This document shows, one piece after another, positions 1-64,000 of a stretch of DNA of 64,000 bases. The notes beneath the pieces were generated by a model, which was not told the origin of the DNA, did no database searches, and worked only from the letters and a program-made list of their open reading frames with translations. Position numbers and translations under genes: made by a program. The stretch is from Chloroflexota bacterium (GTDB taxonomy: Bacteria; Chloroflexota; Anaerolineae; Anaerolineales; VGOW01), in the NCBI GenBank assembly GCA_016875735.1, contig VGOW01000001.1, positions 62,001-126,000 of the forward strand, in the 5' to 3' direction. Positions within the stretch are counted from its first letter, which is position 1. Every line of letters starts with the position of its first letter.

Positions 1-318
1 AGCGAACAAAAAGGGCCGCCGTCACTGATCATCAACCGCATCAAACCGGAAATGGTGAAGCGCGGCGACATGCTGAGCATCGACGACGTGCTCGACGTGC
101 TGGCGATTGATCTGATCGGCGTGGTGCCGGAAGACGAGCAGATCGTCATCGGCTCCAATCGCGGCAACCCGGTGGCGCTCGACGAGAAGTCGCGCTCCGG
201 CCAGGCATTTCGGAACATCGCCCGCCGCATCAAAGGCGAGCAAGTCCCCTTCATGGATCTCGACAAGCAGGATGGCTTCTTCTCCCGGTTGGGCAAGTTG
301 ATCCGGCCCGGAGGCTGA
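1..318 (+). CDS. minD: Septum site-determining protein MinD, C-terminal part
   Basis: The frame is open from the first base, so the start codon and Walker A loop lie upstream of the window. The visible 105 residues match the C-terminal third of MinD, the membrane-bound ATPase that works with MinC and MinE to place the division septum. Seen here are the core strand SLIINRIKP, the conserved stretch IGVVPEDEQIVIGSNRGNP, and a C-terminal tail FFSRLGKLIRPGG that fits the short amphipathic membrane-targeting helix of the family. minE follows after one base, the usual minDE order, so the two are surely co-transcribed. The 5' truncation is only the window edge. Confidence 0.95.
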   Translation, partial: SEQKGPPSLIINRIKPEMVKRGDMLSIDDVLDVLAIDLIGVVPEDEQIVIGSNRGNPVALDEKSRSGQAFRNIARRIKGEQVPFMDLDKQDGFFSRLGKLIRPGG

Positions 319-319
319 T

Positions 320-592
320 ATGACCAACTTCTTTCGCCGCCTCACCGGGCGGAGCCAGCCGCCCAGCAAAGACGTTGCCCGCGACCGCTTGAAACTCGTG
401 CTCATCCACGACCGCACCGATGTCTCTCCGGCCATCATCGAAAACATCAAAGACGAGATCATCACCGTCATCTCAAAGCATGTGGACATTGACCGCGATG
501 GCGTGGAGATCAAACTTCAGCAGGAAGACAACGAAAACCGATTGGTCGCCGACATCCCCATCCTCAAAAGCCCTCGCCGCCGCGCGCGATAG
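320..592 (+). CDS. minE: Cell division topological specificity factor MinE
   Basis: This 90-residue protein has the family's usual length. It begins with a hydrophobic, basic N-terminal helix (MTNFFRRLTGR), the membrane-contact segment of MinE, followed by the MinD-activating and dimerisation region with RLKLVLIHDR and the strand VEIKLQQEDN. MinE stimulates the MinD ATPase and drives Min oscillation or gradient formation. The start ATG lies one base after the minD stop, consistent with translational coupling. The C-terminus is rich in arginine (SPRRRAR). rodA starts about 80 bases downstream, giving a small division and shape gene group. Confidence 0.95.
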   Translation: MTNFFRRLTGRSQPPSKDVARDRLKLVLIHDRTDVSPAIIENIKDEIITVISKHVDIDRDGVEIKLQQEDNENRLVADIPILKSPRRRAR

Positions 593-597
593 ACGAT

Positions 598-660
598 AGC
601 CGACTGACGAAAGACGAAGGTTTACTCCCTCTTTCATCAGTCGTCATTTACCATTCGTCA
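598..660. repeat. Quasi-palindromic intergenic repeat (GACGAAAGACGAAGG type)
   Basis: The space between minE and rodA is made almost entirely of the words ACTGACGAAAGACGAAGG and TTCATCAGTCGTC/CATTCGTCATT, which are rough reverse complements of each other. A closely related, much more perfect hairpin lies at 57189-57245. It resembles no protein-coding sequence and has no T-run that would mark a terminator. Confidence 0.55.
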
Positions 661-673
661 TTGATCTCATTCC

Positions 674-1819
674 ATGACCGCCATCCTCCAAACTCACCGC
701 CGACAGATCTGGCAGCACTTCGACGTGTCGCTGCTCGCGCTGGTGTCATTGCTGGTCATCGTCGGCATCGCCATGATCCGCTCGACCACCTTCGAGAGCC
801 CCGAACTGGCGAACTACCCCTTCGTCCAAATCCGTTGGGCATTGGTGGGTCTGGTCATTTTGTTCGGCGCGGCCATTTTCGACTACCGCTACTTGCGATC
901 GCTGGCCCGTCCGATGTATGTGTTCGTGTTGATCTGGCTGTTCACGGTGGCCGCCGCCGGAATCGCCTCCTTCGGCGCACAGCGGTGGGTGCGGCTCGGC
1001 ACGCTCAACATCCAACCGTCGGAGATGGCAAAGATCGGCACGGTGATCTGGATGGCCGACTTCGCCACGCGCAACCGCGAGAAACTGAAGAATTACAAAT
1101 GGGTGCTGGCCTCTTTGGCCTTTGCCGGAATGCCCGCCGCGTTCGTGTTGGCCGAGCCGAATCTCAGCACGGCGATCATGATCATGATCGTCTGGTTCGC
1201 CATCATGTTCGCCGCCGGGCTGAAATGGGAATATATGGCAGCGCTCGGTGTGCTGGCGGCGATTGGCGCGTTCGTCGTGCTGCTGGTCGCCTTCCAAGTC
1301 GTTACCATTCCCAATTTCCCGTTGGAGGACTATCAGCGCCTGCGCATCGTCCGCTTCATCTTCCCCAACGCTGATCCCGACGCGCAGTACAACGTGTTGC
1401 AGGCGCTCATCAGCATCGGGTCGGGTGGGCTGTTCGGCGAGGGCTACAATCACGCCTCTCAAGTCAACTTGCGTTTCCTCAAAGTGCGGCACACCGATTT
1501 TATCTTCGCCTCCCTCTCGGCCGAGTTCGGTTTCGTGGGCGCGGCGCTGCTCATGATCACCATCGCGCTGATCATCATTCGCATCCTGCGCGTGGCCCGG
1601 GCCGCCACCGATCCGTTCGGAGCGCTCATTTGCTACGGCGTGGCCGTCTTGGTGTTCTACCAATCCTTCTTCAACATCGGCATGAACATGAATCTCCTGC
1701 CCGTCACCGGCCTGCCCCTGCCCTTCGTGAGTTACGGCGGCAGTGCGTTGGTGACGTATATGTTTGCGATTGGATTGGTGGAAAGCGTCGCGCTGAGGCA
1801 CAAAGAACTCGAGCGTTAG
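674..1819 (+). CDS. rodA: Rod shape-determining protein RodA (SEDS glycosyltransferase)
   Basis: The 381-residue polytopic membrane protein belongs to the SEDS family (RodA/FtsW/SpoVE), which polymerises lipid II into peptidoglycan glycan strands together with a class B PBP. About ten hydrophobic helices can be counted. Family signatures seen are QRWVRLGTLNIQPSE after the fourth helix, the PNLSTA segment, and the C-terminal NIGMNMNLLPVTGLPLPFVSYGGS, given here only by its parts NLLPVTGLPLPF and SYGGS. The Glu of IQPSEMAKI is the conserved extracellular-loop residue. The length is close to RodA rather than the longer FtsW, and the position beside minDE supports a morphogenesis role. No clear Shine-Dalgarno sequence precedes the ATG. 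Confidence 0.93.
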   Translation: MTAILQTHRRQIWQHFDVSLLALVSLLVIVGIAMIRSTTFESPELANYPFVQIRWALVGLVILFGAAIFDYRYLRSLARPMYVFVLIWLFTVAAAGIASFGAQRWVRLGTLNIQPSEMAKIGTVIWMADFATRNREKLKNYKWVLASLAFAGMPAAFVLAEPNLSTAIMIMIVWFAIMFAAGLKWEYMAALGVLAAIGAFVVLLVAFQVVTIPNFPLEDYQRLRIVRFIFPNADPDAQYNVLQALISIGSGGLFGEGYNHASQVNLRFLKVRHTDFIFASLSAEFGFVGAALLMITIALIIIRILRVARAATDPFGALICYGVAVLVFYQSFFNIGMNMNLLPVTGLPLPFVSYGGSALVTYMFAIGLVESVALRHKELER

Positions 1820-1871
1820 CCGACCGCCGCTCCCGACCGGACTCGATCCCCTCGCAGGAAGCCGAAACGAG

Positions 1872-3881
1872 ATGCGCCCGGCGACGTTGCGTTTGCCCTC
1901 ATCGGCTATTCTCTACGGCCTCATCGTTTTCATTGCCGCCGTTTTGCGCTTCTGGAATCTGACCGAAATACCGCGCACCCTGTGGGTGGATGAATCGTGG
2001 TTCGGGCTGAGAGGCCGCGATGTGATTCGCGGCATCGATCTCTTGCCCCTTCGTGAGCCGACCTCGTTGGGCGTCGGCAACTCTCCATTTCAGATTTATG
2101 CGTCGGGTTTTGTTCAGGCGCTCGGAGTCCCGGCGGCGTATTCCTCGCGCGCCGCCTCAGCCCTCACCGGCTGGCTCACCGTCGTCATTCTCTATCCCGC
2201 ACTGCTCATCCTTTTCAAGAATCTCTTGCCCGCCACTCAGCGAGTCGGGGCCGCGCTCATCGGCGCGGTTGTCACGACAACATTGTTCGCGGGACTGCAT
2301 TACAGCCGCGACGGCGGGCAGAACGCCGCCTGCACCTTCGCCACTGTCGGAGTCTTCGCCAGCCTTCACTCCACCTTCGAGCGTTCCAGCCCGAAATGGG
2401 CAATCGCCACTGGCGTCGCCCTCGCTGTTGCGCTCTCCACTTACGAAGCGGCGGCAGCGCTCGTCATCGCCGTGATCGCGTACGCGGGCGCGCGCCTCCT
2501 TTGGCCTGCCGATCAACCGCGCTCGCGAATTCTTCTTCTCGGTGCGATCACTTTGGGCGCGGCGTTGCTGGCCTATTCACCTCTGCTCGTGTTTTACCTT
2601 CGGCGCCCCGAAGTCTATTTCCTGCACTTCACCCAAACTCAAACCGCAAAGGACGGAGCGCTCACAACTTTCATCGCCGAAGCGCTGGCAGGATTGTGGA
2701 AAGTGTGGGCGGGCGTTTCGCTCAGCGGAGACGTGATGCCGGGCCGCAATCTGGCCGGGCGGCCATTGTTCGGCCCGATCTCATCCATCCTTTTGTGGCT
2801 GGGCATCATCGCCGTCGTTTGGCGGATGCGCCGACTGCCTGCCGCGCAACTCCTTCTGATTTGGATTGGCGTCATGTCCCTCCCGTCGGCGCTGTCGGAC
2901 GCGCCCCCCGCCTTTCCGCGCATGTTGCCCATGGCCCCCGGCCTCGCGGCATTCGCCGGAATGGGCGCCGCCGCCGTTTGGCAAACGGTTTCGCATCGCG
3001 GACGCCAGGCGCGTTGGGCCGTTGGCGCACTGCTGGCGTTGGGATTGATCGCCGACGGCTTCTCATCCATTCGCGCTTACTTTGTGGAATGGGCAAACGA
3101 TCCGCGCCTCTTCGATGCGCGATACGCAGGCGCGCGCCTCACCGCCGACAATGCCTTAGCCCTCGCCGCAACCGACGATGTGTTCATCACCACCCAATCG
3201 CAAGAGTTCGTGCGAATGCAATTCGATCTTTTGCTCGGCGGCGCGTCAGTCAAAACATTCGACGCCGCGCCAGATTGCTTGCCCTTCGCCAACAACTCAT
3301 CACGCGCAACCGACTATGGAATCATTTTAGTGTTCGACCGCTCCTCGCTCGCGGCGCTCAAAGCCGCGTACCCAACCGGAATGGAAACCGCCACCGTCAT
3401 GCACCCCGACGGCTACCCGTATTCCCTCTTCCTTCAAGTTCCGCCGCACACTCTCGCCCCATCGCCGACACACACCATCAACGTCGAATTCGACGGCGGC
3501 TTGCGATTGATGGGATACGATCTCATCACCGACGCACACCCCGGCAGTGATGTTGCGCTCAAACTTTATTGGGAGGCGGCGTCCGGACTGCCGGGCGGCC
3601 TCATCGCATTCGTACACATCGGCAAAGGCGCGAACAGTCAGCCTCTCATCGCTCAAATGGATGCGCCGCTGTGCCCCGGCTTCGATTCATCCGAATGGCA
3701 GGCAGGATACCGTTACATCGAAACGCGCCACCTCGCATTGGCCGCCGACTCGCCGCCCGACGCTTACGACATCCGCATCGGCGTTTACGATCCGACGCTC
3801 GGCGCGCGCCTCAACATCCTCTCCGCCAACGTGCCCACCGAAAACAACCGCGCTCAAATCGCCAACTTGGACGTGCGATAG
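1872..3881 (+). CDS. Membrane-bound glycosyltransferase of the GT39/ArnT-like (PMT) superfamily
   Basis: This 669-residue protein has an N-terminal membrane helix, then the acidic loop TLWVDESWFGLRGRDV, typical of the first extracytoplasmic loop of PMT/ArnT-like GT-C enzymes, where the Asp-Glu acts in catalysis. About ten more helices follow up to roughly residue 390. The last 200 residues form a soluble domain (for example GGLRLMGYDLITD and LKLYWEAAS) of a type often fused to glycosyltransferases in Chloroflexota. Such enzymes use polyprenyl-phosphate sugars outside the membrane; the acceptor cannot be inferred here. The start ATG is preceded by CAGGAAG at a suitable distance. It may be co-transcribed with rodA, 52 bases upstream. 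Confidence 0.75.
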   Translation: MRPATLRLPSSAILYGLIVFIAAVLRFWNLTEIPRTLWVDESWFGLRGRDVIRGIDLLPLREPTSLGVGNSPFQIYASGFVQALGVPAAYSSRAASALTGWLTVVILYPALLILFKNLLPATQRVGAALIGAVVTTTLFAGLHYSRDGGQNAACTFATVGVFASLHSTFERSSPKWAIATGVALAVALSTYEAAAALVIAVIAYAGARLLWPADQPRSRILLLGAITLGAALLAYSPLLVFYLRRPEVYFLHFTQTQTAKDGALTTFIAEALAGLWKVWAGVSLSGDVMPGRNLAGRPLFGPISSILLWLGIIAVVWRMRRLPAAQLLLIWIGVMSLPSALSDAPPAFPRMLPMAPGLAAFAGMGAAAVWQTVSHRGRQARWAVGALLALGLIADGFSSIRAYFVEWANDPRLFDARYAGARLTADNALALAATDDVFITTQSQEFVRMQFDLLLGGASVKTFDAAPDCLPFANNSSRATDYGIILVFDRSSLAALKAAYPTGMETATVMHPDGYPYSLFLQVPPHTLAPSPTHTINVEFDGGLRLMGYDLITDAHPGSDVALKLYWEAASGLPGGLIAFVHIGKGANSQPLIAQMDAPLCPGFDSSEWQAGYRYIETRHLALAADSPPDAYDIRIGVYDPTLGARLNILSANVPTENNRAQIANLDVR

Positions 3882-3887
3882 GCTTGG

Positions 3888-3893
3888 TATAAT
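3888..3893 (+). promoter_or_regulatory. Extended -10 promoter element for gltX
   Basis: TTGG-TATAAT directly after the stop of the upstream glycosyltransferase gene forms a consensus -10 box with a TGN extension. It lies about 113 bases before the gltX ATG. No good -35 hexamer is visible, as is common for extended -10 promoters. Confidence 0.55.
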
Positions 3894-4005
3894 TCCCCGC
3901 GCCGGTCGCCACCGGCATTTCTTTCGTCACATCACATCAAGCCATCAGCGTTCATCCGCCTTATCTGCGTTCATCTGCGTTCCGCTTTTCAACTCAAACC
4001 ACACC

Positions 4006-5493
4006 ATGACCCTCTCCCCTGCCCGCGTGCGCTTCGCCCCCTCGCCCACCGGCTACCTACACATCGGCGGCGCGCGCACCGCGCTCTACAACTACCTCCT
4101 CGCCAAACAAACCGGCGGCCAGTTCATCCTGCGTATCGAAGACACCGATCAGGCCCGGCTCGTGGCCGACGCAATGGAAGAGCAAATGAACGGCCTGCGC
4201 TGGCTCGGCCTGCATTGGGATGAAGGCCCCGACGTGGGCGGCCCCTGCGGCCCCTACATCCAAAGCCAACGCACAGAGATTCACCGCGCGCACGCCGAGC
4301 AGCTTGTCGCAATGGGCAAAGCCTATTACTGCTTCTGCGCCAAAGAGCGGCTTGAGGCATTGCGCGCCGAACAACTCGCGCTCAAACGCCAGCCGCGATA
4401 CGACGGCCACTGCCGCAACATCCCGCTCGCCGAAGCCAAAGCGCGCAAAGCCGCAGGCGAGTCGTGCGTCATTCGATTCAAAGTTCCGACCGAGGTCAAA
4501 ACCACCGTGCATGACGTTCTGCGCGGCGGCATCACGGTAGACAACAGCACCCTCGACGACTTCATCATCCTCAAGTCCGATGGCCTTTCCCTCTATCACC
4601 TCGCGGCGATGGTGGACGATCACCTCATGGGCATCACCCACGTCATCCGCTCCTCCGAGTGGATTCCGTCACTGCCCAAACACGCCCTCATCCTCCGCGC
4701 CTTCGGTTGGGGCGAGCCCCAGTGGGTGCATCTCTCGGTGTTCCTCAAACCCAGCGGCAAAGGCAAAATGAGCAAGCGCGAAACCGCCAACCTCAAAGCC
4801 GAAGAGGGCCATTCCATTTTCGTGCGCGACATGAGCGAACTCGGCTACCTGCCCGAAGCCGTGCTCAACTGGATCGCCCTCATGGGCTGGAGCCTCGACG
4901 ACAAAACTGACGTGCTGACTCTCGACGAAATGATTCGCGGCTTCAGCATCGAGCGGCTCAACCCCGCCCCCGCCGCCATCAGTTTCGACAAACTCGATCA
5001 CTATAGCGGCGTGCACATTCGCGCCCTGCCTCCAGAGGAGCTCGCCAAACGCATCAAGCCCTATTTCGACCAAGCCGGGCTGAACGCCGACGAAAGCGCC
5101 CTGCTCAGAATCGTGCCCCTCATTCAAGTTCGCATCGCCACCCTCGACGAGTCGGTGAGCATGGCCGGATTCTTCTTCCGCGACAGGATAGACTACGACC
5201 CGGCGGGACTGATCCCGAAAGGAATGGACGCCGCTAGCGCGTTGGCCGCCCTCCATCGTTCAATTGACCTCCTCGGCTCCCTGCCCGATCTGGCCCACCC
5301 CACCACCGAGCCGCCGATGCGCGCGCTGGCCTCCGAACTCAAACTCAAACCCGCGCAGCTTTTCGGCATTCTTCGCCTCGCCATCACCGGCCAGCAAATC
5401 AGCCCGCCCCTGTTCGAGACCATTGCTTTGCTGGATCGCGAAACGGTGTTCGCGCGGCTGGCAAAGGCGGAAACTTATCTCCGTGGAGAGTGA
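4006..5493 (+). CDS. gltX: Glutamyl-tRNA synthetase
   Basis: The 495-residue class Ic synthetase charges tRNA-Glu with glutamate. The HIGH-type motif is GYLHIGG (residues 16-22) in the context FAPSPTGYLHIGGARTAL, and the KMSKR loop is at residues 254-258. The frame is open far upstream, but homology starts at MTLSPARVRFAPSPTG, so the ATG at 4006 was chosen. The C-terminal anticodon-binding helical domain is complete. The last codons (Arg-Gly-Glu-stop) are part of a palindromic repeat that begins at 5483, so the repeat supplies the natural stop. A separate glnS at 9024-10706 implies that this enzyme need not misacylate tRNA-Gln. Confidence 0.97.
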   Translation: MTLSPARVRFAPSPTGYLHIGGARTALYNYLLAKQTGGQFILRIEDTDQARLVADAMEEQMNGLRWLGLHWDEGPDVGGPCGPYIQSQRTEIHRAHAEQLVAMGKAYYCFCAKERLEALRAEQLALKRQPRYDGHCRNIPLAEAKARKAAGESCVIRFKVPTEVKTTVHDVLRGGITVDNSTLDDFIILKSDGLSLYHLAAMVDDHLMGITHVIRSSEWIPSLPKHALILRAFGWGEPQWVHLSVFLKPSGKGKMSKRETANLKAEEGHSIFVRDMSELGYLPEAVLNWIALMGWSLDDKTDVLTLDEMIRGFSIERLNPAPAAISFDKLDHYSGVHIRALPPEELAKRIKPYFDQAGLNADESALLRIVPLIQVRIATLDESVSMAGFFFRDRIDYDPAGLIPKGMDAASALAALHRSIDLLGSLPDLAHPTTEPPMRALASELKLKPAQLFGILRLAITGQQISPPLFETIALLDRETVFARLAKAETYLRGE

Positions 5494-5544
5494 AGCGTGG
5501 AGGGTGAAGCGACTCGCTCCACGCCTCACGCTCCACGCCCCACG
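5483..5544. repeat. Quasi-palindromic repeat overlapping the gltX stop codon
   Basis: The left arm contains GTGGAGAGTGAAGCGTGGAG and GGTGAAGCG; the right arm contains CTCCACGCCTCACGCTCCAC and GCCCCACG. The two arms are near reverse complements, with a short loop CGACT. The gltX TGA lies inside the left arm and the rocD ATG follows seven bases after the right arm. Confidence 0.6.
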
Positions 5545-5550
5545 ACACAG

Positions 5551-6753
5551 ATGAACTCCCAGACTTACATCGACCTCGAAAACCAATACGGCGCGCACAA
5601 CTATAAACCGCTGGACGTTGTGATCAGCCAAGCCAACGGCGTTTGGGTAGAAGATGTTGACGGCAAAAAGTATCTCGACTGCCTCGCCGCATATTCCGCC
5701 GTCAATCAGGGGCACTGCCACCTCAAGATCATTCAGGCTCTCGTCGAGCAGGCGGGCAAAGTGACTCTCACCTCACGCGCCTTCCGCAACGATCAACTCG
5801 GCCCGTTCATGCGCGAACTGTGCGAACTCACCCGATACGAAATGGCCGTGCCCATGAACTCCGGCGCCGAGGCGGTGGAAACGGCCATCAAACTTGCGCG
5901 CAAGTGGGCCTATGAAGTGAAAGGCGTGCCGAGACACGAAGCCGAGATCATCACGGTGGCCGGAAACTTTCACGGGCGCACCATCACCACCATTTCGTTT
6001 TCTACCGAGCCTTCATACAAAAACGATTTCGGGCCGTTCACGCCCGGCTTCGTCACCGTGCCCTATGGCGATTCCGCCGCTGTCGAAGACGCCATCACCG
6101 CGAACACCGCCGCCATCCTCTTCGAGCCGATTCAGGGCGAGGCCGGAGTCGTCATCCCGCCCGCCGGATACATCAAACGCTTGCGCGAGATTTGCGACCG
6201 CAACAACGTTCTGCTCATCGCCGACGAGATTCAAACGGGACTCGGCCGCACCGGGAAATTATTTGCTTGCGAGCACGAGGGCGTCCGCCCCGATCTCACC
6301 GTGATCGGCAAAGCGTTGAGCGGCGGGGTGTATCCGGTGTCGGCGGTGTTGTCGTCGCGCGCGATCATGGGCCTATTCAAACCCGGCGAACACGGCTCCA
6401 CATTCGGCGGCAACCCGTTGGCCTGCGCCGTTGGCCGCGCGGCGCTCAAAGTGATCGTCGAAGAAAAGTTAGTGGAAAACTCGGCGGCGCTCGGCGAGTA
6501 TTTTCTCGAACAGGTTGCCGAAATCCCCAGCCCGCACGTGCAGGAAGTGCGCGGCAGAGGGTTGTTCGTCGGAGTCGAGCTCAAGCCCGAAGCGGGCGGC
6601 GCGCGCCGCTTTTGCGAAGCGCTGAAAGATCGCGGCATCCTGTGCAAAGAGACGCACGACAACGTGATTCGCTTCGCCCCGCCGTTGGTGATCGATAAGG
6701 CCACGATTGATTGGGCGCTCCCGGCGATCCGGGAAGTGCTGAATATGAAATAG
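5551..6753 (+). CDS. rocD: Ornithine aminotransferase (class III PLP aminotransferase)
   Basis: This 400-residue fold-type I PLP enzyme closely resembles ornithine-oxo-acid transaminase, which converts ornithine and 2-oxoglutarate to glutamate-5-semialdehyde and glutamate. Seen are the N-terminal block [35 protein letters not shown] around the phosphate-binding loop, NFHGRT, the cofactor Asp in [15 protein letters not shown], and the Schiff-base lysine in VIGKALSGG (Lys254). The length is that of RocD rather than of acetylornithine transaminase. The start ATG at 5551 follows the repeat closing the gltX gene. It probably relies on the gltX transcript. Assignment to RocD rather than to another class III member rests on overall motif similarity. 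Confidence 0.9.
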
Positions 6754-6793
6754 AGGTCTGAGGTCAGAAGTCGGAGGGAGTGGACTCTTGTGG

Positions 6794-6799
6794 TAAAAT
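6794..6799 (+). promoter_or_regulatory. -10 element for the tRNA-Gln gene
   Basis: TGG-TAAAAT stands 10 bases before the first base of the tRNA acceptor stem, which would give a primary transcript with a 5' leader of only a few bases. Confidence 0.5.
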
Positions 6800-6809
6800 T
6801 TCGTCACTC

Positions 6810-6883
6810 TGAGGGATAGTTCAGCGGCAGAACGACGGATTCTGGCTCCGTTAACCGTGGTTCGAATCCACGTCCCTCAGCCA
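6810..6883 (+). tRNA. tRNA-Gln (anticodon CTG)
   Basis: A complete cloverleaf can be folded by eye. The acceptor stem is TGAGGGA (6810-6816) with TCCCTCA (6873-6879), including the U1-A72 pair typical of tRNA-Gln. The D stem is GTTC/GAAC. The anticodon stem is ACGGA/TCCGT with loop TTCTGGC, placing anticodon CTG at 6842-6844. The T stem is CGTGG/CCACG around loop TTCGAAT. The discriminator is G73 and CCA (6881-6883) is genomically encoded. It decodes CAG. The glutaminyl-tRNA synthetase gene lies 2 kb downstream on the other strand. Confidence 0.97.
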
Positions 6884-6936
6884 ACAGGCGCTCAACGATA
6901 CTCCGTTGTATGCCCCCCAAAAACTTGGGGCGGGCA

Positions 6937-6976
6937 AAACACCCAATTTCCGTAACACACACGGGGTTGGGTGTTT
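6937..6976 (+). terminator. Possible terminator hairpin after tRNA-Gln
   Basis: AAACACCCAA (6937-6946) pairs perfectly with TTGGGTGTTT (6967-6976), with a 20-base loop; the descending arm ends in TTT. A second small stem, CCCCAA with TTGGGG, lies just upstream (about 6915-6930). The position between a tRNA gene and the next open reading frame suits a terminator, but the T-run is short. Confidence 0.45.
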
Positions 6977-7041
6977 GCGTATATCGCGGCTGTCGCCGCG
7001 CAGTGATCTCACATCAATCAAATTCATTCGCAGGTGACATC

Positions 7042-7990
7042 ATGACCAACGCCCCCTCCCCCCAGCTTCGAGCCGCCGAGTTCATGGAGTTGATCGGCAA
7101 CACGCCGGTCGTCGAAATCCGTCGCTTGAATCCGAACCCCAAAGTGCGTATCTTCGCCAAACTCGAAGGCCGCAACCCCGGCGGCTCGGTCAAAGATCGA
7201 ATCTGCAAATCGATGATCGAGGCGGCGGAGCGCGATGGGATTCTCGGCCCGGACACCGATCGCATTCTCATGGAGCCGACCAGCGGGAACACCGGCATCG
7301 GCTTGGCGATGATCGCTTCGGCGCGCAGCTACCCCCTTCGTGGCCGTGATCCCTGAAAGCACTAGCGTCGAGCGGCGCAAGATGATGGCCGCCTTCGGCG
7401 CGAAGTTCATTCTGACCGACGGCCCCAAAGGCACGAATTGGGCCATCGAGGTGGCGCACCGACTCCTCAAAGAAGATGGCCGCTACCTCATGCTCGATCA
7501 GTTCAACAACGCGGCCAACCCGCAGGTGCATTACGAAACGACCGGGCCGGAAGTTCTCCGCGACGTGCCGGAGATCACGCACTTTGTGGCCGGGATGGGA
7601 ACGGGCGGCACGCTGATGGGTGTGCATCGCTACGTGCGCGAGCGCAAGCCCGAAGTCAAAATCGTGGGATTGGAGCCGATTGCCGGAAGTAAAATTCAGG
7701 GCTTGCGGAACATGGCCGCCTACGTGCCCAGCATTTATCACGAAGAATTGCTGGACGAAAGAATCATGCTCGACGATGCCGAGGCCTTCCGCGTCGCGCG
7801 CGAGTTGGCTCAAGCGGAGGGGCTGTTCGTGGGCATCTCATCGGGGGCGGCGATGTGGGGGGCGTTGAAAGTGGCCAGCCGTCTCAACGAGGGAACGCTT
7901 GTGGTGGTCTTCCCCGACGGCGGCGAGAAGTACATGTCCACGCCGCTCTTCGATTCGCCCGTCGGCTCGATGATGGATAAAGTGTTGTAG
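7042..7990 (+). pseudogene. Cysteine synthase family protein, frameshifted (CysK/CysM-like)
   Basis: Two overlapping frames together give a full O-acetylserine sulfhydrylase-type beta-replacing PLP enzyme of about 315 residues. The first part starts at ATG 7042 behind CAGGTGACATC and carries ELIGNTPVVEI, the PLP lysine in GGSVKDRI (Lys51) and the substrate loop TSGNTGIGLA. The frame then runs into a stop at 7356. The second frame continues with VAVIPESTSVERRKMMAAFG, the cofactor phosphate loop GMGTGGTLMG, and SSGAAMWGAL to a normal C-terminus. The break is explained by one extra C in the C5 run at 7332-7336 (TAC CCC TTC GTG expected). All catalytic motifs are intact, so either an assembly indel or a very recent mutation is likely. 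It would make cysteine from O-acetylserine or a related donor. Confidence 0.85.
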
Positions 7991-8255
7991 GGCGAGAGGG
8001 GCAACAAAACTTCGGTGGGTGCACACTATTCGCTCAACGGGGCAGCCAAAGAGAAATCATAGGAGTAGCATATGTTGAGAAAATTTGTGACTGATCCAAG
8101 CCCTCTCTAAATTGAAACAGTATCCAAACTGAAGCAATTAGTGAGCGAGGAGAGCCTCGGCGCTGCCGAAGGGGCATTTTGAGGTGTGTGGAAAAAAAGG
8201 GTTGAGGAAACTCTTGGTGAGGGAGATAGTCATTCCGATGAAATCTCTCACGTAA

Positions 8256-8849
8256 ATGAAACAAAGCAGAAAGGCAAAGACAGAGATGCAAAGAGCAAAA
8301 GGCTTGAAAGCAAAACAACGTGAAGAACTACTCGGAGCATTGAAAGCCCGTTTCGAGAAAAACATGAACCGCCATAAAGGTCTCGAATGGGCTAAAGTAC
8401 AGGCCAAGCTGGAAGCCAATCCTGAAAAACTGTGGTCGCTCAATGAAATGGAGAGAACCGGCGGCGAACCGGATGTTGTTGGTTATGACAAAAGGACGGG
8501 CGAATACATCTTTTATGATTGCTCAGCGGAAAGTCCTCAAGGCCGCAGAAGTGTTTGTTACGACCGTGAAGCGCTGGAGTCGAGGAAAGAACATAAGCCA
8601 AAAGATACCGCTATGGATATGGCCGCGGCCATGGGCATCGAGCTTTTGACGGAAGAACACTATCGAGAGCTGCAGAAACTTGGAGATTTCGACACGAAAA
8701 CGTCGAGCTGGTTGAAAACACCTTCTGAAATCAGAAAACTCGGCGGCGCCATCTTTGCCGATCGTCGCTACGACCATGTCTTTGTGTATCACAACGGCGC
8801 AGACTCTTACTATGGCGCAAGGGGATTCCGCGGCTCGCTAAGGGTCTAA
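8256..8849 (+). CDS. DUF4256 family protein
   Basis: The 197-residue soluble protein matches the DUF4256 family by its conserved blocks ERTGGEPDVVGYDKRTGEY, FYDCSAESPQGRRSVCYDRE, DMAAAMGIELLTEEHYRELQ and the C-terminal RYDHVFVYHNGADSYYGARG. The family's function is unknown to me. No signal peptide or membrane helix is present; the first 35 residues are lysine- and glutamate-rich. ATG 8256 gives the longest form, and an in-frame ATG at 8289 is an alternative. The gene is visibly less GC-rich than its neighbours and stands alone between non-coding stretches, which suggests recent arrival. An imperfect hairpin with GCCCAACAAG lies just behind it (8865-8905). Confidence 0.85.
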   Translation: MKQSRKAKTEMQRAKGLKAKQREELLGALKARFEKNMNRHKGLEWAKVQAKLEANPEKLWSLNEMERTGGEPDVVGYDKRTGEYIFYDCSAESPQGRRSVCYDREALESRKEHKPKDTAMDMAAAMGIELLTEEHYRELQKLGDFDTKTSSWLKTPSEIRKLGGAIFADRRYDHVFVYHNGADSYYGARGFRGSLRV

Positions 8850-9023
8850 ATTTTTCGCATTGAAGCGCGCGCTGGCGCCCAACAAGCCGCTCCAGCGGCG
8901 TTGATGCTAACGAATTGAGTATATGGATTCTTGGGGATGAACGCGATCGGGAAAAAGAGAATCCGTGTTTATCTGTGTCCATCCGTGCACGAAAAAGACT
9001 TCACCCCTTCATCCTGAATCCAC

Positions 9024-10706
9024 CTACCGACTCTTCTCAACCTTCGCCCAAGAATCTTTCAGCCCCACCGTGCGGTTGAACACAAGTTTGCCGTTGGCCG
9101 AGTCGGGGTCAACGCAAAAGTAGCCGCTGCGCTCGAACTGATAGCGACTGCCATGGGCCGCGCCCTTCACGCTCGGCTCCACAAAACACATCGGCAACAC
9201 TTCCAGTGAGTTGGGGTTGAGGTTGTCGAGGAAGGTTTTGCCCTCGGGTACGTCGTCGGGATTCTCTTTGGCGAACAGCCGATCGTACAACCGCACTTCG
9301 GCTTGCACTGCGTGGGGCGCCGACACCCAGTGAATGGTGGACTTCACCTTTCGCCCATCGGGGGCGTCGCCGCCGCGCGTGGCCGGATCATATGTGCAGC
9401 GCAGTTCGACGATTTGCCCATTGGCGTCTTTCACCACTCCCACGCATTTGACGAAGTAAGCGTATCGCAAGCGCACTTCGCGCCCCGGCGATAAACGGTA
9501 GTATTTCGGCGGCGGCGTCTCCCGGAAGTCGTCTTGCTCGATATACAGTTCGCGACTGAAGGGCGCTTTGCGAGTCCCGGCCGAGGCGTCTTCGGGATTG
9601 TTGATCGCCTCCATCTCCTCGACTTGCCCTTCGGGATAATTCTCGATCACCACCTTCAATGGCTTGAGCACGCCCATCACTCGCGCGGCGCGTTTGTTGA
9701 GGTCTTCGCGGACGCAGTGTTCGAGCAGGGTCACGTCGGCCACACTGTCGTTTTTGGCGACGCCGATGCGGGCGCAGAAGTCGCGGATCGATTCGGGGGT
9801 GTAGCCGCGCCGCCGCAACCCGGAAAGGGTGGGCATGCGCGGATCGTCCCAGCCGCGCACGCGGCCCTCTTTCACCAATTGCAGAAGGCGGCGTTTGCTC
9901 AACAGCGTATACGAGAGGTTGAGGCGGGCAAATTCGATTTGGCGCGGGTGATAGATTTCGAGCGTGTCGAGATACCAGTCGTACAACGGGCGGTGAATCT
10001 CGTATTCGAGCGAACACAACGAGTGAGTGATGCCTTCGATGGAATCCGACTGCCCGTGCGCGAAATCGTAGAGCGGATAGATGCGCCACTGGTCGCCAGT
10101 GCGGTGGTGGGCGGCGTGCAGAATGCGGTACATCACCGGATCGCGCAGGTTGATGTTGCCGGAGGCCATATCAATTTTGGCGCGCAGGGTGCGCGCGCCG
10201 TCGGGGAACTCACCGGCGCGCATTCGAGCAAACAGATCGAGATTCTCTTCCACTGAGCGGTTGCGATACGGGCTGTCTTTGCCCGGCTCGGTGAGCGTGC
10301 CGCGATACTCGCGCATCTCGTCGGGAGTGAGATCGCACACGTAGGCTTTGCCCTTTTTGATCAACTGCACGGCCCATTCGTACAACTGCTCGAAATAATC
10401 CGAAGCGTAATACAAACGATCTTCCCAATCGAAGCCGAGCCAGCGAATGTCGGCCATGATCATGTCCACGTATTCCTGCTCTTCTTTCACCGGGTTGGTG
10501 TCGTCGAAGCGCAAATTGCACTGGCCCCCAAACTCGGCGGCGATGCCGAAATCGACGGCGATGGCTTTGGCGTGGCCGATGTGCAAATAACCGTTGGGTT
10601 CGGGCGGGAAGCGTGTGTGAACTCTGGTGTATCGTCCCGATTTCAAATCTTCGGCGACGGCGGCGCGGATGAAGTCGGTGGGTTGAGAAGTGGGTTCTGG
10701 AATCAT
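9024..10706 (-). CDS. glnS: Glutaminyl-tRNA synthetase
   Basis: The 560-residue class Ib synthetase attaches glutamine directly to tRNA-Gln. The HIGH motif is in [15 protein letters not shown] (His42-His45) and the KMSKS-type loop reads [10 protein letters not shown]. GlnRS-specific blocks include [36 protein letters not shown] and [20 protein letters not shown], and the C-terminal beta-barrel anticodon domain is complete. Many bacteria lack this enzyme and make Gln-tRNA through GatCAB instead. Its presence together with gltX and tRNA-Gln in the same 7 kb points to direct charging. A candidate extended -10 (TGA-TACACT, about 10750-10755, minus strand) lies 45 bases before the start. Confidence 0.97.
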
Positions 10707-11056
10707 GAGTGGGGCAACTTATAAACGGATTGTGCGAAGATTGCCCCCAAGTGTATCATTAGACGCGCCCGGCGAGGCAGACGAGTTGCGGAGTCCCTTG
10801 CCAAATACAAAGGCTTCGTGCCACTTCGTGTGGCTTCGCGGATTCAATCGGTGACCGCGCCCGATTTATCCGCCGGAGAACGAGGAGCGTTTTGCCAGCA
10901 CTGCTCCGCGCCGCTCCCGCCAGGCATAGAGCCGCGCATAGAGGTGCGTGATCAGGCTCCGAAGAAAAGCATCGACGCGCTGTGACGGCGTGAGGGTCAT
11001 AATTTGAGTGTTGCAAGAGCCATGCCACTTTTTCTAAAGAACAGGAACCCAAAACA
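10707..11056. other. Intergenic stretch without a convincing gene
   Basis: This 350-base divergent space between glnS and the HAD gene has short open frames with no recognisable composition or motifs. It contains a probable glnS promoter near 10750 on the minus strand and degenerate repeat words such as CAAAGGCTTCGTGCCACTTC and GTGTGGCTTCGCGG (about 10788-10838), related to the CAAAG/CTTTG repeats seen at 51003 and 60010. AGGAACCC, 9 bases before the HAD start, may act as ribosome binding site. Confidence 0.5.
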
Positions 11057-11800
11057 ATGTCCATTTTGAGATCGGGGCCGCCGGGATTCGATCCGGCGCT
11101 GATCGTCTTCGACAAAGACGGCACACTGATTCATTTCGACGCCATGTGGGGTGGATGGGTGACCGAGCTGGCCGACCGGCTGGACGCCGACTCGGGGCTC
11201 TCCGCGCGCGGCCCGTTGTTCGAAGCCATGGGCTACGATGCCCCGAGCGGGCGAGTGCTCACCCACGGCCAACTCGCCACCGCGCCCCTCGCCGTTCTCC
11301 GCAAACTCACGGTGGGTGTGATGCTCGAACGCGGGCTGAACGCAACCGAAGCCGAGCGAGCCGTCGCCGCCGCGTGGTTCATGCCCGACGCAATGGCCTT
11401 AGCCAAACCGCTCACAGATATACCGATGCTGTTCCGAGAGTTGAAACGCGCGAGCGTGAAGATCGCCATTGCCACCACCGACGACCGCGAGCCGACCGAC
11501 GCCATGATCGGCGGATTCGGCCTGCGCGAGTTCGTGGATGCCAGCGTGTGCGCCGACGACGGCCTGCCGGTGAAGCCCGCGCCCGATATGATCATCTCCA
11601 TCTGCAATCGGTTGGGGGTGCCGCCGGAGCAAACGGTGATGGTGGGCGACTCGATTCACGACATGCGCATGGGCCGCGCCGCCGGAGTGCGTTGGGTGGT
11701 GGGGGTGCTCACCGGAGTCGGCTCGGCGGAGATGCTCTCCCCGTTGGCTGATGTGGTGCTCGAATCTGTGAATGAACTGTTTAGCCTGAATTCGGCATGA
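11057..11800 (+). CDS. HAD-superfamily hydrolase, phosphoglycolate phosphatase-like
   Basis: The 247-residue protein carries the four HAD motifs. Motif I is VFDKDGTLIHFD with the nucleophile Asp; motif II is the Thr in IAIATTDDREP; motif III is the Lys in LPVKPAPDMI; motif IV is VMVGDSIHDMRMG. A helical cap lies between motifs I and II, as in the Gph-type subfamily. Such enzymes remove phosphate from small metabolites. 2-phosphoglycolate is one possible substrate and would make sense in a RuBisCO-bearing organism, but substrate cannot be told from sequence. It is monocistronic here, preceded by a weak AGGA ribosome binding site. Confidence 0.85.
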   Translation: MSILRSGPPGFDPALIVFDKDGTLIHFDAMWGGWVTELADRLDADSGLSARGPLFEAMGYDAPSGRVLTHGQLATAPLAVLRKLTVGVMLERGLNATEAERAVAAAWFMPDAMALAKPLTDIPMLFRELKRASVKIAIATTDDREPTDAMIGGFGLREFVDASVCADDGLPVKPAPDMIISICNRLGVPPEQTVMVGDSIHDMRMGRAAGVRWVVGVLTGVGSAEMLSPLADVVLESVNELFSLNSA

Positions 11801-11840
11801 CGGGCAAGTTTATTGTACACGGATGAACACGGATGTTCTG

Positions 11841-11974
11841 TAGATCACGAAAGCATCCTGAGCGAAGCGCGGCGTAGTCCCGCGCGTAGTCGAAGGATGC
11901 GGGCGCGAGAATCGCACTCTTCGACTACGGCCCGCTACGCGGGCCTCCGCTCAGAGTGCTTCTCTCGTGATCTA
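11841..11974 (-). repeat. Palindromic MITE-like element, copy A
   Basis: About 134 bases bounded by the perfect inverted ends TAGATCACGA and TCGTGATCTA. Inside are further inverted words, including GGCCCGC-TAC-GCGGGCC (11929-11945). In reverse complement it aligns along its whole length with the element at 60089-60226. In the internal hairpin a C:G pair here is replaced by a T:A pair there, so base pairing is conserved while sequence changes. No reading frame is encoded. It lies between the HAD gene and the minus-strand L,D-transpeptidase gene, just after ACGGATGAACACGGATG words. Confidence 0.85.
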
Positions 11975-12009
11975 CTGATTATTCTGTTGTTTTTTGATCC
12001 GTGCGCTCG

Positions 12010-12897
12010 TCACCACTGAATCGTGACCGGTGTGCCGACCTCGGCCCAGTTGTAAAGCGTGGCCGAGTTCGTGTCGTCTAAAATCACACAGCCATACGAC
12101 ACCGGCGTGCCCAGCCAACCGGCCCACAACTTTTGCCCATTGGAGAGAATGGGCAGGGCGTGAATGCCGTTCTGCAACCGCCCCGCCCAATAGATGCCAA
12201 GCCAATACGGCATCTGCAAATTCCAAGTGTAAGCGTACGCATTCGGAATTTTGTTGAGCACGCTGTAGTTGCCGGGCGCAGTGTCGCGCCCGCGCTCTCC
12301 GGTGGAAGCCACCCACGACCAGATCACGTTCCCGTTTTCGTACACGTACATGTGCTGTTCGGAGATGTCCACCAGAATCAGTTTGCTGGCCGCAGGCACA
12401 GCCGGAGCCGATGGCTCGACGGGGGCCGATGCCGTGCCGCCCGGAATGACCAGCACTTGCCCGTAAAAGATTCGGTCGGGGTTGGCAATGTTGTTGGCCA
12501 CCGCGAGTTGGCCGGTGGTGAGGCCGAAGCGCCGGGCGATGCTGTTCAACGTTTCGCCGCGCGCCACGGTGTATGTCGAGGGGATAGAGGTTGATTCAGC
12601 GGAGGCGGCGGAATCGGTGGGGGGCGCAGATTCCGTTGACGGCGCGGGGGCGGCTTCTACTTGAGTCGCCGTCTCGCCGCTCACGGGAATTCTCAGTTGT
12701 TGCCCGACATAAATCTTTGTCGAGTCGATTCCGTTGGCCGCCGCAATCGTCTGCCACGGCACGCCGTATTTGAGCCCGATGCGAAAAAGATTCTCGCCGG
12801 GCTGAACGGTGTGAATGATGTCATCGGCCAACGCCGCGCCCGGCAAAGCCAGCGCAAGAAGCAACGAGAGCAATAGAGCAAATTGAATAGCGCGCAT
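12010..12897 (-). CDS. LysM-repeat L,D-transpeptidase (YkuD domain), secreted
   Basis: The 295-residue protein starts with a Sec signal peptide (MRAIQFALLLSLLLALALPG, cleavage near ALA-DD). Two LysM modules follow (IHTVQPGENLFRIGLKYGV and YTVARGETLNSIARRFGL), which bind peptidoglycan, separated by a Ser/Ala/Glu-rich linker. The C-terminal YkuD domain has the catalytic His246 in NGIHALP and Cys270 in SYGCVIL. The enzyme forms 3-3 cross-links or attaches proteins to the wall. The ATG at 12897 was preferred over an upstream in-frame ATG (12954) because GGGAGGAG stands seven bases before it and it begins exactly at the signal peptide. A -10-like TACAAT on the minus strand lies near 13075, beyond the intervening repeat. 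Confidence 0.9.
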   Translation of the reverse strand: MRAIQFALLLSLLLALALPGAALADDIIHTVQPGENLFRIGLKYGVPWQTIAAANGIDSTKIYVGQQLRIPVSGETATQVEAAPAPSTESAPPTDSAASAESTSIPSTYTVARGETLNSIARRFGLTTGQLAVANNIANPDRIFYGQVLVIPGGTASAPVEPSAPAVPAASKLILVDISEQHMYVYENGNVIWSWVASTGERGRDTAPGNYSVLNKIPNAYAYTWNLQMPYWLGIYWAGRLQNGIHALPILSNGQKLWAGWLGTPVSYGCVILDDTNSATLYNWAEVGTPVTIQW

Positions 12898-12949
12898 GAG
12901 ACTCCTCCCGGCGCATGGCAGCTGCTGCAAAGCAACCACATTGCGAATT

Positions 12950-13039
12950 GTCATTGCGAGGAGCGCAGCGACGACGCAATCTACGGGCTATGTTTGAGAT
13001 TGCTTCGCCGCCCCCGCCGGGGAGCGGCGAAGCAATGAC
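12950..13039. repeat. Palindromic repeat (CATTGCGAGGAGCG type)
   Basis: Outer arms GTCATTGC and GCAATGAC enclose a strong inner hairpin in which ATTGCTTCGCCGC (12999-13011) pairs perfectly over 13 bases with GCGGCGAAGCAAT (13024-13036). The sequence type, with GAGGAGCGCAGCGACGACGC, resembles dispersed intergenic palindromes known from many bacteria. It separates the L,D-transpeptidase start from its likely promoter. Confidence 0.75.
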
Positions 13040-13159
13040 AGTCGAGCAACTTCGCTGTTACCGTGCCGATGCATTGTAGCAACTTGCCGCCGGGTCAACA
13101 TCTCAGGCCGATTGCAAAGTATGGCCGCGAGCGGCAGAAACCGCAACCCGCCCCCATGC

Positions 13160-13165
13160 TATAAT
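13160..13165 (+). promoter_or_regulatory. Extended -10 promoter element for smc
   Basis: ATGC-TATAAT (TGN extension plus consensus -10) lies about 98 bases before the smc ATG. The leader that follows contains the hairpin at 13196-13230. Confidence 0.55.
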
Positions 13166-13195
13166 CGCGCGGCGTCCAATTGACCCCACCCCCAA

Positions 13196-13230
13196 CCCCT
13201 CCCCAAAAGGAAAACGCTTTTGGAGAGGGG
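13196..13230 (+). repeat. Hairpin in the smc leader
   Basis: CCCCTCCCCAAAAG and CTTTTGGAGAGGGG pair at 13 of 14 positions with a seven-base loop. It sits in the presumed 5' untranslated region, 32 bases before the smc start, and could be a dispersed repeat or an RNA element affecting smc translation; nothing distinguishes these. Confidence 0.5.
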
Positions 13231-13262
13231 AGCACCGCCACCCGCCATTCGCCATTCGCTAA

Positions 13263-16200
13263 ATGCCCTCTCGCCTCAAATCCCTCGAACTCATCGGCTA
13301 CAAAACCTTCGCCAGCAAATCGCACTTTGTATTCGGCGAACGCATCACCGCCATCGTCGGCCCCAACGGCAGCGGCAAAAGCAACATCGCCGACGCCATC
13401 CGCTGGGTGCTGGGCGAGCAGTCGTTCTCGCTTCTGCGCGGCAAGAAAACCGAAGACATGATCTTCGCCGGGAGCGAACTGCGCGCCCGGGCCAACATGG
13501 CGCAGGCCACCGTCACCTTCGACAACTCCGACGGCTGGCTGCCCATCGACTTCGCCGAAGTAAGCATCGCCCGCCGCGCGTACCGCGACGGGCAGAACGA
13601 ATATCTGCTCAACGGCCAGCGCACGCGCCTGCGCGACATTGCCGAACTGCTGGGCAAAGTGGGGCTGGCCGAACGCACTTACACGGTGGTGGGGCAAGGC
13701 ATGGTGGATACCGCCCTCTCGCTCCGCGCCGAAGAGCGCCGCGCCCTGTTCGAGGAAGCGGCAGGCATCGGAATCTATCGGAGCAAACGCGAAGACGCCC
13801 TCCGCAAACTCGAACAGACCCAGCACAACCTCGAGCGCGTGCACGACATCCTCGCCGAGATCAAACCGCGACTCAAAACGCTGGAGCGGCAGGCGCAACG
13901 CGCGCGCGACTACAATCAAGTGAAAGCCGAACTCGATGGCGTGCTCAAAATTTGGTACGGCTTCCACTGGCACTCGGCGCAGGCTAACCTCAGCGCCGCC
14001 CGCCAAATGGCCGAGACGCAATCCGAAACCGTCGAAAGCCTGCGCAGTGAACAGCACGCCCTCGACCGCGCGCTCGCCGATCTGCGCGCCCGCCTCAACG
14101 CTTTGCGCGGCCAACTCAACCGCTGGCAAAGCGAGTCGTCGGAAGTGCATTCACACGCCGAAGCCCTCAGCCGCCGCCTCGCCGTCGCCGACGAGCGCCT
14201 GCGCTCCTTTGACGAACAGCGCCAATCGCTCATCGCCGATCTGGGATCGCTCGAATCCGATCACGCTTCTCAACTCAAGCAATTCGATGCGGCCCGCGCC
14301 GAACTCGAACGACTGCAAGCCGAGCGCAACACCGCCCGCGCCGAACTCGAAGCCCTCGAAGGCTCGCGCGCCCGCCGCGAAACCGAGCGCAAACGAGTGG
14401 CCGACGAAGTCGCCGAGGCCAAAGAGCGCGCCGCCGCCATCGCCGCGCAGATCAACGAACGCGCCGCGCGCCGGGCCGCCATCACTCACGAGCGCGAGCG
14501 GCTGGCCGCGGCCTCCGCCGAACAATCGCATTCGCTCTCCGCCGCCGAAGCCATCGTGGCCGAAAAGCAAAACACCCTCGCCGAGCGCGACGCCGAAGCG
14601 CAAGCCGCGCTGGCCCGCATCGCCGACTCCGACTCCGAACTCCAGCGCATCGCCGAACGCATCGCCCGCGCCGAAAGCGAACTCGCCAGCCTGCACGCCC
14701 GCCTCGCCGGGGCGATGACCGCCGAAGGCAAACTCACCGCCCGCGCCGAAGCATTGGCTCAACTGCGCGCCGCGCCGGGCGGCAGTTCCGGCGGCCTGCA
14801 AGCACTGCGCCTCGCCGCCCGCGACAACAAATTGAATCTGCGCGGCGAACTGGCCGACATCATTATTGTGCCGCCCGAACTCGACGCCGCCGTGGCCGCC
14901 GCGCTCGGGCAATTCATCAACGCCGCCGTGATCGACGAGGCCGACTCCGCGCTCGACCTCCTCGGCGCAACCGAAGGCCGCGCCGCGCTCCTGCCCCTCT
15001 CCAAACTCAAGCCGACTCCGATCAACACACCACTGTACGATCCCGATCTCATCGGCATCGCCGCCGAACTCGTGTCGAGCGATGCGCGCCACCGCGCCGT
15101 GGTCGAAACTGCGATCGGGCATGTTGTCGTCGTTCGCACGCGCGAGGCCGCCAAACGAATCGCGCCCGCCCTGCCGCCCGGCGCGTTTGCCGTCACCCTC
15201 GACGGCGAACTTTTTTTCGCCAGTGGCGCGATCATCGCCGGGCGCGACTCGGAAACGGAGTCGGCTTCCGCTCTGGCCCTCGCCCGCGAACAGCGCGAAC
15301 TGCCTCTCGCCATCAGCCGCGCTCAAGCCGAACGGCATGATCTCGAAAACGAACGCGATCGCTTCGAGGCCGAACTGCGGCAACTCCGATCCGAGCGGGA
15401 CGCCGCCACTGAAACCGCGCGCCGACTCCAAACCGCCGAGCGCGCGGCCGCCGCCGCCCGCGACTCGGCCCGCCTCGATCTGCAACGCGCCGAAACTCAA
15501 GTGCGCCTTCACCGCGATCAAATCTCCAATTACCAATCGCTGATCTCTCAGACTCACTCCTCTGAAACTGCGCTCGATTCCGAAATCTCCGCCCTCGCCG
15601 CCACTGCCGCCGAAGCCGAGGCCGCCGCCCGCGCTCTCGCCAATCAAACGCTGGAACTCACCGGCGATGAACTGGCCGGGCGAATCGCCGAGTGGCAAAC
15701 CAAAGCCGCGGTGGCCGCGCGCGCCGCCGCCGATTCGGAGATGCGGCTGGGCGACATGCAAGCCGCGCTCCAGCGCGTCACCGCCGTCATCGAAATTCGC
15801 AAAACGCGAATCGAGTCGGTCGTTTCCGAAAGCGAGAGTTTTCTCGCCAGCCTCGCCGACGACCGCGCGCAACTCGCGGCGCTCGAACTCCAAATCTCAA
15901 ATCTCAAATCTCAAACCGAACCCGCACTGAGAACGTTGGCGCATCTCGAATCGGAACTGACGGCAGTGGAAAGCGCGGAGACGGAGACGCACGCCAGCCT
16001 GCATGCCGCCGAGCGAATGCACGCCGATCTGCAATTGGATTATGCGCGGAAGAAAGATGAGATCGAAGCCCTGCGGCGGCAAGTGACGGACGACTTCGGG
16101 TTGGTGGCTTTCGATTACAGTGAGGAGATGCCCGGCCCCACTCCCCTGCCCCTCGAAGGCGTGGTGGAGCATTTGCCGCAAGTGGAAACCCTGCCCGACG

Positions 16201-16859
16201 GCCTCGAAGATTTGCTCAATCGCCGCCGCGCTCAACTCAAACGCATGGGGGCCATCAACCCCGAGGCGCTCAACGAGTTCACCGAAGTGAAAGAGCGGCA
16301 CGATTTTCTCGTAGCGCAGGTGTCCGATCTCGAAGCCGCCGCCGCGCAATTGCGCGAAGTGATCGCTGAGCTCGACGCGCTGATGGAGCGCGAGTTCCGC
16401 AAAACGTTCGACGCGGTGGCCGAGCAATTCAAAGAAACGTTCTCGCGGCTGTTCGGCGGCGGCACGGCCAAACTCATCCTCACCGAGCCGGATAACTTCA
16501 CCCAAACCGGCATCGACATCATCGCCCGTTTGCCGGGGCGCAAACAGCAGGGCTTGGCCTTGCTCTCTGGCGGCGAGCGCGCGCTCACCGCTTCGGCCTT
16601 GCTGTTCGCGTTGCTTCGCGTGAACCCGCCGCCGTTCGCCATGCTCGACGAAGTGGACGCCGCGCTCGACGAAGCCAACGTGGGCCGCTTCCGCGATCTG
16701 CTTTCGGAACTCAGCCAGTCCACACAGTTCGTCATCATCACCCACAATCGCAACACGGTGCAAGCCGCCGACACCGTGTACGGCATCTCCATGGGCGCCG
16801 ACTCAGCGAGTCAGGCCATCAGTCTGAAGTTGGATGGGGAGAAGGTGGCGCAGGGGTGA
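13263..16859 (+). CDS. smc: Chromosome segregation ATPase SMC
   Basis: The 1198-residue protein has the full SMC plan. The N-terminal ATPase half carries Walker A GPNGSGKS (residues 33-40) and the Q-loop region around WVLGEQSF. Long Ala/Glu/Arg-rich coiled coils follow, with a hinge at roughly residues 505-625 (GLQALRLAARDNKLNLRGEL through the INAAVIDEADSAL block). The second coil leads to a C-terminal half with signature LLSGGERALTASALL (1100-1114) and Walker B MLDEVDAALDE (Asp1129, Glu1130). SMC dimers compact and segregate chromosomes with ScpA/B, whose genes are not in the window. The last 32 codons are duplicated 811 bases downstream beside a toxin-antitoxin pair. Confidence 0.97.
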   Translation: MPSRLKSLELIGYKTFASKSHFVFGERITAIVGPNGSGKSNIADAIRWVLGEQSFSLLRGKKTEDMIFAGSELRARANMAQATVTFDNSDGWLPIDFAEVSIARRAYRDGQNEYLLNGQRTRLRDIAELLGKVGLAERTYTVVGQGMVDTALSLRAEERRALFEEAAGIGIYRSKREDALRKLEQTQHNLERVHDILAEIKPRLKTLERQAQRARDYNQVKAELDGVLKIWYGFHWHSAQANLSAARQMAETQSETVESLRSEQHALDRALADLRARLNALRGQLNRWQSESSEVHSHAEALSRRLAVADERLRSFDEQRQSLIADLGSLESDHASQLKQFDAARAELERLQAERNTARAELEALEGSRARRETERKRVADEVAEAKERAAAIAAQINERAARRAAITHERERLAAASAEQSHSLSAAEAIVAEKQNTLAERDAEAQAALARIADSDSELQRIAERIARAESELASLHARLAGAMTAEGKLTARAEALAQLRAAPGGSSGGLQALRLAARDNKLNLRGELADIIIVPPELDAAVAAALGQFINAAVIDEADSALDLLGATEGRAALLPLSKLKPTPINTPLYDPDLIGIAAELVSSDARHRAVVETAIGHVVVVRTREAAKRIAPALPPGAFAVTLDGELFFASGAIIAGRDSETESASALALAREQRELPLAISRAQAERHDLENERDRFEAELRQLRSERDAATETARRLQTAERAAAAARDSARLDLQRAETQVRLHRDQISNYQSLISQTHSSETALDSEISALAATAAEAEAAARALANQTLELTGDELAGRIAEWQTKAAVAARAAADSEMRLGDMQAALQRVTAVIEIRKTRIESVVSESESFLASLADDRAQLAALELQISNLKSQTEPALRTLAHLESELTAVESAETETHASLHAAERMHADLQLDYARKKDEIEALRRQVTDDFGLVAFDYSEEMPGPTPLPLEGVVEHLPQVETLPDGLEDLLNRRRAQLKRMGAINPEALNEFTEVKERHDFLVAQVSDLEAAAAQLREVIAELDALMEREFRKTFDAVAEQFKETFSRLFGGGTAKLILTEPDNFTQTGIDIIARLPGRKQQGLALLSGGERALTASALLFALLRVNPPPFAMLDEVDAALDEANVGRFRDLLSELSQSTQFVIITHNRNTVQAADTVYGISMGADSASQAISLKLDGEKVAQG

Positions 16860-16871
16860 AGTTCCATCGCC
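16765..16871 (+). repeat. Direct repeat copy 1 (3' end of smc)
   Basis: 107 bases covering the last codons and stop of smc plus 12 bases beyond it. It matches 17576-17682 at 103 of 107 positions. Between the copies lies a HigBA-like toxin-antitoxin pair, giving an 811-base repeat unit. Confidence 0.9.
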
Positions 16872-16883
16872 CTCAAGTTGAGT

Positions 16884-17195
16884 TTACCCCGCGACGGCAA
16901 CATGAGGACGGATGCTTTTCAATTCATCCTGTTCGGCCTGTTGAGCATGATACAAATCCCAGCGTAATTGTACGTTCATCCAAAAATCTGCCGACACGCC
17001 GTAAAACTTTGCCAGCCGCAAAGCCGTGCTGGGCGTAATGCCCCGGCGCTCATTGATGATTTCGTTGATCCGCTGATAGGGCACATGAATCGCATCGGCC
17101 AAGTCGCGTTGGGTTAAACCCATTGGCGTCAAGAATTCTTCCAAAAGCATTTCGCCCGGATGAGTAGGAAGGCGGTGGGTCGGAACGCGTATCAT
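16884..17195 (-). CDS. higA: HigA-type antitoxin (XRE family)
   Basis: The 103-residue helix-turn-helix protein matches the HigA/VapI antitoxin group. It contains THPGEMLLEEFLTPMGLTQR, the recognition region DLADAIHVPYQRINEIINER, and TALRLAKFYGVSADFWMNVQ. Such antitoxins neutralise a RelE-fold toxin and repress the shared promoter. Its start lies 18 bases after the toxin stop, so the order is toxin first, as in other higBA loci. The pair is convergent with smc and sits in an insertion between two copies of the smc 3' end. Confidence 0.92.
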   Translation of the reverse strand: MIRVPTHRLPTHPGEMLLEEFLTPMGLTQRDLADAIHVPYQRINEIINERRGITPSTALRLAKFYGVSADFWMNVQLRWDLYHAQQAEQDELKSIRPHVAVAG

Positions 17196-17213
17196 AATGC
17201 ACCTGTGGGTTGA

Positions 17214-17507
17214 TTAGTGGTAATCGACAATTCCAACTTTATCGGGACCGGAAGCAGTCCACGCAAAACATATTCGGTGCTGTTCGTTGATGCGAATACT
17301 GTGCTGCCCTTTGCGGTCTCCGGTCAGGGCTTCGAGCCGGTTGCCCGGTGGAATCCGCAGCTCGTTCAAGGCGGTCACGGAGTCGAGTTGGTCAAGTTTC
17401 CGAACAGCGACTTTCCACAGCGACTCGGGGCAGATCGCGCGCGCCGCTTTTGTGTTTTTGCCGTTGAAAATATCCTCTGTGCCTTCGTCCTTGAAAGACA
17501 CTATCAT
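17214..17507 (-). CDS. higB: HigB-type toxin (RelE/ParE superfamily mRNA interferase)
   Basis: The 97-residue protein has the HigB pattern: a first strand MIVSFKDEGTEDIFNGKNTK, the helical ARAICPESLWKVAVRKLDQL, LRIPPGNRLEALTGDRKGQH, and the terminal strands SIRINEQHRICFAW and KVGIVDYH. Members cleave mRNA on the ribosome. An in-frame ATG 32 codons upstream exists, but that extension is the reverse strand of the duplicated smc end; the ATG at 17507 matches the family start. A -10 box TATTAT (17514-17519, minus strand) ends six bases before this ATG, suggesting a leaderless mRNA. higA follows in the same operon. Confidence 0.92.
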   Translation of the reverse strand: MIVSFKDEGTEDIFNGKNTKAARAICPESLWKVAVRKLDQLDSVTALNELRIPPGNRLEALTGDRKGQHSIRINEQHRICFAWTASGPDKVGIVDYH

Positions 17508-17513
17508 GTCGGT

Positions 17514-17519
17514 ATAATA
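17514..17519 (-). promoter_or_regulatory. -10 element of the higBA operon
   Basis: On the minus strand the sequence reads TTGCTG, 17 bases, TATTAT, then six bases to the higB ATG. The spacing is right for a sigma-70 promoter and transcription should begin at or next to the start codon. Confidence 0.55.
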
Positions 17520-17575
17520 GCATGGAAGTCGTGCTACAGCAAATACGCCCACTCGCCGACGGGCGCTGGCAAGAA

Positions 17576-17682
17576 CCGCCGACACCGTGTACGGCATCCC
17601 CATGGGCGCCGACTCAGCGAGTCAGGCGATCAGTCTGAAGTTGGATGTGGAAAAGGTGGCGCAGGGGTGAAGTTCCATCGCC
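17576..17682 (+). repeat. Direct repeat copy 2 (orphan smc 3' end)
   Basis: A detached copy of the last 107 bases of the smc locus with four substitutions. It keeps the smc reading frame and stop but has no upstream smc coding sequence, so it is a pseudogene fragment. It marks the outer boundary of the toxin-antitoxin insertion. Confidence 0.9.
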
Positions 17683-17693
17683 TGCCTGCAATA

Positions 17694-18038
17694 TCAGCCT
17701 GCTTCGATGTCTTCGCGGTTGTCGTTATTGCCTTGCAACCGACTGCGGAATGTCAGCATCGATCTCATCAGTTCCTTCAGATTCTCGAATTGCTCTTTGA
17801 TGCTTGCCATCTTCTCCGCCGGGAGACTGGCGAGCGATTGCCTGCCGCCCAAACCAGAAAGCAAAGCCGAATAGCTCTGATAAATCTTGCCCATCAGCTT
17901 CTGGCTCTCTAAAAATTTTGCGTCTGTCACTGTCGATTCGGCATTGGGGAAGTTGCCGAACTCATACTCGAAGATTTCATTCTTGATTTCGCCCAAGAAC
18001 GCTCGATGCAATTCAACGGTCAGATGTTTATTGACCAA
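17694..18038 (-). CDS. Hypothetical protein, probably N-terminally truncated
   Basis: The 114-residue frame has natural protein composition (HLTVELHRAFLGEIKNEIFE, ESQKLMGKIYQSYSALLSGL, EQFENLKELMRSMLTFRSRL) with two likely amphipathic helices and no membrane segment. I do not recognise a family. There is no ATG: the only starts are TTG at 18038 and an internal Met, and the frame stays open upstream of the TTG to a stop near 18087, so it may be the remnant of a longer gene. It is AT-richer than the backbone. A minus-strand TATAAT (18164-18169) lies upstream. Confidence 0.5.
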   Translation of the reverse strand: MVNKHLTVELHRAFLGEIKNEIFEYEFGNFPNAESTVTDAKFLESQKLMGKIYQSYSALLSGLGGRQSLASLPAEKMASIKEQFENLKELMRSMLTFRSRLQGNNDNREDIEAG

Positions 18039-18096
18039 CCTGACCCGACCCTTGCTCTGACCCCAACCTGATCTAGTGATGGTTTCTCAGGACGCT

Positions 18097-18109
18097 TTGT
18101 TGGCTGGCT
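18097..18109 (+). repeat. Left inverted repeat of an AT-rich gene cassette
   Basis: TTGTTGGCTGGCT here is the exact reverse complement of AGCCAGCCAACAA at 18755-18767. The 13-base pair encloses a single AT-rich minus-strand gene (18165-18722), a 671-base unit. Confidence 0.6.
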
Positions 18110-18163
18110 CTTGTTGCGCCAGACTCTTTGCCTAAAAAACAGAACCACCGCAAACCCGCCGAA

Positions 18164-18169
18164 ATTATA
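18164..18169 (-). promoter_or_regulatory. -10-like TATAAT upstream of the 17694-18038 fragment
   Basis: The minus strand reads GGGC-TATAAT-TTCGG at the very 3' end of the neighbouring gene. It points toward the small frame at 17694-18038, about 125 bases away. No -35 box is evident. Confidence 0.3.
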
Positions 18170-18722
18170 GCCCGACTCTTTTCTGCAAAGGTTGCCAATT
18201 ATTTAGGAATTGACTCAAATCTCGAATCGGGTCTCTGAAAACATCATTTGCAATCGCTTCTTTTTCTGCGTTTCGTAAATCACGAGTTTCCCAACATTTA
18301 CCAGTTTCAGTAACCCAAACATAACTTTGGATTGTGCCAGAAGTTTTACCTAAACTTTTATATCGCTCAAGTAATTTGTTCGGCTCAATAATCACGAAGT
18401 CATAATCTCGATGGCTGAAACGATACAAAACTAAAACCCATAAATCTGCTTGTGATTTCTCAATCTTGTCATACTTGAATGTCCACCAGCCGCCCGCCTT
18501 AATTTTAGAACTTACACTCTTGTTGCCCAAAAAGTCTTTTGAAAACTTTACTTGCAAAGAAACCGAACGAACTGAATTTTGGGAACTTATTTTTGGATTG
18601 GTAACGAGTAAATCAATACCTGTATCACTTGAAGGCAACCAAATTTGCAGACCTTTGAATTTTTCTTCAAGGTGAGATGCTACAAGGTATTCGCCTACGT
18701 GTATCGTGAAAATCGGTTTCAT
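18165..18722 (-). CDS. Hypothetical protein with a possible PD-(D/E)XK nuclease-like core
   Basis: The protein is about 185 residues from ATG 18722; a TTG 15 codons upstream is the only longer start and falls in the inverted repeat. The segment GEYLVASHLEEKFKGLQIWL, then SSDTGIDLLVTNP and VSLQVKFSKDF, resembles the E...D...(E/Q)xK order of restriction-like folds: Glu in the first helix, Asp in GIDLLV, and Gln-x-Lys in LQVKFS. A tryptophan-rich middle follows (KAGGWWTFKYDKIE). Function is inference only; it might be a nuclease or a nuclease-fold binding protein. The gene is clearly AT-rich against its surroundings and is bracketed by 13-base inverted repeats, signs of horizontal transfer. Confidence 0.6.
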   Translation of the reverse strand: MKPIFTIHVGEYLVASHLEEKFKGLQIWLPSSDTGIDLLVTNPKISSQNSVRSVSLQVKFSKDFLGNKSVSSKIKAGGWWTFKYDKIEKSQADLWVLVLYRFSHRDYDFVIIEPNKLLERYKSLGKTSGTIQSYVWVTETGKCWETRDLRNAEKEAIANDVFRDPIRDLSQFLNNWQPLQKRVGL

Positions 18723-18754
18723 TGATTTACCATTTGCTTTGATTGTTGCTCTTA

Positions 18755-18767
18755 AGCCAGCCAACAA
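18755..18767 (-). repeat. Right inverted repeat of an AT-rich gene cassette
   Basis: AGCCAGCCAACAA, exact reverse complement of 18097-18109. It lies just upstream of the 18722 start codon. Confidence 0.6.
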
Positions 18768-18817
18768 TCAATGGCTGGATTGGACCTCCCCTAACCATCA
18801 AACTACCAGCGTAACCC

Positions 18818-20026
18818 TCACGCCACCGGCAGGGTAAAGCTAAACGTCGTGCCCGAATTGACGGCGCTCTCCACCGTCATCTTGCCGCCGTGGCTCTCCA
18901 CAATCTTTTTGGCAATAGCCAGCCCCAGCCCCGTGCCCTAACTCCACCCTTCGCTGTCGGGCACGCGGTAAAACTTCTCGAACACGCGCGGCAGTGATTC
19001 GGCGGGGATGCCTTTGCCGGTGTCGCGCACCGACACCCTCAGCCGGTCGGCGGCGGCTTCGCCGGTGATGTAAATGCTGCCGCCCTCGCGGTTGTATTTG
19101 ATGGCATTGGTGAGCAGGTTGAGCAGAACTTGTTTGATTTTGCCCCGGTCGCCCACCACATCGGGCAAGCCGAGGGCGTGTTCGTGGATCGCCACGTGCT
19201 TGTTATCGGCCTGCGGCAGAACCACGCCCGCGCACTCGTGAATCAGATCGGCGATGTCGAAGGGTTGTTTGTCGAACCGCGCCCGCCCCGATTCTAGTTT
19301 CGCCAAATCGAGAAACTCGGTGGTCATCTTGGCCAAGCGATTCGTTTCGTCGCGGATGGTGGCCACGAATTCACTGCGCTGTTCCGAAGGCAAATCGGAG
19401 CGCAGAAGAATGTGGCTGGTGGCGGTGAGGGCGGCCAGCGGTGTGCGCAGTTCATGCACCATTTCGGCGATGAAGTCGCTCTGTTGAAAGAGTCGGGCGT
19501 TGACGATGGCGATGGCGGCCTGCGCGGCGAGGGTCTCCAATGTGGAAACGTCTTCGTCGGTGAACTCCTCGGCGTCTTTCTTGTTGAGGGCTTGCAGAAC
19601 GCCGATGCATTTATCTTTGCTGATGAGCGGAGCGCCGAGAATGGAGCGGGTGACGAACGCGGTCTGCGAATCGACTTTGGTGTAGTGGCGAGGATCAACG
19701 GCGGCGTTGGCGATGACGATGGGCTTCCTCGTGGTGTAAATCGTTCCGGCTACACTGCCTTCGATGGGCACGATGATGTCATCCAATTGCGAGGCGTCCA
19801 TGTTGGTGGTGGCTTCGAATCGCAATTGGCCGGTGGCGGCGTCCACGAGGAGAATGGAGGCGGCTTCGGTGTCGGTCAGCTCGGCGGCGGCGTCGATGAT
19901 CGTCTTCAGAAGCACGGGCAGTTCGAGCGTGGAAGTGAGGGTGTGAGTGACTTCCAGCAATCGCTCATACCACTTGAAGAGAAGAGGGTAGTTGCGGCGG
20001 CGCTCGGGGCCGTCATACAACGACAT
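18818..20026 (-). pseudogene. GAF-domain sensor histidine kinase interrupted by an in-frame TAG
   Basis: The frame encodes a short N-terminus, a GAF domain (about residues 35-175, with EAASILLVDAATGQLRFEAT), a HisKA dimerisation helix with the phospho-acceptor His191 in EMVHELRTPLAAL, and an HATPase domain with N box LLNLLTNAIKYNREGG and G1 box RDTGKGIP. After FYRVPDSEGWS a TAG (18938-18940) stops translation. The same frame then continues with [20 protein letters not shown] (the G2 box) to a natural TGA at 18818. A single CAG-to-TAG change explains it. Without the G2 box the kinase should not bind ATP properly. It overlaps the sirtuin gene by 14 bases, so it belongs to the same operon. Confidence 0.85.
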
Positions 20027-20777
20027 GAGTCACCTCATCGGCGAGGGCAGGCAGAATTTCGGCCACGTCGGCGCGGAACACTGCCGCCGCGTGTCGATCA
20101 ACGTAGGTCGGTTCCCGATTGACGACGATCAGTTTTGCGCCGCGCCGCAGAACGTGGGCGGGGAGGTCGGCGGCGGGCGTGACTTCGAGCGACGATCCGG
20201 CGATGATCATCACCTCGCATTGGGCCGCCGCTGTCGAGGCTTGGGCGAAAGCCAGCGCGGGGAGCGCTTCGCCGAAGAAGGTGATGCCGGGTTTGAGCGG
20301 GCTGCCGCAGTCGGGGCACAGCGGCAGTTCGTCGCGGTTGAGCCAGCCATCGAGGAAGGCATCGGATGGAAATGTGTGGCGGCAGTGAATGCAAACGGCC
20401 TCGCCCATGTGGCCGTGCACTTCGTACACAGTTTTGGATCCGGCGCGGGTGTGCAGCATGTCGATGTTTTGAGTGATGACGGCGGCGAGACGGCCGGCCG
20501 ATTCCATTTGGGCGAGGGCGAGGTGAGCCGGGTTGGGCCGGGCGTCGAACATTTTGCGCGCCAACGGTTTGAACCAATCGTAGAAGGCGCGGGGGCGGGC
20601 GCGGAAGCCGTCGAGGGAGGCGACGTCCATCGGGTCCACCATTGCCCACAGGCCGGAGCGCGGGCTGCGAAAATCGGGGATGCCCGACGGAGTCGAGATT
20701 CCGGCTCCCGTCAGGGCAACGGTGGATCGAGACTCTCGGAGGAGGCGGGCGGCGTCACGAATCCCCTGCGTGTCCAT
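20013..20777 (-). CDS. cobB: Sir2-family NAD-dependent protein deacylase
   Basis: The 254-residue sirtuin has the family motifs in order: GAGISTPSGIPDFRSPRSGL for NAD binding, TQNIDMLHTRAGS, the catalytic His in EVHGHMGEAV, the zinc-binding cysteine pairs CIHC and CPDC, KPGITFFGEALP, and the C-terminal AGSSLEVTPAADLP and VVNREPTYVD. It removes acyl groups from lysines using NAD+. The length is that of bacterial class III or U sirtuins. It is the middle gene of a minus-strand operon: the receiver/CpaE-like gene ends 20 bases upstream and the GAF kinase start overlaps its stop, hinting at a shared signalling role. The symbol cobB is by homology only. Confidence 0.93.
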   Translation of the reverse strand: MDTQGIRDAARLLRESRSTVALTGAGISTPSGIPDFRSPRSGLWAMVDPMDVASLDGFRARPRAFYDWFKPLARKMFDARPNPAHLALAQMESAGRLAAVITQNIDMLHTRAGSKTVYEVHGHMGEAVCIHCRHTFPSDAFLDGWLNRDELPLCPDCGSPLKPGITFFGEALPALAFAQASTAAAQCEVMIIAGSSLEVTPAADLPAHVLRRGAKLIVVNREPTYVDRHAAAVFRADVAEILPALADEVTHVVV

Positions 20778-20797
20778 TGGCTCGGCGAGCGCCCTTC

Positions 20798-21969
20798 TTA
20801 CACTTTGCCGGCCGACTTGCCTTTCTGTGTCAACATCTCAGCCAATTTGCGAGACTGATCGGCAGTCAGGCTTTCGGGCTGCATTTGGATCATGGGCACA
20901 GCGGCTTCGGCGGCTTGATAGGATAATTCGGGGGCAGGGGTGACGATGGAGGCGATGGAATGGTTGAGGATGGCTTCGGCTTGCTGCCAGGGCATTTGCA
21001 GGCTGGAGCGCACGCGGTTGAGCATGATCATCTCGAAGCGGTTGGCGCTGATGCCCATCTTTTCCATCTCGTCGAGGATGGCTTTGGCCATGATCAGTGT
21101 GACGCGCATGGGCTCGACCACCATGAGGTGGCGATCGCATAACGGCAAGACTTTCTTGTTGATCTCGGTGAGGCCAGGGCCGAGATCGAGGATGAGAAAC
21201 TTGGTCATCGTGGACAACTGCTTAACCCATTGTTCGGCCTGCGCGGCGTGAGCCTCCATCGTCATTTCGTGAGGCTCGCACGAGGCCAGCAACAGGCGGA
21301 CGCCGGAGCCGTGCGAAACCAATTGGCCCTCGATGAGGTGCGAACTGATTTCGGCGGCAGGGCGGCCAAGCAAGTTGCCCAGCGCTTTGCTGGCGCTGAA
21401 TCCGAGCTGCAGGCCCAGCGAGCCTTGACCGGGGCGCAGTTCGCAAAGGATGACATCGTTGCCGGTTTGGGCCATGGCCACCGCAGTGTTGAGGGCCAGG
21501 GTGGTGACGCCGAGTCCGCCTTTGGCGCCGAGCATGGCAATCAGTTTGCCGCGCTCCAGAAGCGAGCCGGTGGAGGGCGTGGCTTTTTGCGCGGCGCTCG
21601 CGCGCGCCAACAGTGCCTTCACCCGCGACACGAGCTCGGCGGGGTGTGTGGGGTTTAGTCATGTAATCGTCCACGCCCGCCTCGAACCCGGCCACTTTGT
21701 CGTCCACCATCGTTTTGACGGTGAACATGATGATGGGTGTGCGCGACAGATCGGCGTCGGCGCGGAGACGGCGAGCCACCTCGTAGCCTTCCATGTCGGG
21801 CATCATCACATCCAACAAGATCAGGTTGGGATGCTCGGCGGCGGCCTTCGCCAAACCTTGACTGCCACTGTTCGCCGCAACAATCTCGTACCCCTGACGC
21901 TGCAAGATTAACCCCACCAGTTTCAATGTATCAAGATCATCATCAACGATACAGAATTTTCTCGGCCAT
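20798..21969 (-). pseudogene. Receiver domain fused to a CpaE/TadZ-like ATPase, two frameshifts
   Basis: Read with two one-base corrections, this gives a 389-residue protein. The start is MAEKIL from ATG 21969, then after one extra base (21951) comes the receiver domain: IVDDDLDTLKLVGLILQRQG, phospho-Asp in LILLDVMMPD, GVDDYMTKP. An extra G/C in the run at 21650-21653 shifts the frame before HPAELVSRVKALLARA. The ATPase part follows with AMLGAKGGLGVTTLALNTAV and LILDLGPGLTEINKKVLPLC. The P-loop lysine is replaced by valine (GGLGV), as in atypical CpaE/TadZ proteins that position pilus or signalling machinery at the membrane. The corrected length is an exact number of codons. Alternatively these are two genes, but the domain order matches known fusions. 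Confidence 0.75.
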
Positions 21970-22176
21970 ATAGCAGAAACCTCAGGGAGTGATGTGGCAC
22001 GATAGCCCGCCGCTCCAATACGCATCCAGAGCGCCACGAGTTTAGCATATCTGCCCAATGACCACAACTGGAGGTGGCCATGCCTTAACGCAACCTGCAC
22101 ATTGGAGTCTGTTAGGCAAAGCGGAATGGAATTTGCAACAGGCCTCAGTGTGCGCGCATTGATTTGACCCCGATGC

Positions 22177-22182
22177 TATAAT
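22177..22182 (+). promoter_or_regulatory. Extended -10 element, leaderless start of the 1091-residue kinase gene
   Basis: GATGC-TATAAT ends seven bases before the ATG at 22190, so the transcript would begin at or next to the start codon. No ribosome binding site is visible in the interval CCCCGCC. Confidence 0.6.
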
Positions 22183-22189
22183 CCCCGCC

Positions 22190-25100
22190 ATGTCCTTTGA
22201 ACTCTGGGGCATCACTGGCCTTCCCTTTTTTCTGCTGCCGGCCAACTACTTTGGATATGCCGTCGTCGGCCTGCAGGGTTTGCTGTTGGCCGTGCTGGCG
22301 GTGCGCGCCATCCCCAGCATTCGCAAACTCAAAGCCACGCAATGGGCAGTGTTCGCCGCCCTATTCATCGCCTCGCCCCTGCTGATCACAGCACTGCGAA
22401 TTCGTTGGCCGGGGGCGGCGGCCCCGCCCGGCGTTCCCATCGAACCCCTTGGCCCCACGCTCTCCCTGTTCGGTTTCACGCCCATCCTCCTCGCCGGAGG
22501 CCTGTTGGGAACCGGCCCGGCGCTCATCGTCGGACTGGCGGCAGGTTTGGCCCGCGCCGGGTTCGAGACGTATCGCATCACCACAATTTTCGAGACAGCC
22601 TTCCCGGCGGCGCTCATGGCTTGGCTCATTCGGCAAGATTATCGCGGCCCGGCGGCGCGCACCACTCGCATCCCCATCGTGGCCAGCCTTGTCACCGCGC
22701 TCATCATCTGGCTGATCTCCTATGTGTCCTATGCCGCCAACAGCGCCACACTTGGCCTCATCGGTTTCGAATTTGTGACCGCCGAATGGACGCGCAGTGT
22801 CCTGCCGCGTTTCGGCGAACTGATCATTGCCGGGATCCTTGGCTCCCTGACTCAGTTGGCCGTTCCCGCCGCGTGGGCGCCGACATTCGGCAACCGCGCC
22901 CCGCCTTATTCCACCAGCCTCAACCGCCGATTGCTCTTCACCCTCCTGCCGATCAGTTTCCTGTTGCTGCTTTTCCTCATTTGGGCCTCACAGGGTGTTG
23001 CCAACGCCGTCGCCACCGATCTCATCGTCGATCAAATGGGGCGCAGTGCGCAGGGCGTTGCCAACAGCGTGCCCTTCTTCGCCCAAACAGGCCAAAGCGT
23101 CCTCAACGCGCTCGGCGCCGACGCGCACATTCAGCAAGCCGATGATCCGCTCGCGCTCAGCGCGTGGCTCGAAGAGCAAATACGGGCCGTGGCCTTCTTC
23201 CGCAATATCGCTTTCTTCGATCAGAACGGAGCGCTGGTGGCCGCATACCCGCTCGACGGCGGGCTGGCGGTCGGCGTCACCTCAGAAGAACGGTCGGCAA
23301 TGGAACTCGGCGTCCCGCAGACGGTCACCCTCGATCCCGCCGACCCGCAAGTGGAAGGAGTTGTGCTGTCGTTCGTCGTGCCCATCGCCGATGTGCAGAG
23401 CGGCGCGCCGCTGGGCACATTGATCGGGCGCACCGAGATCGAAAACAACCCGCTGCTCCGACCGGCCATCGAGCAATTGCAAAGCCTCGCGTCGGGCAGG
23501 GGCAAAGGGTTCATCGTGGACGAACGCGACACGATCATCTTCCACACCGACCGCGCGCAGTTGACACAAACTTGGCAACCCGCCGAGCAGCCCGCCGTGA
23601 TCCTATCCACCGCCGTCTCCGGCGCAATCGTGTATCGCGATACCGACGCCAACAACAACCCCACCCTCGTTTACTATCTGCCAGTGAACGGATATCCGTG
23701 GTCAGTAGTGATCGTGACTCCCAACGAAGTTGTGCTGACTCAATCCACACAGATCACCATGCCGTTGACCATTTTATTGGTGGTGATCGGCCTGCTCGGC
23801 GGGAGCATTATGCTGGGCATCACCAGCCGCCTCATACGGCCTCTCGAATCGCTGGCCGAAGCCACAGCGGGAATCGCGCAGGGCGAGTTCGACCGGCCCG
23901 TGAGCGTGGACAGCGAAGACGAAGTGGGGCGGCTGGGCATGACCATCGAGCGCATGCGCGAAAGACTCCGCGCCCGCATCGGCGAATTGAATTTGCTCCT
24001 GAAGGTGAGTCAAGGAATCGCTGGAAGCCTCAATCTCGATCAATCCCTGCCGCCGGTTCTCGAGGGAGCGCTGGCGGCCACCAACGGCGGCGGGGCGCGG
24101 CTTGTCATCCTCAACGGAATGGGGACTCCGCCTCATGCGTATTCTGCCGGGCCGCTCGGCGCGGCCATGGCCGCGCTCGACAAAGACTTGCTCGAACTCA
24201 CGCAAACCGAAGAGCGCATCGTGGTCGAGAATCTGTCGCGAGCGCGCACGGTGCTCAATGTTGGCAAAAGCGCGGGGCCGGTGCAGGCGCTCATCGCCCT
24301 GCCTCTGCGGCAGGAGGCGCGGCACCTCGGCGCGTTGTGGATCGGATTCAATCAACCGCACCCCTTCACGCAAACCGAAGTGAATTTTGTGACCACGCTG
24401 GCCGGGCGCGCGGCGCTGGCCGTGAGCAACGCCCGCCTCTACGAAGCGAGCGAGGGCGGCCGCCAGCAACTGCAAGCCATCCTCGCCTCCTCGCCCGACG
24501 CCGTCATCGTCACCGACAGCCGCGAGCGCCTTCTGCTGATCAACCCGGCGGCGGAGGCCATCTTCGAGATCAGCGGAGAGGCGGCCGAGGGCAAACTACT
24601 GCGCGAAGTGATGGATCGCCCCGAGCTCATCGAACTGATGCGCTCGAATGAAATGGCGACTCCGCGTCAAGTGCCGCTGGCCGATGGGCGCACCTTTTAC
24701 GCCTCGGCCTCGCCCATCGCGGCCGCCGACGGCTCCTTGCTCGGGCGAGTGGCCGTGCTCCGCGACGTGACCTATTTCAAGCAGCTGGACGAACTCAAAT
24801 CGGAATTCGTCGCCACCGTGAGTCACGATCTGCGCGTGCCGCTCACCTTCATGCGCGGCTACGCCACCATGCTGCCGATGGTGGGCCAGCTCAACCCCAA
24901 GCAGACCGAGTTCGCCACGAAGATCGTCGGCGGCATCGAGCAGATGAGCGAGCTCATCGAAGACTTGCTCGGCCTCAACCGCATCGAGGCCGGAGTGGGC
25001 ATCACTCGCGAGCCGTGCTTCGTGAAAGAGATCATCGAAGAGGCGGTGAACAACCACCGCAACAACGCGGCCAACAAAAGCATCGCCCTCAGCATCGAAC

Positions 25101-25465
25101 TCCTCGCCCCCGCCCTGCCGACGGTCGCCGGGGATCGAACCCTCCTCCGCCAAGCCATCTCGAACCTCGTGGACAACGCCATCAAATACACGCCGAACAA
25201 CGGCAAGGTGAAAGTGTACGGCGATCTGAAAGACGGCAGCATCGTCGTCGCCGTGCAAGACAACGGCATTGGCATCGCCGCCGCCGATCAGGCGCGGCTG
25301 TTCGAGAAATTCTTCCGCGTCAAACAGCGCGACACGCTCGGCATCAAAGGCAGTGGGCTGGGGCTGGCCATCGTCAGATCCATCGTGGATCGGCACGGCG
25401 GCCGCCTCTGGGTCGAAAGCCGACTCGGGCAGGGCAGCACGTTTTACATTTCGATCCCAGTGTGA
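22190..25465 (+). CDS. Multi-domain membrane sensor histidine kinase (MASE-like, Cache, HAMP, GAF, PAS, HisKA, HATPase)
   Basis: This 1091-residue protein begins with a membrane module of about seven helices (residues 1-235), then another helix near 250-268. An extracytoplasmic Cache-type region spans roughly 270-515. A helix at 525-545 leads to a HAMP domain (RLIRPLESLAEATAGIAQGE). A GAF domain covers about 595-755 and a PAS domain about 760-865 (SPDAVIVTDSRERLLLINPA). The HisKA helix has His879 in VATVSHDLRVPLTFMRGYA, and the HATPase has NLVDNAIKYTPNNG, QDNGIGI and KGSGLGLAIVRSIVD. The kinase core is complete. No partner regulator is adjacent, so it is an orphan kinase; its ligand is unknown. 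Two separate input modules on one chain are notable. Confidence 0.92.
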   Translation: MSFELWGITGLPFFLLPANYFGYAVVGLQGLLLAVLAVRAIPSIRKLKATQWAVFAALFIASPLLITALRIRWPGAAAPPGVPIEPLGPTLSLFGFTPILLAGGLLGTGPALIVGLAAGLARAGFETYRITTIFETAFPAALMAWLIRQDYRGPAARTTRIPIVASLVTALIIWLISYVSYAANSATLGLIGFEFVTAEWTRSVLPRFGELIIAGILGSLTQLAVPAAWAPTFGNRAPPYSTSLNRRLLFTLLPISFLLLLFLIWASQGVANAVATDLIVDQMGRSAQGVANSVPFFAQTGQSVLNALGADAHIQQADDPLALSAWLEEQIRAVAFFRNIAFFDQNGALVAAYPLDGGLAVGVTSEERSAMELGVPQTVTLDPADPQVEGVVLSFVVPIADVQSGAPLGTLIGRTEIENNPLLRPAIEQLQSLASGRGKGFIVDERDTIIFHTDRAQLTQTWQPAEQPAVILSTAVSGAIVYRDTDANNNPTLVYYLPVNGYPWSVVIVTPNEVVLTQSTQITMPLTILLVVIGLLGGSIMLGITSRLIRPLESLAEATAGIAQGEFDRPVSVDSEDEVGRLGMTIERMRERLRARIGELNLLLKVSQGIAGSLNLDQSLPPVLEGALAATNGGGARLVILNGMGTPPHAYSAGPLGAAMAALDKDLLELTQTEERIVVENLSRARTVLNVGKSAGPVQALIALPLRQEARHLGALWIGFNQPHPFTQTEVNFVTTLAGRAALAVSNARLYEASEGGRQQLQAILASSPDAVIVTDSRERLLLINPAAEAIFEISGEAAEGKLLREVMDRPELIELMRSNEMATPRQVPLADGRTFYASASPIAAADGSLLGRVAVLRDVTYFKQLDELKSEFVATVSHDLRVPLTFMRGYATMLPMVGQLNPKQTEFATKIVGGIEQMSELIEDLLGLNRIEAGVGITREPCFVKEIIEEAVNNHRNNAANKSIALSIELLAPALPTVAGDRTLLRQAISNLVDNAIKYTPNNGKVKVYGDLKDGSIVVAVQDNGIGIAAADQARLFEKFFRVKQRDTLGIKGSGLGLAIVRSIVDRHGGRLWVESRLGQGSTFYISIPV

Positions 25466-25519
25466 ATCGAAGATTGACCACACGAAGCGCCCCGATCTCC
25501 GCGTCGCGGAAATTGCCCC

Positions 25520-26227
25520 ATGATTGATAACCACATTGTGAAACAGATACAACGAGAGGTGCAATCCTTCTGGGACAAAGAGGTGCGTAAAGATTACTTT
25601 GCTCAGTTGGCGCAGGGCAAAGAAATCGGCCATCGAATTGCAGACCTCGTTGACGACAAAACAACGGGGTGGCTGGCGGTCAACTACATTACGAAATACC
25701 AGCGCGACCGACGCGGTAGTATCCTGCCTCGATCTATGGGAGACATTTGGCTGGAGCATAGCAATATCTATCATCCCATCAACGTGAAAACGGGCGTGTC
25801 GGCCACAAACGGCCAGCCGAATATGGTATCGTTGAAAAAACTTCTGACCGCTCTACTGCTTCAGCAAATTGACTCTTACTACCTGCTCGTCGTCAAAATC
25901 GAGATTCAGAAGCCGATACGGTGCGCCGTTCATTTTGTTGACATGCTCGATCATTTGGATTACGTCACCTTCGACTCCGGACCGGGTCAGATCATGCTCA
26001 AGGCCAGAGCATTCTTCTCGGCGAGGGCTACTGGAGTTATCCCTGAAAAGCGTTCGGTCAAACAAAAGGTAGAGAAACTGCTTGATCTGCTGGAGGACGG
26101 TGAACGGCGATTAGCGGAAAACAGAAAGCGTGTCTTGCTCAACTACCGCAAACGAGCGCAGGACTATTCGTTGCTCGCCCAACATCTCGTCACCGCCAAG
26201 ACTCAAGAAGCATTGAATCTGCGATGA
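25520..26227 (+). CDS. Probable type II restriction endonuclease subunit
   Basis: The 235-residue protein overlaps the downstream adenine methyltransferase by four bases (ATGA), the arrangement expected of a restriction-modification pair. A candidate catalytic stretch is MGDIWLEHSNIYHPINVKTG, with Asp75, Glu79 and the NVK88-90 triplet standing where PD-(D/E)XK enzymes have D...(D/E)xK; Asn in place of Asp/Glu would be unusual. The C-terminal 60 residues are charged and helical (KQKVEKLLDLLEDGERRLAE). I cannot name a specific enzyme or cleavage site. Composition is less GC-rich than the flanking ribosomal and kinase genes, consistent with an acquired defence locus. Confidence 0.65.
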   Translation: MIDNHIVKQIQREVQSFWDKEVRKDYFAQLAQGKEIGHRIADLVDDKTTGWLAVNYITKYQRDRRGSILPRSMGDIWLEHSNIYHPINVKTGVSATNGQPNMVSLKKLLTALLLQQIDSYYLLVVKIEIQKPIRCAVHFVDMLDHLDYVTFDSGPGQIMLKARAFFSARATGVIPEKRSVKQKVEKLLDLLEDGERRLAENRKRVLLNYRKRAQDYSLLAQHLVTAKTQEALNLR

Positions 26228-27987
26228 GCATAGCGAGAACCAAACGGGAGAAGAAGCGCCAGTTGGGGCAATTCCTCACCCCGCCACCCATTGCCCAACA
26301 ACTTATCGCCAATCTGTCATTCACGCGCGATGACAAGGTTTTGGAGCCAAGCATGGGCGACGGCTCCTTTGTCATTCCGATCATCGAAAAATTTCTGAGC
26401 CTCTATTCAGGTTCGATTCAGACTCGTCTGGAAAAAGTGCTGGCGAATAACGTCTATGGGGTGGAGCTCGACCGGGAACTGCACGAAAAATGTCTCGCCA
26501 ACATCAAGAGCAGATGGGGGCATCTGCCTCAGCGCCACAACTTCCAAAACGCGGATTTCTTTCGCCGCCATTTCTTATCGGCGAATGAAAGCACGCCAAG
26601 TTTGGCAAAGGGGAAAGCCACCATCCCGTTTACTTTTATCGTAGGCAACCCGCCTTTTGGGGGAACGCTCGACCCAAAGATACAGGATGAACTCGATAAC
26701 GAGTTCGGCTTCAGGAACGGGGAGAAAATCAAAAAAGAGACTTACTCGTTCTTTATTGTGAAGAGCATAGACTTGTTGCCCAAAGGCGGCAGATTGCTGT
26801 TTATCTGCTCCGACACGTTCCTGACCATCAAGACCATGCGCGGCCTGCGAAGATTGCTGATGAATCAAGGCGAGGTCGAGATCACCGATCTGGAGTATTT
26901 CTCGGATGAAACCAGCCATCCGATGGTGGTGCTGAGTTTCGTCAAAAACGGGTACACCAACAACATCGAGGTCAATGGCAGAGTGTTGCCGCGAGAGAAG
27001 ATAGAACTCACCGGAAACTTCTCGTGGAGAGTCACCGACGATCTTGCAAAGTATTTCAGTGGGCCGACTGTGGGGCAATACATGATCGCTTCCAGCGGCA
27101 TGACGGTCGGCAAAAACGAATACTTCATTCGTGAGATCGTTGGCGGAAACGTAAGCGAGCCCTGCGAGTTTGAATTCTTCGACGATCCCATCGATTTAAA
27201 AAAGGAGATCGCCCGCGCAAGGCTGGGCAAACTCTCTCAAAAGAGAGTGGCCGAGATTCGCCAACAACAAGCATCTGGCGCATCACGGCGCAATGTGCGA
27301 GTTCTGCGGCGCAGTACTCCCATTGAGGTGCAAATCCCCCATCCGGATTACTGCTATTACAACAAAGGCGCTAACGAGATCGTCTATACCCCGCCAACCC
27401 ACGTGATCTATTGGAAAGATGATGGCGATGCTGTGATCACTTTCAAGAAAAACGGGAATTGGTATTTGCACGGAGTGGGCGGCCAGCCCTATTTCAAACG
27501 CGAAGGGCTTACCTGGCAACTCATAGCGCAGAGTCTGCACACAAGATATTTGCCGGAGGGGTATATTCTGGACAGCGGCGCCCCCTGCGCTTTTCTGCGG
27601 CAGGGCGTGCCGCGAGACGAGTTGTACTTTATCTTGGGATGGACGCTGACGCCGCCGTGCAACTACCTTCTCAAGGAAGTGATCAATCACACAAAAAACA
27701 TTCAGAGCAAAGATTTCGAGAGGCTGCCCTATCCCTTCTGGGTTTCGAGCGCAGACAAGCGCGAAGCAATCTCTTTCGTGAAGGGCATGGTCGAAGATGG
27801 GTTGAACGGCAAACGCTTCACGCGAAGCAGCCCGGAGATTTCGTGGCTGGGAGCGCAGTATGCTTTTCGTGAGCAACATTTGCACGAGCCGGAGAAGAGG
27901 CTTGTTCAATCTCCATTGCCTCTGTTCGAGCCCGAAGAGAATCTCTCAACCTCATTCCCTCATCCTGTGGTAAACTTGCGCTCGTGA
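26224..27987 (+). CDS. N6-adenine DNA methyltransferase (gamma-class, TaqI-like) of a restriction-modification system
   Basis: The 587-residue protein shows motif X near the N-terminus (QLGQFLTPPPIAQQLIANL), motif I for S-adenosylmethionine (VLEPSMGDGSFVIP, residues 39-52) and the catalytic motif IV NPPF at residues 142-145 in IVGNPPFGGT. This X-I-IV order defines gamma-class adenine methylases. The remaining 350 residues hold a target-recognition region with a TaqI-type layout (YYNKGANEIVYTPPTHVIYW). It modifies host sites against its partner nuclease at 25520. The shared ATGA overlap implies one transcript. A stand-alone role is possible if the partner is not a nuclease. A candidate extended -10 (TGG-TAAACT near 27968) for the rpsF operon lies in its last codons. 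Confidence 0.88.
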   Translation: MSIARTKREKKRQLGQFLTPPPIAQQLIANLSFTRDDKVLEPSMGDGSFVIPIIEKFLSLYSGSIQTRLEKVLANNVYGVELDRELHEKCLANIKSRWGHLPQRHNFQNADFFRRHFLSANESTPSLAKGKATIPFTFIVGNPPFGGTLDPKIQDELDNEFGFRNGEKIKKETYSFFIVKSIDLLPKGGRLLFICSDTFLTIKTMRGLRRLLMNQGEVEITDLEYFSDETSHPMVVLSFVKNGYTNNIEVNGRVLPREKIELTGNFSWRVTDDLAKYFSGPTVGQYMIASSGMTVGKNEYFIREIVGGNVSEPCEFEFFDDPIDLKKEIARARLGKLSQKRVAEIRQQQASGASRRNVRVLRRSTPIEVQIPHPDYCYYNKGANEIVYTPPTHVIYWKDDGDAVITFKKNGNWYLHGVGGQPYFKREGLTWQLIAQSLHTRYLPEGYILDSGAPCAFLRQGVPRDELYFILGWTLTPPCNYLLKEVINHTKNIQSKDFERLPYPFWVSSADKREAISFVKGMVEDGLNGKRFTRSSPEISWLGAQYAFREQHLHEPEKRLVQSPLPLFEPEENLSTSFPHPVVNLRS

Positions 27988-28086
27988 AAACGGCCGGGGC
28001 TTCTGCGCCCCGCGCCCTTTCCGCTCCAGGCGGCCTGCCCTTCGCAGACCGGCCGGGGCATATCCCAAGGAAAGGAGACACCCTCA
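27988..28086 (+). promoter_or_regulatory. rpsF leader region with GC-rich inverted repeats
   Basis: The 99-base space before rpsF contains GGCCGGGGC twice in a context that can fold with GCGCCCCGC and GGCGGCCTGCCC, ending with the strong ribosome binding site AAGGAAAGGAG. rpsF leaders in many bacteria carry an S6:S18-binding hairpin that represses the operon. This leader could hold one, but I could not match the conserved elements with confidence. Confidence 0.3.
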
Positions 28087-28428
28087 ATGCGCCATTACGA
28101 AGTCGCCTACATTGTCCATCCCGAAGTGGATGAGGACGGCGTTTTGGCCCTCATCGAAAAAGTGAAGGGCTGGATCGCTTCCTCCGGCGGCGCGGTCGAA
28201 AAGATCGAACGCTGGGGCAAGAAACATCTGGCTTACGAGATCCGCAAACAGCGCGACGGGCACTACGTTCTGATTTACGCTACAATGAACGCTGGCGGCC
28301 CGCTGGATCTGGAACGCAATCTGCGCCTCACCGAGCAGATTTTGCGCTTCATGGTCACACGGCTCGACGAGGCCCCCGCGCCGACGGCCCCTGCCGAACC
28401 GGCCGCGCAAACCGAACCAACCACATAA
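28087..28428 (+). CDS. rpsF: 30S ribosomal protein S6
   Basis: The 113-residue protein has the S6 ferredoxin-like fold pattern: the first strand MRHYEVAYIVHPEVDEDG, helix VLALIEKVKGWIASSGGAVE, the conserved EKIERWGKKHLAYEIRKQRD, the strand GHYVLIYATM, and helix RNLRLTEQILRFMVTRLD. The last 20 residues are an Ala/Pro/Glu/Thr-rich tail, common in high-GC lineages. S6 binds S18 on the small-subunit platform. AAGGAAAGGAG precedes the ATG. The operon continues with ssb and rpsR in the classic order. Confidence 0.97.
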   Translation: MRHYEVAYIVHPEVDEDGVLALIEKVKGWIASSGGAVEKIERWGKKHLAYEIRKQRDGHYVLIYATMNAGGPLDLERNLRLTEQILRFMVTRLDEAPAPTAPAEPAAQTEPTT

Positions 28429-28461
28429 GATTCTGATCACCACTACTGAGAGGAGTGGCCC

Positions 28462-28863
28462 ATGAGCAGAGGATTGAACAAAGTCATGATCATTGGCAAC
28501 CTCGGACGCGACCCGGAAATGCGCTACACCCCGGGTGGCCGCGCGGTCACCACTTTTACAGTAGCCTGTTCGCGGGCTTGGAACAATTCCGAAGGGGAAC
28601 GCCACGAAGAGACCGAATGGTTCAGCGTGGTGGCCTGGGGAAAATTGGCCGAGACCTGCAAACAATTTTTGGCAAAGGGGTCGCTGACGTATATCGAGGG
28701 GCGATTGCAAACGCGCTCGTGGGAAGACAACGAGGGCAAAAAGCATTCGCGCACCGAGCTGGTCGCCAATGAGATGATCATTCTCGACCGCAGCAAAGCG
28801 CCGCACGCCCCCGAGCAAGCGCCCGAAACCAGCGCCGACTCCGACGACGACTTTCCGTTCTGA
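28462..28863 (+). CDS. ssb: Single-stranded DNA-binding protein
   Basis: The 133-residue SSB has the OB-fold core: MSRGLNKVMIIGNLGRDPEM, YTPGGRAVTTFTVACSRAWN, EETEWFSVVAWGKLAETCKQ, FLAKGSLTYIEGRLQTRSWE, SRTELVANEMIILD. A short acidic tail ends in DSDDDFPF, the C-terminal peptide through which SSB recruits replication and repair partners. It coats ssDNA during replication. GAGAGGAG precedes its ATG. It lies between rpsF and rpsR as in many bacteria. Confidence 0.97.
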   Translation: MSRGLNKVMIIGNLGRDPEMRYTPGGRAVTTFTVACSRAWNNSEGERHEETEWFSVVAWGKLAETCKQFLAKGSLTYIEGRLQTRSWEDNEGKKHSRTELVANEMIILDRSKAPHAPEQAPETSADSDDDFPF

Positions 28864-28943
28864 GATCGGCGCGCAAGTTCCGCCGGGCGCCCGCGCCGCA
28901 AGCACAACGCTCGCCGCGAACCCGGCGCAAGGAGTAACGACAC

Positions 28944-29225
28944 GTGGCTGAAGATTATCGCTCATCACGAGGCGAAGAGGAAGAAGGCGAGGAGCGCGGA
29001 GGGCGTTTCGTCCGCAAAGTCCGCGTCTGCCAGTTTTGCGCCGAGAAGATTCGGGCGCTCGACTACAAGCAGGCCGATCTGCTCCGCCGCTACATCACCG
29101 AGCGGGGCAAGATCCGCCCGCGCCGCCAAACCGGCGCTTGCGCCAAACATCAGCGCATGGTCACCGAAGCCATCAAGCGCGCGCGGCACATGGCCCTGCT
29201 TCCCTATAGCGCCGGAACCCTCTAA
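28944..29225 (+). CDS. rpsR: 30S ribosomal protein S18
   Basis: The 93-residue protein starts at GTG 28944 behind a CAAGGAG ribosome binding site. The first 30 residues are acidic and variable; the conserved S18 core follows ([65 protein letters not shown]). CxxC in CQFC plus a later Cys indicate the zinc-binding form (C+). It pairs with S6. rplI, which often follows, is absent; a PPIase gene follows instead. Confidence 0.96.
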
Positions 29226-29242
29226 ACTCACTGCAACCCTTC

Positions 29243-29313
29243 CGTCGGGGCGGCCATCCACGCCACCCCGACGCCCGCGGAAAACTTCGGGCATAGGAAC
29301 CCTCCTATGCCCG
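29243..29313 (+). repeat. Two intergenic hairpins between rpsR and the PPIase gene
   Basis: CGTCGGGG (29243-29250) pairs with CCCCGACG (29266-29273), and CGGGCATAGG (29288-29297) pairs perfectly with CCTATGCCCG (29304-29313). Neither is followed by a T-run, so they may be RNA-processing or stability elements, or dispersed repeats, rather than intrinsic terminators. Confidence 0.5.
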
Positions 29314-29339
29314 TTGCCATGTAATCAGGAGCATCACTC

Positions 29340-30653
29340 ATGAGCAAAAACAGGCCGCCGCAACCCGGCCTCTCCCGCAAACACCTCGCCCGCGCCGAAC
29401 GCGAAGCCCTCATGCGCAAATGGATCGTCGGCGTCACCATCGGCGTCGCCGCCGTCGTCGTCGGCCTGCTCGGCTACGGCTGGCTCGATCAAAACATCCT
29501 TCAACTGCGCCGCCCCGTCGCCAAAGTGGGCAGCGTCGAAATCAATGCCGAGCGATTCCAAAAGTCGGTTCGCTACAGCCGCTACCAAATCATCCAGCAA
29601 TACCTGCAAGTCGTTCAGTTCGCGCAGCTGTCGCAAGCCTTCGGCTCCGACGCCTCCACCATTCAGTATTATCAATCGCAAGCCGAACAACTCGGCGCTC
29701 AACTCAACGACGTTGACACCTTGGGCCGCCGCGCCCTCGACGATCTGATCGACGAAGAAATCATCCGGCAGGAAGCCGCCGCGCGCGGCATCATCATCGC
29801 CCCCGACAAAGTGGACGCCGCGATGGAAGAAGCCTTCGGCTACTTTGCCAACGGAACTCCGACACCGCTCCCCACCTTCACCCCGGCCCCCACCACCTCA
29901 CCCGTTCCCACCGCCACCGGCGCACCCACCGAAACACCCACGCCCACCCTCGAGCCCACGCTCACTCCCACCGAAGGCCCCTCGCCCACGCCCTTCCCCA
30001 CCGCCACACCATACACCTTCGAGGGCTACCAAACGCGCCAGAGCGAATTCCTCGCCGACCTGAAGAAGAACACCGGCCTCACCGAAGACGACCTCCGCCG
30101 CATCTTCGAACTCGATCTGCTTCGCAAGGAACTGCAAAAGTCCATCGGCGCCGACGCGCCGCGCGACATCACCCTCGCCCACACCCGGCACATCCTCGTC
30201 GCCGACGAAGCGCTGGCCAAAGACCTCATCAGCCAACTGCAAAACAGCGCCGACTTCTCCAATCTCGCCGCGCAGTATTCCACCGACACCAGCAACAAAG
30301 ATTTGGGCGGCGATCTCGGCTCACAACCCGAGGGCTTCTTCGTGACCGAGTTCAACGACGTGGCCTTCAACGCGCCCATCGGCCTCTACCCTCAGCCGGT
30401 GAAAACCACCTTCGGCTATCACGTCATCGACGTCCTCGAACGCACCACGCGCCCCCTCACCGAAGATGAACTGGCTCAAAAACAGAGCGAGGCCTTCGAC
30501 GCCTGGCTGCGCGAGAAACACAACGACACCGCGCTCGTCACCGAATACGATTGGCAGCAACTCATTCCCTCTCGCCCGACGATTGAAGACGTGGTGAACT
30601 CGCGGCCCACGCCCACCCCCGAGCCCACCGAAACGGCAACGGCAGCCCCCTGA
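29340..30653 (+). CDS. Membrane-anchored parvulin-type peptidyl-prolyl isomerase (SurA/PrsA-like)
   Basis: The 437-residue protein has a basic N-terminus and one membrane helix (residues 27-48), placing the rest outside the cell. A SurA_N/PrsA-like helical chaperone region follows, interrupted by a Pro/Thr-rich linker of about 55 residues (repeats of PTPTLEPTLTPTEGPSPTP kind). The parvulin PPIC domain is clear: LAHTRHILVADEALAKDLIS, SNLAAQYSTDTSNKDLGGDL, and FGYHVIDVLERT. It likely assists folding of secreted proteins, as PrsA does. AGGAG precedes the ATG. A second Pro/Thr tail closes the protein. It is preceded by two hairpins and followed by a terminator. Confidence 0.88.
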   Translation: MSKNRPPQPGLSRKHLARAEREALMRKWIVGVTIGVAAVVVGLLGYGWLDQNILQLRRPVAKVGSVEINAERFQKSVRYSRYQIIQQYLQVVQFAQLSQAFGSDASTIQYYQSQAEQLGAQLNDVDTLGRRALDDLIDEEIIRQEAAARGIIIAPDKVDAAMEEAFGYFANGTPTPLPTFTPAPTTSPVPTATGAPTETPTPTLEPTLTPTEGPSPTPFPTATPYTFEGYQTRQSEFLADLKKNTGLTEDDLRRIFELDLLRKELQKSIGADAPRDITLAHTRHILVADEALAKDLISQLQNSADFSNLAAQYSTDTSNKDLGGDLGSQPEGFFVTEFNDVAFNAPIGLYPQPVKTTFGYHVIDVLERTTRPLTEDELAQKQSEAFDAWLREKHNDTALVTEYDWQQLIPSRPTIEDVVNSRPTPTPEPTETATAAP

Positions 30654-30654
30654 T

Positions 30655-30694
30655 CAAAAAAACCGACGCGGTCTGTTTCGCAAGACCGCGTCGG
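30655..30694 (-). terminator. Rho-independent terminator of the dehydrogenase operon
   Basis: Read on the minus strand, CCGACGCGGTCT, an eight-base loop and AGACCGCGTCGG are followed by a run of seven T. The 12-base stem is perfect. It begins seven bases after the stop of the minus-strand dehydrogenase gene. On the plus strand it would also close the PPIase transcript, though without a T-run. Confidence 0.85.
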
Positions 30695-30700
30695 CTTGGC

Positions 30701-31795
30701 TCAACCCTTCGGCCTCACCACCGCTTTCACCACCCGCCCTGCCGCAACATCTTGCAGGGCGGTGTTCATTTCGTTCAGCCCATACTCGCGGCTGATCATC
30801 TTCTCCCAACCCACGCGGTCGCCATGCCGCGCCAACACATTCACCATCCGGTACACGTGGCTGAAGTCCGATCCCCAACAGCCGCGAATCTCCAAATGTT
30901 TTTTGTTGATCTCGGTGTGCGGATTGATCGACACCTCGCCCGCATCGGTATATTGCCCGACGATCACGTATCGCCCGCCGTCGCGCGTCATCGCCACCCC
31001 CTCCTTCACTGCCGCCGGGGCTCCGGTGGCCTCGATGGTGATGTCGGCGCCCCGCCCGCCCGTGAGCGCCTTCACCCGATCGGCTCGCTCTGCCGGAGTC
31101 GTCTCGGCCACCGAGATCACTTCATCGACTCCGTATTCTTTCGCGGCCTGCAATCGATTCGCCGGGTCGCCGATCACAATCACTCCGCCCGCGCCGGAAA
31201 GCAAAGCGAGGATCGCCGCGTTCAATCCCACCGGGCCGCTCCCCTGCACGGCGACGATGTCGCCCAGCGCAATGGCCGCTCGTTCGATGGCGTGCACGGC
31301 GGTGGGGAGCCCGCACCCTGCGGCGATCAATCGTTCGGGCCGCACGCGGGCCGGGAGCAGAATCGTTTTCACTTTCGGTTTGAGGTAAATGTGTTCGCAC
31401 CATCCGCCGAGCAATCCATCGCTCGCCGAATAGGTGATGCCGTACACTTTGCGGTGCGGGCAGCGGGTGGAGGCTTTGGCGACAAGACAATACCAGCAAG
31501 CGTGACACGTTTCATGGACATCGAGGAACGTGACCACCGAGCCAACCGTGATCGGGTTGCCGTCAACGTCGCTCACCGCGCCGCCGGTTTCGATCACCCG
31601 CCCCACCGATACGTGGCCGGGAATGATCGGGTACGGCACGCCCGCGAGGCGGCCATGATGCAAGTGCACGTCGGTGCCGCACACTTCGGAGAAGATCGTT
31701 TCGAGCAGAACCCCGCCGGGTTCGATTTTGGCGGCGGGCAGGTTGTGCACTTCAATGGGTTTGTGGGGGGCGGTCATCACCGCGGCGAGTGGCAT
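30701..31795 (-). CDS. Zinc-dependent medium-chain alcohol dehydrogenase family protein
   Basis: The 364-residue MDR-family protein has the N-terminal GroES-like catalytic domain with the zinc ligand Cys in SEVCGTDVHLHHG and the GHVSVGRVIE segment, where the usual GHE is GHV. Four cysteines of the structural zinc lobe appear in ETCHACWYC and RCPHRK. The Rossmann domain has VAVQGSGPVGLNAAILALLS. It oxidises an alcohol or polyol with NAD(P); the substrate is unknown. ATG 31795 was chosen because AAGGAATAC lies before it and upstream codons belong to a repeat. It lies downstream of an ATC-hydrolase-like gene in the same operon and ends at a strong terminator. Confidence 0.9.
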   Translation of the reverse strand: MPLAAVMTAPHKPIEVHNLPAAKIEPGGVLLETIFSEVCGTDVHLHHGRLAGVPYPIIPGHVSVGRVIETGGAVSDVDGNPITVGSVVTFLDVHETCHACWYCLVAKASTRCPHRKVYGITYSASDGLLGGWCEHIYLKPKVKTILLPARVRPERLIAAGCGLPTAVHAIERAAIALGDIVAVQGSGPVGLNAAILALLSGAGGVIVIGDPANRLQAAKEYGVDEVISVAETTPAERADRVKALTGGRGADITIEATGAPAAVKEGVAMTRDGGRYVIVGQYTDAGEVSINPHTEINKKHLEIRGCWGSDFSHVYRMVNVLARHGDRVGWEKMISREYGLNEMNTALQDVAAGRVVKAVVRPKG

Positions 31796-31812
31796 GAGAG
31801 TATTCCTTTGAC

Positions 31813-31874
31813 TCACCACAGAGAACACAGAGAGGTCTCTATCAAAACTCAGTGTTCTCTGTGTTCTCAGTGGC
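31813..31874. repeat. Quasi-palindromic repeat (CACAGAGAACACAGAG type)
   Basis: CACCACAGAGAACACAGAGA and TGTTCTCTGTGTTCTCAGTG are near reverse complements around a short loop with TCTATCAAAA. It fills the gap between the two genes of the minus-strand operon. A related element is at 53005-53093. Confidence 0.65.
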
Positions 31875-31879
31875 AAGAA

Positions 31880-32398
31880 TCATTCCGGTGTCTTCACTTC
31901 ATATCTAAAATCGCAACAAGCCGCGCCCTGCATGAGTATCTGCGTGCGCGCCAGTTTGATTTCAGGGTTGAAGCCTTCGATGAGCGAGTAATCGCGACTG
32001 CACGAAAGCAGTTCGCCCAGTTCGGGGATGCCCAGCGCGCGATACATCTCAGCGTATCGACAGCGAGTGACGTTGAACGAATACCGCGCCTCGCTCATTT
32101 CCAATACTTCCACTTGCAGAGCGTCATCCTGTTTCCACGCCGCCATGCTCTCGGCAAGATGAGGCAGGCTGTTGCCGCCCATGCCTTCGGCCAGTTTCGC
32201 GCCCTGCCCGCGAGCCACGCCGATAATCACCTCGCGGGCGATCTCCAGCACCCGCTCGCGCCCGAACTCTTTGCCCAGCGCCTCGAGCAGCGGCGCTACA
32301 ATTCGCGCCTCGATCTCGCGCCGTCTCAGCACGCCGATAGAATTGAGCGAATCAAGTTGTCGTGCTGGCGCGGATTGGGTATCATCATATGGCAACAC
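31880..32398 (-). CDS. L-2-amino-thiazoline-4-carboxylic acid hydrolase-like protein
   Basis: The 172-residue protein resembles the ATC-hydrolase family (Pfam ATC_hydrolase). The signature regions are [40 protein letters not shown] and [20 protein letters not shown]. Characterised members open the thiazoline ring on the way from ATC to L-cysteine, but many homologues have no tested function. Conserved cysteines and the terminal CCDFRY are present. The start is GTG 32398, set by AGGAGG six bases upstream. An extended -10 (TGG-TATACT) lies 26 bases further up. It leads the operon with the zinc dehydrogenase. Confidence 0.8.
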
Positions 32399-32424
32399 TG
32401 CGGCCTCCTATTCAGTTGCGCGTC

Positions 32425-32430
32425 AGTATA
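32425..32430 (-). promoter_or_regulatory. Extended -10 promoter of the ATC-hydrolase/dehydrogenase operon
   Basis: TGG-TATACT on the minus strand, 26 bases before the GTG start and followed by an ideal AGGAGG ribosome binding site. Confidence 0.6.
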
Positions 32431-32481
32431 CCAAAGCGCCGCCTTCCCTTTTCAACCCTCGCCTCAAAGGAGCAATCACCA

Positions 32482-33147
32482 ATGGAAACGGACTCGAACG
32501 ACAAACCCAGCCACCTTGAAACCGCCGTTGCCCTGCTCATCGCCGTGGCTACCGTTATCGGCGCAGTGGTAGCGTGGCGGGCCTCGGTGGCCGCCGATGG
32601 CGCGGGCGACGCCGACTTTGCCGGACTCAAGGCCAGCCTCAACGCCGAAGAGACTCGTTCGCGAAATTTCGTGAACGCTTACGAGCATTACGGCGCGTAC
32701 ACTGCCTATGCCCACTACAGCCGACTCGGCGACCTCATCGGCCAAGACCTCGAAAGCGACGCGAGCCTCAGCGATGAAGAAGCCTTCCGGCTGGATCGCG
32801 ATCGCGGCGATGCATATGATCTGGCGAAGGCCAATCAGGATTTGTTCCCCAACCGATTCCTCAACCGCGCCGGAGAGTACAACGTCCAACGCGAGATCGC
32901 CGAACAGTGGGCCGACGCTTCGCGCGAGAAAGACCTTTACCCCGATCCGCATTACGCCGAAGCCGACAAACTGCGCGGTAAAACAAATCAACTGCTGGCG
33001 GCGCTGGCCGTCGTGGCAATGTCGCTGGTGTTCTACACGTTGGTCGAAGCCGCCGGGCCGCGCTTCCAAATTGCGATGGCCGCGCTCGGCACACTGTTTC
33101 TCATCGGCGGCGCGGCGGCGGCCATCTTTTTTGAACTTGGGCGGTAA
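32482..33147 (+). CDS. Hypothetical membrane protein with three transmembrane helices
   Basis: The 221-residue protein has one helix near the N-terminus (HLETAVALLIAVATVIGAVV), a soluble region of about 120 residues rich in Tyr/Asp/Glu (EHYGAYTAYAHYSRLGDLIG), and two C-terminal helices (QLLAALAVVAMSLVFYTLVE and IAMAALGTLFLIGGAAAAIF). I do not recognise the family. AAAGGAG stands before ATG 32482; the upstream open frame is not coding. A TPR gene begins 11 bases after its stop behind TAAGGAG, so the two are a translational unit and may act together at the membrane. Confidence 0.75.
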   Translation: METDSNDKPSHLETAVALLIAVATVIGAVVAWRASVAADGAGDADFAGLKASLNAEETRSRNFVNAYEHYGAYTAYAHYSRLGDLIGQDLESDASLSDEEAFRLDRDRGDAYDLAKANQDLFPNRFLNRAGEYNVQREIAEQWADASREKDLYPDPHYAEADKLRGKTNQLLAALAVVAMSLVFYTLVEAAGPRFQIAMAALGTLFLIGGAAAAIFFELGR

Positions 33148-33158
33148 GGAGCATTGCC

Positions 33159-34252
33159 ATGACTGAAAAGCGATTCAAAAAGATTATCGCCGTTCTCATT
33201 GCCGTCGTCACGGCCATCATCGCCAAAACGACCGATGGCCGCGCCGCAATTGATGCCTATGCCAACGGTGTCGGCCTCGCCTATCAGAACCAATATCAAA
33301 GCGCCATCGCCGAGCTCGATCTGGCCCTCGCGTGCGAGCCGAAATACACCAACGCCCTCAACGCGCGCGCCCAATCGCAGGCCGCGTTGGGCAATTATGA
33401 AGCCGCCGCCGCCGATTACGAGGCGACGCGGGCCAGCGGCGATGCCAGCGCCTCCACCGCCGGAGAACTGGCGTGGGTGTACTACCTTCTTGGCAGATTC
33501 GACGATGCGACGGCGATGAATCGCACCGCGCTCGCCGCCGACCCCACCGTGCTGTGAGTGCAATACGATCTCGCGCTCAGCCTGCTGGCTTCGGGCAACG
33601 TGGACGGAGCGAGAGCCGAGTACGCCAACGGCATGAGCGCCGCGGCCCAACAAGTGGCCGATGCCAAAGCCGCTGGTCAAGAGCCGTCGTCGGAATTATG
33701 GTGGAGTCTCGAAGACGCGGCCTCGAGTCTCGACTCGATCGTTTTCACGCTGGACACTAACGAAGGCCCGCCCTCTGCCGAGTCGATCTCCAACCCCTCT
33801 GCCGTGCGGGAGGCCGCCGGTGAGTTCAGCGCGCAGCTTAAAGGATTCTCGGTGGCGCTCGAATACACCGGCCAACCGCCCTCGGGGAGTCTGACGGCGA
33901 GCATCAGCCCGTTCATCTTCGCCGAGCCGCTGTACGATGAGCAGGGCAACTTCGCCGAGTACGCTGTCGCCGACTCATTTGAATACGGCACGAGCGCGGT
34001 GTCGGTGTTGTTCGATTACGATGCGATGCAGGATGGGCAGGATGTCGTCTTCAAGGTTTATGTGGACGGCGAGGAGGATCCGTCGTGGCGGCTCATCGAT
34101 CAATGGTCGTTGGCGCGTCGGGCACTGCCGAGAAGCCGCTCGGTTTCGAATACAGTTACGCCAGCATCTTCCGTCCCGGCTTCTACACGATAGAGATGTA
34201 CGTCAACTCACATCTCGCGCAAACGGGATCGTTTGTCATCGAAGAGCCGTAG
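33159..34252 (+). pseudogene. TPR-containing membrane-anchored protein with an in-frame TGA and a frameshift
   Basis: The N-terminus is a signal anchor (KKIIAVLIAVVTAIIAK). TPR-like units follow (AIAELDLALACEPKYTNALN, GNYEAAAADYEATRA, LAWVYYLLGRFDDATAMN). At 33555-33557 a TGA splits LAADPTVL from VQYDLALSLLASGNVDGARA in the same frame; TGG would restore a tryptophan. Near 34104-34106 one base appears lost (TGGTC for TGGGTC): the frame otherwise gives nonsense, while the shifted frame reads VVGASGTAEKPLGFEYSYAS and FRPGFYTIEMYVNSHLAQTG to a TAG at 34252. The corrected protein would have 364 residues. Both lesions are single-base, so decay or read error are both possible. Confidence 0.75.
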
Positions 34253-34270
34253 CCCCGCCCCACCCCAACT

Positions 34271-34293
34271 CTCCCCCGCGCTTCGCGGGGGAG
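34271..34293. terminator. Strong hairpin between convergent genes
   Basis: CTCCCCCGCG (34271-34280) pairs perfectly with CGCGGGGGAG (34284-34293) around the loop CTT. It lies in the 50 bases between the stops of the TPR gene and pepA. There is no T-run, so it may act as a bidirectional barrier or be a repeat. Confidence 0.5.
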
Positions 34294-34301
34294 GGAGAAG
34301 A

Positions 34302-35816
34302 TCATTCCCAACCCTTCAACAGCGTCGCCATCAGCCGCACACCGAAGCCCGTTGCGCCGAGTCCGTAGGGTTTCACCTTTTGCCCGGCAACGGCATAGGC
34401 CATCGGCGCAATGTCAATGTGCGCCCACGGGTAGCCTTCGGCGAACTCACGCAGAAACGCCGCCGACGCGCCCACACCGGCATACCGATCCCCAGCGCTG
34501 TTTTTGATGTCGGCCACATCCGAGTTCATCCATTCGCGGTAATCGGGATACAGCGGCAGGGGCCACACGCGCTCGCCGCTCGATTCGGCGGCCTCCACAA
34601 TCCTCTGCTGTAACGGTTCGTGTTCACTGAACACCGCCGCCGCGCCGCCGCGCCCCAATGCGATCATCGCCGCCCCCGTGAGAGTCGCCATATCGATGAC
34701 CGCTTCGGGGTTATATTGTTTGGCATACACCAACGCATCGGCCAATATCAATCGGCCCTCGGCGTCGGTGTTCGTGATCTCAATCGTTTTGCCGTTCAAT
34801 GCCGTGAGAATGTCTGCCGGGCGATACGCATTGCCATTGATCATGTTCTCGCACGCCGGCACCAGCCCCACCACCGGCAGAGGCAAGTTGAGCATGGCCG
34901 CCGCGCGCACCGCGCCCAACACTGCCGCGCCGCCAGCCATATCGCTTTTCATCTCCGGCATATCGTTGGCTTGCTTGATCGAATAACCGCCCGTGTCGAA
35001 AGTGATGCCCTTGCCCACCAGCACCACCGGCGCTCGGCTTCCGATTTGAGTCGCGCCCGGCCAGTATTCGAGCACAATGAACTGCGGCGCCTCGCGCGAG
35101 CCTTCGGCCACGCCCAACAACGCGCCCATGCCCAGTTCGCGCATGTGGCTCACCCCGAACACTTTGCTCTTCAGTCCGAAGGCCGCCGCAATCTGTTCGG
35201 CTTTGGCCGCAAGGTACGAGGGTGTGCAAACGTTCGGCGGCTGGTTCACCAGATCGCGCGCGAAGTTGGCGCACTCGCCCAACACCTGCCCCTCGTGCGC
35301 TCCGGCTTCCATCTCGGCAACCTTCTCCGCGTCCATTTCGATCAGCGCCACGTTCGACAAAACTTTGCTGGGCGATTTGGATTTGTACTCGCCGAACTGA
35401 TACGCGCCCAGTTCCGATCCTTCGGCGACTGCCTGAGCCGCCGATCGCGGGGGGAGGCCGCCAGCCCCCGCGCCGTGCACCACCGTCGCCATCGACCGAC
35501 ACCCCAACCCCACCGCTTTGGCCGCCGCCGCGCCCGCCGCCTGCCGCGCCCGATCCAGCGAAAACTCATCCGACCGGCCCAGCCCCACCACAATCACGCG
35601 CGTCGCCAAAATCTCTCCGTGCGGATACAACACTGCCGTCTCACCCAACTTGCCCTTGAAGTCGCCGCTGGCAATGAACGCGCGAATCGCGCCGCCGAGT
35701 TTGCTGTCGAGCGCGCGCGTCGCCCCGCCGGGGCTCTGCAGGCCCTCGAAATGATTCACCACCAACGCCGCCGCCGACTGCTCGACAATACCGCCTTGAG
35801 TGACTGTGATGTTCAT
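34302..35816 (-). CDS. pepA: Leucyl aminopeptidase (M17 family)
   Basis: The 504-residue protein has the N-terminal macro-like domain (VVNHFEGLQSPGGATRALDS) and the C-terminal catalytic domain. Metal and catalytic residues appear in LVGKGITFDTGGYSIKQAND, SDMAGGAAVLGAVRA, and the family signature NTDAEGRLILADAL. It removes N-terminal residues from peptides as a hexameric dimetal enzyme. ATG 35816 was chosen: ACGGAGC precedes it and homology begins at MNITVTQGG. The uracil-DNA glycosylase gene ends 28 bases upstream on the same strand, so the two may be co-transcribed. Confidence 0.95.
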   Translation of the reverse strand: MNITVTQGGIVEQSAAALVVNHFEGLQSPGGATRALDSKLGGAIRAFIASGDFKGKLGETAVLYPHGEILATRVIVVGLGRSDEFSLDRARQAAGAAAAKAVGLGCRSMATVVHGAGAGGLPPRSAAQAVAEGSELGAYQFGEYKSKSPSKVLSNVALIEMDAEKVAEMEAGAHEGQVLGECANFARDLVNQPPNVCTPSYLAAKAEQIAAAFGLKSKVFGVSHMRELGMGALLGVAEGSREAPQFIVLEYWPGATQIGSRAPVVLVGKGITFDTGGYSIKQANDMPEMKSDMAGGAAVLGAVRAAAMLNLPLPVVGLVPACENMINGNAYRPADILTALNGKTIEITNTDAEGRLILADALVYAKQYNPEAVIDMATLTGAAMIALGRGGAAAVFSEHEPLQQRIVEAAESSGERVWPLPLYPDYREWMNSDVADIKNSAGDRYAGVGASAAFLREFAEGYPWAHIDIAPMAYAVAGQKVKPYGLGATGFGVRLMATLLKGWE

Positions 35817-35844
35817 GGATTTGCTCCGTTCTTCTGTGATCGCC

Positions 35845-36453
35845 CTACAACCCCAACGCCTCGCGCTGTTTCGCAATCAAACGAATGGCCTTCGTCACCA
35901 GCGCGCGATTGGCCGGCTTTTGATGCCACGTGCTCGCGCCCGAAGGGTGCGGCAGGGGAATGATCGCCCGCCCGTCGCGCTCATAGCGTTTGCCGATGAT
36001 CGTCTCCAGCGTCTGCGCCGCCTCGAAGAATAGCCCAATCGCCAATTTGCCGATAGGGATGATCAGCCGTGGATTCACAAGATCAATTTCCTCTTCGAGC
36101 CACGAGCGGCACAAGGCCTGCTCCTCTTTCGTCGGCACGCGGTCACCATGCCCGCCCTTGCCTTTGCCCGGATAACACTTCGTCACCGAAGTCATGTACT
36201 GCATCGCCCGGAAAGAGTCTTCGTCGAATCCGGCTTCGCCGAGCCACTCGAACAACCGCTTCCCGCTCCCGGCATTGAACGGTCGTTTGGTCACGGCTTC
36301 GGTGGGGCCCGGCGCTTGCCCAATCGTCATCACCTTCGCCGAATGAGCGCCGCGCACCACCGCTCCGGGCGCAATCCAATATCCGGCCTCCAAACACTTC
36401 TGGCAAGCGCGAACCTGATCGAGAAGCGCCGCCAACTTTTCTTTGCGAGTCAT
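35845..36453 (-). CDS. Uracil-DNA glycosylase family protein (Fe-S type, family 4/5-like)
   Basis: The 202-residue protein carries the catalytic motif GQAPGPTEAVTKRPFNAGSG and the second motif LPHPSGASTWH. Four cysteines are arranged as in iron-sulfur UDGs: Cys17 and Cys20 (ACQKC), then one in TKCYPGKGKGG and one in QALCRSWLEE. It removes uracil from DNA in base-excision repair. Homology starts at MTRKEKLAALLDQV, fixing ATG 36453 rather than the longer frame. A two-component system is divergently transcribed 61 bases away. Confidence 0.88.
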   Translation of the reverse strand: MTRKEKLAALLDQVRACQKCLEAGYWIAPGAVVRGAHSAKVMTIGQAPGPTEAVTKRPFNAGSGKRLFEWLGEAGFDEDSFRAMQYMTSVTKCYPGKGKGGHGDRVPTKEEQALCRSWLEEEIDLVNPRLIIPIGKLAIGLFFEAAQTLETIIGKRYERDGRAIIPLPHPSGASTWHQKPANRALVTKAIRLIAKQREALGL

Positions 36454-36501
36454 GGCGTGATTATCGCCCGGAGGAAGGATGCCTGTCAAACACGTTCCTG
36501 T

Positions 36502-36507
36502 TATACT
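36502..36507 (+). promoter_or_regulatory. Extended -10 element, probable leaderless start of the NarL-type kinase gene
   Basis: CTGT-TATACT with a TGN extension ends seven bases before ATG 36515, so transcription should start at the start codon. It also argues against the in-frame ATG at 36479, which lies upstream of the promoter. Confidence 0.55.
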
Positions 36508-36514
36508 TGCCGCC

Positions 36515-37177
36515 ATGCCCGATCGTGATCTCGCCGCGCGGCGTTTGCTCGAAGTCGCCGAAGAGGAACTCCAGCGCATCGTCCTCGACATTCACGACGG
36601 CCCGGTGCAGAACATGTTTGCCGCCCTCAGCCAACTCTCGCTCCTGCGCGCACGCCTGCCCGCCGACTCCGACCCCGCGCTCAACCGCGCTATCGCTCTG
36701 CTCGAACTGGCGCTCAACGACATTCGCAATTTGCTCGGCGCGTTTCATGCGCCGGAATTCGCCCGCCGCGCCATCGGCGAGATCGTGGAAGACCTCGCCG
36801 TTCAGCACGAAGCCCTCACCGGGGGGACGGCGTCCCTTGAGATCGCGCCGGCACTGCCCGATGTTTCCCTGCCGATTAAAATCGCCGTGTATCGAATCTT
36901 GCAAGAGGCCCTCTCCAACATTCATCGCCACGCCGGGACGGACTCGGCTACCGTGAGAGTGTGGGCCGATGGCGATCGTTTATGCCTCGAGGTGATCGAT
37001 CACGGGCGTGGGTTTCAGCCGCCGCCGCTCAGCGGCCCCGAAGCCACCGAGCGCCACGAGCACATCGGCCTGCGCGGGATGCGCGAACGCGCCGCGTTGG
37101 TGAACGGCGACATCTGCGTGGACAGCCGCCCGGGCGAAGGCACACGAGTGCGGGCGGAGATTCCGATCCATGGCTGA
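36515..37177 (+). CDS. Sensor histidine kinase, NarL/DegS-type (HisKA_3), no sensor domain
   Basis: The protein of about 220 residues is a bare kinase core. The HisKA_3 helix has the phospho-acceptor in IVLDIHDGPVQNMFAALSQL (His27). The ATPase domain has YRILQEALSNIHRHAGTDSA (N box), VIDHGRGFQPP and HIGLRGMRERAALVNGDICV. No membrane helix or sensing domain is present, so it must take its signal from a partner or in the cytoplasm. It overlaps the response regulator by eight bases and lies just upstream of the RuBisCO gene. ATG 36515 was preferred over 36479 because of the promoter position. Confidence 0.88.
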   Translation: MPDRDLAARRLLEVAEEELQRIVLDIHDGPVQNMFAALSQLSLLRARLPADSDPALNRAIALLELALNDIRNLLGAFHAPEFARRAIGEIVEDLAVQHEALTGGTASLEIAPALPDVSLPIKIAVYRILQEALSNIHRHAGTDSATVRVWADGDRLCLEVIDHGRGFQPPPLSGPEATERHEHIGLRGMRERAALVNGDICVDSRPGEGTRVRAEIPIHG

Positions 37178-37793
37178 CGACAAACTCGTGCGCATTGTGC
37201 TGGCCGATGATCATGCCCTCGTGCTCGAAGGGCTGAGCGCACTGCTGGCCGCCGAAAGCGATCTGCGGGTGGTGGCCACCGCCACCGACGGCGAGCGCTT
37301 GCTCGACGCCCTGCACCGCTTCCGCCCCGACGTGGCCGTGATGGATTTGCAAATGCCGTACATGGATGGCCCCACTTGCCTTCGGCGCATTCGCGATGAA
37401 GGCCTGCCCGCGCGCGTGCTGGTGCTCAGCGCCTTTGGCGACGCGCACGCTTTGCGCGCCGCCATCGAAAACGGCGCCGACGGTTTCGCCCTCAAAACCG
37501 ATCCGCCCGCCGCCACACTGCGCGCCATCCGCCAAGTGGCCGCCGGGCAAATGGTCTTTCCGCAAGCCGCGCGCCGCTGGCTCACCCAGCCGCTCACGCC
37601 CGACCCCGACTCGCTCACCGAGCGCGAGGCCGCCGTGCTGGCATTGGTGGCCGAAGGCAAGAGCAACGCCCTCATCGCTCAGACTCTCAACTTGAGCGAG
37701 AACACGGTGAAGTTTCATCTGCGCAACGTGTTCGCCAAATTGGGAGTGGGCAACCGCACCGAAGCCGCCGCGAAATATCGTCAGCGCCCGTAG
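37170..37793 (+). CDS. NarL/FixJ-family response regulator
   Basis: The 207-residue regulator has a receiver domain (VRIVLADDHALVLEGLSALL, phospho-Asp in VAVMDLQMPYMDG, Ser/Ala switch region VLVLSAFGD, Lys in GFALKTDPPA) and a C-terminal LuxR-type HTH (LTEREAAVLALVAEGKSNAL and LSENTVKFHLRNVFAKLGVG). It should be phosphorylated by the overlapping kinase gene at 36515 and bind DNA as a dimer. The RuBisCO gene starts 168 bases downstream on the same strand, making it a candidate target; this is inference from position. Confidence 0.93.
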   Translation: MADDKLVRIVLADDHALVLEGLSALLAAESDLRVVATATDGERLLDALHRFRPDVAVMDLQMPYMDGPTCLRRIRDEGLPARVLVLSAFGDAHALRAAIENGADGFALKTDPPAATLRAIRQVAAGQMVFPQAARRWLTQPLTPDPDSLTEREAAVLALVAEGKSNALIAQTLNLSENTVKFHLRNVFAKLGVGNRTEAAAKYRQRP

Positions 37794-37801
37794 CGCCGAT
37801 A

Positions 37802-37822
37802 GCGCAAATTGGCAATTTGCGC
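37802..37822. repeat. Short perfect palindrome upstream of the RuBisCO gene
   Basis: GCGCAAATTG and CAATTTGCGC flank one central G. An almost identical sequence in the same orientation occurs at 58713-58732 between unrelated genes, so it is more likely a dispersed repeat than a RuBisCO operator. A six-base stem TTCGGC/GCCGAA lies nearer the gene (37907-37923). Confidence 0.6.
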
Positions 37823-37960
37823 CCCATCGCGCCGCATCGCCACACCTCACCCATTCGGGTGGGCATCCTCCTCCGTGCGAATTTCACATTTCACCCTCAC
37901 GCATGTTTCGGCGCGTGGCCGAAGCGGCTATGCTGGACGCACCACTCAAGGAGACGACTC

Positions 37961-39325
37961 GTGACCACCGTTGCCGCCCCACCCGCCGAAGTGAGCGAAA
38001 AATATCAAGCCGGAGTGCGCCCCTACGCGCTCGATTATTACATCCCCGATTACGTTCCCCTCGACACCGATCTGCTGTGCGCCTTTCGCATCACGCCCAA
38101 AGACGGTGTGGACATGATCGAAGCCGCCGCCGCCGTGGCCGCCGAATCGTCCACCGGCACGTGGACGGAAGTTTGGGGCGTGCATCTGATCAACCTCGAC
38201 TTCTACAAGGCAAAGGTGTATCGCATTGAAGGCGATATCGCTTACATTGCCTATCCGCTGGATCTGTTCGAGGAGAACAGCGTCGTCAACATCATGTCGT
38301 CCATCGTCGGCAACGTCTTCGGGTTCAAAGCCGTGGCCGCGTTGCGACTGGAGGATATGCGCATCCCGGTGGCGCTGGTCAAGACATTCCCCGGCCCCAG
38401 TGTCGGCATCTACGACGAGCGAGCGCGACTCAACAAATGGAACCGGCCTCTATTGGGCGGCACGGTCAAGCCCAAACTCGGCCTCTCGGCCAAAGACTAC
38501 TCGACCATCATTTACGAATGCCTGATGGGCGGGATGGATATGAGCAAGGACGACGAAAACATGAACAGCCAGCCATTCAACCGCTGGCGAGATCGCTTCC
38601 TGTACGGGATGGATGCAGTCAAACGCGCCGAGGCCGAAACGAGCGAAGCCAAAGGCCACTTCTTCAATGTCACGGCTGGCTCCACCAGCGAGGCTTTGCA
38701 ACGCATGGAGTACGCCGCCGCGCAGGGCAGTCGATTCATCATGTACGACTTTATCACCGCAGGTTTTGCCGCCTCTGCCGATGTGTTCAAGCGCGCAACC
38801 GAACTGGGCCTCATCGTCCACTGCCATCGGGCCATGCACGCCGTCATGAGCCGCCAAAAGAATCACGGCATTCACATGCGCGTCTTCGCCAAATGGCTGC
38901 GGCTGACGGGCGGCGATCATCTGCACACGGGCACGGTGCTGGGCAAACTCGAAGGCTCGAAAGTCGAAACGCTCGGCATCATCGATTTGTTGCGCGAGCG
39001 CGTTACCCCTGCCAACCCGGAGCGTGGCTTGTGCTTCGAGCAGGACTTCGCCGGGCTGAAGACGATTTGGCCGGTGGCCTCGGGCGGCATTCACGTCATG
39101 CACATCCCCGAACTGCACCGGATCTACGGCAACGACTCGATCTGGCAATTCGGCGGCGGCACACACGGCCACCCACGCGGCAGCCGCGCCGGGGCGCGCG
39201 CCAACCGAGTCGCCATCGAAGCCGTCGTCTCCGGCCAAACGATTGAGCAGGCGGCGGGCGCCTGCCCAGAGCTGAGAGAAGCCATCGATCTGTGGGGCAG
39301 TGTCGAATTTGAAGTATCCGAGTAG
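37961..39325 (+). CDS. cbbL: RuBisCO large subunit, form I lineage without adjacent small subunit
   Basis: The 454-residue protein has all active-site elements: TGTWTEVW (Thr/Trp of the N-domain), GNVFGFKAVAALRLEDMRIP (Asn), GGTVKPKLGLS (Lys170, Lys172), the carbamylated lysine in MSKDDEN (Lys196), HCHRAMHAV (His287, Arg), GGDHLHTGTVLGKLEG with loop-6 Lys329, PVASGGIHVMH and FGGGTHGHP. It carboxylates ribulose-1,5-bisphosphate. Start GTG 37961 is set by AAGGAG eight bases before; the frame is open upstream but not coding. Sequence features place it with form I-type enzymes rather than form II or III. No rbcS follows: the next 74 bases are a repeat and then phosphoribulokinase. That matches small-subunit-less form I' (or I'') enzymes known from Chloroflexota. 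Confidence 0.95.
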   Translation: MTTVAAPPAEVSEKYQAGVRPYALDYYIPDYVPLDTDLLCAFRITPKDGVDMIEAAAAVAAESSTGTWTEVWGVHLINLDFYKAKVYRIEGDIAYIAYPLDLFEENSVVNIMSSIVGNVFGFKAVAALRLEDMRIPVALVKTFPGPSVGIYDERARLNKWNRPLLGGTVKPKLGLSAKDYSTIIYECLMGGMDMSKDDENMNSQPFNRWRDRFLYGMDAVKRAEAETSEAKGHFFNVTAGSTSEALQRMEYAAAQGSRFIMYDFITAGFAASADVFKRATELGLIVHCHRAMHAVMSRQKNHGIHMRVFAKWLRLTGGDHLHTGTVLGKLEGSKVETLGIIDLLRERVTPANPERGLCFEQDFAGLKTIWPVASGGIHVMHIPELHRIYGNDSIWQFGGGTHGHPRGSRAGARANRVAIEAVVSGQTIEQAAGACPELREAIDLWGSVEFEVSE

Positions 39326-39335
39326 CCCCATTGCA

Positions 39336-39388
39336 GATTTGAGATTCCAGATCGCAGATTGCAAATCCGCGATCTGAAATCTCAGATC
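39336..39388. repeat. Quasi-palindrome between RuBisCO and phosphoribulokinase genes
   Basis: GATTTGAGATTCCAGATCGC (39336-39355) and GCGATCTGAAATCTCAGATC (39369-39388) are reverse complements at 18 of 20 positions with a 13-base loop. It fills nearly the whole gap between the two genes and could form a hairpin in their shared mRNA. Confidence 0.65.
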
Positions 39389-39399
39389 TGAAATCACTC

Positions 39400-40389
39400 A
39401 TGACGAGACGCCGCCCCATCATCCTCGGCATCGTTGGCGACAGCGCTGCCGGGAAGAGTACCCTCGCTCGCGGGCTGGTGAACATCCTCGGCGCAGAGCG
39501 CGTGACTCACGTCTGCACCGACGATTACCACCGCTACGACCGCAAAGAGCGGGCCGCTATTGGCATCACGCCCCTGCGCCCCGACTGCAATTACATGGAC
39601 GTGATGGAACTGCACCTCGAGCGCCTGCATTACGGCCAGCCCATCCTCAAGCCCGTGTACGATCACTCCACCGGCTCACTCGTCCGCCCCCACTACATCC
39701 AGCCGCGCGAGTTTGTCATCGTCGAGGGCCTGCTCGGATTTCACTCCGCCGTGTTACGCCAGTTCTACGACGTAAAGGTGTATCTCGACCCGCCCGAAGA
39801 CTTGCGCCGCGTGTGGAAGATCAAGCGCGACACGACCAAACGCGGCTACACTCCCGATCAAGTGCTGGCCGAGCTCGACAAACGGGAAGCCGACTCGCAA
39901 AACTTCATCCGCCCCCAACGCGATCACGCCGACATCGCCGTCCGCTTTTACCCGCCGCTCGGCGCCGCGCCCGAACAAGCCGGGCCCCACCTCAACGTGC
40001 GACTCGTCCTCCGCCCCACCATTCCTCACCCCGACCTCACCTATCTTGTGGATGGCGCGAACCCCACTCCCGGCATCCGGCTGGAACTGGGCCGCGACGG
40101 CGGCCGCCCGGTGGACTTTTTGGAAGTGGATGGCAACGTCACCGCCGAGCACGCCGAGCAAATGGAAGACGCCATTTGGCAACACCTGCCCGACCTTCGT
40201 CCCGTGCGCGAAGACCAATTCGGCGACTATCAAGATCGCACCGAAACGAGGCACAGCCATCCGCTGGCGCTCACGCAACTCTTGCTCACTTACCACCTTC
40301 TGCGCAAATACACCGATGCCGCGCATATACCCTTTGCGCCGCCAGTGGCCGCTCTCAGCCGCCTGCAATCCACACCCCTGCCCGATTGA
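39400..40389 (+). CDS. prk: Phosphoribulokinase
   Basis: The 329-residue kinase has the P-loop GDSAAGKST (residues 13-21), the family block THVCTDDYHRYDRKER with the catalytic Asp, LRPDCNYMDVMELHLERLHY, YDHSTGSLVRPHYIQPREFV and the Walker B-like VIVEGLLGFH. It converts ribulose-5-phosphate to ribulose-1,5-bisphosphate, the RuBisCO substrate. The pairing with the upstream RuBisCO gene, 74 bases away, supports a Calvin-Benson-Bassham role rather than nucleotide salvage. No ribosome binding site is obvious. The length and lack of an extended C-terminal tail fit the cyanobacterial/Chloroflexota-type (class II) enzyme. Confidence 0.95.
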   Translation: MTRRRPIILGIVGDSAAGKSTLARGLVNILGAERVTHVCTDDYHRYDRKERAAIGITPLRPDCNYMDVMELHLERLHYGQPILKPVYDHSTGSLVRPHYIQPREFVIVEGLLGFHSAVLRQFYDVKVYLDPPEDLRRVWKIKRDTTKRGYTPDQVLAELDKREADSQNFIRPQRDHADIAVRFYPPLGAAPEQAGPHLNVRLVLRPTIPHPDLTYLVDGANPTPGIRLELGRDGGRPVDFLEVDGNVTAEHAEQMEDAIWQHLPDLRPVREDQFGDYQDRTETRHSHPLALTQLLLTYHLLRKYTDAAHIPFAPPVAALSRLQSTPLPD

Positions 40390-40431
40390 TTGCCAACTCT
40401 CGGCGGCTGTTATATCATTCCAGCCGCCATC

Positions 40432-42357
40432 ATGACTCAACGCCACACTCAACCGTCTCTCCGGCGCATCGCCGACATCGTGCATTGGCCTCGTCTGATT
40501 CGCCATCGTAAACTGCTCAGTGAACAGATCGGCCACCTGCGCTGGCAAGTGCCGCTCGCCGCTCTGCTGCTCGTCCTCGCCCACCAAACTATCGAGCACG
40601 TGTGGTTTGCCCAAGCCGAAAGCCTCAACATCACCAGCGAGATCGTGGTGTATGGCTTGGGCGGCCCGCTGGCGCTGTGGCTGGCGTTAGGGTGGATCAA
40701 ACGCAAGATTGCCCTCAACGAAGCCGCCGGAGTCGATCTGGCTCAGGCGCACGATCAACTCACCGGCCTCAACCAGCGCGTTTCTTTTTTGCTCGGCGTG
40801 AGTCAGCGGCTCGGAGAGGCGGCCAACGAGGAGGAACTCGCCTCTCTGTTGCTCCGGCTGCCGGAGGAGATCGCGCCGTCGGTGATCGGGTGTTCGCTCA
40901 TCCGCTTCGACGATCACCATCAACCCATGCCCGTCGTGTATCACGGCAAGGTGGACGAAGCGGCGCTGGTAGAATGGCATCGGCATCTTTCATCGCGCGC
41001 CATCCGCCGACGATGCGAATCGTGCGGCGTGCGTTCGCCGCAGATCATGCGCAACAAAGCATGCCCGCTTCTGTCGCACACCCCTGCTCCGGCTGTTGGC
41101 GGCGTCGCCTGCTTTTCATTGGAGCGCAACAGCCGCGAGTTTGGAATTTTGGGAGTGTTCTTGGCCGAAGGCGTGGCGCTGACCGAGGACGAACAGACTC
41201 TGTTGGAAGCCGTCATCAACGAAACATCCCTCGCCTTCGAGAACACCCGCCTGCGCACGCGCGAGCTAACCACGCTGTACGAGATCAACGAATCACTGCA
41301 ACTGCGGCTCGGCTTTGACGGGTTGATGTCGCGCATCCTCGCTCGCACGCTCGAAGCCAGCCGCGCCGACGCCGGGCTGATGATGCTGCAAAACGCCGAC
41401 GGCTCGCTCGACACGTGCGCCACCGCCGGAGACTGGAACAGCATCGGGCACATGCCGCTCATCGAAAGCCTCGCCGCCGGCGCACTGCGGCAGGCCAACG
41501 GCGAACCTATTGTGGCCACCCTCTCGCCGAGAGGGATTCCCGAGTCGAAGGCGGAGGCCGCCTCGGTGTTGTGCGCGCCGATGATGGCAGACGAGGGGCC
41601 TCTGGGGGTAATCGTGCTGGGTAGCCAACGACACGACGCCTTTGTGCAAGCGCAGGTGAGATTCGTATCGGCCATAGCCGCCGAGGCCGCCCTGCTGGCG
41701 CACAACGTCCGCCTGTATGCTCAGCTCGAACACCAAGCCATCCTCGCCGAGCGGGGCCGCCTCGCCCGCGAGATGCACGATGGACTGGCGCAAACGCTAG
41801 GCTTCATCAAGATGCGCGCCGGGCAAATCGCTCACTGGATTGAAGCCGGGCATTCGGAACGATCGGTGGGCGCGATGCGTGATCTGGCTCAAAACGCGAA
41901 CGACGCCTACCTCGATCTGCGCGCCACCCTCGACGGGCTCCGACTCTCCCTCGACACCCATCATAACGGCGACTTCGCCGCGCAGCTCCAACGGTGCGCC
42001 GCCGACTTCGAGCAACAGACCGGTCTCGCCGTCTCGCTCGCGCTCGACACGCAGGCCGCGCCCCTGCTCTCCGTCTCGGCGCAGTCTCACCTCTTGCGCA
42101 TCGTCCAAGAGACGCTCGCCAACATTCGCAAGCACGCCAACGCCTCGCGCATCGCCATCCGGCTCACCGTCGAAAACAACCGCGCCTGCCTGCGCATCGA
42201 AGATGACGGGCAGGGTTTCGACGCCGGGCAGGACATGCCCGACACCCGGCACGGCCTCCGGCTCATGCGCGAACGCACCGACCTGCTCGGCGCAGACCTG
42301 CAAATAACCAGCGCGCCCGGCGAAGGCACGCGCGTTTGTGTGGAGTGGCCCGTGTAG
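40432..42357 (+). CDS. Membrane sensor histidine kinase with GAF domains (NarL-type partner)
   Basis: The 641-residue protein has two membrane helices near residues 38-55 and 68-86, a short coiled segment, and two GAF-like regions (about 115-280 and 295-425). The first GAF contains a cysteine cluster, RRRCESCGVRSPQ and NKACPLLS, that could bind a metal or sense redox. The HisKA_3 helix has His449 in REMHDGLAQTLGFIK, and the ATPase domain has RIVQETLANIRKHANASRIA, EDDGQGFDAG and GLRLMRERTDLLGADLQI. A TTATAT box lies about 20 bases before ATG 40432. The regulator at 42416 is its likely partner. It stands directly after phosphoribulokinase. Confidence 0.88.
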   Translation: MTQRHTQPSLRRIADIVHWPRLIRHRKLLSEQIGHLRWQVPLAALLLVLAHQTIEHVWFAQAESLNITSEIVVYGLGGPLALWLALGWIKRKIALNEAAGVDLAQAHDQLTGLNQRVSFLLGVSQRLGEAANEEELASLLLRLPEEIAPSVIGCSLIRFDDHHQPMPVVYHGKVDEAALVEWHRHLSSRAIRRRCESCGVRSPQIMRNKACPLLSHTPAPAVGGVACFSLERNSREFGILGVFLAEGVALTEDEQTLLEAVINETSLAFENTRLRTRELTTLYEINESLQLRLGFDGLMSRILARTLEASRADAGLMMLQNADGSLDTCATAGDWNSIGHMPLIESLAAGALRQANGEPIVATLSPRGIPESKAEAASVLCAPMMADEGPLGVIVLGSQRHDAFVQAQVRFVSAIAAEAALLAHNVRLYAQLEHQAILAERGRLAREMHDGLAQTLGFIKMRAGQIAHWIEAGHSERSVGAMRDLAQNANDAYLDLRATLDGLRLSLDTHHNGDFAAQLQRCAADFEQQTGLAVSLALDTQAAPLLSVSAQSHLLRIVQETLANIRKHANASRIAIRLTVENNRACLRIEDDGQGFDAGQDMPDTRHGLRLMRERTDLLGADLQITSAPGEGTRVCVEWPV

Positions 42358-42415
42358 CAGATAGCGATCAGCAATCAGCAATTTGCCACCTGCCACTTGC
42401 TACCTCTCCTCAACC

Positions 42416-43060
42416 ATGATCCGCCTCCTCATCGCCGACGACCACACCCTCTTCCGCCGAGGGCTGATCAGCCTGCTCAACGAGAGCAACGAATTCACTG
42501 TGGTTGGCGAGGCCACCAGCGGCCCCGAAGCCGTGCGGCTGGCCGGCCAACTGCGCCCCGATGTGTTGCTGATGGATATTCACATGCCCGGCGGCAACGG
42601 AGTGGAGGCGTTGAAGCAATTGCGCGAAACCATGCCCTCTCTGCCGGTCATCATGCTCACCATCTCCGAAAGCGACGCCGATCTGCTCGACGCCATTCGC
42701 GCTGGAGCGCGCGGCTACTTTCTCAAAAACGCCGAAACCGAAGAACTCTTCGACGCACTACGCAAAGCCCCGCTGGGCCACGCCGCGCTCGACCCGTCGC
42801 TTGTCCCCACCGTCTTCCGGCAGCTTGCCCACGCCCCCATCGAACCAGCCAAAGTTGAAACGCCCCTCAGCATCCGCGAAACCGAGATACTGCAACTGAT
42901 CGCCGAAGGCTGTATCAACCGCGAGATCGCCGCCCGCCTCAGCGTGTCCGAGAACACCATCAAGACTCACGTCGGCCGCATCCTCGAAAAACTCGATACA
43001 ACCAATCGCAATGAAGCCGTCGCGCTAGCCCGCGCCCGTGGCTGGATCATGGGCGGCTAA
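42416..43060 (+). CDS. NarL/FixJ-family response regulator
   Basis: The 214-residue regulator comprises a receiver domain (MIRLLIADDHTLFRRGLISL, phospho-Asp in VLLMDIHMPGGNG, Thr in VIMLTISE, Lys in GYFLKNAE) and a LuxR-type HTH (LSIRETEILQLIAEGCINRE and LSVSENTIKTHVGRILEKLD). ATG 42416 begins exactly at the receiver domain. It follows the GAF kinase gene by 58 bases, the gap being filled by a repeat with ATAGCGATCAGCAATCAGC. It converges on the beta-propeller gene with only eight bases between stops. Confidence 0.92.
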   Translation: MIRLLIADDHTLFRRGLISLLNESNEFTVVGEATSGPEAVRLAGQLRPDVLLMDIHMPGGNGVEALKQLRETMPSLPVIMLTISESDADLLDAIRAGARGYFLKNAETEELFDALRKAPLGHAALDPSLVPTVFRQLAHAPIEPAKVETPLSIRETEILQLIAEGCINREIAARLSVSENTIKTHVGRILEKLDTTNRNEAVALARARGWIMGG

Positions 43061-43068
43061 CTTTGATC

Positions 43069-44250
43069 TCACGGGGGAGGCGACTCGGTGAACGCGCTCA
43101 CTCGCCCATCGGCCCCGCCGATGAACACCCAACCCCCGGCCACCGTCAACCCTGCGCGCGATTTGATCCCCGTCGAGATTCTCCAGCGCAGAATCCCATC
43201 GAACGCATTGAGCGCCACAATATCGCCGCGCTGAGTGAGAAAATACAAATCATCCTCGATGCGCGCTGGCGCGTTCAACACATAATTGAACGCCCCCTCG
43301 GCGATGTTGTGCTCCCAAAGCAAACGGCCATCGTTCACGTCGCGGGCTTGCAACATCGTGTTGTCGGATCCAAAATAGATCGTGTCCCCCGAACCGGAAA
43401 GGGAGGGCACCCAGTTGCCCGCTTCCACTCGCCAACGCAAGTTGCCGGTGTCGGCATCCAACCCACTCACAAAATCTTGATACGCCACAAAGGCCGCCAC
43501 CGACTCTGTCGCGTAAATCCGCTTCACGAAACCATCCGTCGATTCGTAAACCCAGCGCAGTGCGCCGTCGCTGATCGAAAGCGCATAAATGCGGGTGTGG
43601 CCGCCCTCCTCGACGCCGCCGGGCCCCCTGTAACTTCCACCCACATACAAGGTGCCGCCGCCGATGGCCGGAGTCTGCAAAATGTAATTGTCGGTCTCGA
43701 ACGACCACAGTTCGCGCCCATCGGCAGTGGCCAGCGCGAACAGTTTTGCTTTGCCGTTTGCGTCTCCGGCCAGCCCCGGCCCAACGAAAGTGGTGGACGC
43801 ATAGAGCGCACCGTTCGCAATCAGCGGCGGGGATTGAATATCGATTCCGAGATCGCGTTCCCACTGCACTTTGCCCGTTTCCGAATCGAGCGCCGCCATT
43901 CGGCCTCCGGGCAAGCCGACGAATACTCGCCGCTCGTCGGCGGCGTAGGATCGCTCCCATAGGCCCTCGGGCGGATCGTATTGCCAGCGCAGTGCGCCGC
44001 TTTCGACATCGAGCGCGATCAGCGGCCCGCCGGGAGGCGCAACCAACACTACCTTGCCGACTCGCGCAGGCAACTGATTGAGCGGCCCTGCGGCGTCGAA
44101 CGTCCACGCCAGAGCGAGTCGGTCGCCGTCAATGCGCCGTTCAATGTTCGCCGCGTTCCGAGTCTCGCCGCCTTCCCAAACCACCCACAGCGAGCCGAGC
44201 AAAACGAGAAACACAAAACCGGTGATGAGGCGGATGGGTTTGGGCCGCAT
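43069..44250 (-). CDS. PQQ-like beta-propeller (BamB-like) membrane-anchored protein
   Basis: The 393-residue protein has an N-terminal membrane helix (PIRLITGFVFLVLLGSLWVV) and then repeated propeller blades with the tryptophan-docking pattern (VESGALRWQYDPPE, SETGKVQWERDLG, ADGRELWSFETDN, SDGALRWVYES, DTGNLRWRVEAG, NDGRLLWEHNIA, FDGILRWRISTG). Such proteins scaffold envelope complexes or bind ligands; the enzyme residues of quinoprotein dehydrogenases are not evident. The B-box protein gene ends 12 bases upstream, so the two form an operon. A related propeller lipoprotein starts at 63376. Confidence 0.85.
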   Translation of the reverse strand: MRPKPIRLITGFVFLVLLGSLWVVWEGGETRNAANIERRIDGDRLALAWTFDAAGPLNQLPARVGKVVLVAPPGGPLIALDVESGALRWQYDPPEGLWERSYAADERRVFVGLPGGRMAALDSETGKVQWERDLGIDIQSPPLIANGALYASTTFVGPGLAGDANGKAKLFALATADGRELWSFETDNYILQTPAIGGGTLYVGGSYRGPGGVEEGGHTRIYALSISDGALRWVYESTDGFVKRIYATESVAAFVAYQDFVSGLDADTGNLRWRVEAGNWVPSLSGSGDTIYFGSDNTMLQARDVNDGRLLWEHNIAEGAFNYVLNAPARIEDDLYFLTQRGDIVALNAFDGILRWRISTGIKSRAGLTVAGGWVFIGGADGRVSAFTESPPP

Positions 44251-44262
44251 GTCGGCGCCCCG

Positions 44263-44826
44263 TTACGGTGTGGGAGTGGGGAAGAAGAACGGAGTCGGAG
44301 TCCCGAAACCGCCGGAGCGTGTGCTGGTGGTGAGAGTCACGATGTAACACATCATGCACATCAAAATGAATCCAAAGGTGATGAGGAGGAAGAGGCCGCC
44401 GGCGGCCATTGCGCCGCTGGCGAGCCAGCGGGTGCGTTTGGGGTTGAGCGCATCGCGAGCGTGCAGCCACGCCACCAGCCCCAACAGAAAAGCCACCAGC
44501 GGCAGAAGATACCACAGCCCCCAACATGCAAGCAGTGACGACAGGCCGAGAACGATGGCAACCAACGCCATCATGTCGTTGCTGTTGCCTTGATAGGGCA
44601 CGTGGGGTTTGGGCGGGTTGGCCGCCGATACTTGGCTGAAGGCGATGCCTTCGGCGTATCGCTGCGGAGGATACACGGCCTTGCCCTGCGCCTGCCACAC
44701 CTCGCCATGCACCGGGCACAGCCGCTCGCCCGAATCGGCGTACCACAAGCACTCGCCGCACATGGGGCGCCTGCACACCTCGCACGTTTCAACGGAGAGG
44801 CGTTCGGGGTGAAAGTGGCAGTTCAT
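44263..44826 (-). CDS. B-box zinc-finger membrane protein
   Basis: The 187-residue protein begins with a Cys/His-rich B-box-like zinc finger: MNCHFHPERLSVETCEVCRR, then PMCGECLWYADSGERLCPVH. After a polar linker come two hydrophobic stretches of a DUF4190-like membrane domain (MALVAIVLGLSSLLACWGLW and the long one near residues 135-165, with RDALNPKRTRWLASGAMAAG between). The tail is Pro/Thr/Phe-rich. B-box plus membrane-domain proteins are common in Chloroflexota and have no assigned function. It is co-transcribed with the beta-propeller gene downstream. Confidence 0.8.
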   Translation of the reverse strand: MNCHFHPERLSVETCEVCRRPMCGECLWYADSGERLCPVHGEVWQAQGKAVYPPQRYAEGIAFSQVSAANPPKPHVPYQGNSNDMMALVAIVLGLSSLLACWGLWYLLPLVAFLLGLVAWLHARDALNPKRTRWLASGAMAAGGLFLLITFGFILMCMMCYIVTLTTSTRSGGFGTPTPFFFPTPTP

Positions 44827-44933
44827 AAAAACAATCCGCAGACATTGCAGATCAGCGCCGATTGATTTGGAACTTTATCTGCGCGCCTCTGCGCCATCTG
44901 CGGATCGCACACTTCCGGCTTCTGACTTCTGCC

Positions 44934-46238
<1,305 letters not shown>

Positions 46239-47210
46239 TCATCGCACAAGTTTGTCGAGTTCGCCGCCGTCGTCGAACACGGTTCGGAAGCGGGCGACGA
46301 ATTCGGCGGGTGTGTACGAATGATTCTGAGTCCCCTTTTGTTCGAGGCAGTAGGTGGCCGCCAACGCGCCGACGAGGCCGCACAACCGCCAATTCAGCCC
46401 GAGCGATAGCCCGCGCAGGAAGCCGCCGCGGAAGGCATCGCCCGTGCCGGTGGGATCGATGATGTGAACTTCGGGGAAGGCCGGGATGGAGAGTCGGTCG
46501 CCGTTGGCGTGAATCGTTGCGCCATCCTTTCCGCAGGTCACCACAAGAATCCGATCGTTCGAGGCCATGTCGGCTTCTTTGAGTCCGGTGCGCGTTTCGA
46601 TCAGGTGCGCTTCGTAGTCGTTGACCACGATCATTTTCGCGTTCTGCACGCCTTCGCGAATGTCGTCCTCGCTCACTCGCGCCAGCTGCTGGCTGGGATC
46701 GTAAAGGTAGGGGATGCCGGAGGCGGCGCACTCGCGGATGCGGCCGCGCATGGCGGCGGGGTCGTCGGGCGAGATCACGACAAGGTCGGGTTTGAAGGGC
46801 AGGTGAGAAACTTTCACTTGAGCGGCGTAAGCCATTGCGCCAGCGAAGAAGGATGCGATTTGCAGGTTGGCTTTGTCGGTGTTGGCGAAGAACGAGGCGG
46901 TCTTCACGCCATCGATCTGTTTGACGGCGCTGGTGTCCACGCCTTTCGAGTCGAGCCAGCGGCGGTAGTCGTCGAAGTCGTCGCCCGCCGTGCCCAGCAC
47001 CATGGGCCGGCCGCCGAGCAGAGCATAGGTGTAGGCGATGTTGGGAGCGATGCCGCCGTAATGCCGCGAGAGCGAGTCGACGAGGAAACTCAGGCTGAGC
47101 GACTCCATCTTCTCCGGGTGGATGAAATCGCGGAAGTATCCCGGGAAGGTCATGAGGTAGTCGTAGGCAATGGAGCCGGAAAAGACGATTCGCATTGGCG
47201 GCAGTGGCAA
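46239..47210 (-). CDS. PfkB-family carbohydrate kinase, probable adenosine kinase
   Basis: The 323-residue ribokinase-fold protein shows MRIVFSGSIAYDYLMTFPGY at the N-terminus, GGIAPNIAYTYALLGGRPMV with the substrate-side GG, and the catalytic anion-hole motif HIIDPTGTGDAFRGGFLRGL with the base Asp. It phosphorylates a sugar or nucleoside. Its place directly upstream of ahcY in the same orientation, and its general likeness to bacterial adenosine kinases, suggest that it turns the adenosine released by AhcY into AMP; that is inference. The ATG at 47210 has only a weak ribosome binding site. Confidence 0.82.
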   Translation of the reverse strand: MPLPPMRIVFSGSIAYDYLMTFPGYFRDFIHPEKMESLSLSFLVDSLSRHYGGIAPNIAYTYALLGGRPMVLGTAGDDFDDYRRWLDSKGVDTSAVKQIDGVKTASFFANTDKANLQIASFFAGAMAYAAQVKVSHLPFKPDLVVISPDDPAAMRGRIRECAASGIPYLYDPSQQLARVSEDDIREGVQNAKMIVVNDYEAHLIETRTGLKEADMASNDRILVVTCGKDGATIHANGDRLSIPAFPEVHIIDPTGTGDAFRGGFLRGLSLGLNWRLCGLVGALAATYCLEQKGTQNHSYTPAEFVARFRTVFDDGGELDKLVR

Positions 47211-47270
47211 GATGAAGGGGTGGCAAGGTGATCGGCCAGCATCGTATCACCCTGTCATCATGTCATCGTG

Positions 47271-47981
47271 TCATGTTTTCAGAGCAGGCGACAACCCCAG
47301 CCGATCGCGCAGCATCACCATCAGGCCGCGCAGGCCGTCGCTCACTTTGATCTTCTTTCCTTCTTCGTAAGTTCGCGGCGAGTAGTCTATCGCCACTTCG
47401 CGGATCTGGTAACCCGCCAATAATATCTTGTTCACCAGCTCGAAGTCCAGATCGAATCCCGTGCAGACGAGATGGAGTGATTTGAACACGTCGCCGCGCA
47501 CCATTTTGATGGCCGTCGCCACATCGGTGAGGCGGCTGCCGAATAAGAGGTTGGTGGTTGCCGTCAACGCGCGCACGCCGACGTACGCATGAGCATATTT
47601 GTATTTCGCGTGCCCGCCCAGCACCCGGCTGCCGAGCACCGCCGCCGCGTTGTGTGCGCGCGCGTCGGCCAACAGTTTGGGCAGTTCGCTCGGATGATAC
47701 TCCAGATCGGCGTCCTGAATCACGCCGTAATCGCCGGTCATGTGTTCCACCGCCGTGCGAATGGACATGCCCTTGCCCATGTTGCGCGGCTGGTAAATCA
47801 CTTTCATGTTGGGCGCAGTGACTCCGCGCAGGAGATCGCGCGTGCCGTCGGTCGAGCAATTATCCACCACAATGATCTCGGTGGTCACGTCGGGGCCGAA
47901 GTCCACTGCACGAATGCGCTCGAGCACAGCCAGGATCGTATCGCGCTCGTTGTAAACGCACACGATGATCGAGAGTTTCAC
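47271..47981 (-). CDS. Family 2 glycosyltransferase (dolichyl-phosphate-mannose-synthase-like)
   Basis: The protein is about 236 residues and has the GT-A fold motifs VKLSIIVCVYNERDTILAVL, IIVVDNCSTDGTRDLLRGVT, GKGMSIRTAVEHMTGDYGVI and the metal-binding DAD in QDADLEYHPSELP. It ends without a membrane anchor. GTG 47981 was chosen because the paralogue at 48036 starts with the same MKLS; an upstream GTG (48008) is possible. The two share about half their residues, so a duplication is likely. Together they close the dideoxysugar cluster and may transfer sugars to a polyprenyl carrier. Confidence 0.85.
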   Translation of the reverse strand: MKLSIIVCVYNERDTILAVLERIRAVDFGPDVTTEIIVVDNCSTDGTRDLLRGVTAPNMKVIYQPRNMGKGMSIRTAVEHMTGDYGVIQDADLEYHPSELPKLLADARAHNAAAVLGSRVLGGHAKYKYAHAYVGVRALTATTNLLFGSRLTDVATAIKMVRGDVFKSLHLVCTGFDLDFELVNKILLAGYQIREVAIDYSPRTYEEGKKIKVSDGLRGLMVMLRDRLGLSPALKT

Positions 47982-48035
47982 CCGCGCCGCCCCGAACTCT
48001 GATCCCACATTCCACGCTCATGGCTCATCATCCCC

Positions 48036-48740
48036 TCAATGCCATGCCTGCGGAATGAATCGGTCGCGGAAGATGATCCAATAGGCATGTAAGCCGTCGG
48101 TGAAGCGGATTTTTTTGCCCTGCTGATACGTGCGGGGGCTGAACGAAATAGGCACTTCGCCAATGCGGTCCGTCGCCAGCGCCAATTTGTTACTCAACTC
48201 AAAATCCAAATCGAATCCCGAACACGTGAGTTTGAGCGATTTGAGAATCGGAGTCCGCGCCAGTTTGTAATTCGTCGCCACATCGGTGTAACGCGCGCCG
48301 AACAGAAGGTTGGTCAGCAGGGTCAAAAGACGCACGGCCCAATAGTTGGCCGCATAATGATGGTAGCGTTTGCCGCCCAACACCCGCGAGCCGTACACCA
48401 CATCGAGCCCTTCGCTCACTGCTTTGTCGAGCAAGCGCGTGTGCTCTTCCGGATCGTATTCGAGATCAGCGTCCTGCGTGATCGTGAAGTCGCCGGAGGC
48501 CATGGCAATGCCCGTTCGCACCGACGTGCCTTTGCCCATGTTGCGCGGCTGATACACGATCTTCACGTTGGGGGCCGTCACCGTTTGCAAAAGATCGCGT
48601 GTCCCATCCGTCGAGCAATTATCCACGACGATCAATTCTTTCTCCCAATCGTCGCCCAAATTCACCGCCTGCACCCGGCGGATGATTTCGAGAATCGTTT
48701 CGCGCTCGTTGTACACGGGAATGATGACGGAAAGTTTCAT
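48036..48740 (-). CDS. Family 2 glycosyltransferase (paralogue of the 47271 gene)
   Basis: The 234-residue GT2 protein has MKLSVIIPVYNERETILEII, LIVVDNCSTDGTRDLLQTVT, GKGTSVRTGIAMASGDFTIT and the DAD motif in QDADLEYDPEEHTRLLDKAV, ending with TYQQGKKIRFTDGLHAYWII. Its ATG overlaps the rfbH stop by four bases, so it is translationally coupled to the dideoxysugar cluster. It probably transfers a sugar from a nucleotide donor to a lipid carrier or glycan; donor and acceptor are unknown. Confidence 0.88.
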   Translation of the reverse strand: MKLSVIIPVYNERETILEIIRRVQAVNLGDDWEKELIVVDNCSTDGTRDLLQTVTAPNVKIVYQPRNMGKGTSVRTGIAMASGDFTITQDADLEYDPEEHTRLLDKAVSEGLDVVYGSRVLGGKRYHHYAANYWAVRLLTLLTNLLFGARYTDVATNYKLARTPILKSLKLTCSGFDLDFELSNKLALATDRIGEVPISFSPRTYQQGKKIRFTDGLHAYWIIFRDRFIPQAWH

Positions 48741-50059
48741 CGGCCTCTGTTCAAGAAATCTTCCAGCACATTCAGCATGTAATCGATCTTTTCATCCGTC
48801 AATCCCGGATACACACCCACAAAAAATGTCGAGCGCATCACTTGATCGGAGACGGGCAGACCGCCGATGGCGCGGCACTCGATGTTTTGATAGCCCGGCT
48901 GTTTGAGGATGTTGCCCGCAAACAGCATCCGCGTTTCCACTCTGCGCTCTTCGAGGTAACGAGTGAGCGCCGTGCGATCAAAGGGGACGGAGTCCCGCAC
49001 GGTGATCGGAAAGGCGAACCACGACGGATCGGCTTTGGGCAGCCAGCGCGGCAGGATGAAATACTCCTCCCATCGCTTCATCGCCTCATACAATTTGGCA
49101 AAGTTCTGTTTGCGCGCCGCCACGAACCCCGGCAGCTTGTCCAACTGCGCCAAGCCCATCGCCGCCTGCACATCGGTGATCTTCAAGTTGTAGCCGATCT
49201 CGGTGAAGTAATAGCGATGATCGTAATAGCCCTCGATGCCATCAATCTCGCGCTCGAAGCGAATGCCGCACTTGCCGCTGGCCGGATTCTCGTAGCCGCA
49301 CCAACAATCGCGGCCCCAATCGCGCACGGTGCGGGCAATGCGCGCCAAGCGGCGGCTGTGGGTGTATACCGCCCCGCCCTCGCCCATCGTGATGTGATGC
49401 GCCGGATAAAACGACAGTGTCGCCAGATGCCCGAAGGTGCCCACCGACTGCCCGTCGTATTTCGAGCCGAGCGCGTCGCACGTGTCTTCGACCACCAGCA
49501 GATTGTGCGCCTTCGCGAACTCCATCACGCGATCCATCGCAATGGGGTTGCCCAGCGTATGCGTGATGAACAGCGCGCGCGTTTTCGGAGAAAGGGCGGC
49601 TTCGAGTTGATCGAGATCAATGTTGTATGTGCCCATCTCGGCGTCCACCAAAACCGGGACGAGCCGATTCTGAACGATGGGCGCCAGCGTGGTGGGAAAG
49701 GTTACCGCAGGCGTGATCACTTCGTCGCCGGGGTGAAGCCGGTACTTGAACTGCGGCGAGCACAGCGTTGTCATCGCCACCAAATTCGCCGACGAGCCGG
49801 AGTTCACCGGAATCACTTCGCGCGCGCCGATGAACCTGCCCAGCCGTTTCTCGAACTCTTCGGCGTGCCGCCCGGCGGTGAGCCAAAACTCGAGCACGGC
49901 GTCCACCATCTTCACCATCTCATGCTGATCATAAACGCGGCCAGCATATTGCACGCGGCTCTGGCCCGGCACGAACGGTTTGTTGGCGTGCGCCTTCTCG
50001 TAGTATTCGGTTACTTTGGCGAAGATTTCTTCGCGCAGCGCCATCAATTCATCACTCAT
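48737..50059 (-). CDS. rfbH: CDP-4-keto-6-deoxyglucose 3-dehydrase (RfbH/DdhC-like)
   Basis: The 440-residue protein belongs to the DegT/DnrJ/EryC1 aminotransferase fold but has the dehydrase version of the active site: SFYPAHHITMGEGGAV, with His where aminotransferases have the PLP lysine. The cysteines for a [2Fe-2S] cluster follow in RDCWCGYENPASGKCG. These two traits define the PMP-dependent enzyme that removes the C3 hydroxyl in CDP-3,6-dideoxyhexose synthesis. It requires a reductase partner (E3-type), which is not in the window. The neighbours rfbG and rfbF supply its substrate. Confidence 0.92.
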   Translation of the reverse strand: MSDELMALREEIFAKVTEYYEKAHANKPFVPGQSRVQYAGRVYDQHEMVKMVDAVLEFWLTAGRHAEEFEKRLGRFIGAREVIPVNSGSSANLVAMTTLCSPQFKYRLHPGDEVITPAVTFPTTLAPIVQNRLVPVLVDAEMGTYNIDLDQLEAALSPKTRALFITHTLGNPIAMDRVMEFAKAHNLLVVEDTCDALGSKYDGQSVGTFGHLATLSFYPAHHITMGEGGAVYTHSRRLARIARTVRDWGRDCWCGYENPASGKCGIRFEREIDGIEGYYDHRYYFTEIGYNLKITDVQAAMGLAQLDKLPGFVAARKQNFAKLYEAMKRWEEYFILPRWLPKADPSWFAFPITVRDSVPFDRTALTRYLEERRVETRMLFAGNILKQPGYQNIECRAIGGLPVSDQVMRSTFFVGVYPGLTDEKIDYMLNVLEDFLNRGR

Positions 50060-50087
50060 TCGTTTTCATTGCAAAGGCAACTATGTG

Positions 50088-50132
50088 TTCAATCCGTTCA
50101 ATCCGTTCAATCCGTTCCATCCGATACATCCG
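50088..50132. repeat. 9-base tandem repeat at the end of the epimerase gene
   Basis: Five units: TTCAATCCG three times, then TTCCATCCG and ATACATCCG. On the minus strand it supplies the last codons (SDGTD) and the TGA of the epimerase gene, after which the same unit would read ATTGAACGGATTGA. It lies between the epimerase and rfbH genes. Confidence 0.85.
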
Positions 50133-50997
50133 TTGACGTTAACCGCCGCAACCCTTCATCGATCCCGATCTTCGCCCGCCAGCCGATCAACCGCTCGGCT
50201 CGATCCGCGTCGGCGATCTGCTCCGGCGGTTCGCCCGGCCTCTGCGGCAGTGCGCCGATCATCGGCCTCCCTTTGCCCACGATCTCGAACAGCCGCGCCA
50301 CTACGTCGCGCACTGCAATCCCGATGCCCGTGCCCAGTTCGACGGTCTCGCCGTCCACGCGCGAGTCGGCGCGGGCCGCGCAAATGATTCCATTCACCAC
50401 ATCGTCAATGTAAATCCAATCGCGCTTTTGTTCGCCCGAAGTCATCGGGAAACTCTCACCGGCCATCGCCGCTTTCAACGCCGCGCCCAGCACTGTGCGC
50501 GCCGAAGGGTTGGGGCCATACACTTGAAAGAGCATCGCGCCGACGACCGGCCACCCTTCGGTGCGATGAAACATGCGGCAGAATTGCCACGCCGCCGCCT
50601 TCGACGCCGCGTAAGTATTGATCGCCTCAATCTCGCCCGGCGTGCGCGCCGCCACAACACGACAGCGGCCGGCGACCGCCCTGAGCAAATTGATCGTCGC
50701 CTCAACGTTGCCGCGCAGGGCTTCGCCGATTGGGAGAAACGGATCGGTGACGCCAACGGCGGCCAAATGCGCCACCCACGCCGGGGAGGCCGACTCGACG
50801 ACTCTCTTGATCCCCGCCGCGTATCTCAAATCGATCTCGTTGTACTCAACCCCATCGGGAATGTCACTGCGGTCGGCGCGTCCCGGCATCTCGCGGTCGA
50901 GGGCGAACACCATCGCTCCATCGGCGGCCAACCGACGCGTCAGCGCCCGGCCCACCAAGCCGCGCGCGCCGGTGATGAGGACTCTTTCGGCTGGCAC
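50107..50997 (-). CDS. NAD-dependent epimerase/dehydratase, probable CDP-dideoxyhexose reductase/epimerase
   Basis: The protein of about 296 residues is an extended SDR with the Rossmann motif RVLITGARGLVGRALTRR, the Asp of the third strand in FALDREMPG, the catalytic Tyr-x3-Lys in INTYAASKAAAWQF and the substrate region GPNPSARTVLGAAL. In abequose and paratose pathways an SDR of this kind reduces the C4 keto group; position between rfbG and rfbH supports such a role. The start is uncertain: GTGs at 50997, 51006 and 51009 are in frame and no ATG is close. The region upstream is a repeat, so the shortest start, behind GTGAGGAAA, was chosen. The C-terminus is formed by a tandem repeat. Confidence 0.78.
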   Translation of the reverse strand: MPAERVLITGARGLVGRALTRRLAADGAMVFALDREMPGRADRSDIPDGVEYNEIDLRYAAGIKRVVESASPAWVAHLAAVGVTDPFLPIGEALRGNVEATINLLRAVAGRCRVVAARTPGEIEAINTYAASKAAAWQFCRMFHRTEGWPVVGAMLFQVYGPNPSARTVLGAALKAAMAGESFPMTSGEQKRDWIYIDDVVNGIICAARADSRVDGETVELGTGIGIAVRDVVARLFEIVGKGRPMIGALPQRPGEPPEQIADADRAERLIGWRAKIGIDEGLRRLTSTDVSDGTD

Positions 50998-51002
50998 TTT
51001 CC

Positions 51003-51088
51003 TCACCACAAAGTCATAAAGACACCAAGTCGTGCAAAGAAACGATTCTGCTTTGTGCACCTTTGCGGCTTGGCGTCTTTGAGGTTGA
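51003..51088. repeat. Quasi-palindromic repeat (CACAAAG/CTTTGTG type)
   Basis: Words CACCACAAAGTC, AAAGACACCAAG and GTGCAAAG on one side face CTTTGTGCACC, CTTTGCGGCTTGG and CGTCTTTGAGG on the other. It fills the whole gap between rfbG and the epimerase gene. A related element lies at 60010-60083. Confidence 0.6.
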
Positions 51089-51090
51089 AG

Positions 51091-52068
51091 TCATTTCACG
51101 ATCTCTCGATACCACGCCATCGTCTCGCGCAGGCCTTCTTCCAACGTGTGCTCCGGCTTCCAACCCAAAATCTTGTGCGCCTTCTCCGACGACAGATATT
51201 GATCCTGAATCTCGTTGGCGGCGATGTTCTGAATAATCGGTTGAAGATCGGGATGATCCGAAAGGCCGACGATTTTGTTCACCATTTCGATCACGGTGAT
51301 CGGCGCATCCATCCCAAAGTTGAACGTCGCTCCGGTGTGCGCGCCGTCGCGCATAGCCTGCGCCAGCGAAAGATACGCCGTCACAATATCCTTCACGTAA
51401 ATGTAATCGCGTTTCATCGTGCCATCCGAGCGCACGATAGGCCGCTCGTTGAGCAATGCCGAGCGGATCGTGCCGGGCACGATCCGATTCCAATTCAGAT
51501 CGCCGCCGCCGTACATGTTGGCGCAGCGAGTGACGGCGACGGGCAGGTTGTAAGTGTGGGCATACGCCTGAGTGATCAGATCGGCGCACGACTTCGACAC
51601 ATCGTAGGGGTGCCGCCCCTGCAGGGGAGCGTCTTCGGTGTATGGCAGTTTCTCGTGCGAGCCGTACGCTTTATCGCTGGAGGCCACCACCATTTGCTCC
51701 GCCCGGCCCCACTGCCGCGCCGCTTCGAGCAATAGCCACGTGCCGCGAATGTTCGTATCGAAGGTGGGCACGGGCGCGCGGTTGGCGACCCCCACCACCG
51801 TGAGCGCCGCCAAATGAAAACAGGTTTGGATTTCGTACTCGGCAAAGATACGATTGACAATGTCCTCGTCGATCACCGAACCGCGCACCACTTTGATCCG
51901 ATCCAACGTGCCCGAGCGAACGGCGTGACTCTGCGGCACCCAATCGCGCACCAACCCCACCACATCTGCGCCCAGCGCCGCCAACTTGGCCGTGAGCCAC
52001 GAGCCGAGTACGCCCGTGCATCCGGTGACCAACACCCTGCGATCTCGCCAGAAACCTCGATCAATCAT
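51091..52068 (-). CDS. rfbG: CDP-glucose 4,6-dehydratase
   Basis: The 325-residue extended SDR has RRVLVTGCTGVLGSWLTAKL for NAD binding, HLAALTVVGVANRAP, the catalytic region VVASSDKAYG and HPYDVSKSCADLI (Tyr-x3-Lys), and CANMYGGGDLNWNRIVPGTI. The DKAYG block is typical of CDP-glucose 4,6-dehydratase. It makes CDP-4-keto-6-deoxyglucose, the substrate of RfbH. ATG 52068 has TTGGAG before it and matches the family start; the longer open frame that runs back through rfbF is not coding. rfbF ends 17 bases upstream. Confidence 0.92.
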   Translation of the reverse strand: MIDRGFWRDRRVLVTGCTGVLGSWLTAKLAALGADVVGLVRDWVPQSHAVRSGTLDRIKVVRGSVIDEDIVNRIFAEYEIQTCFHLAALTVVGVANRAPVPTFDTNIRGTWLLLEAARQWGRAEQMVVASSDKAYGSHEKLPYTEDAPLQGRHPYDVSKSCADLITQAYAHTYNLPVAVTRCANMYGGGDLNWNRIVPGTIRSALLNERPIVRSDGTMKRDYIYVKDIVTAYLSLAQAMRDGAHTGATFNFGMDAPITVIEMVNKIVGLSDHPDLQPIIQNIAANEIQDQYLSSEKAHKILGWKPEHTLEEGLRETMAWYREIVK

Positions 52069-52085
52069 GCAATCTCCAACTCCAG

Positions 52086-52877
52086 CTACTGATCCCAAAC
52101 TTTCCATGGCGCTTTCTTCTCCCACAACTCGTTGAGAGTCTGCGCCTCTTTGAATGTGTCCATCGAAGCCCAAAAACCGGAGTGGCGATACATCATCAAT
52201 TGCCCATCTTCGGCCAGCCGAGTCAGTACCTCTTTTTCCAGATCGAGCGAGTCGTCGCCCTTCATGTAATCGAGCACACTGCGTTCGAAAACGAAAAAGC
52301 CGGCGTTCACCCAGTTGGTCAATCGCGGTTTTTCGCGCAGGGCAGTGATCCGAGAGTCGGCCTCCACGTCCACGATGCCATATTGCGAATACGGTCGGTA
52401 GCCGGTGAGCGTCGCCAATTTGCCGTGCGAGCAGTGAAAGTCCAACAGCGCGTGGATGTCCACGTCGCCGATCCCGTCGCCGTAGGTTGCGAATACCCGC
52501 GCTCCATTCGTGCGCTCCATCGCCGCGCGCACCCGCGCGCCTTTGTTGGTAGGCACGCCCGCGTCGAACATCGTCAGCTCCCACTCCGCCTCGCGGTTGG
52601 GGCGGTGGTACATTCGCTCGCCCGATTTGCCGAGCGTGAAGGTGAGATCGTGTGTGAGCGCCTCGTAATCCAAAAAGTAGCGGCGAAACCAATCGCCGCG
52701 ATAGCCGAGCGGGAAGACGAAGCGCGTGTGGCCGTAGTGGGCATACAATTTCATGATGTGCCACACGATGGGCCGCCCGCCCACTTCTACCAATGCTTTG
52801 GGCCGCCCTTCGGCCTCCGGCCCCATGCGCGTGCCCAGTCCGCCGACGAGAAGAATGACAGGAAGTGAGTCGTTCAT
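52086..52877 (-). CDS. rfbF: Glucose-1-phosphate cytidylyltransferase-like nucleotidyltransferase
   Basis: The 263-residue protein has the sugar nucleotidyltransferase signature ILLVGGLGTRMGPEAEGRPK and KALVEVGGRPIVWHIMKLYA, then LGYRGDWFRRYFLDY, the metal Asp in FATYGDGIGDVD, GFFVFERSVLDYM and WASMDTFKEAQTLNELW. These match RfbF, which makes CDP-glucose from glucose-1-phosphate and CTP, the entry step of the cluster. ATG 52877 was preferred over an upstream ATG because homology begins there. It is the first gene of the minus-strand operon rfbF-rfbG-epimerase-rfbH-GT2-GT2. Confidence 0.9.
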   Translation of the reverse strand: MNDSLPVILLVGGLGTRMGPEAEGRPKALVEVGGRPIVWHIMKLYAHYGHTRFVFPLGYRGDWFRRYFLDYEALTHDLTFTLGKSGERMYHRPNREAEWELTMFDAGVPTNKGARVRAAMERTNGARVFATYGDGIGDVDIHALLDFHCSHGKLATLTGYRPYSQYGIVDVEADSRITALREKPRLTNWVNAGFFVFERSVLDYMKGDDSLDLEKEVLTRLAEDGQLMMYRHSGFWASMDTFKEAQTLNELWEKKAPWKVWDQ

Positions 52878-52969
52878 ACACAAAAAACGCCCCCGACAAT
52901 TTGGGAGCGATCGGTTACCACGTGGCGTCATGGTAACATAGGCATTCTGCATTGTCAAAGAGAAATTCG

Positions 52970-55495
52970 ATGCGCCACCGACTCCAACCTATCGGCTCCC
53001 TCTCACCGCAGAGACACAGAGAACGCAGAGTAAACGCGGAGAAATACAAACTTGTTCTCTGTGGCCGCTCTGCGCTCTCGGCGTCTCTGCGGTTAATCAC
53101 CGCTTCGGTTCTGTTGGCCGCCGTCGCCCTTCTCTCCGCCTGCGACTCGGTTGAGATTCAGACTCTGCTCGCCACATCCACTCCCACCCTCACCCACACG
53201 CCCACTCAAACTCAGACCCCAACGCAAACCCCGACTCCTTCCCCCACCCCTCAACCCATCGCGCGGGTGCAGGAAGCCGATCACCAACTCTTCAACGGCG
53301 ATTGGGAGAAGGCCGCCATTTTGTACAGCGCCGCGCTCGATCAACAGCCCGACCCGGCCATCGCCGCCGCCGCCCGATTCGGGCTCGGCCTCGCTCGACT
53401 CCGCGCCGGAGACCTCGACGGCGCGGCGGGCGGCTTCACCCTCTACCTGCAAGCCTACCCCACCGACCCGCGCATCCCCGAAGCCTATTTTCATCTCGGC
53501 GGCATCGCCCAAGCGCAGGGCACGTGGGGCGTGGCGATTCAAAACTATCAGCAATATCTCGCGCTTCGTCCCGGCGTGATCGACTCGTATGTGTGGGAAC
53601 GCATCGCGCGATGCTATCTCGAATGGGGCGACTATCCGAATGCGATTGCCGCGTACGAGCAAGCCATCCTCGGCAACCGCGCTGGCGGCCTCACGCCGCT
53701 CGTTGAAAAGAAGGCCGAAGCCCTGCGCGTCGTCGGCGATTACGATGGCGCGGTGGCGCTGTATGATCTTGTCGCCGTCTCTACCGACTCGCATCTCACC
53801 CTCGCTCGCATGGATATTCTGCGCGGGCAAGTTGAACTTCTGCGCGGCAACATCGAACCTGCCTACACGTATTTTCAGCACGCCGTCGAAAATTATCCCG
53901 ACACGTTCGACGCCTATCAATCGCTCGTCGCGCTGGTGGATGCGGGCGTGCCGGTGAGCGAACTCCAGCGCGGCATCGTCAACTATCACACCGAGCAATA
54001 CGATCTCGCCCTCGCCGCGTTCAACCGCTATATCGAGTCCACCGAGTCGCCCGACGCCAGCGCCTATTATTTCGCCGCGCTCGCCCGCCGCGCGCTCAAT
54101 CAACCCGTCGGCGCAATCGCTAACTTCGATGTAGTGATCGACAACTATCCCGAAAGCGATCTGTGGGATGACGCATGGACGGAGAAAGCGTACACACAAT
54201 GGGCGTGGGCCGACGACTACGGGGGCGCCGTCACCACGCTCGAAACATTTGCCGCCGCCGCGCCCGCTCACCCCGCCGCGCCCCCCGCCCTCTTTCAAGC
54301 CGGGCGCATCGCCGAGCGGCAGGGCGATCTGGCTCGCGCCGCGCAAGTTTGGTCGAGCATCAACGCGCTGTATCCCAACTCCGCCGAAGCGCCCGAAGGC
54401 GCATTCTTCTCCGGCATCGCCTTATATCGCGCGGGCAACTATGAGTCGGCGGTTGGGCAGTTCACCGCCGCCGCCACACATGCGGCGGCCTCCGCCGAGC
54501 GAAGGGCGGCGGCGTGGTTGTGGGCCGCCAAAACACAACGCCTGCGCGGAGCCACCGCAGAGTCGGAGTCCGCATTCGAATCGGCCATCGCCGCCGATCC
54601 CGGCGGCTACTATTCACTGCGCGCCGTCGAACTGCGCGACAGCCTGCTTCCCTTTCCGCCCACGCGCGGCTACGATTTCAGTTTTCAATACGACGCAGAG
54701 AAAGCCGAAGCCGAAGCGTGGCTGGCCGCAACGCTCGGCGTCAAAAACACCGGCGCTCTCGGCGTGATGTCGCCCGCCGTTGCCGCCGACGGGCGCTGGG
54801 TGCGCGGGCGCGAACTGTGGGCGCTCGGCCTCACCGCCGAAGCCAAAGCCGAGTTCGACGAATTGCGCCGAGCCTTCGCCGGCGACGCGCTGTCGCTGTA
54901 TCAGATCGCATTAGCCCTGCGCGAACTCGGCGCGTATTCGCAATCCATTCGCGCCGCGCGCGCCAGCGTAGATGCCGCCGGCCTCGCCGACTCGTTCGCC
55001 GCGCCCGCCTTCTTCACCCATCTGCGTTTCGCCCCGTATTATTCTGATCTGATTCTCAAAGCGGCCAGCGATCACAACATCGATCCGCTTCTGATGTATG
55101 CGGTGGTGCGGCAGGAGAGTTTGTTCGAGGGCAGCGTCACGTCGTCGGCGGCGGCGCAGGGGCTGATGCAGATCATCCCCTCGACCGGCGAATGGATCGC
55201 GGGCAAACTCAACTGGCCGAATTACACCAACAGCGATCTCTATCGCCCGTTCATCAACGTCGAGTTTGGCGCATACTATCTCGACTATCAGCGCAACTAT
55301 CTCGGCGGTGATATGCTGGCCGCATTGGCCGCCTACAATGCCGGGCCGGGCAACGCCGAACGGTGGCTGGCTCAAAGCCAGAACGATCCTGATCTATTCG
55401 TCGAGATCATCCGCCTCGACGAGCCGCGCCGATACGTGAGGGCGATCTATGAGTTTTATGAAATCTATCGAGGGTTGTACGGAGTTGGGCCGTAA
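52970..55495 (+). CDS. Lytic murein transglycosylase lipoprotein (Slt70-like) with TPR repeats
   Basis: The protein has about 841 residues. A lipoprotein signal (SVLLAAVALLSAC, Cys as lipid anchor) lies about 50 residues after the nearest ATG (52970); the codons before it translate a quasi-palindromic repeat (53005-53093), so the repeat has grown into the 5' end or the real start is non-ATG. After a Thr/Pro-rich spacer come many TPR-like helical pairs (residues about 90-650). The SLT domain holds the catalytic Glu in VVRQESLFEGSVTSSAAAQG, then LMQIIPSTGEWIA and LAAYNAGPGNAERWL. It cleaves peptidoglycan glycan strands. Its stop lies next to that of the convergent peptide-binding-protein gene. 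Confidence 0.88.
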   Translation: MRHRLQPIGSLSPQRHRERRVNAEKYKLVLCGRSALSASLRLITASVLLAAVALLSACDSVEIQTLLATSTPTLTHTPTQTQTPTQTPTPSPTPQPIARVQEADHQLFNGDWEKAAILYSAALDQQPDPAIAAAARFGLGLARLRAGDLDGAAGGFTLYLQAYPTDPRIPEAYFHLGGIAQAQGTWGVAIQNYQQYLALRPGVIDSYVWERIARCYLEWGDYPNAIAAYEQAILGNRAGGLTPLVEKKAEALRVVGDYDGAVALYDLVAVSTDSHLTLARMDILRGQVELLRGNIEPAYTYFQHAVENYPDTFDAYQSLVALVDAGVPVSELQRGIVNYHTEQYDLALAAFNRYIESTESPDASAYYFAALARRALNQPVGAIANFDVVIDNYPESDLWDDAWTEKAYTQWAWADDYGGAVTTLETFAAAAPAHPAAPPALFQAGRIAERQGDLARAAQVWSSINALYPNSAEAPEGAFFSGIALYRAGNYESAVGQFTAAATHAAASAERRAAAWLWAAKTQRLRGATAESESAFESAIAADPGGYYSLRAVELRDSLLPFPPTRGYDFSFQYDAEKAEAEAWLAATLGVKNTGALGVMSPAVAADGRWVRGRELWALGLTAEAKAEFDELRRAFAGDALSLYQIALALRELGAYSQSIRAARASVDAAGLADSFAAPAFFTHLRFAPYYSDLILKAASDHNIDPLLMYAVVRQESLFEGSVTSSAAAQGLMQIIPSTGEWIAGKLNWPNYTNSDLYRPFINVEFGAYYLDYQRNYLGGDMLAALAAYNAGPGNAERWLAQSQNDPDLFVEIIRLDEPRRYVRAIYEFYEIYRGLYGVGP
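53005..53093. repeat. Quasi-palindromic repeat inside the 5' end of the transglycosylase frame
   Basis: ACCGCAGAGACACAGAGAAC and ...GCGTCTCTGCGGT form the outer arms, with GCAGAG/CTCTGC and GGAGAA/TTCTCT words inside. It resembles the element at 31813-31874. It lies between the first ATG and the signal peptide of the lipoprotein. Confidence 0.65.
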
Positions 55496-55497
55496 CC

Positions 55498-57180
55498 CTA
55501 CGGCGACACGTTCTCGATCACCCGCCGGGTGAGGATGTGCCAGTTTGCCATGCTGTTGAAGCGATCGCTCGGATCGACGAGCGGGCCGAGCTGCACGCCG
55601 TTCACTTTTCTATCCACTGCGTACGTGAAAACGGGATAGTACAACAACAGCGCCGGAGTCTGATCGGCAAATTTGGATTGGAAGGCGCGATAGAACTTGG
55701 CCCGGTCGTGATACGAGGGGAGGGTGCGGGCCTGCTCCAGAATCTCGCTGATGTCGCGGCTGTTGAAACCGCTGAAGTTTTGCCCGCTCTCGATTTGAGT
55801 CTGATGCCAAAAGGGGTACGGGTCGGGGTCGGGCGAGTTGGAGAAGCTGAGGTCGATCATCGCCGCCTCGAAGGTGCGATTGGCGAGCGCGGTTTTGATC
55901 TCCTGCGCCGACAAAAATTCCACTTGGGCTTTCACGCCCAGCGCGGCCCAATTGGTGACGATGGTTTTGGCGATTTCCATGTGCAGTGGATCGCCCGGCG
56001 CAAGGAAGGTGAACTCAAGTGAAACACCGTCTTTGGTGCGCACATAGTCCGGCGCGCCGGGGGCGGCCTCCGGCGGGAGCGCCCAGCCGCCGTCGTTGAG
56101 AAGGGCGGCGGCACGATCGGGATCGTAAGCCACCGGAATCAAGTTGTTGTTGTAGGCCCACGTCCCCGGCAGGATCGGGCCAGTCGCGACCAATGCCTGC
56201 CCCTGCAGTAAATTGTCCACAATCCACTGCCGGTTCATCCCCATGAGCAACGCCTGCCGAACTTTTTTCTCTTGAAAGAAGCTCGCTGATTCGATTTTCT
56301 GATTCAAGAACACGAGGCTGTATTCGGGCAAGCGGCTGGCGAAGAGGTTGACGCGCGAGTCGCCGAGCGCGGCGCGCAGTGTGTCGGGCGTGAACTGGTT
56401 GAGCGCCAGCGCTTCACCGGCGGTGTATGCGGCGTAAGCAGTTTCGGCGTCGGGGTAATAGCGAAAGCGAATTTGATGAAGGTAGTTCGCGTTGCCCGTG
56501 CATGGTTCGTGGCTTTGGAGCGTCACCGACACAATGCTGTTGTCGGCAGTCTCCATTGCCGCGAAGCTCATATGCCCGCTGCCGATGGGGTTGCGATTGA
56601 AGGGGTCGTCGAGCAGCTGCGCTGGCGCGCGCCCGCTCAATATGTGTTCGGGCAAGAGGCCCACGGCGGTGTAGTCGAGGAAGGGCGCGAACGGCTCTGG
56701 CAATACGAAGCGCACGGTGTTGGGGCCGGGCGAGGAGACGGCAACTTTCTGCCACAACGCGCCCACGTCGGAACGGCCGGGGAAGTCGGGGGCCTGCATG
56801 AGACCGACGGTGAAGAGGACATCGGCTTCGGTCAGTGGGGCGCCATCGTGCCAGTGGAGGCCATCTCTCAAAACGAACGTGTACGTCAAACCGTCGGCGC
56901 TCACTGCATACGACTCGGCCAGATCGGCCACCGGCAATCCATCCGAATCGAATTTCATCAGCCCGCTGAAGATCAGCCGGTTCACATCGCGCTCCGCCGG
57001 GTTACCGGAATCCAGCAACGGGTTGAATCGTTCCGGCTCGCCGACGACGGCTTCGGTGAACGTGCCGCCGCACGCCGGAGCGACGGTGGTGATCAGTCCC
57101 TGCGATTGGAGGTAGAGCAGGCTGCCCACGAGCGCGAGGCCGATGAGAGCGATGATGGCCTGCGTGCGGATGTAACGCAT
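55498..57180 (-). CDS. ABC transporter peptide/nickel-type substrate-binding protein (family 5)
   Basis: The 560-residue SBP_bac_5 protein has an N-terminal membrane segment (AIIALIGLALVGSLLYLQSQ), then GGTFTEAVVGEPERFNPLLD, the signature SYAVSADGLTYTFVLRDGLH with WHDGAPLTEADVLFTVGLMQ, and VRQALLMGMNRQWIVDNLLQ. Such proteins deliver oligopeptides or other solutes to an ABC importer; no permease or ATPase gene is beside it. The Cys in VAPACGGTF is too far from the helix to be a normal lipobox, so it may be anchored by the uncleaved helix. Family membership is firm; substrate unknown. Confidence 0.9.
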   Translation of the reverse strand: MRYIRTQAIIALIGLALVGSLLYLQSQGLITTVAPACGGTFTEAVVGEPERFNPLLDSGNPAERDVNRLIFSGLMKFDSDGLPVADLAESYAVSADGLTYTFVLRDGLHWHDGAPLTEADVLFTVGLMQAPDFPGRSDVGALWQKVAVSSPGPNTVRFVLPEPFAPFLDYTAVGLLPEHILSGRAPAQLLDDPFNRNPIGSGHMSFAAMETADNSIVSVTLQSHEPCTGNANYLHQIRFRYYPDAETAYAAYTAGEALALNQFTPDTLRAALGDSRVNLFASRLPEYSLVFLNQKIESASFFQEKKVRQALLMGMNRQWIVDNLLQGQALVATGPILPGTWAYNNNLIPVAYDPDRAAALLNDGGWALPPEAAPGAPDYVRTKDGVSLEFTFLAPGDPLHMEIAKTIVTNWAALGVKAQVEFLSAQEIKTALANRTFEAAMIDLSFSNSPDPDPYPFWHQTQIESGQNFSGFNSRDISEILEQARTLPSYHDRAKFYRAFQSKFADQTPALLLYYPVFTYAVDRKVNGVQLGPLVDPSDRFNSMANWHILTRRVIENVSP

Positions 57181-57188
57181 AAATAAAC

Positions 57189-57245
57189 GACGAAAGACGA
57201 AGGGCGAAAGACGGGTGCGTCGTCCTTCGGCCTTCGTCTTTCGTC
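57189..57245. repeat. Quasi-palindrome of the GACGAAAGACGAAGG type
   Basis: A 25-base left arm (57189-57213) and right arm (57221-57245) are reverse complements at 23 of 25 positions with a seven-base loop. The sequence family is the same as at 598-660. It lies between secG and the peptide-binding-protein gene. Confidence 0.75.
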
Positions 57246-57269
57246 AGAATTTGACTGTGCGCGCGATTG

Positions 57270-57506
57270 CTATTGGCCCTGATTGGTGACGATCACGTTG
57301 ATGATCGCAGTGGCAAAGAAAGCAATAGCCAAGCCGATGGTGATGTTGAACAGCAATTTTTCAACGCCCCGACGGGCGCGGAAGACGCCGCCGCCTTCAC
57401 TGCCGCCAGTGAGGCCGCCCAACCCTGCGCCTTTGCTTTGGAGAACGATAGCCGTCACCAGCGCGACGGAAAGAATGATTTGCACGACGTTGACATAGAT
57501 GCTCAC
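57270..57506 (-). CDS. secG: Protein translocase subunit SecG
   Basis: The 78-residue protein has two membrane helices (YVNVVQIILSVALVTAIVLQ and LLFNITIGLAIAFFATAIIN) joined by the conserved loop SKGAGLGGLTGGSEGGGVFR and ARRGVEKLL, the hallmark of SecG. It assists SecYEG-mediated export. GTG 57506 has AAGGAG seven bases upstream, and a consensus extended -10 (57535-57540) lies before that. Confidence 0.93.
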   Translation of the reverse strand: MSIYVNVVQIILSVALVTAIVLQSKGAGLGGLTGGSEGGGVFRARRGVEKLLFNITIGLAIAFFATAIINVIVTNQGQ

Positions 57507-57534
57507 GATGTTGCTCCTTGAAGATGTTGCGCGG

Positions 57535-57540
57535 ATTATA
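57535..57540 (-). promoter_or_regulatory. Extended -10 promoter of secG
   Basis: On the minus strand TATGT-TATAAT stands 29 bases before the GTG start of secG. Confidence 0.6.
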
Positions 57541-57588
57541 ACATAGCGATCAGCAGTCAGCGGTCAGCCATTTGCTAATCGCCAATCG
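57541..57588. repeat. Low-complexity palindromic repeat (TAGCGATCAGCAGTCAGC type)
   Basis: ATAGCGATCAGCAGTCAGC and CTAATCGCCAATCGCTA are partly complementary. A related sequence, ATAGCGATCAGCAATCAGC, occurs at about 42361-42379 between the GAF kinase and its regulator. Confidence 0.5.
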
Positions 57589-58692
57589 CTACGCGGGCAG
57601 GAAGAAGAATGCCAGCCCGAGAATGGCGTACACCATCAGCAATTGCGCGCCTTCGAGCCAATTCGTTTCGCCGTCGAGACTCACGAAGGTGGTGATGATC
57701 GAGGCGGCCATCATAGCAATCAGCTCGAACTGATTGAAGTGCAAGTTGAGATACGGCTGGCCGAACAGCAGGCTGGCGAACACCAGCACCGGCGCGACGA
57801 ACAGCGCGATCTGCAAACTCGACCCGACGGCGATCTCCATGCTCAGGTCCATTTGATTCTTGATAGCCACCTGCACGGCCACGAGATGCTCGGCCACGTT
57901 GCCGATGATAGGGATGAGAATGATGCCGAGAAAGAATTCGGTGATGAAGGGGAACTCGTGCAGTATCGGTTCCACTGTGCCCACCAGCAGTTCGCTCAAC
58001 ACCACCACGCCCAGCGTGGCCAGGCCCAGCACCACCGCCGACTTTCGCACCGACCACAAATGTTCGGGGCGGCCGTGCTCTGCCGAGGGACGAGTGAGCG
58101 GTGTTTCCGTCGTTGGCGTTTGGAACGCATACAGGGTACCCAACGCATAAATCAGAATCATGCACACCGCCACGCCGATGCTGAACTGCTCGACCTTCAG
58201 CGATGTATCCGGGCCGATGGCCGCGCTGAACAACGAGGGGATGGCGAGGGCAATGAGCGCCATGAGCAGCTGGTTGGAGTTCTGCCCGGCGACTACACGA
58301 TTGAACGACTGCTTTCCGTTCTTCAATCCGCCGAACAAAAGACTGGCCCCCAATACAAGCAAAAGGTTGCCGAGAATCGATCCGGTGATGGAAGCCTTCA
58401 CCAAATCGAGCAAGCCTTCGCGGATGGCGACAATGGTGATGATGAGTTCCGCCGCGTTGCCCAGCGTGGCGTTGAGCAGTCCGCCGATCTTAGGGCCGGT
58501 GCGCTCGGCCAGCATTTCGGTGCTCTCGCCGATGAGGCCCGCCAACGGGATGAGCGCCGCGCAGGCAAAACCGAACACAGCGGCCGGCGGCCAGTGCAGC
58601 CATTCGCCTGCCAATGCCAACGGCAGGCCGATCAACAGAATCTGTATCCAATTGAAGCCCGTCTTTTGTAGAGTCTTCAACGTCGAAGTCAT
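57589..58692 (-). CDS. Calcium/proton exchanger (CaCA family, Cax/ChaA-type)
   Basis: The 367-residue membrane protein has eleven or so hydrophobic helices in two homologous halves. Each half carries a conserved alpha repeat: GGLLNATLGNAAELIITIVA in the first and IPIIGNVAEHLVAVQVAIKN in the second, with the ion-binding Asn-Ala/Val-Ala-Glu core. A short acidic-poor loop separates them (TTETPLTRPSAEHGRPEHLW). It exports Ca2+ in exchange for protons. An extended -10 TATAAT on the minus strand (58768-58773) lies 76 bases upstream. Confidence 0.92.
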   Translation of the reverse strand: MTSTLKTLQKTGFNWIQILLIGLPLALAGEWLHWPPAAVFGFACAALIPLAGLIGESTEMLAERTGPKIGGLLNATLGNAAELIITIVAIREGLLDLVKASITGSILGNLLLVLGASLLFGGLKNGKQSFNRVVAGQNSNQLLMALIALAIPSLFSAAIGPDTSLKVEQFSIGVAVCMILIYALGTLYAFQTPTTETPLTRPSAEHGRPEHLWSVRKSAVVLGLATLGVVVLSELLVGTVEPILHEFPFITEFFLGIILIPIIGNVAEHLVAVQVAIKNQMDLSMEIAVGSSLQIALFVAPVLVFASLLFGQPYLNLHFNQFELIAMMAASIITTFVSLDGETNWLEGAQLLMVYAILGLAFFFLPA

Positions 58693-58712
58693 GCTATCTC
58701 CTCAGTGTTGTG

Positions 58713-58732
58713 ACGCAAATTGGCAATTTGCG
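58713..58732. repeat. Short palindrome (CGCAAATTGGCAATTTGCGC)
   Basis: Second copy of the palindrome found at 37802-37822, in the same orientation and differing only at the outermost base. Confidence 0.6.
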
Positions 58733-58767
58733 CTACGGGCTGGCGCCCACCAACTGCGCGCCGCCGG

Positions 58768-58773
58768 ATTATA
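58768..58773 (-). promoter_or_regulatory. -10 promoter element of the Ca2+/H+ exchanger gene
   Basis: The minus strand reads CAGT-TATAAT-CCGG, 76 bases before the exchanger start; the palindrome at 58713 falls in the leader. Confidence 0.5.
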
Positions 58774-58830
58774 ACTGATGAGGCGGCCGCCGCCGAACCC
58801 GAATTGCCTTCGCCCCGCCTCCGGAGTAAA

Positions 58831-59955
58831 ATGTGCGTCATGGCCGGAGAGTCGCTCCTCAACCAACGCTACAAGGTGATCTCGCAGATCGGCTCTGGCG
58901 GCATGGCGCTGGTGTTCAAAGCGCAAGATTTGTCGCTGGGGCGCGTTGTGGCGGTCAAAGTTTTGCGCGAGCGATATACCGGCGACGGCCATTTCCTCGA
59001 CCGCTTCTTGCACGAAGCCCGCGCCGCCGCCAACCTCACCCATCCCAACATCGTCACCGTACACGACTTCGGCGAAGACGGCGGGCGATATTACATGGTG
59101 ATGGAATTCATCGAGGGCGAGAATCTCAAAACCATCATTCACAACAGCGCCCCGTTCGGCATCGACCGCACCCTCGACTTCGCCACCCAAATCTGCGCCG
59201 GGGTGGGATACGCCCACCGCGCCGGGCTGGTGCACTGCGACATCAAACCGCAAAACGTCCTCGTCACTCCCGAAGGCAAAGTAAAAGTCACCGACTTCGG
59301 CATCGCCCGCGCCCTCATCACCATCAAGCCCAACGAAATGAACGAGGTGGTATGGGGAAGCCCGCAATACTTTTCGCCGGAACAGGCCGCCGGAGAATCA
59401 CCCACACCCGCTTCCGATGTGTACTCCATCGGCATCGTGCTGTACGAAATGCTCACCGGGCGGCTGCCCTTCCAAGCCGAAAGCCCGCAGGCGCTGGCCA
59501 TGATGCACCTGCGCGACGAGCCGCCGCCGCTCACCCTCTACAATCCCTCGGTGCCCGAAGCCATCGAACGCATCGCTCGAAAGGTGTTGGCGAAAGAACC
59601 CTCGGCCCGATACCGCACCGCCGATCAACTCGGACACATTCTCCTCTCGTACAAAGATCGCGGCGCAGAACTCACCGCCGGACGCCCCGCCGTGAGCAAA
59701 GCCCCTTCCCGCCCGGACTCCGCCACTCCTCCCTCCGAACGAGTCACCGCGCCCTCGCGCCCACAGCCGCGCCCTCGCCCCGCGCCCGTCCCCGCTGCCG
59801 CGCCCGAAGAGCAGTATTACGGCGAAGACGAGGAAGAGGAAGGCGCCGACTGGCTGGCGATCCTCCTCGGCGCAGTGGCATTGGTGGCCGTGCTCGGCCT
59901 CATCCCCCTCTGGATATTCGTCCTCCTGCAATACAACCCCGGCCTGATCCGGTAA
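58831..59955 (+). CDS. Membrane-anchored serine/threonine protein kinase (PknB-like)
   Basis: The 374-residue protein has a complete Hanks-type kinase domain: glycine loop IGSGGMALVFKA, VVAVKVL with the ATP-binding Lys, catalytic loop LVHCDIKPQNVL, VTDFGIARAL, and WGSPQYFSPEQAAGESPTPA. After a Pro/Arg/Ser-rich linker and an acidic patch (EDEEEEGAD) one membrane helix closes it (LAILLGAVALVAVLGLIPLW), with hardly any extracellular part and no PASTA repeats. It should phosphorylate cytoplasmic targets. ATG 58831 and ATG 58840 are both possible; GGAGTAAAATG just upstream combines a ribosome binding site with a -10-like TAAAAT. No phosphatase is adjacent. Confidence 0.92.
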   Translation: MCVMAGESLLNQRYKVISQIGSGGMALVFKAQDLSLGRVVAVKVLRERYTGDGHFLDRFLHEARAAANLTHPNIVTVHDFGEDGGRYYMVMEFIEGENLKTIIHNSAPFGIDRTLDFATQICAGVGYAHRAGLVHCDIKPQNVLVTPEGKVKVTDFGIARALITIKPNEMNEVVWGSPQYFSPEQAAGESPTPASDVYSIGIVLYEMLTGRLPFQAESPQALAMMHLRDEPPPLTLYNPSVPEAIERIARKVLAKEPSARYRTADQLGHILLSYKDRGAELTAGRPAVSKAPSRPDSATPPSERVTAPSRPQPRPRPAPVPAAAPEEQYYGEDEEEEGADWLAILLGAVALVAVLGLIPLWIFVLLQYNPGLIR

Positions 59956-60009
59956 GCCCGCCTCCGAGAAACCGCGCGCAACATTCAGGCCGCGTTGCCC
60001 GTATCTCAC

Positions 60010-60083
60010 CACCAAGACAACAAGACTCAAAGGCACAAAGGGCTGTTTTCTTGGAGTCGTCGTGCCTTCGCGCCTTTGTGACA
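60010..60083. repeat. Quasi-palindromic repeat (CAAAGGCACAAAG type)
   Basis: Words CACCACCAAGACAACAAGAC and CAAAGGCACAAAG are answered by TCTTGGAGTCGTCGTGCC and CGCCTTTGTGA. Same type as 51003-51088. It lies directly before the MITE-like element. Confidence 0.55.
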
Positions 60084-60088
60084 ATCAG

Positions 60089-60226
60089 TAGATCACGAAA
60101 TAAGCAATCTGAGCGGAGGCCTGCGAAGCAGGCCGTAGTCGAAGAGTGCGGATTCAGCGGCGAATCCGCGTCCTTCGACTGCGGCGGGAACGCACCCGCC
60201 TCCGCTCAGGACGCTTTCGTGATCTA
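60089..60226 (+). repeat. Palindromic MITE-like element, copy B
   Basis: 138 bases between the inverted ends TAGATCACGA and TCGTGATCTA, inverse in orientation to the copy at 11841-11974. Internal hairpins include GGCCTGC-GAA-GCAGGCC (60118-60134), and GCGGATTC with GAATCCGC, and GGCGGG with CCCGCC. Together with repeat 60010-60083 it occupies most of the 430-base gap before ftsH, which holds no gene. Confidence 0.85.
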
Positions 60227-60345
60227 CTGACAATGAGATAGCAGCCACTGTTGCGCGATCTTCACCGCCCCTCACCGCTCCTCGTTAGAGCCAGATTAGC
60301 GCGCATCGAACCAAATGGCTAGATGGTAAAATTGAATCTGGTTGG

Positions 60346-60372
60346 TATAATCCGCTCATATGGTTCTATAAT
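60346..60372 (+). promoter_or_regulatory. Two tandem -10 elements upstream of ftsH
   Basis: TTGG-TATAAT (60346-60351) and TTC-TATAAT (60367-60372) stand 37 and 16 bases before the GTG start. GAGAGGATGG between the second box and the start is a good ribosome binding site. A transcript from the second box would have a leader of about ten bases, so the first box is the likelier main promoter. Confidence 0.55.
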
Positions 60373-60387
60373 AGAGAGGATGGTACT

Positions 60388-62352
<1,965 letters not shown>

Positions 62353-62374
62353 AGTTGGCGCAACAGAAAACGCG

Positions 62375-62405
62375 AACCCCGGTGTCGAACCGGGGTTTTG
62401 TTTTC
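62375..62405 (+). terminator. Rho-independent terminator of ftsH
   Basis: AACCCCGG, loop TGTCGAA, CCGGGGTT, then TTGTTTTC. The eight-base stem is perfect and the site lies 23 bases after the ftsH stop. Confidence 0.9.
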
Positions 62406-62469
62406 TGCATCCGCGAAGTGTCCCGGCAGACCGGCAGATGGCCATTTACCAATTACCAATTACTTCTGG

Positions 62470-62475
62470 TATAAT
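62470..62475 (+). promoter_or_regulatory. Extended -10 promoter of the rpmH operon
   Basis: TCTGG-TATAAT lies 79 bases before the rpmH ATG. The leader contains a hairpin GCGGCCT-ATCG-AGGCCGC (62515-62532) and a small CGCC-AGT-GGCG stem. Confidence 0.6.
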
Positions 62476-62553
62476 CCCGCCTCGCCAGTGGCGAAATCTA
62501 CTGCGCAATACTCTGCGGCCTATCGAGGCCGCGATCTGTGAGGAAGACTAGAA

Positions 62554-62751
62554 ATGCCAAAGAGAACTTATCAGCCAAAAATTCGCCGCCGCGCCCGTGT
62601 GCACGGCTTCCGCGCCCGCATGAAAACCGCCGATGGCCGCAACGTGCTCAAGGCGCGGCGACTCAAGGGCCGCCACAGCCTCGCCGTCAAACGCAACCAC
62701 GTCAAAAAGGTGAACTGGAACGAGACGAAGGGCAGCAACAGCAACGTGTAA
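62554..62751 (+). CDS. rpmH: 50S ribosomal protein L34, with a C-terminal extension
   Basis: The first 45 residues are typical L34: [41 protein letters not shown]34 normally ends there at about 44-46 residues, but here the frame continues through [20 protein letters not shown] to 65 residues in all. The stop TAA is followed immediately by the GTG start of rnpA, so the extension fills what is usually a spacer. GAGGAAG precedes the ATG. L34 lies at the exit side of the large subunit. Confidence 0.95.
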
Positions 62752-63084
62752 GTGTCGCCACTGAAAGCGAACAGCGACTTCCAGCGGGTGCGGCGCGAAG
62801 GTCGGTCATGGCCTCACCCGCTGATTGTTTTAATCGCCCGCGCCAATGGTCTCGACGAAACCCGTATCGGCGTCGCGGCCAGCAAATCGGTGGGCGGCGC
62901 TGTGGCTCGCAACCGGGCCAAACGGCGATTGCGCGAAGCGGCGCGGCGGGCAGCGCCCACCCTCGACAACGGCTGGGATATTGTGTTGGTCGCCCGGCCC
63001 GATCTGCCGAAGGCCAAATGGCCCGATGTGACTCAGTCGCTTTCGCAATTGTTGCGCCGGGCCAAACTTCTGAGAGAAGGGTGA
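62752..63084 (+). CDS. rnpA: Ribonuclease P protein component
   Basis: The 110-residue protein, starting at GTG 62752 directly behind the rpmH stop, has the RnpA pattern: [40 protein letters not shown] and the conserved basic RNR motif [13 protein letters not shown], then [13 protein letters not shown]. It binds RNase P RNA for tRNA 5' maturation. The missing spacer to rpmH suggests strict translational coupling. yidD follows after one base. Confidence 0.93.
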
Positions 63085-63085
63085 C

Positions 63086-63295
63086 ATGAAAAAAATCGCC
63101 CTCGGCCTGATCCATTTCTACAAGCGTTTCATTTCGCCCCTCTTGCCGCCGAGCTGCATCTATTACCCCACCTGCTCGCAGTACACTTACGAAGCCATCG
63201 AGAAGTACGGCGTTCTGTGCGGCGGCTGGATGGGTTTGCTCCGCATCCTGCGCTGTCACCCATTTGCGCGCGGTGGGCACGACCCGGTGCCGTGA
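63086..63295 (+). CDS. yidD: Membrane protein insertion efficiency factor YidD
   Basis: The 69-residue protein carries the YidD core [40 protein letters not shown], and [17 protein letters not shown], with its conserved cysteines. It helps YidC-dependent membrane protein insertion. The order rpmH-rnpA-yidD is standard; yidC would normally follow but a beta-propeller lipoprotein gene comes next here. Confidence 0.95.
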
Positions 63296-63375
63296 AAAGG
63301 ATGAAGGATGAGCGATGAAGGATGAATGGCTTTCGTCATTCGCCATTGGTCGCCCGTCATAGGTCCAAAAGTCCG

Positions 63376-64000
63376 ATGAAGAAAACGAGTTTCGCAATTC
63401 TCCTTGCTCTTGCCGCACTCGCGCTCGCCGCGTGCGGAACGGCCCCGGCGCAATCGTGGTCGGGCGTCGCCATCTCGGCGGACGCGGCCACCGTTTACGT
63501 GACCCGCTCCACACACCTCTACGCCCTCAACACCCGAGCCAGCGGTCAAACGCTCTGGCAATTCCCGCCCGACAACGACAACAACATCGGCCCGTTTTAC
63601 GCCGACCCGGCGCTGGCGGGTGACACACTCATCATCACCTCTTACAACAAATCGGTGTACGCCCTCGACGCCAACAGCGGCGCGCAGAAGTGGGCCTTCG
63701 CCCAATCGAAAGATCGCTACATCGCCCCCGCCGCCGTGTTCGGCGACACGGTGTATGCCGCCTCCGCCGACAATACCCTCTACGCGCTCGACCTCGCCAG
63801 CGGCAACCTCAAATGGACATTCGACAAAGCCACCGCCGGATTGTGGGGCGCGGCCCTGCCCGCTGAAGATAAAGTGTTCGTGCCCTCGATGGATCACAAC
63901 CTCTACGCGGTGGACGCCGCCACCGGCAACCAACTATGGGCCGTCACCCTCAACGGCGCGTTGGCCGGCGCGCCCGCGCTCGGCGACGGAGTCATTTACG
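63376..64000 (+). CDS. PQQ-like beta-propeller lipoprotein, N-terminal part (runs off the window)
   Basis: The frame starts at ATG 63376 and remains open to the window end, giving 208 residues. The N-terminus is a lipoprotein signal (MKKTSFAILLALAALALAAC, with Cys20 in the lipobox LAAC). Propeller blades follow: VYVTRSTHLYALNTRASGQT, SVYALDANSGAQKWAFAQSK, LYALDLASGNLKWTF and LYAVDAATGNQLWAVTL. It is likely membrane-anchored outside the cell. Its position after yidD, where yidC usually stands, suggests a role in membrane-protein biogenesis, as for BamB-like proteins, but this is inference. Confidence 0.88.
   Translation, partial: MKKTSFAILLALAALALAACGTAPAQSWSGVAISADAATVYVTRSTHLYALNTRASGQTLWQFPPDNDNNIGPFYADPALAGDTLIITSYNKSVYALDANSGAQKWAFAQSKDRYIAPAAVFGDTVYAASADNTLYALDLASGNLKWTFDKATAGLWGAALPAEDKVFVPSMDHNLYAVDAATGNQLWAVTLNGALAGAPALGDGVIY

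Follow-up and report, generated by a model that had tools for sequence, protein, structure and literature searches.

Form I' RuBisCO was first described from Anaerolineales (PMC9833052). According to two later accounts (PMC9833052, PMC10135865), the enzymes of Banda et al. (2020) come from non-phototrophic Anaerolineales and form an L8 octamer that is held by extra dimer–dimer contacts. Forms I-alpha and I'' are further clades without the small-subunit gene, rbcS (PMC12999727), and in a 2025 survey 12 of the 18 form I' enzymes tried were soluble on expression (PMC12663927). Form I' enzymes show how an octameric rubisco works prior to small-subunit dependence. In ancestral enzymes, the substitutions R269W, E271R and L273N make the octamer dependent on the small subunit, and G158C and L192I do the same for catalysis (PMC11696622). 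The gene analysed here lies in a 64,000-nucleotide stretch of DNA (the window) from the same kind of host. Because form I' is already published, the gene adds a member to a known clade and is not a new form.

A form I' large subunit next to prk

The large-subunit gene (rbcL, 454 amino acids) occupies 37961..39325 on the + strand. It has a GTG start at 37961, with AAGGAG a few bases 5' of it, and its stop is at 39325. The product matched the NCBIfam model for the RuBisCO large subunit (620 bits, cut-off 438). A first-pass annotation of this DNA had reported catalytic residues of the form I type, and every motif that it named was found; the motifs present are GGTVKPK (166), KDDEN (196), HCHRAMH (287), TGTVLGKLEG (323), ASGGIH (373) and FGGGTHGHP (397), and all carboxylase active-site motifs are intact. 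A form IV RuBisCO-like protein was considered as its identity and rejected, as the active-site motifs are intact and the scores fell far under the cut-offs of the NCBIfam MtnW and OiaX models.

Compared with solved structures, the protein was closest to 6URA, a form I' RuBisCO from Ca. Promineofilum breve (Banda et al. 2020; 789 bits, 76% identical), followed by small-subunit-free ancestral enzymes (about 730 bits), 8U66 (666 bits) and natural canonical form I enzymes (572 bits and lower). Its nearest named relatives are from Anaerolineales/Chloroflexi, and its host is of the same class, Anaerolineae, as the genome in which the 6URA gene is found. Both loci lack rbcS and have prk next to rbcL. 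They differ in that prk is only 53% identical between them, and in that a two-component pair lies upstream in the window and none does in Promineofilum.

A maximum likelihood tree of 59 large subunits (LG+C20, PMSF) placed the window gene in an I' clade that has 6URA nested inside it (support 100/99). There it is sister to L007 (Anaerolineales bacterium SJ338, 82% identical; support 99/91), and these two make up the first split of the clade, the other branch of which has a support of 99/99. The canonical form I clade (100/100) excludes the window gene, and the I' clade keeps 99/99 when the distant form III outgroup is left out. Constraining the gene to the canonical side, where I' and canonical form I part, was rejected only marginally (p 0.042), as expected because it belongs to the earliest I' branch. 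The first-pass annotation had wavered between form I', form I'' and something deeper; in this tree, built without named I'' or I-alpha references, the window gene is a form I' RuBisCO. As a member of the earliest-branching I' lineage found here, it helps to break up the long branch that leads to the ancestor shared by forms I and I', and it sharpens ancestral reconstruction.

The tree also contained several other rubiscos. L034/L089 (G104), which has 65% identity to the window protein, lacks rbcS, is linked to prk and sits on a long branch just outside form I'. Its placement is unsure (support 82-86/12-22), grouping with canonical form I was not rejected (p 0.20), and it may be a deep lineage of its own or form I''. 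L063/L102 (G402) and L074/L103 (G553), from other Chloroflexota, are short proteins of about 440 amino acids, also rbcS-less and prk-linked, at the base of the tree; these are probably I-alpha or I''. L050 (G536) and L051 (G672) are basal form I enzymes accompanied by rbcS; they share 61% identity with the window protein, branch near the canonical base and may match the published I-Anaero clade.

Absence of the small subunit

A PF00101 profile search of the whole 4.15-Mb genome (97.8% complete) gave no match, while the positive control, Synechococcus, did. A profile of our own made from Anaerolineae RbcS found nothing in the 64-kb window with flanking contig pieces, or in roughly 1.8 Mb of the genome. 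The absence of an rbcS-like frame from the 64 kb, noted in the first-pass annotation, is thereby borne out. The rbcL locus lies at about 100 kb within a contig of 210 kb, which leaves no contig end that could hide a neighbouring rbcS; about 2% of the genome, which is not closed, may be missing. Two further RuBisCO-fold genes, at C56 and C28, look form IV-like and unlike carboxylases. The former scored best against MtnW-type structures and is flanked by a sugar-isomerase-like and an E1-alpha-like gene, and the latter adjoins a transketolase-like subunit (neighbours named by eye from sequence).

A survey of 396 genomes of the same class gave a consistent picture. An I'-like large subunit (66-100% identical to that of the window) was present in 15 genomes, none of which had rbcS. 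A canonical large subunit (54-57% identical) was present in 17, and 16 of these had rbcS; in the 17th, the locus stops at a contig edge. At I' loci prk lies 0-273 bases downstream of rbcL without an rbcS, wherever the flank reaches that far, and at canonical loci rbcS lies a short way 3' of rbcL.

The protein itself also lacks the residues tied to small-subunit dependence. To the sites named above we added 170 and 437, which differ among the ancestral variants deposited as 7QSX, 7QSZ and 7QVI. Canonical form I rows have N170, W269, R271 and N273 in 36 of 36 cases; the corresponding residues of the window protein are D179, R278, T280 and L282. At sites 158 and 192, which concern catalysis, and at 437 it has G167, M201 and A434, so that the canonical small-subunit-linked majority state occurs at 0 of the 7 compared sites. 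Site 271 alone is not decisive because 6 of 19 I' proteins have R there, and G167 is to be read with caution, as G occurs at site 158 in a few canonical rows, too. The window protein resembles AncL and AncL+7 (7QSV, 7QSX; Schulz et al.), in which the small subunit is unneeded, as it most likely is here, in the non-dependent R269 and L273; it differs in being natural, in lacking their 12-residue C-terminal insert and in having T rather than E at site 271. With canonical form I (L8S8) it has the catalytic motifs in common and, in related genomes, the operon slot, but the window locus has neither rbcS nor the majority canonical states at the dependence sites.

In one genome, G648, a canonical-clade large subunit (L052/L088) has the dependence states at 170, 269, 271 and 273, and no rbcS was found in the 20 kb around it.

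Two other identities were weighed against form I'. The clades I'' and I-alpha, too, are without rbcS (PMC12999727), and the tree holds no named reference of either, membership having been judged against 6URA and unnamed deep rows. By that comparison the gene is nested in I': its clade encloses 6URA (100/99), L063 and L074, deeper-branching rows without rbcS that may themselves be I'' or I-alpha, lie outside it, and L034 falls just outside. We therefore regard membership of I'' or I-alpha, or of a lineage deeper than I', as very improbable. It is even harder to believe that the gene product is a large subunit of canonical form I in need of a partner, with rbcS recently lost or lying in an unassembled part of the genome. 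The incomplete, unclosed assembly leaves some room for this, and L052 shows that canonical-clade rbcL genes without a linked rbcS exist. Against it, the window gene lies outside the canonical clade (100/100), canonical loci have rbcS close behind rbcL whereas this mid-contig locus has prk there, the small-subunit-dependence states are missing from the protein, and rbcS is absent from all 15 I' genomes. The first-pass annotation had itself raised an rbcS elsewhere in the genome, and a position inside canonical form I with the small-subunit residues kept; the PF00101 search gave no sign of the former, nor the tree and sites of the latter. Form I' thus remains the identity of the window gene.

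Proposed exchange of rubisco forms within a shared cluster

The gene after rbcL is prk and not rbcS, as the first-pass annotation had read it. It encodes a phosphoribulokinase of 329 amino acids (39400..40389, + strand; NCBIfam 422 bits, cut-off 236). The 74 bases between the genes (39326..39399, + strand) contain no rbcS and, again as first described, only a hairpin: they fold as one strong, imperfect structure (-34.6 kcal/mol, z -7.3), which may have a stabilising or an attenuating role between rbcL and prk. Membership of a repeat family was not supported for this hairpin, since loose matches were few and mostly inside the hairpin itself.

In related genomes, rubisco and prk belong to a conserved cluster with a two-component pair (HK1-RR1), fba and glpX, and the rubisco slot of this cluster holds either form I' or an rbcS-bearing canonical form I. 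The order is HK1-RR1-fba-glpX-rbcL(I')-prk-tkt in L007 and HK1-RR1-fba-glpX-rbcL-rbcS-prk, with a canonical rubisco, in G179, which is from the window's own order; the genes common to both clusters are 72-75% identical in DNA. The window prk shares 74-78% identity with the prk genes of several canonical clusters, but 51-59% with those of Promineofilum and certain further I' genomes. Mapped on the prk tree, rubisco form switches at least 4 times on well-supported branches, and a single I' clade is rejected (AU p 1.8e-11). Within one genus, the prk genes of G184 (I') and G247 (canonical) are sisters (100/99), and each lies on the same contig as its own rubisco.

The simplest reading of this mismatch between the prk and rubisco sequences would be that the rubisco module was exchanged inside the cluster, although transfer of prk may account for it instead. 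Module exchange leads us to a broader proposal, which we hold to be somewhat more probable than its opposite: that the rubisco module of Anaerolineae is an exchangeable cassette, in which I' and canonical forms have been swapped several times in place, within a conserved Calvin-cycle cluster that has its own HisKA_3/LuxR regulator and the same prk. The occurrence of either version in the same slot of a cluster shared among relatives looks new. If the proposal is true, congeneric pairs would be natural experiments, each against a single genetic background, on gain or loss of the small subunit. With L8-type or L8S8-type enzymes at the same position, beside the same prk and regulator, the benefit of the small subunit to the cell could be tested in close relatives.

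Two observations concern neighbouring genes in these genomes. In the rubisco-less congener G340 an M17 peptidase-UDG block is conserved with respect to the window, and the G340 contig stops soon after it. In L013/L095, glpX is in two pieces upstream of a form I' rbcL (offsets -690 and -434); a near relative, L012, has a full-length glpX at this position, and the split gene looks like a decaying pseudogene.

Flanking two-component systems

Upstream of rbcL are HK1, a HisKA_3/HATPase_c histidine kinase (36479..37177, + strand), and RR1, the LuxR-type response regulator paired with it, which overlaps its end (37170..37793, + strand). Orthologs of the pair precede the form I' rubisco of L007, L008, L010, L011, L012, L013, L014, L015, G194 and G378, and the canonical rubisco of G052, G278, G050, G200, G247 and G179; none was found near rubisco in Promineofilum, G358, G388 or family f7. 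RR1 orthologs are 56-81% identical, compared with only about 36% for the response regulator of the second pair (RR2). By a hand count, uncorrected for relatedness, 20 of 32 rubisco genomes had a strong RR1 match, against 27 of 364 others. We regard HK1-RR1 as a candidate regulator for the Calvin-cycle clusters of Anaerolineae with both rubisco forms. Its use as a marker of form I' was rejected, as the pair also adjoins canonical operons. The loci where the pair adjoins a Calvin-cycle cluster include L098, L101, L108, L112, L113, L116, L119 and L120.

The second pair (40435-43060) lies directly 3' of prk and consists of HK2, a GAF-HisKA_3 histidine kinase (40435..42357, + strand), and RR2, its LuxR-type response regulator (42383..43060, + strand). 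This linkage is not kept in most relatives.

Proposed function and metabolic setting

We consider it highly likely that the product of the window gene is a form I' RuBisCO with catalytic competence, most likely an L8 enzyme without RbcS, that would serve in a prk-linked Calvin-type cycle. The sequence, the tree position, the absence of rbcS, the presence of prk, glpX and tkt, and the conserved neighbours were all established by computation. We infer carboxylase activity, and the enzyme is probably an L8 octamer. Four L2 dimers would assemble into the octamer through large-subunit contacts only, and solubility, assembly and catalysis would all be achieved without RbcS. Phosphoribulokinase from the adjacent gene would form RuBP for RuBisCO to carboxylate; rbcL and prk can be seen as the specific steps of a Calvin-type cycle because the prk product supplies the RuBP substrate. 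The upstream HK1-RR1 pair probably controls the cluster. The genome also encodes, away from the rbcL locus, glpX (C23) and a transketolase, tkt (C59), and it encodes a [NiFe] hydrogenase that could supply electrons for CO2 fixation. We only infer CO2 fixation in vivo and autotrophy of the host: of the cycle genes searched for in addition to rbcL and prk, glpX and tkt are present, and a class II aldolase (PF01116) gave no match in the genome.

An active form I' enzyme might instead work in carbon or nucleotide salvage or in redox balancing, without autotrophy. The missing class II aldolase match and the one congener without rubisco fit this, and many Anaerolineae are heterotrophic. The position of prk immediately 3' of rbcL, the retention of fba, glpX and tkt in the cluster of relatives, and the presence of glpX, tkt and the hydrogenase in the window genome itself speak for the Calvin-type role, and we regard salvage or redox balancing as unlikely.

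A [NiFe] hydrogenase large subunit of this genome (G000:C6:79841-81376, - strand; L152:2782-4500, - strand) contains two in-frame TGA codons. Their positions coincide exactly with the two cysteine codons of the L1 motif near the N terminus (RI*GV*TTVH for RxCGxCT); the C-terminal DPCMACGVH is intact and the operon is otherwise complete. The TGA codons may be a sequencing or assembly error, or the enzyme may have selenocysteine at both L1 positions, unlike classic [NiFeSe] enzymes. The roughly 1.8 Mb of genome read gave neither selB nor tRNA-Sec; a selA gene lies at G000:C26, and its product is 45% identical to E. coli SelA.
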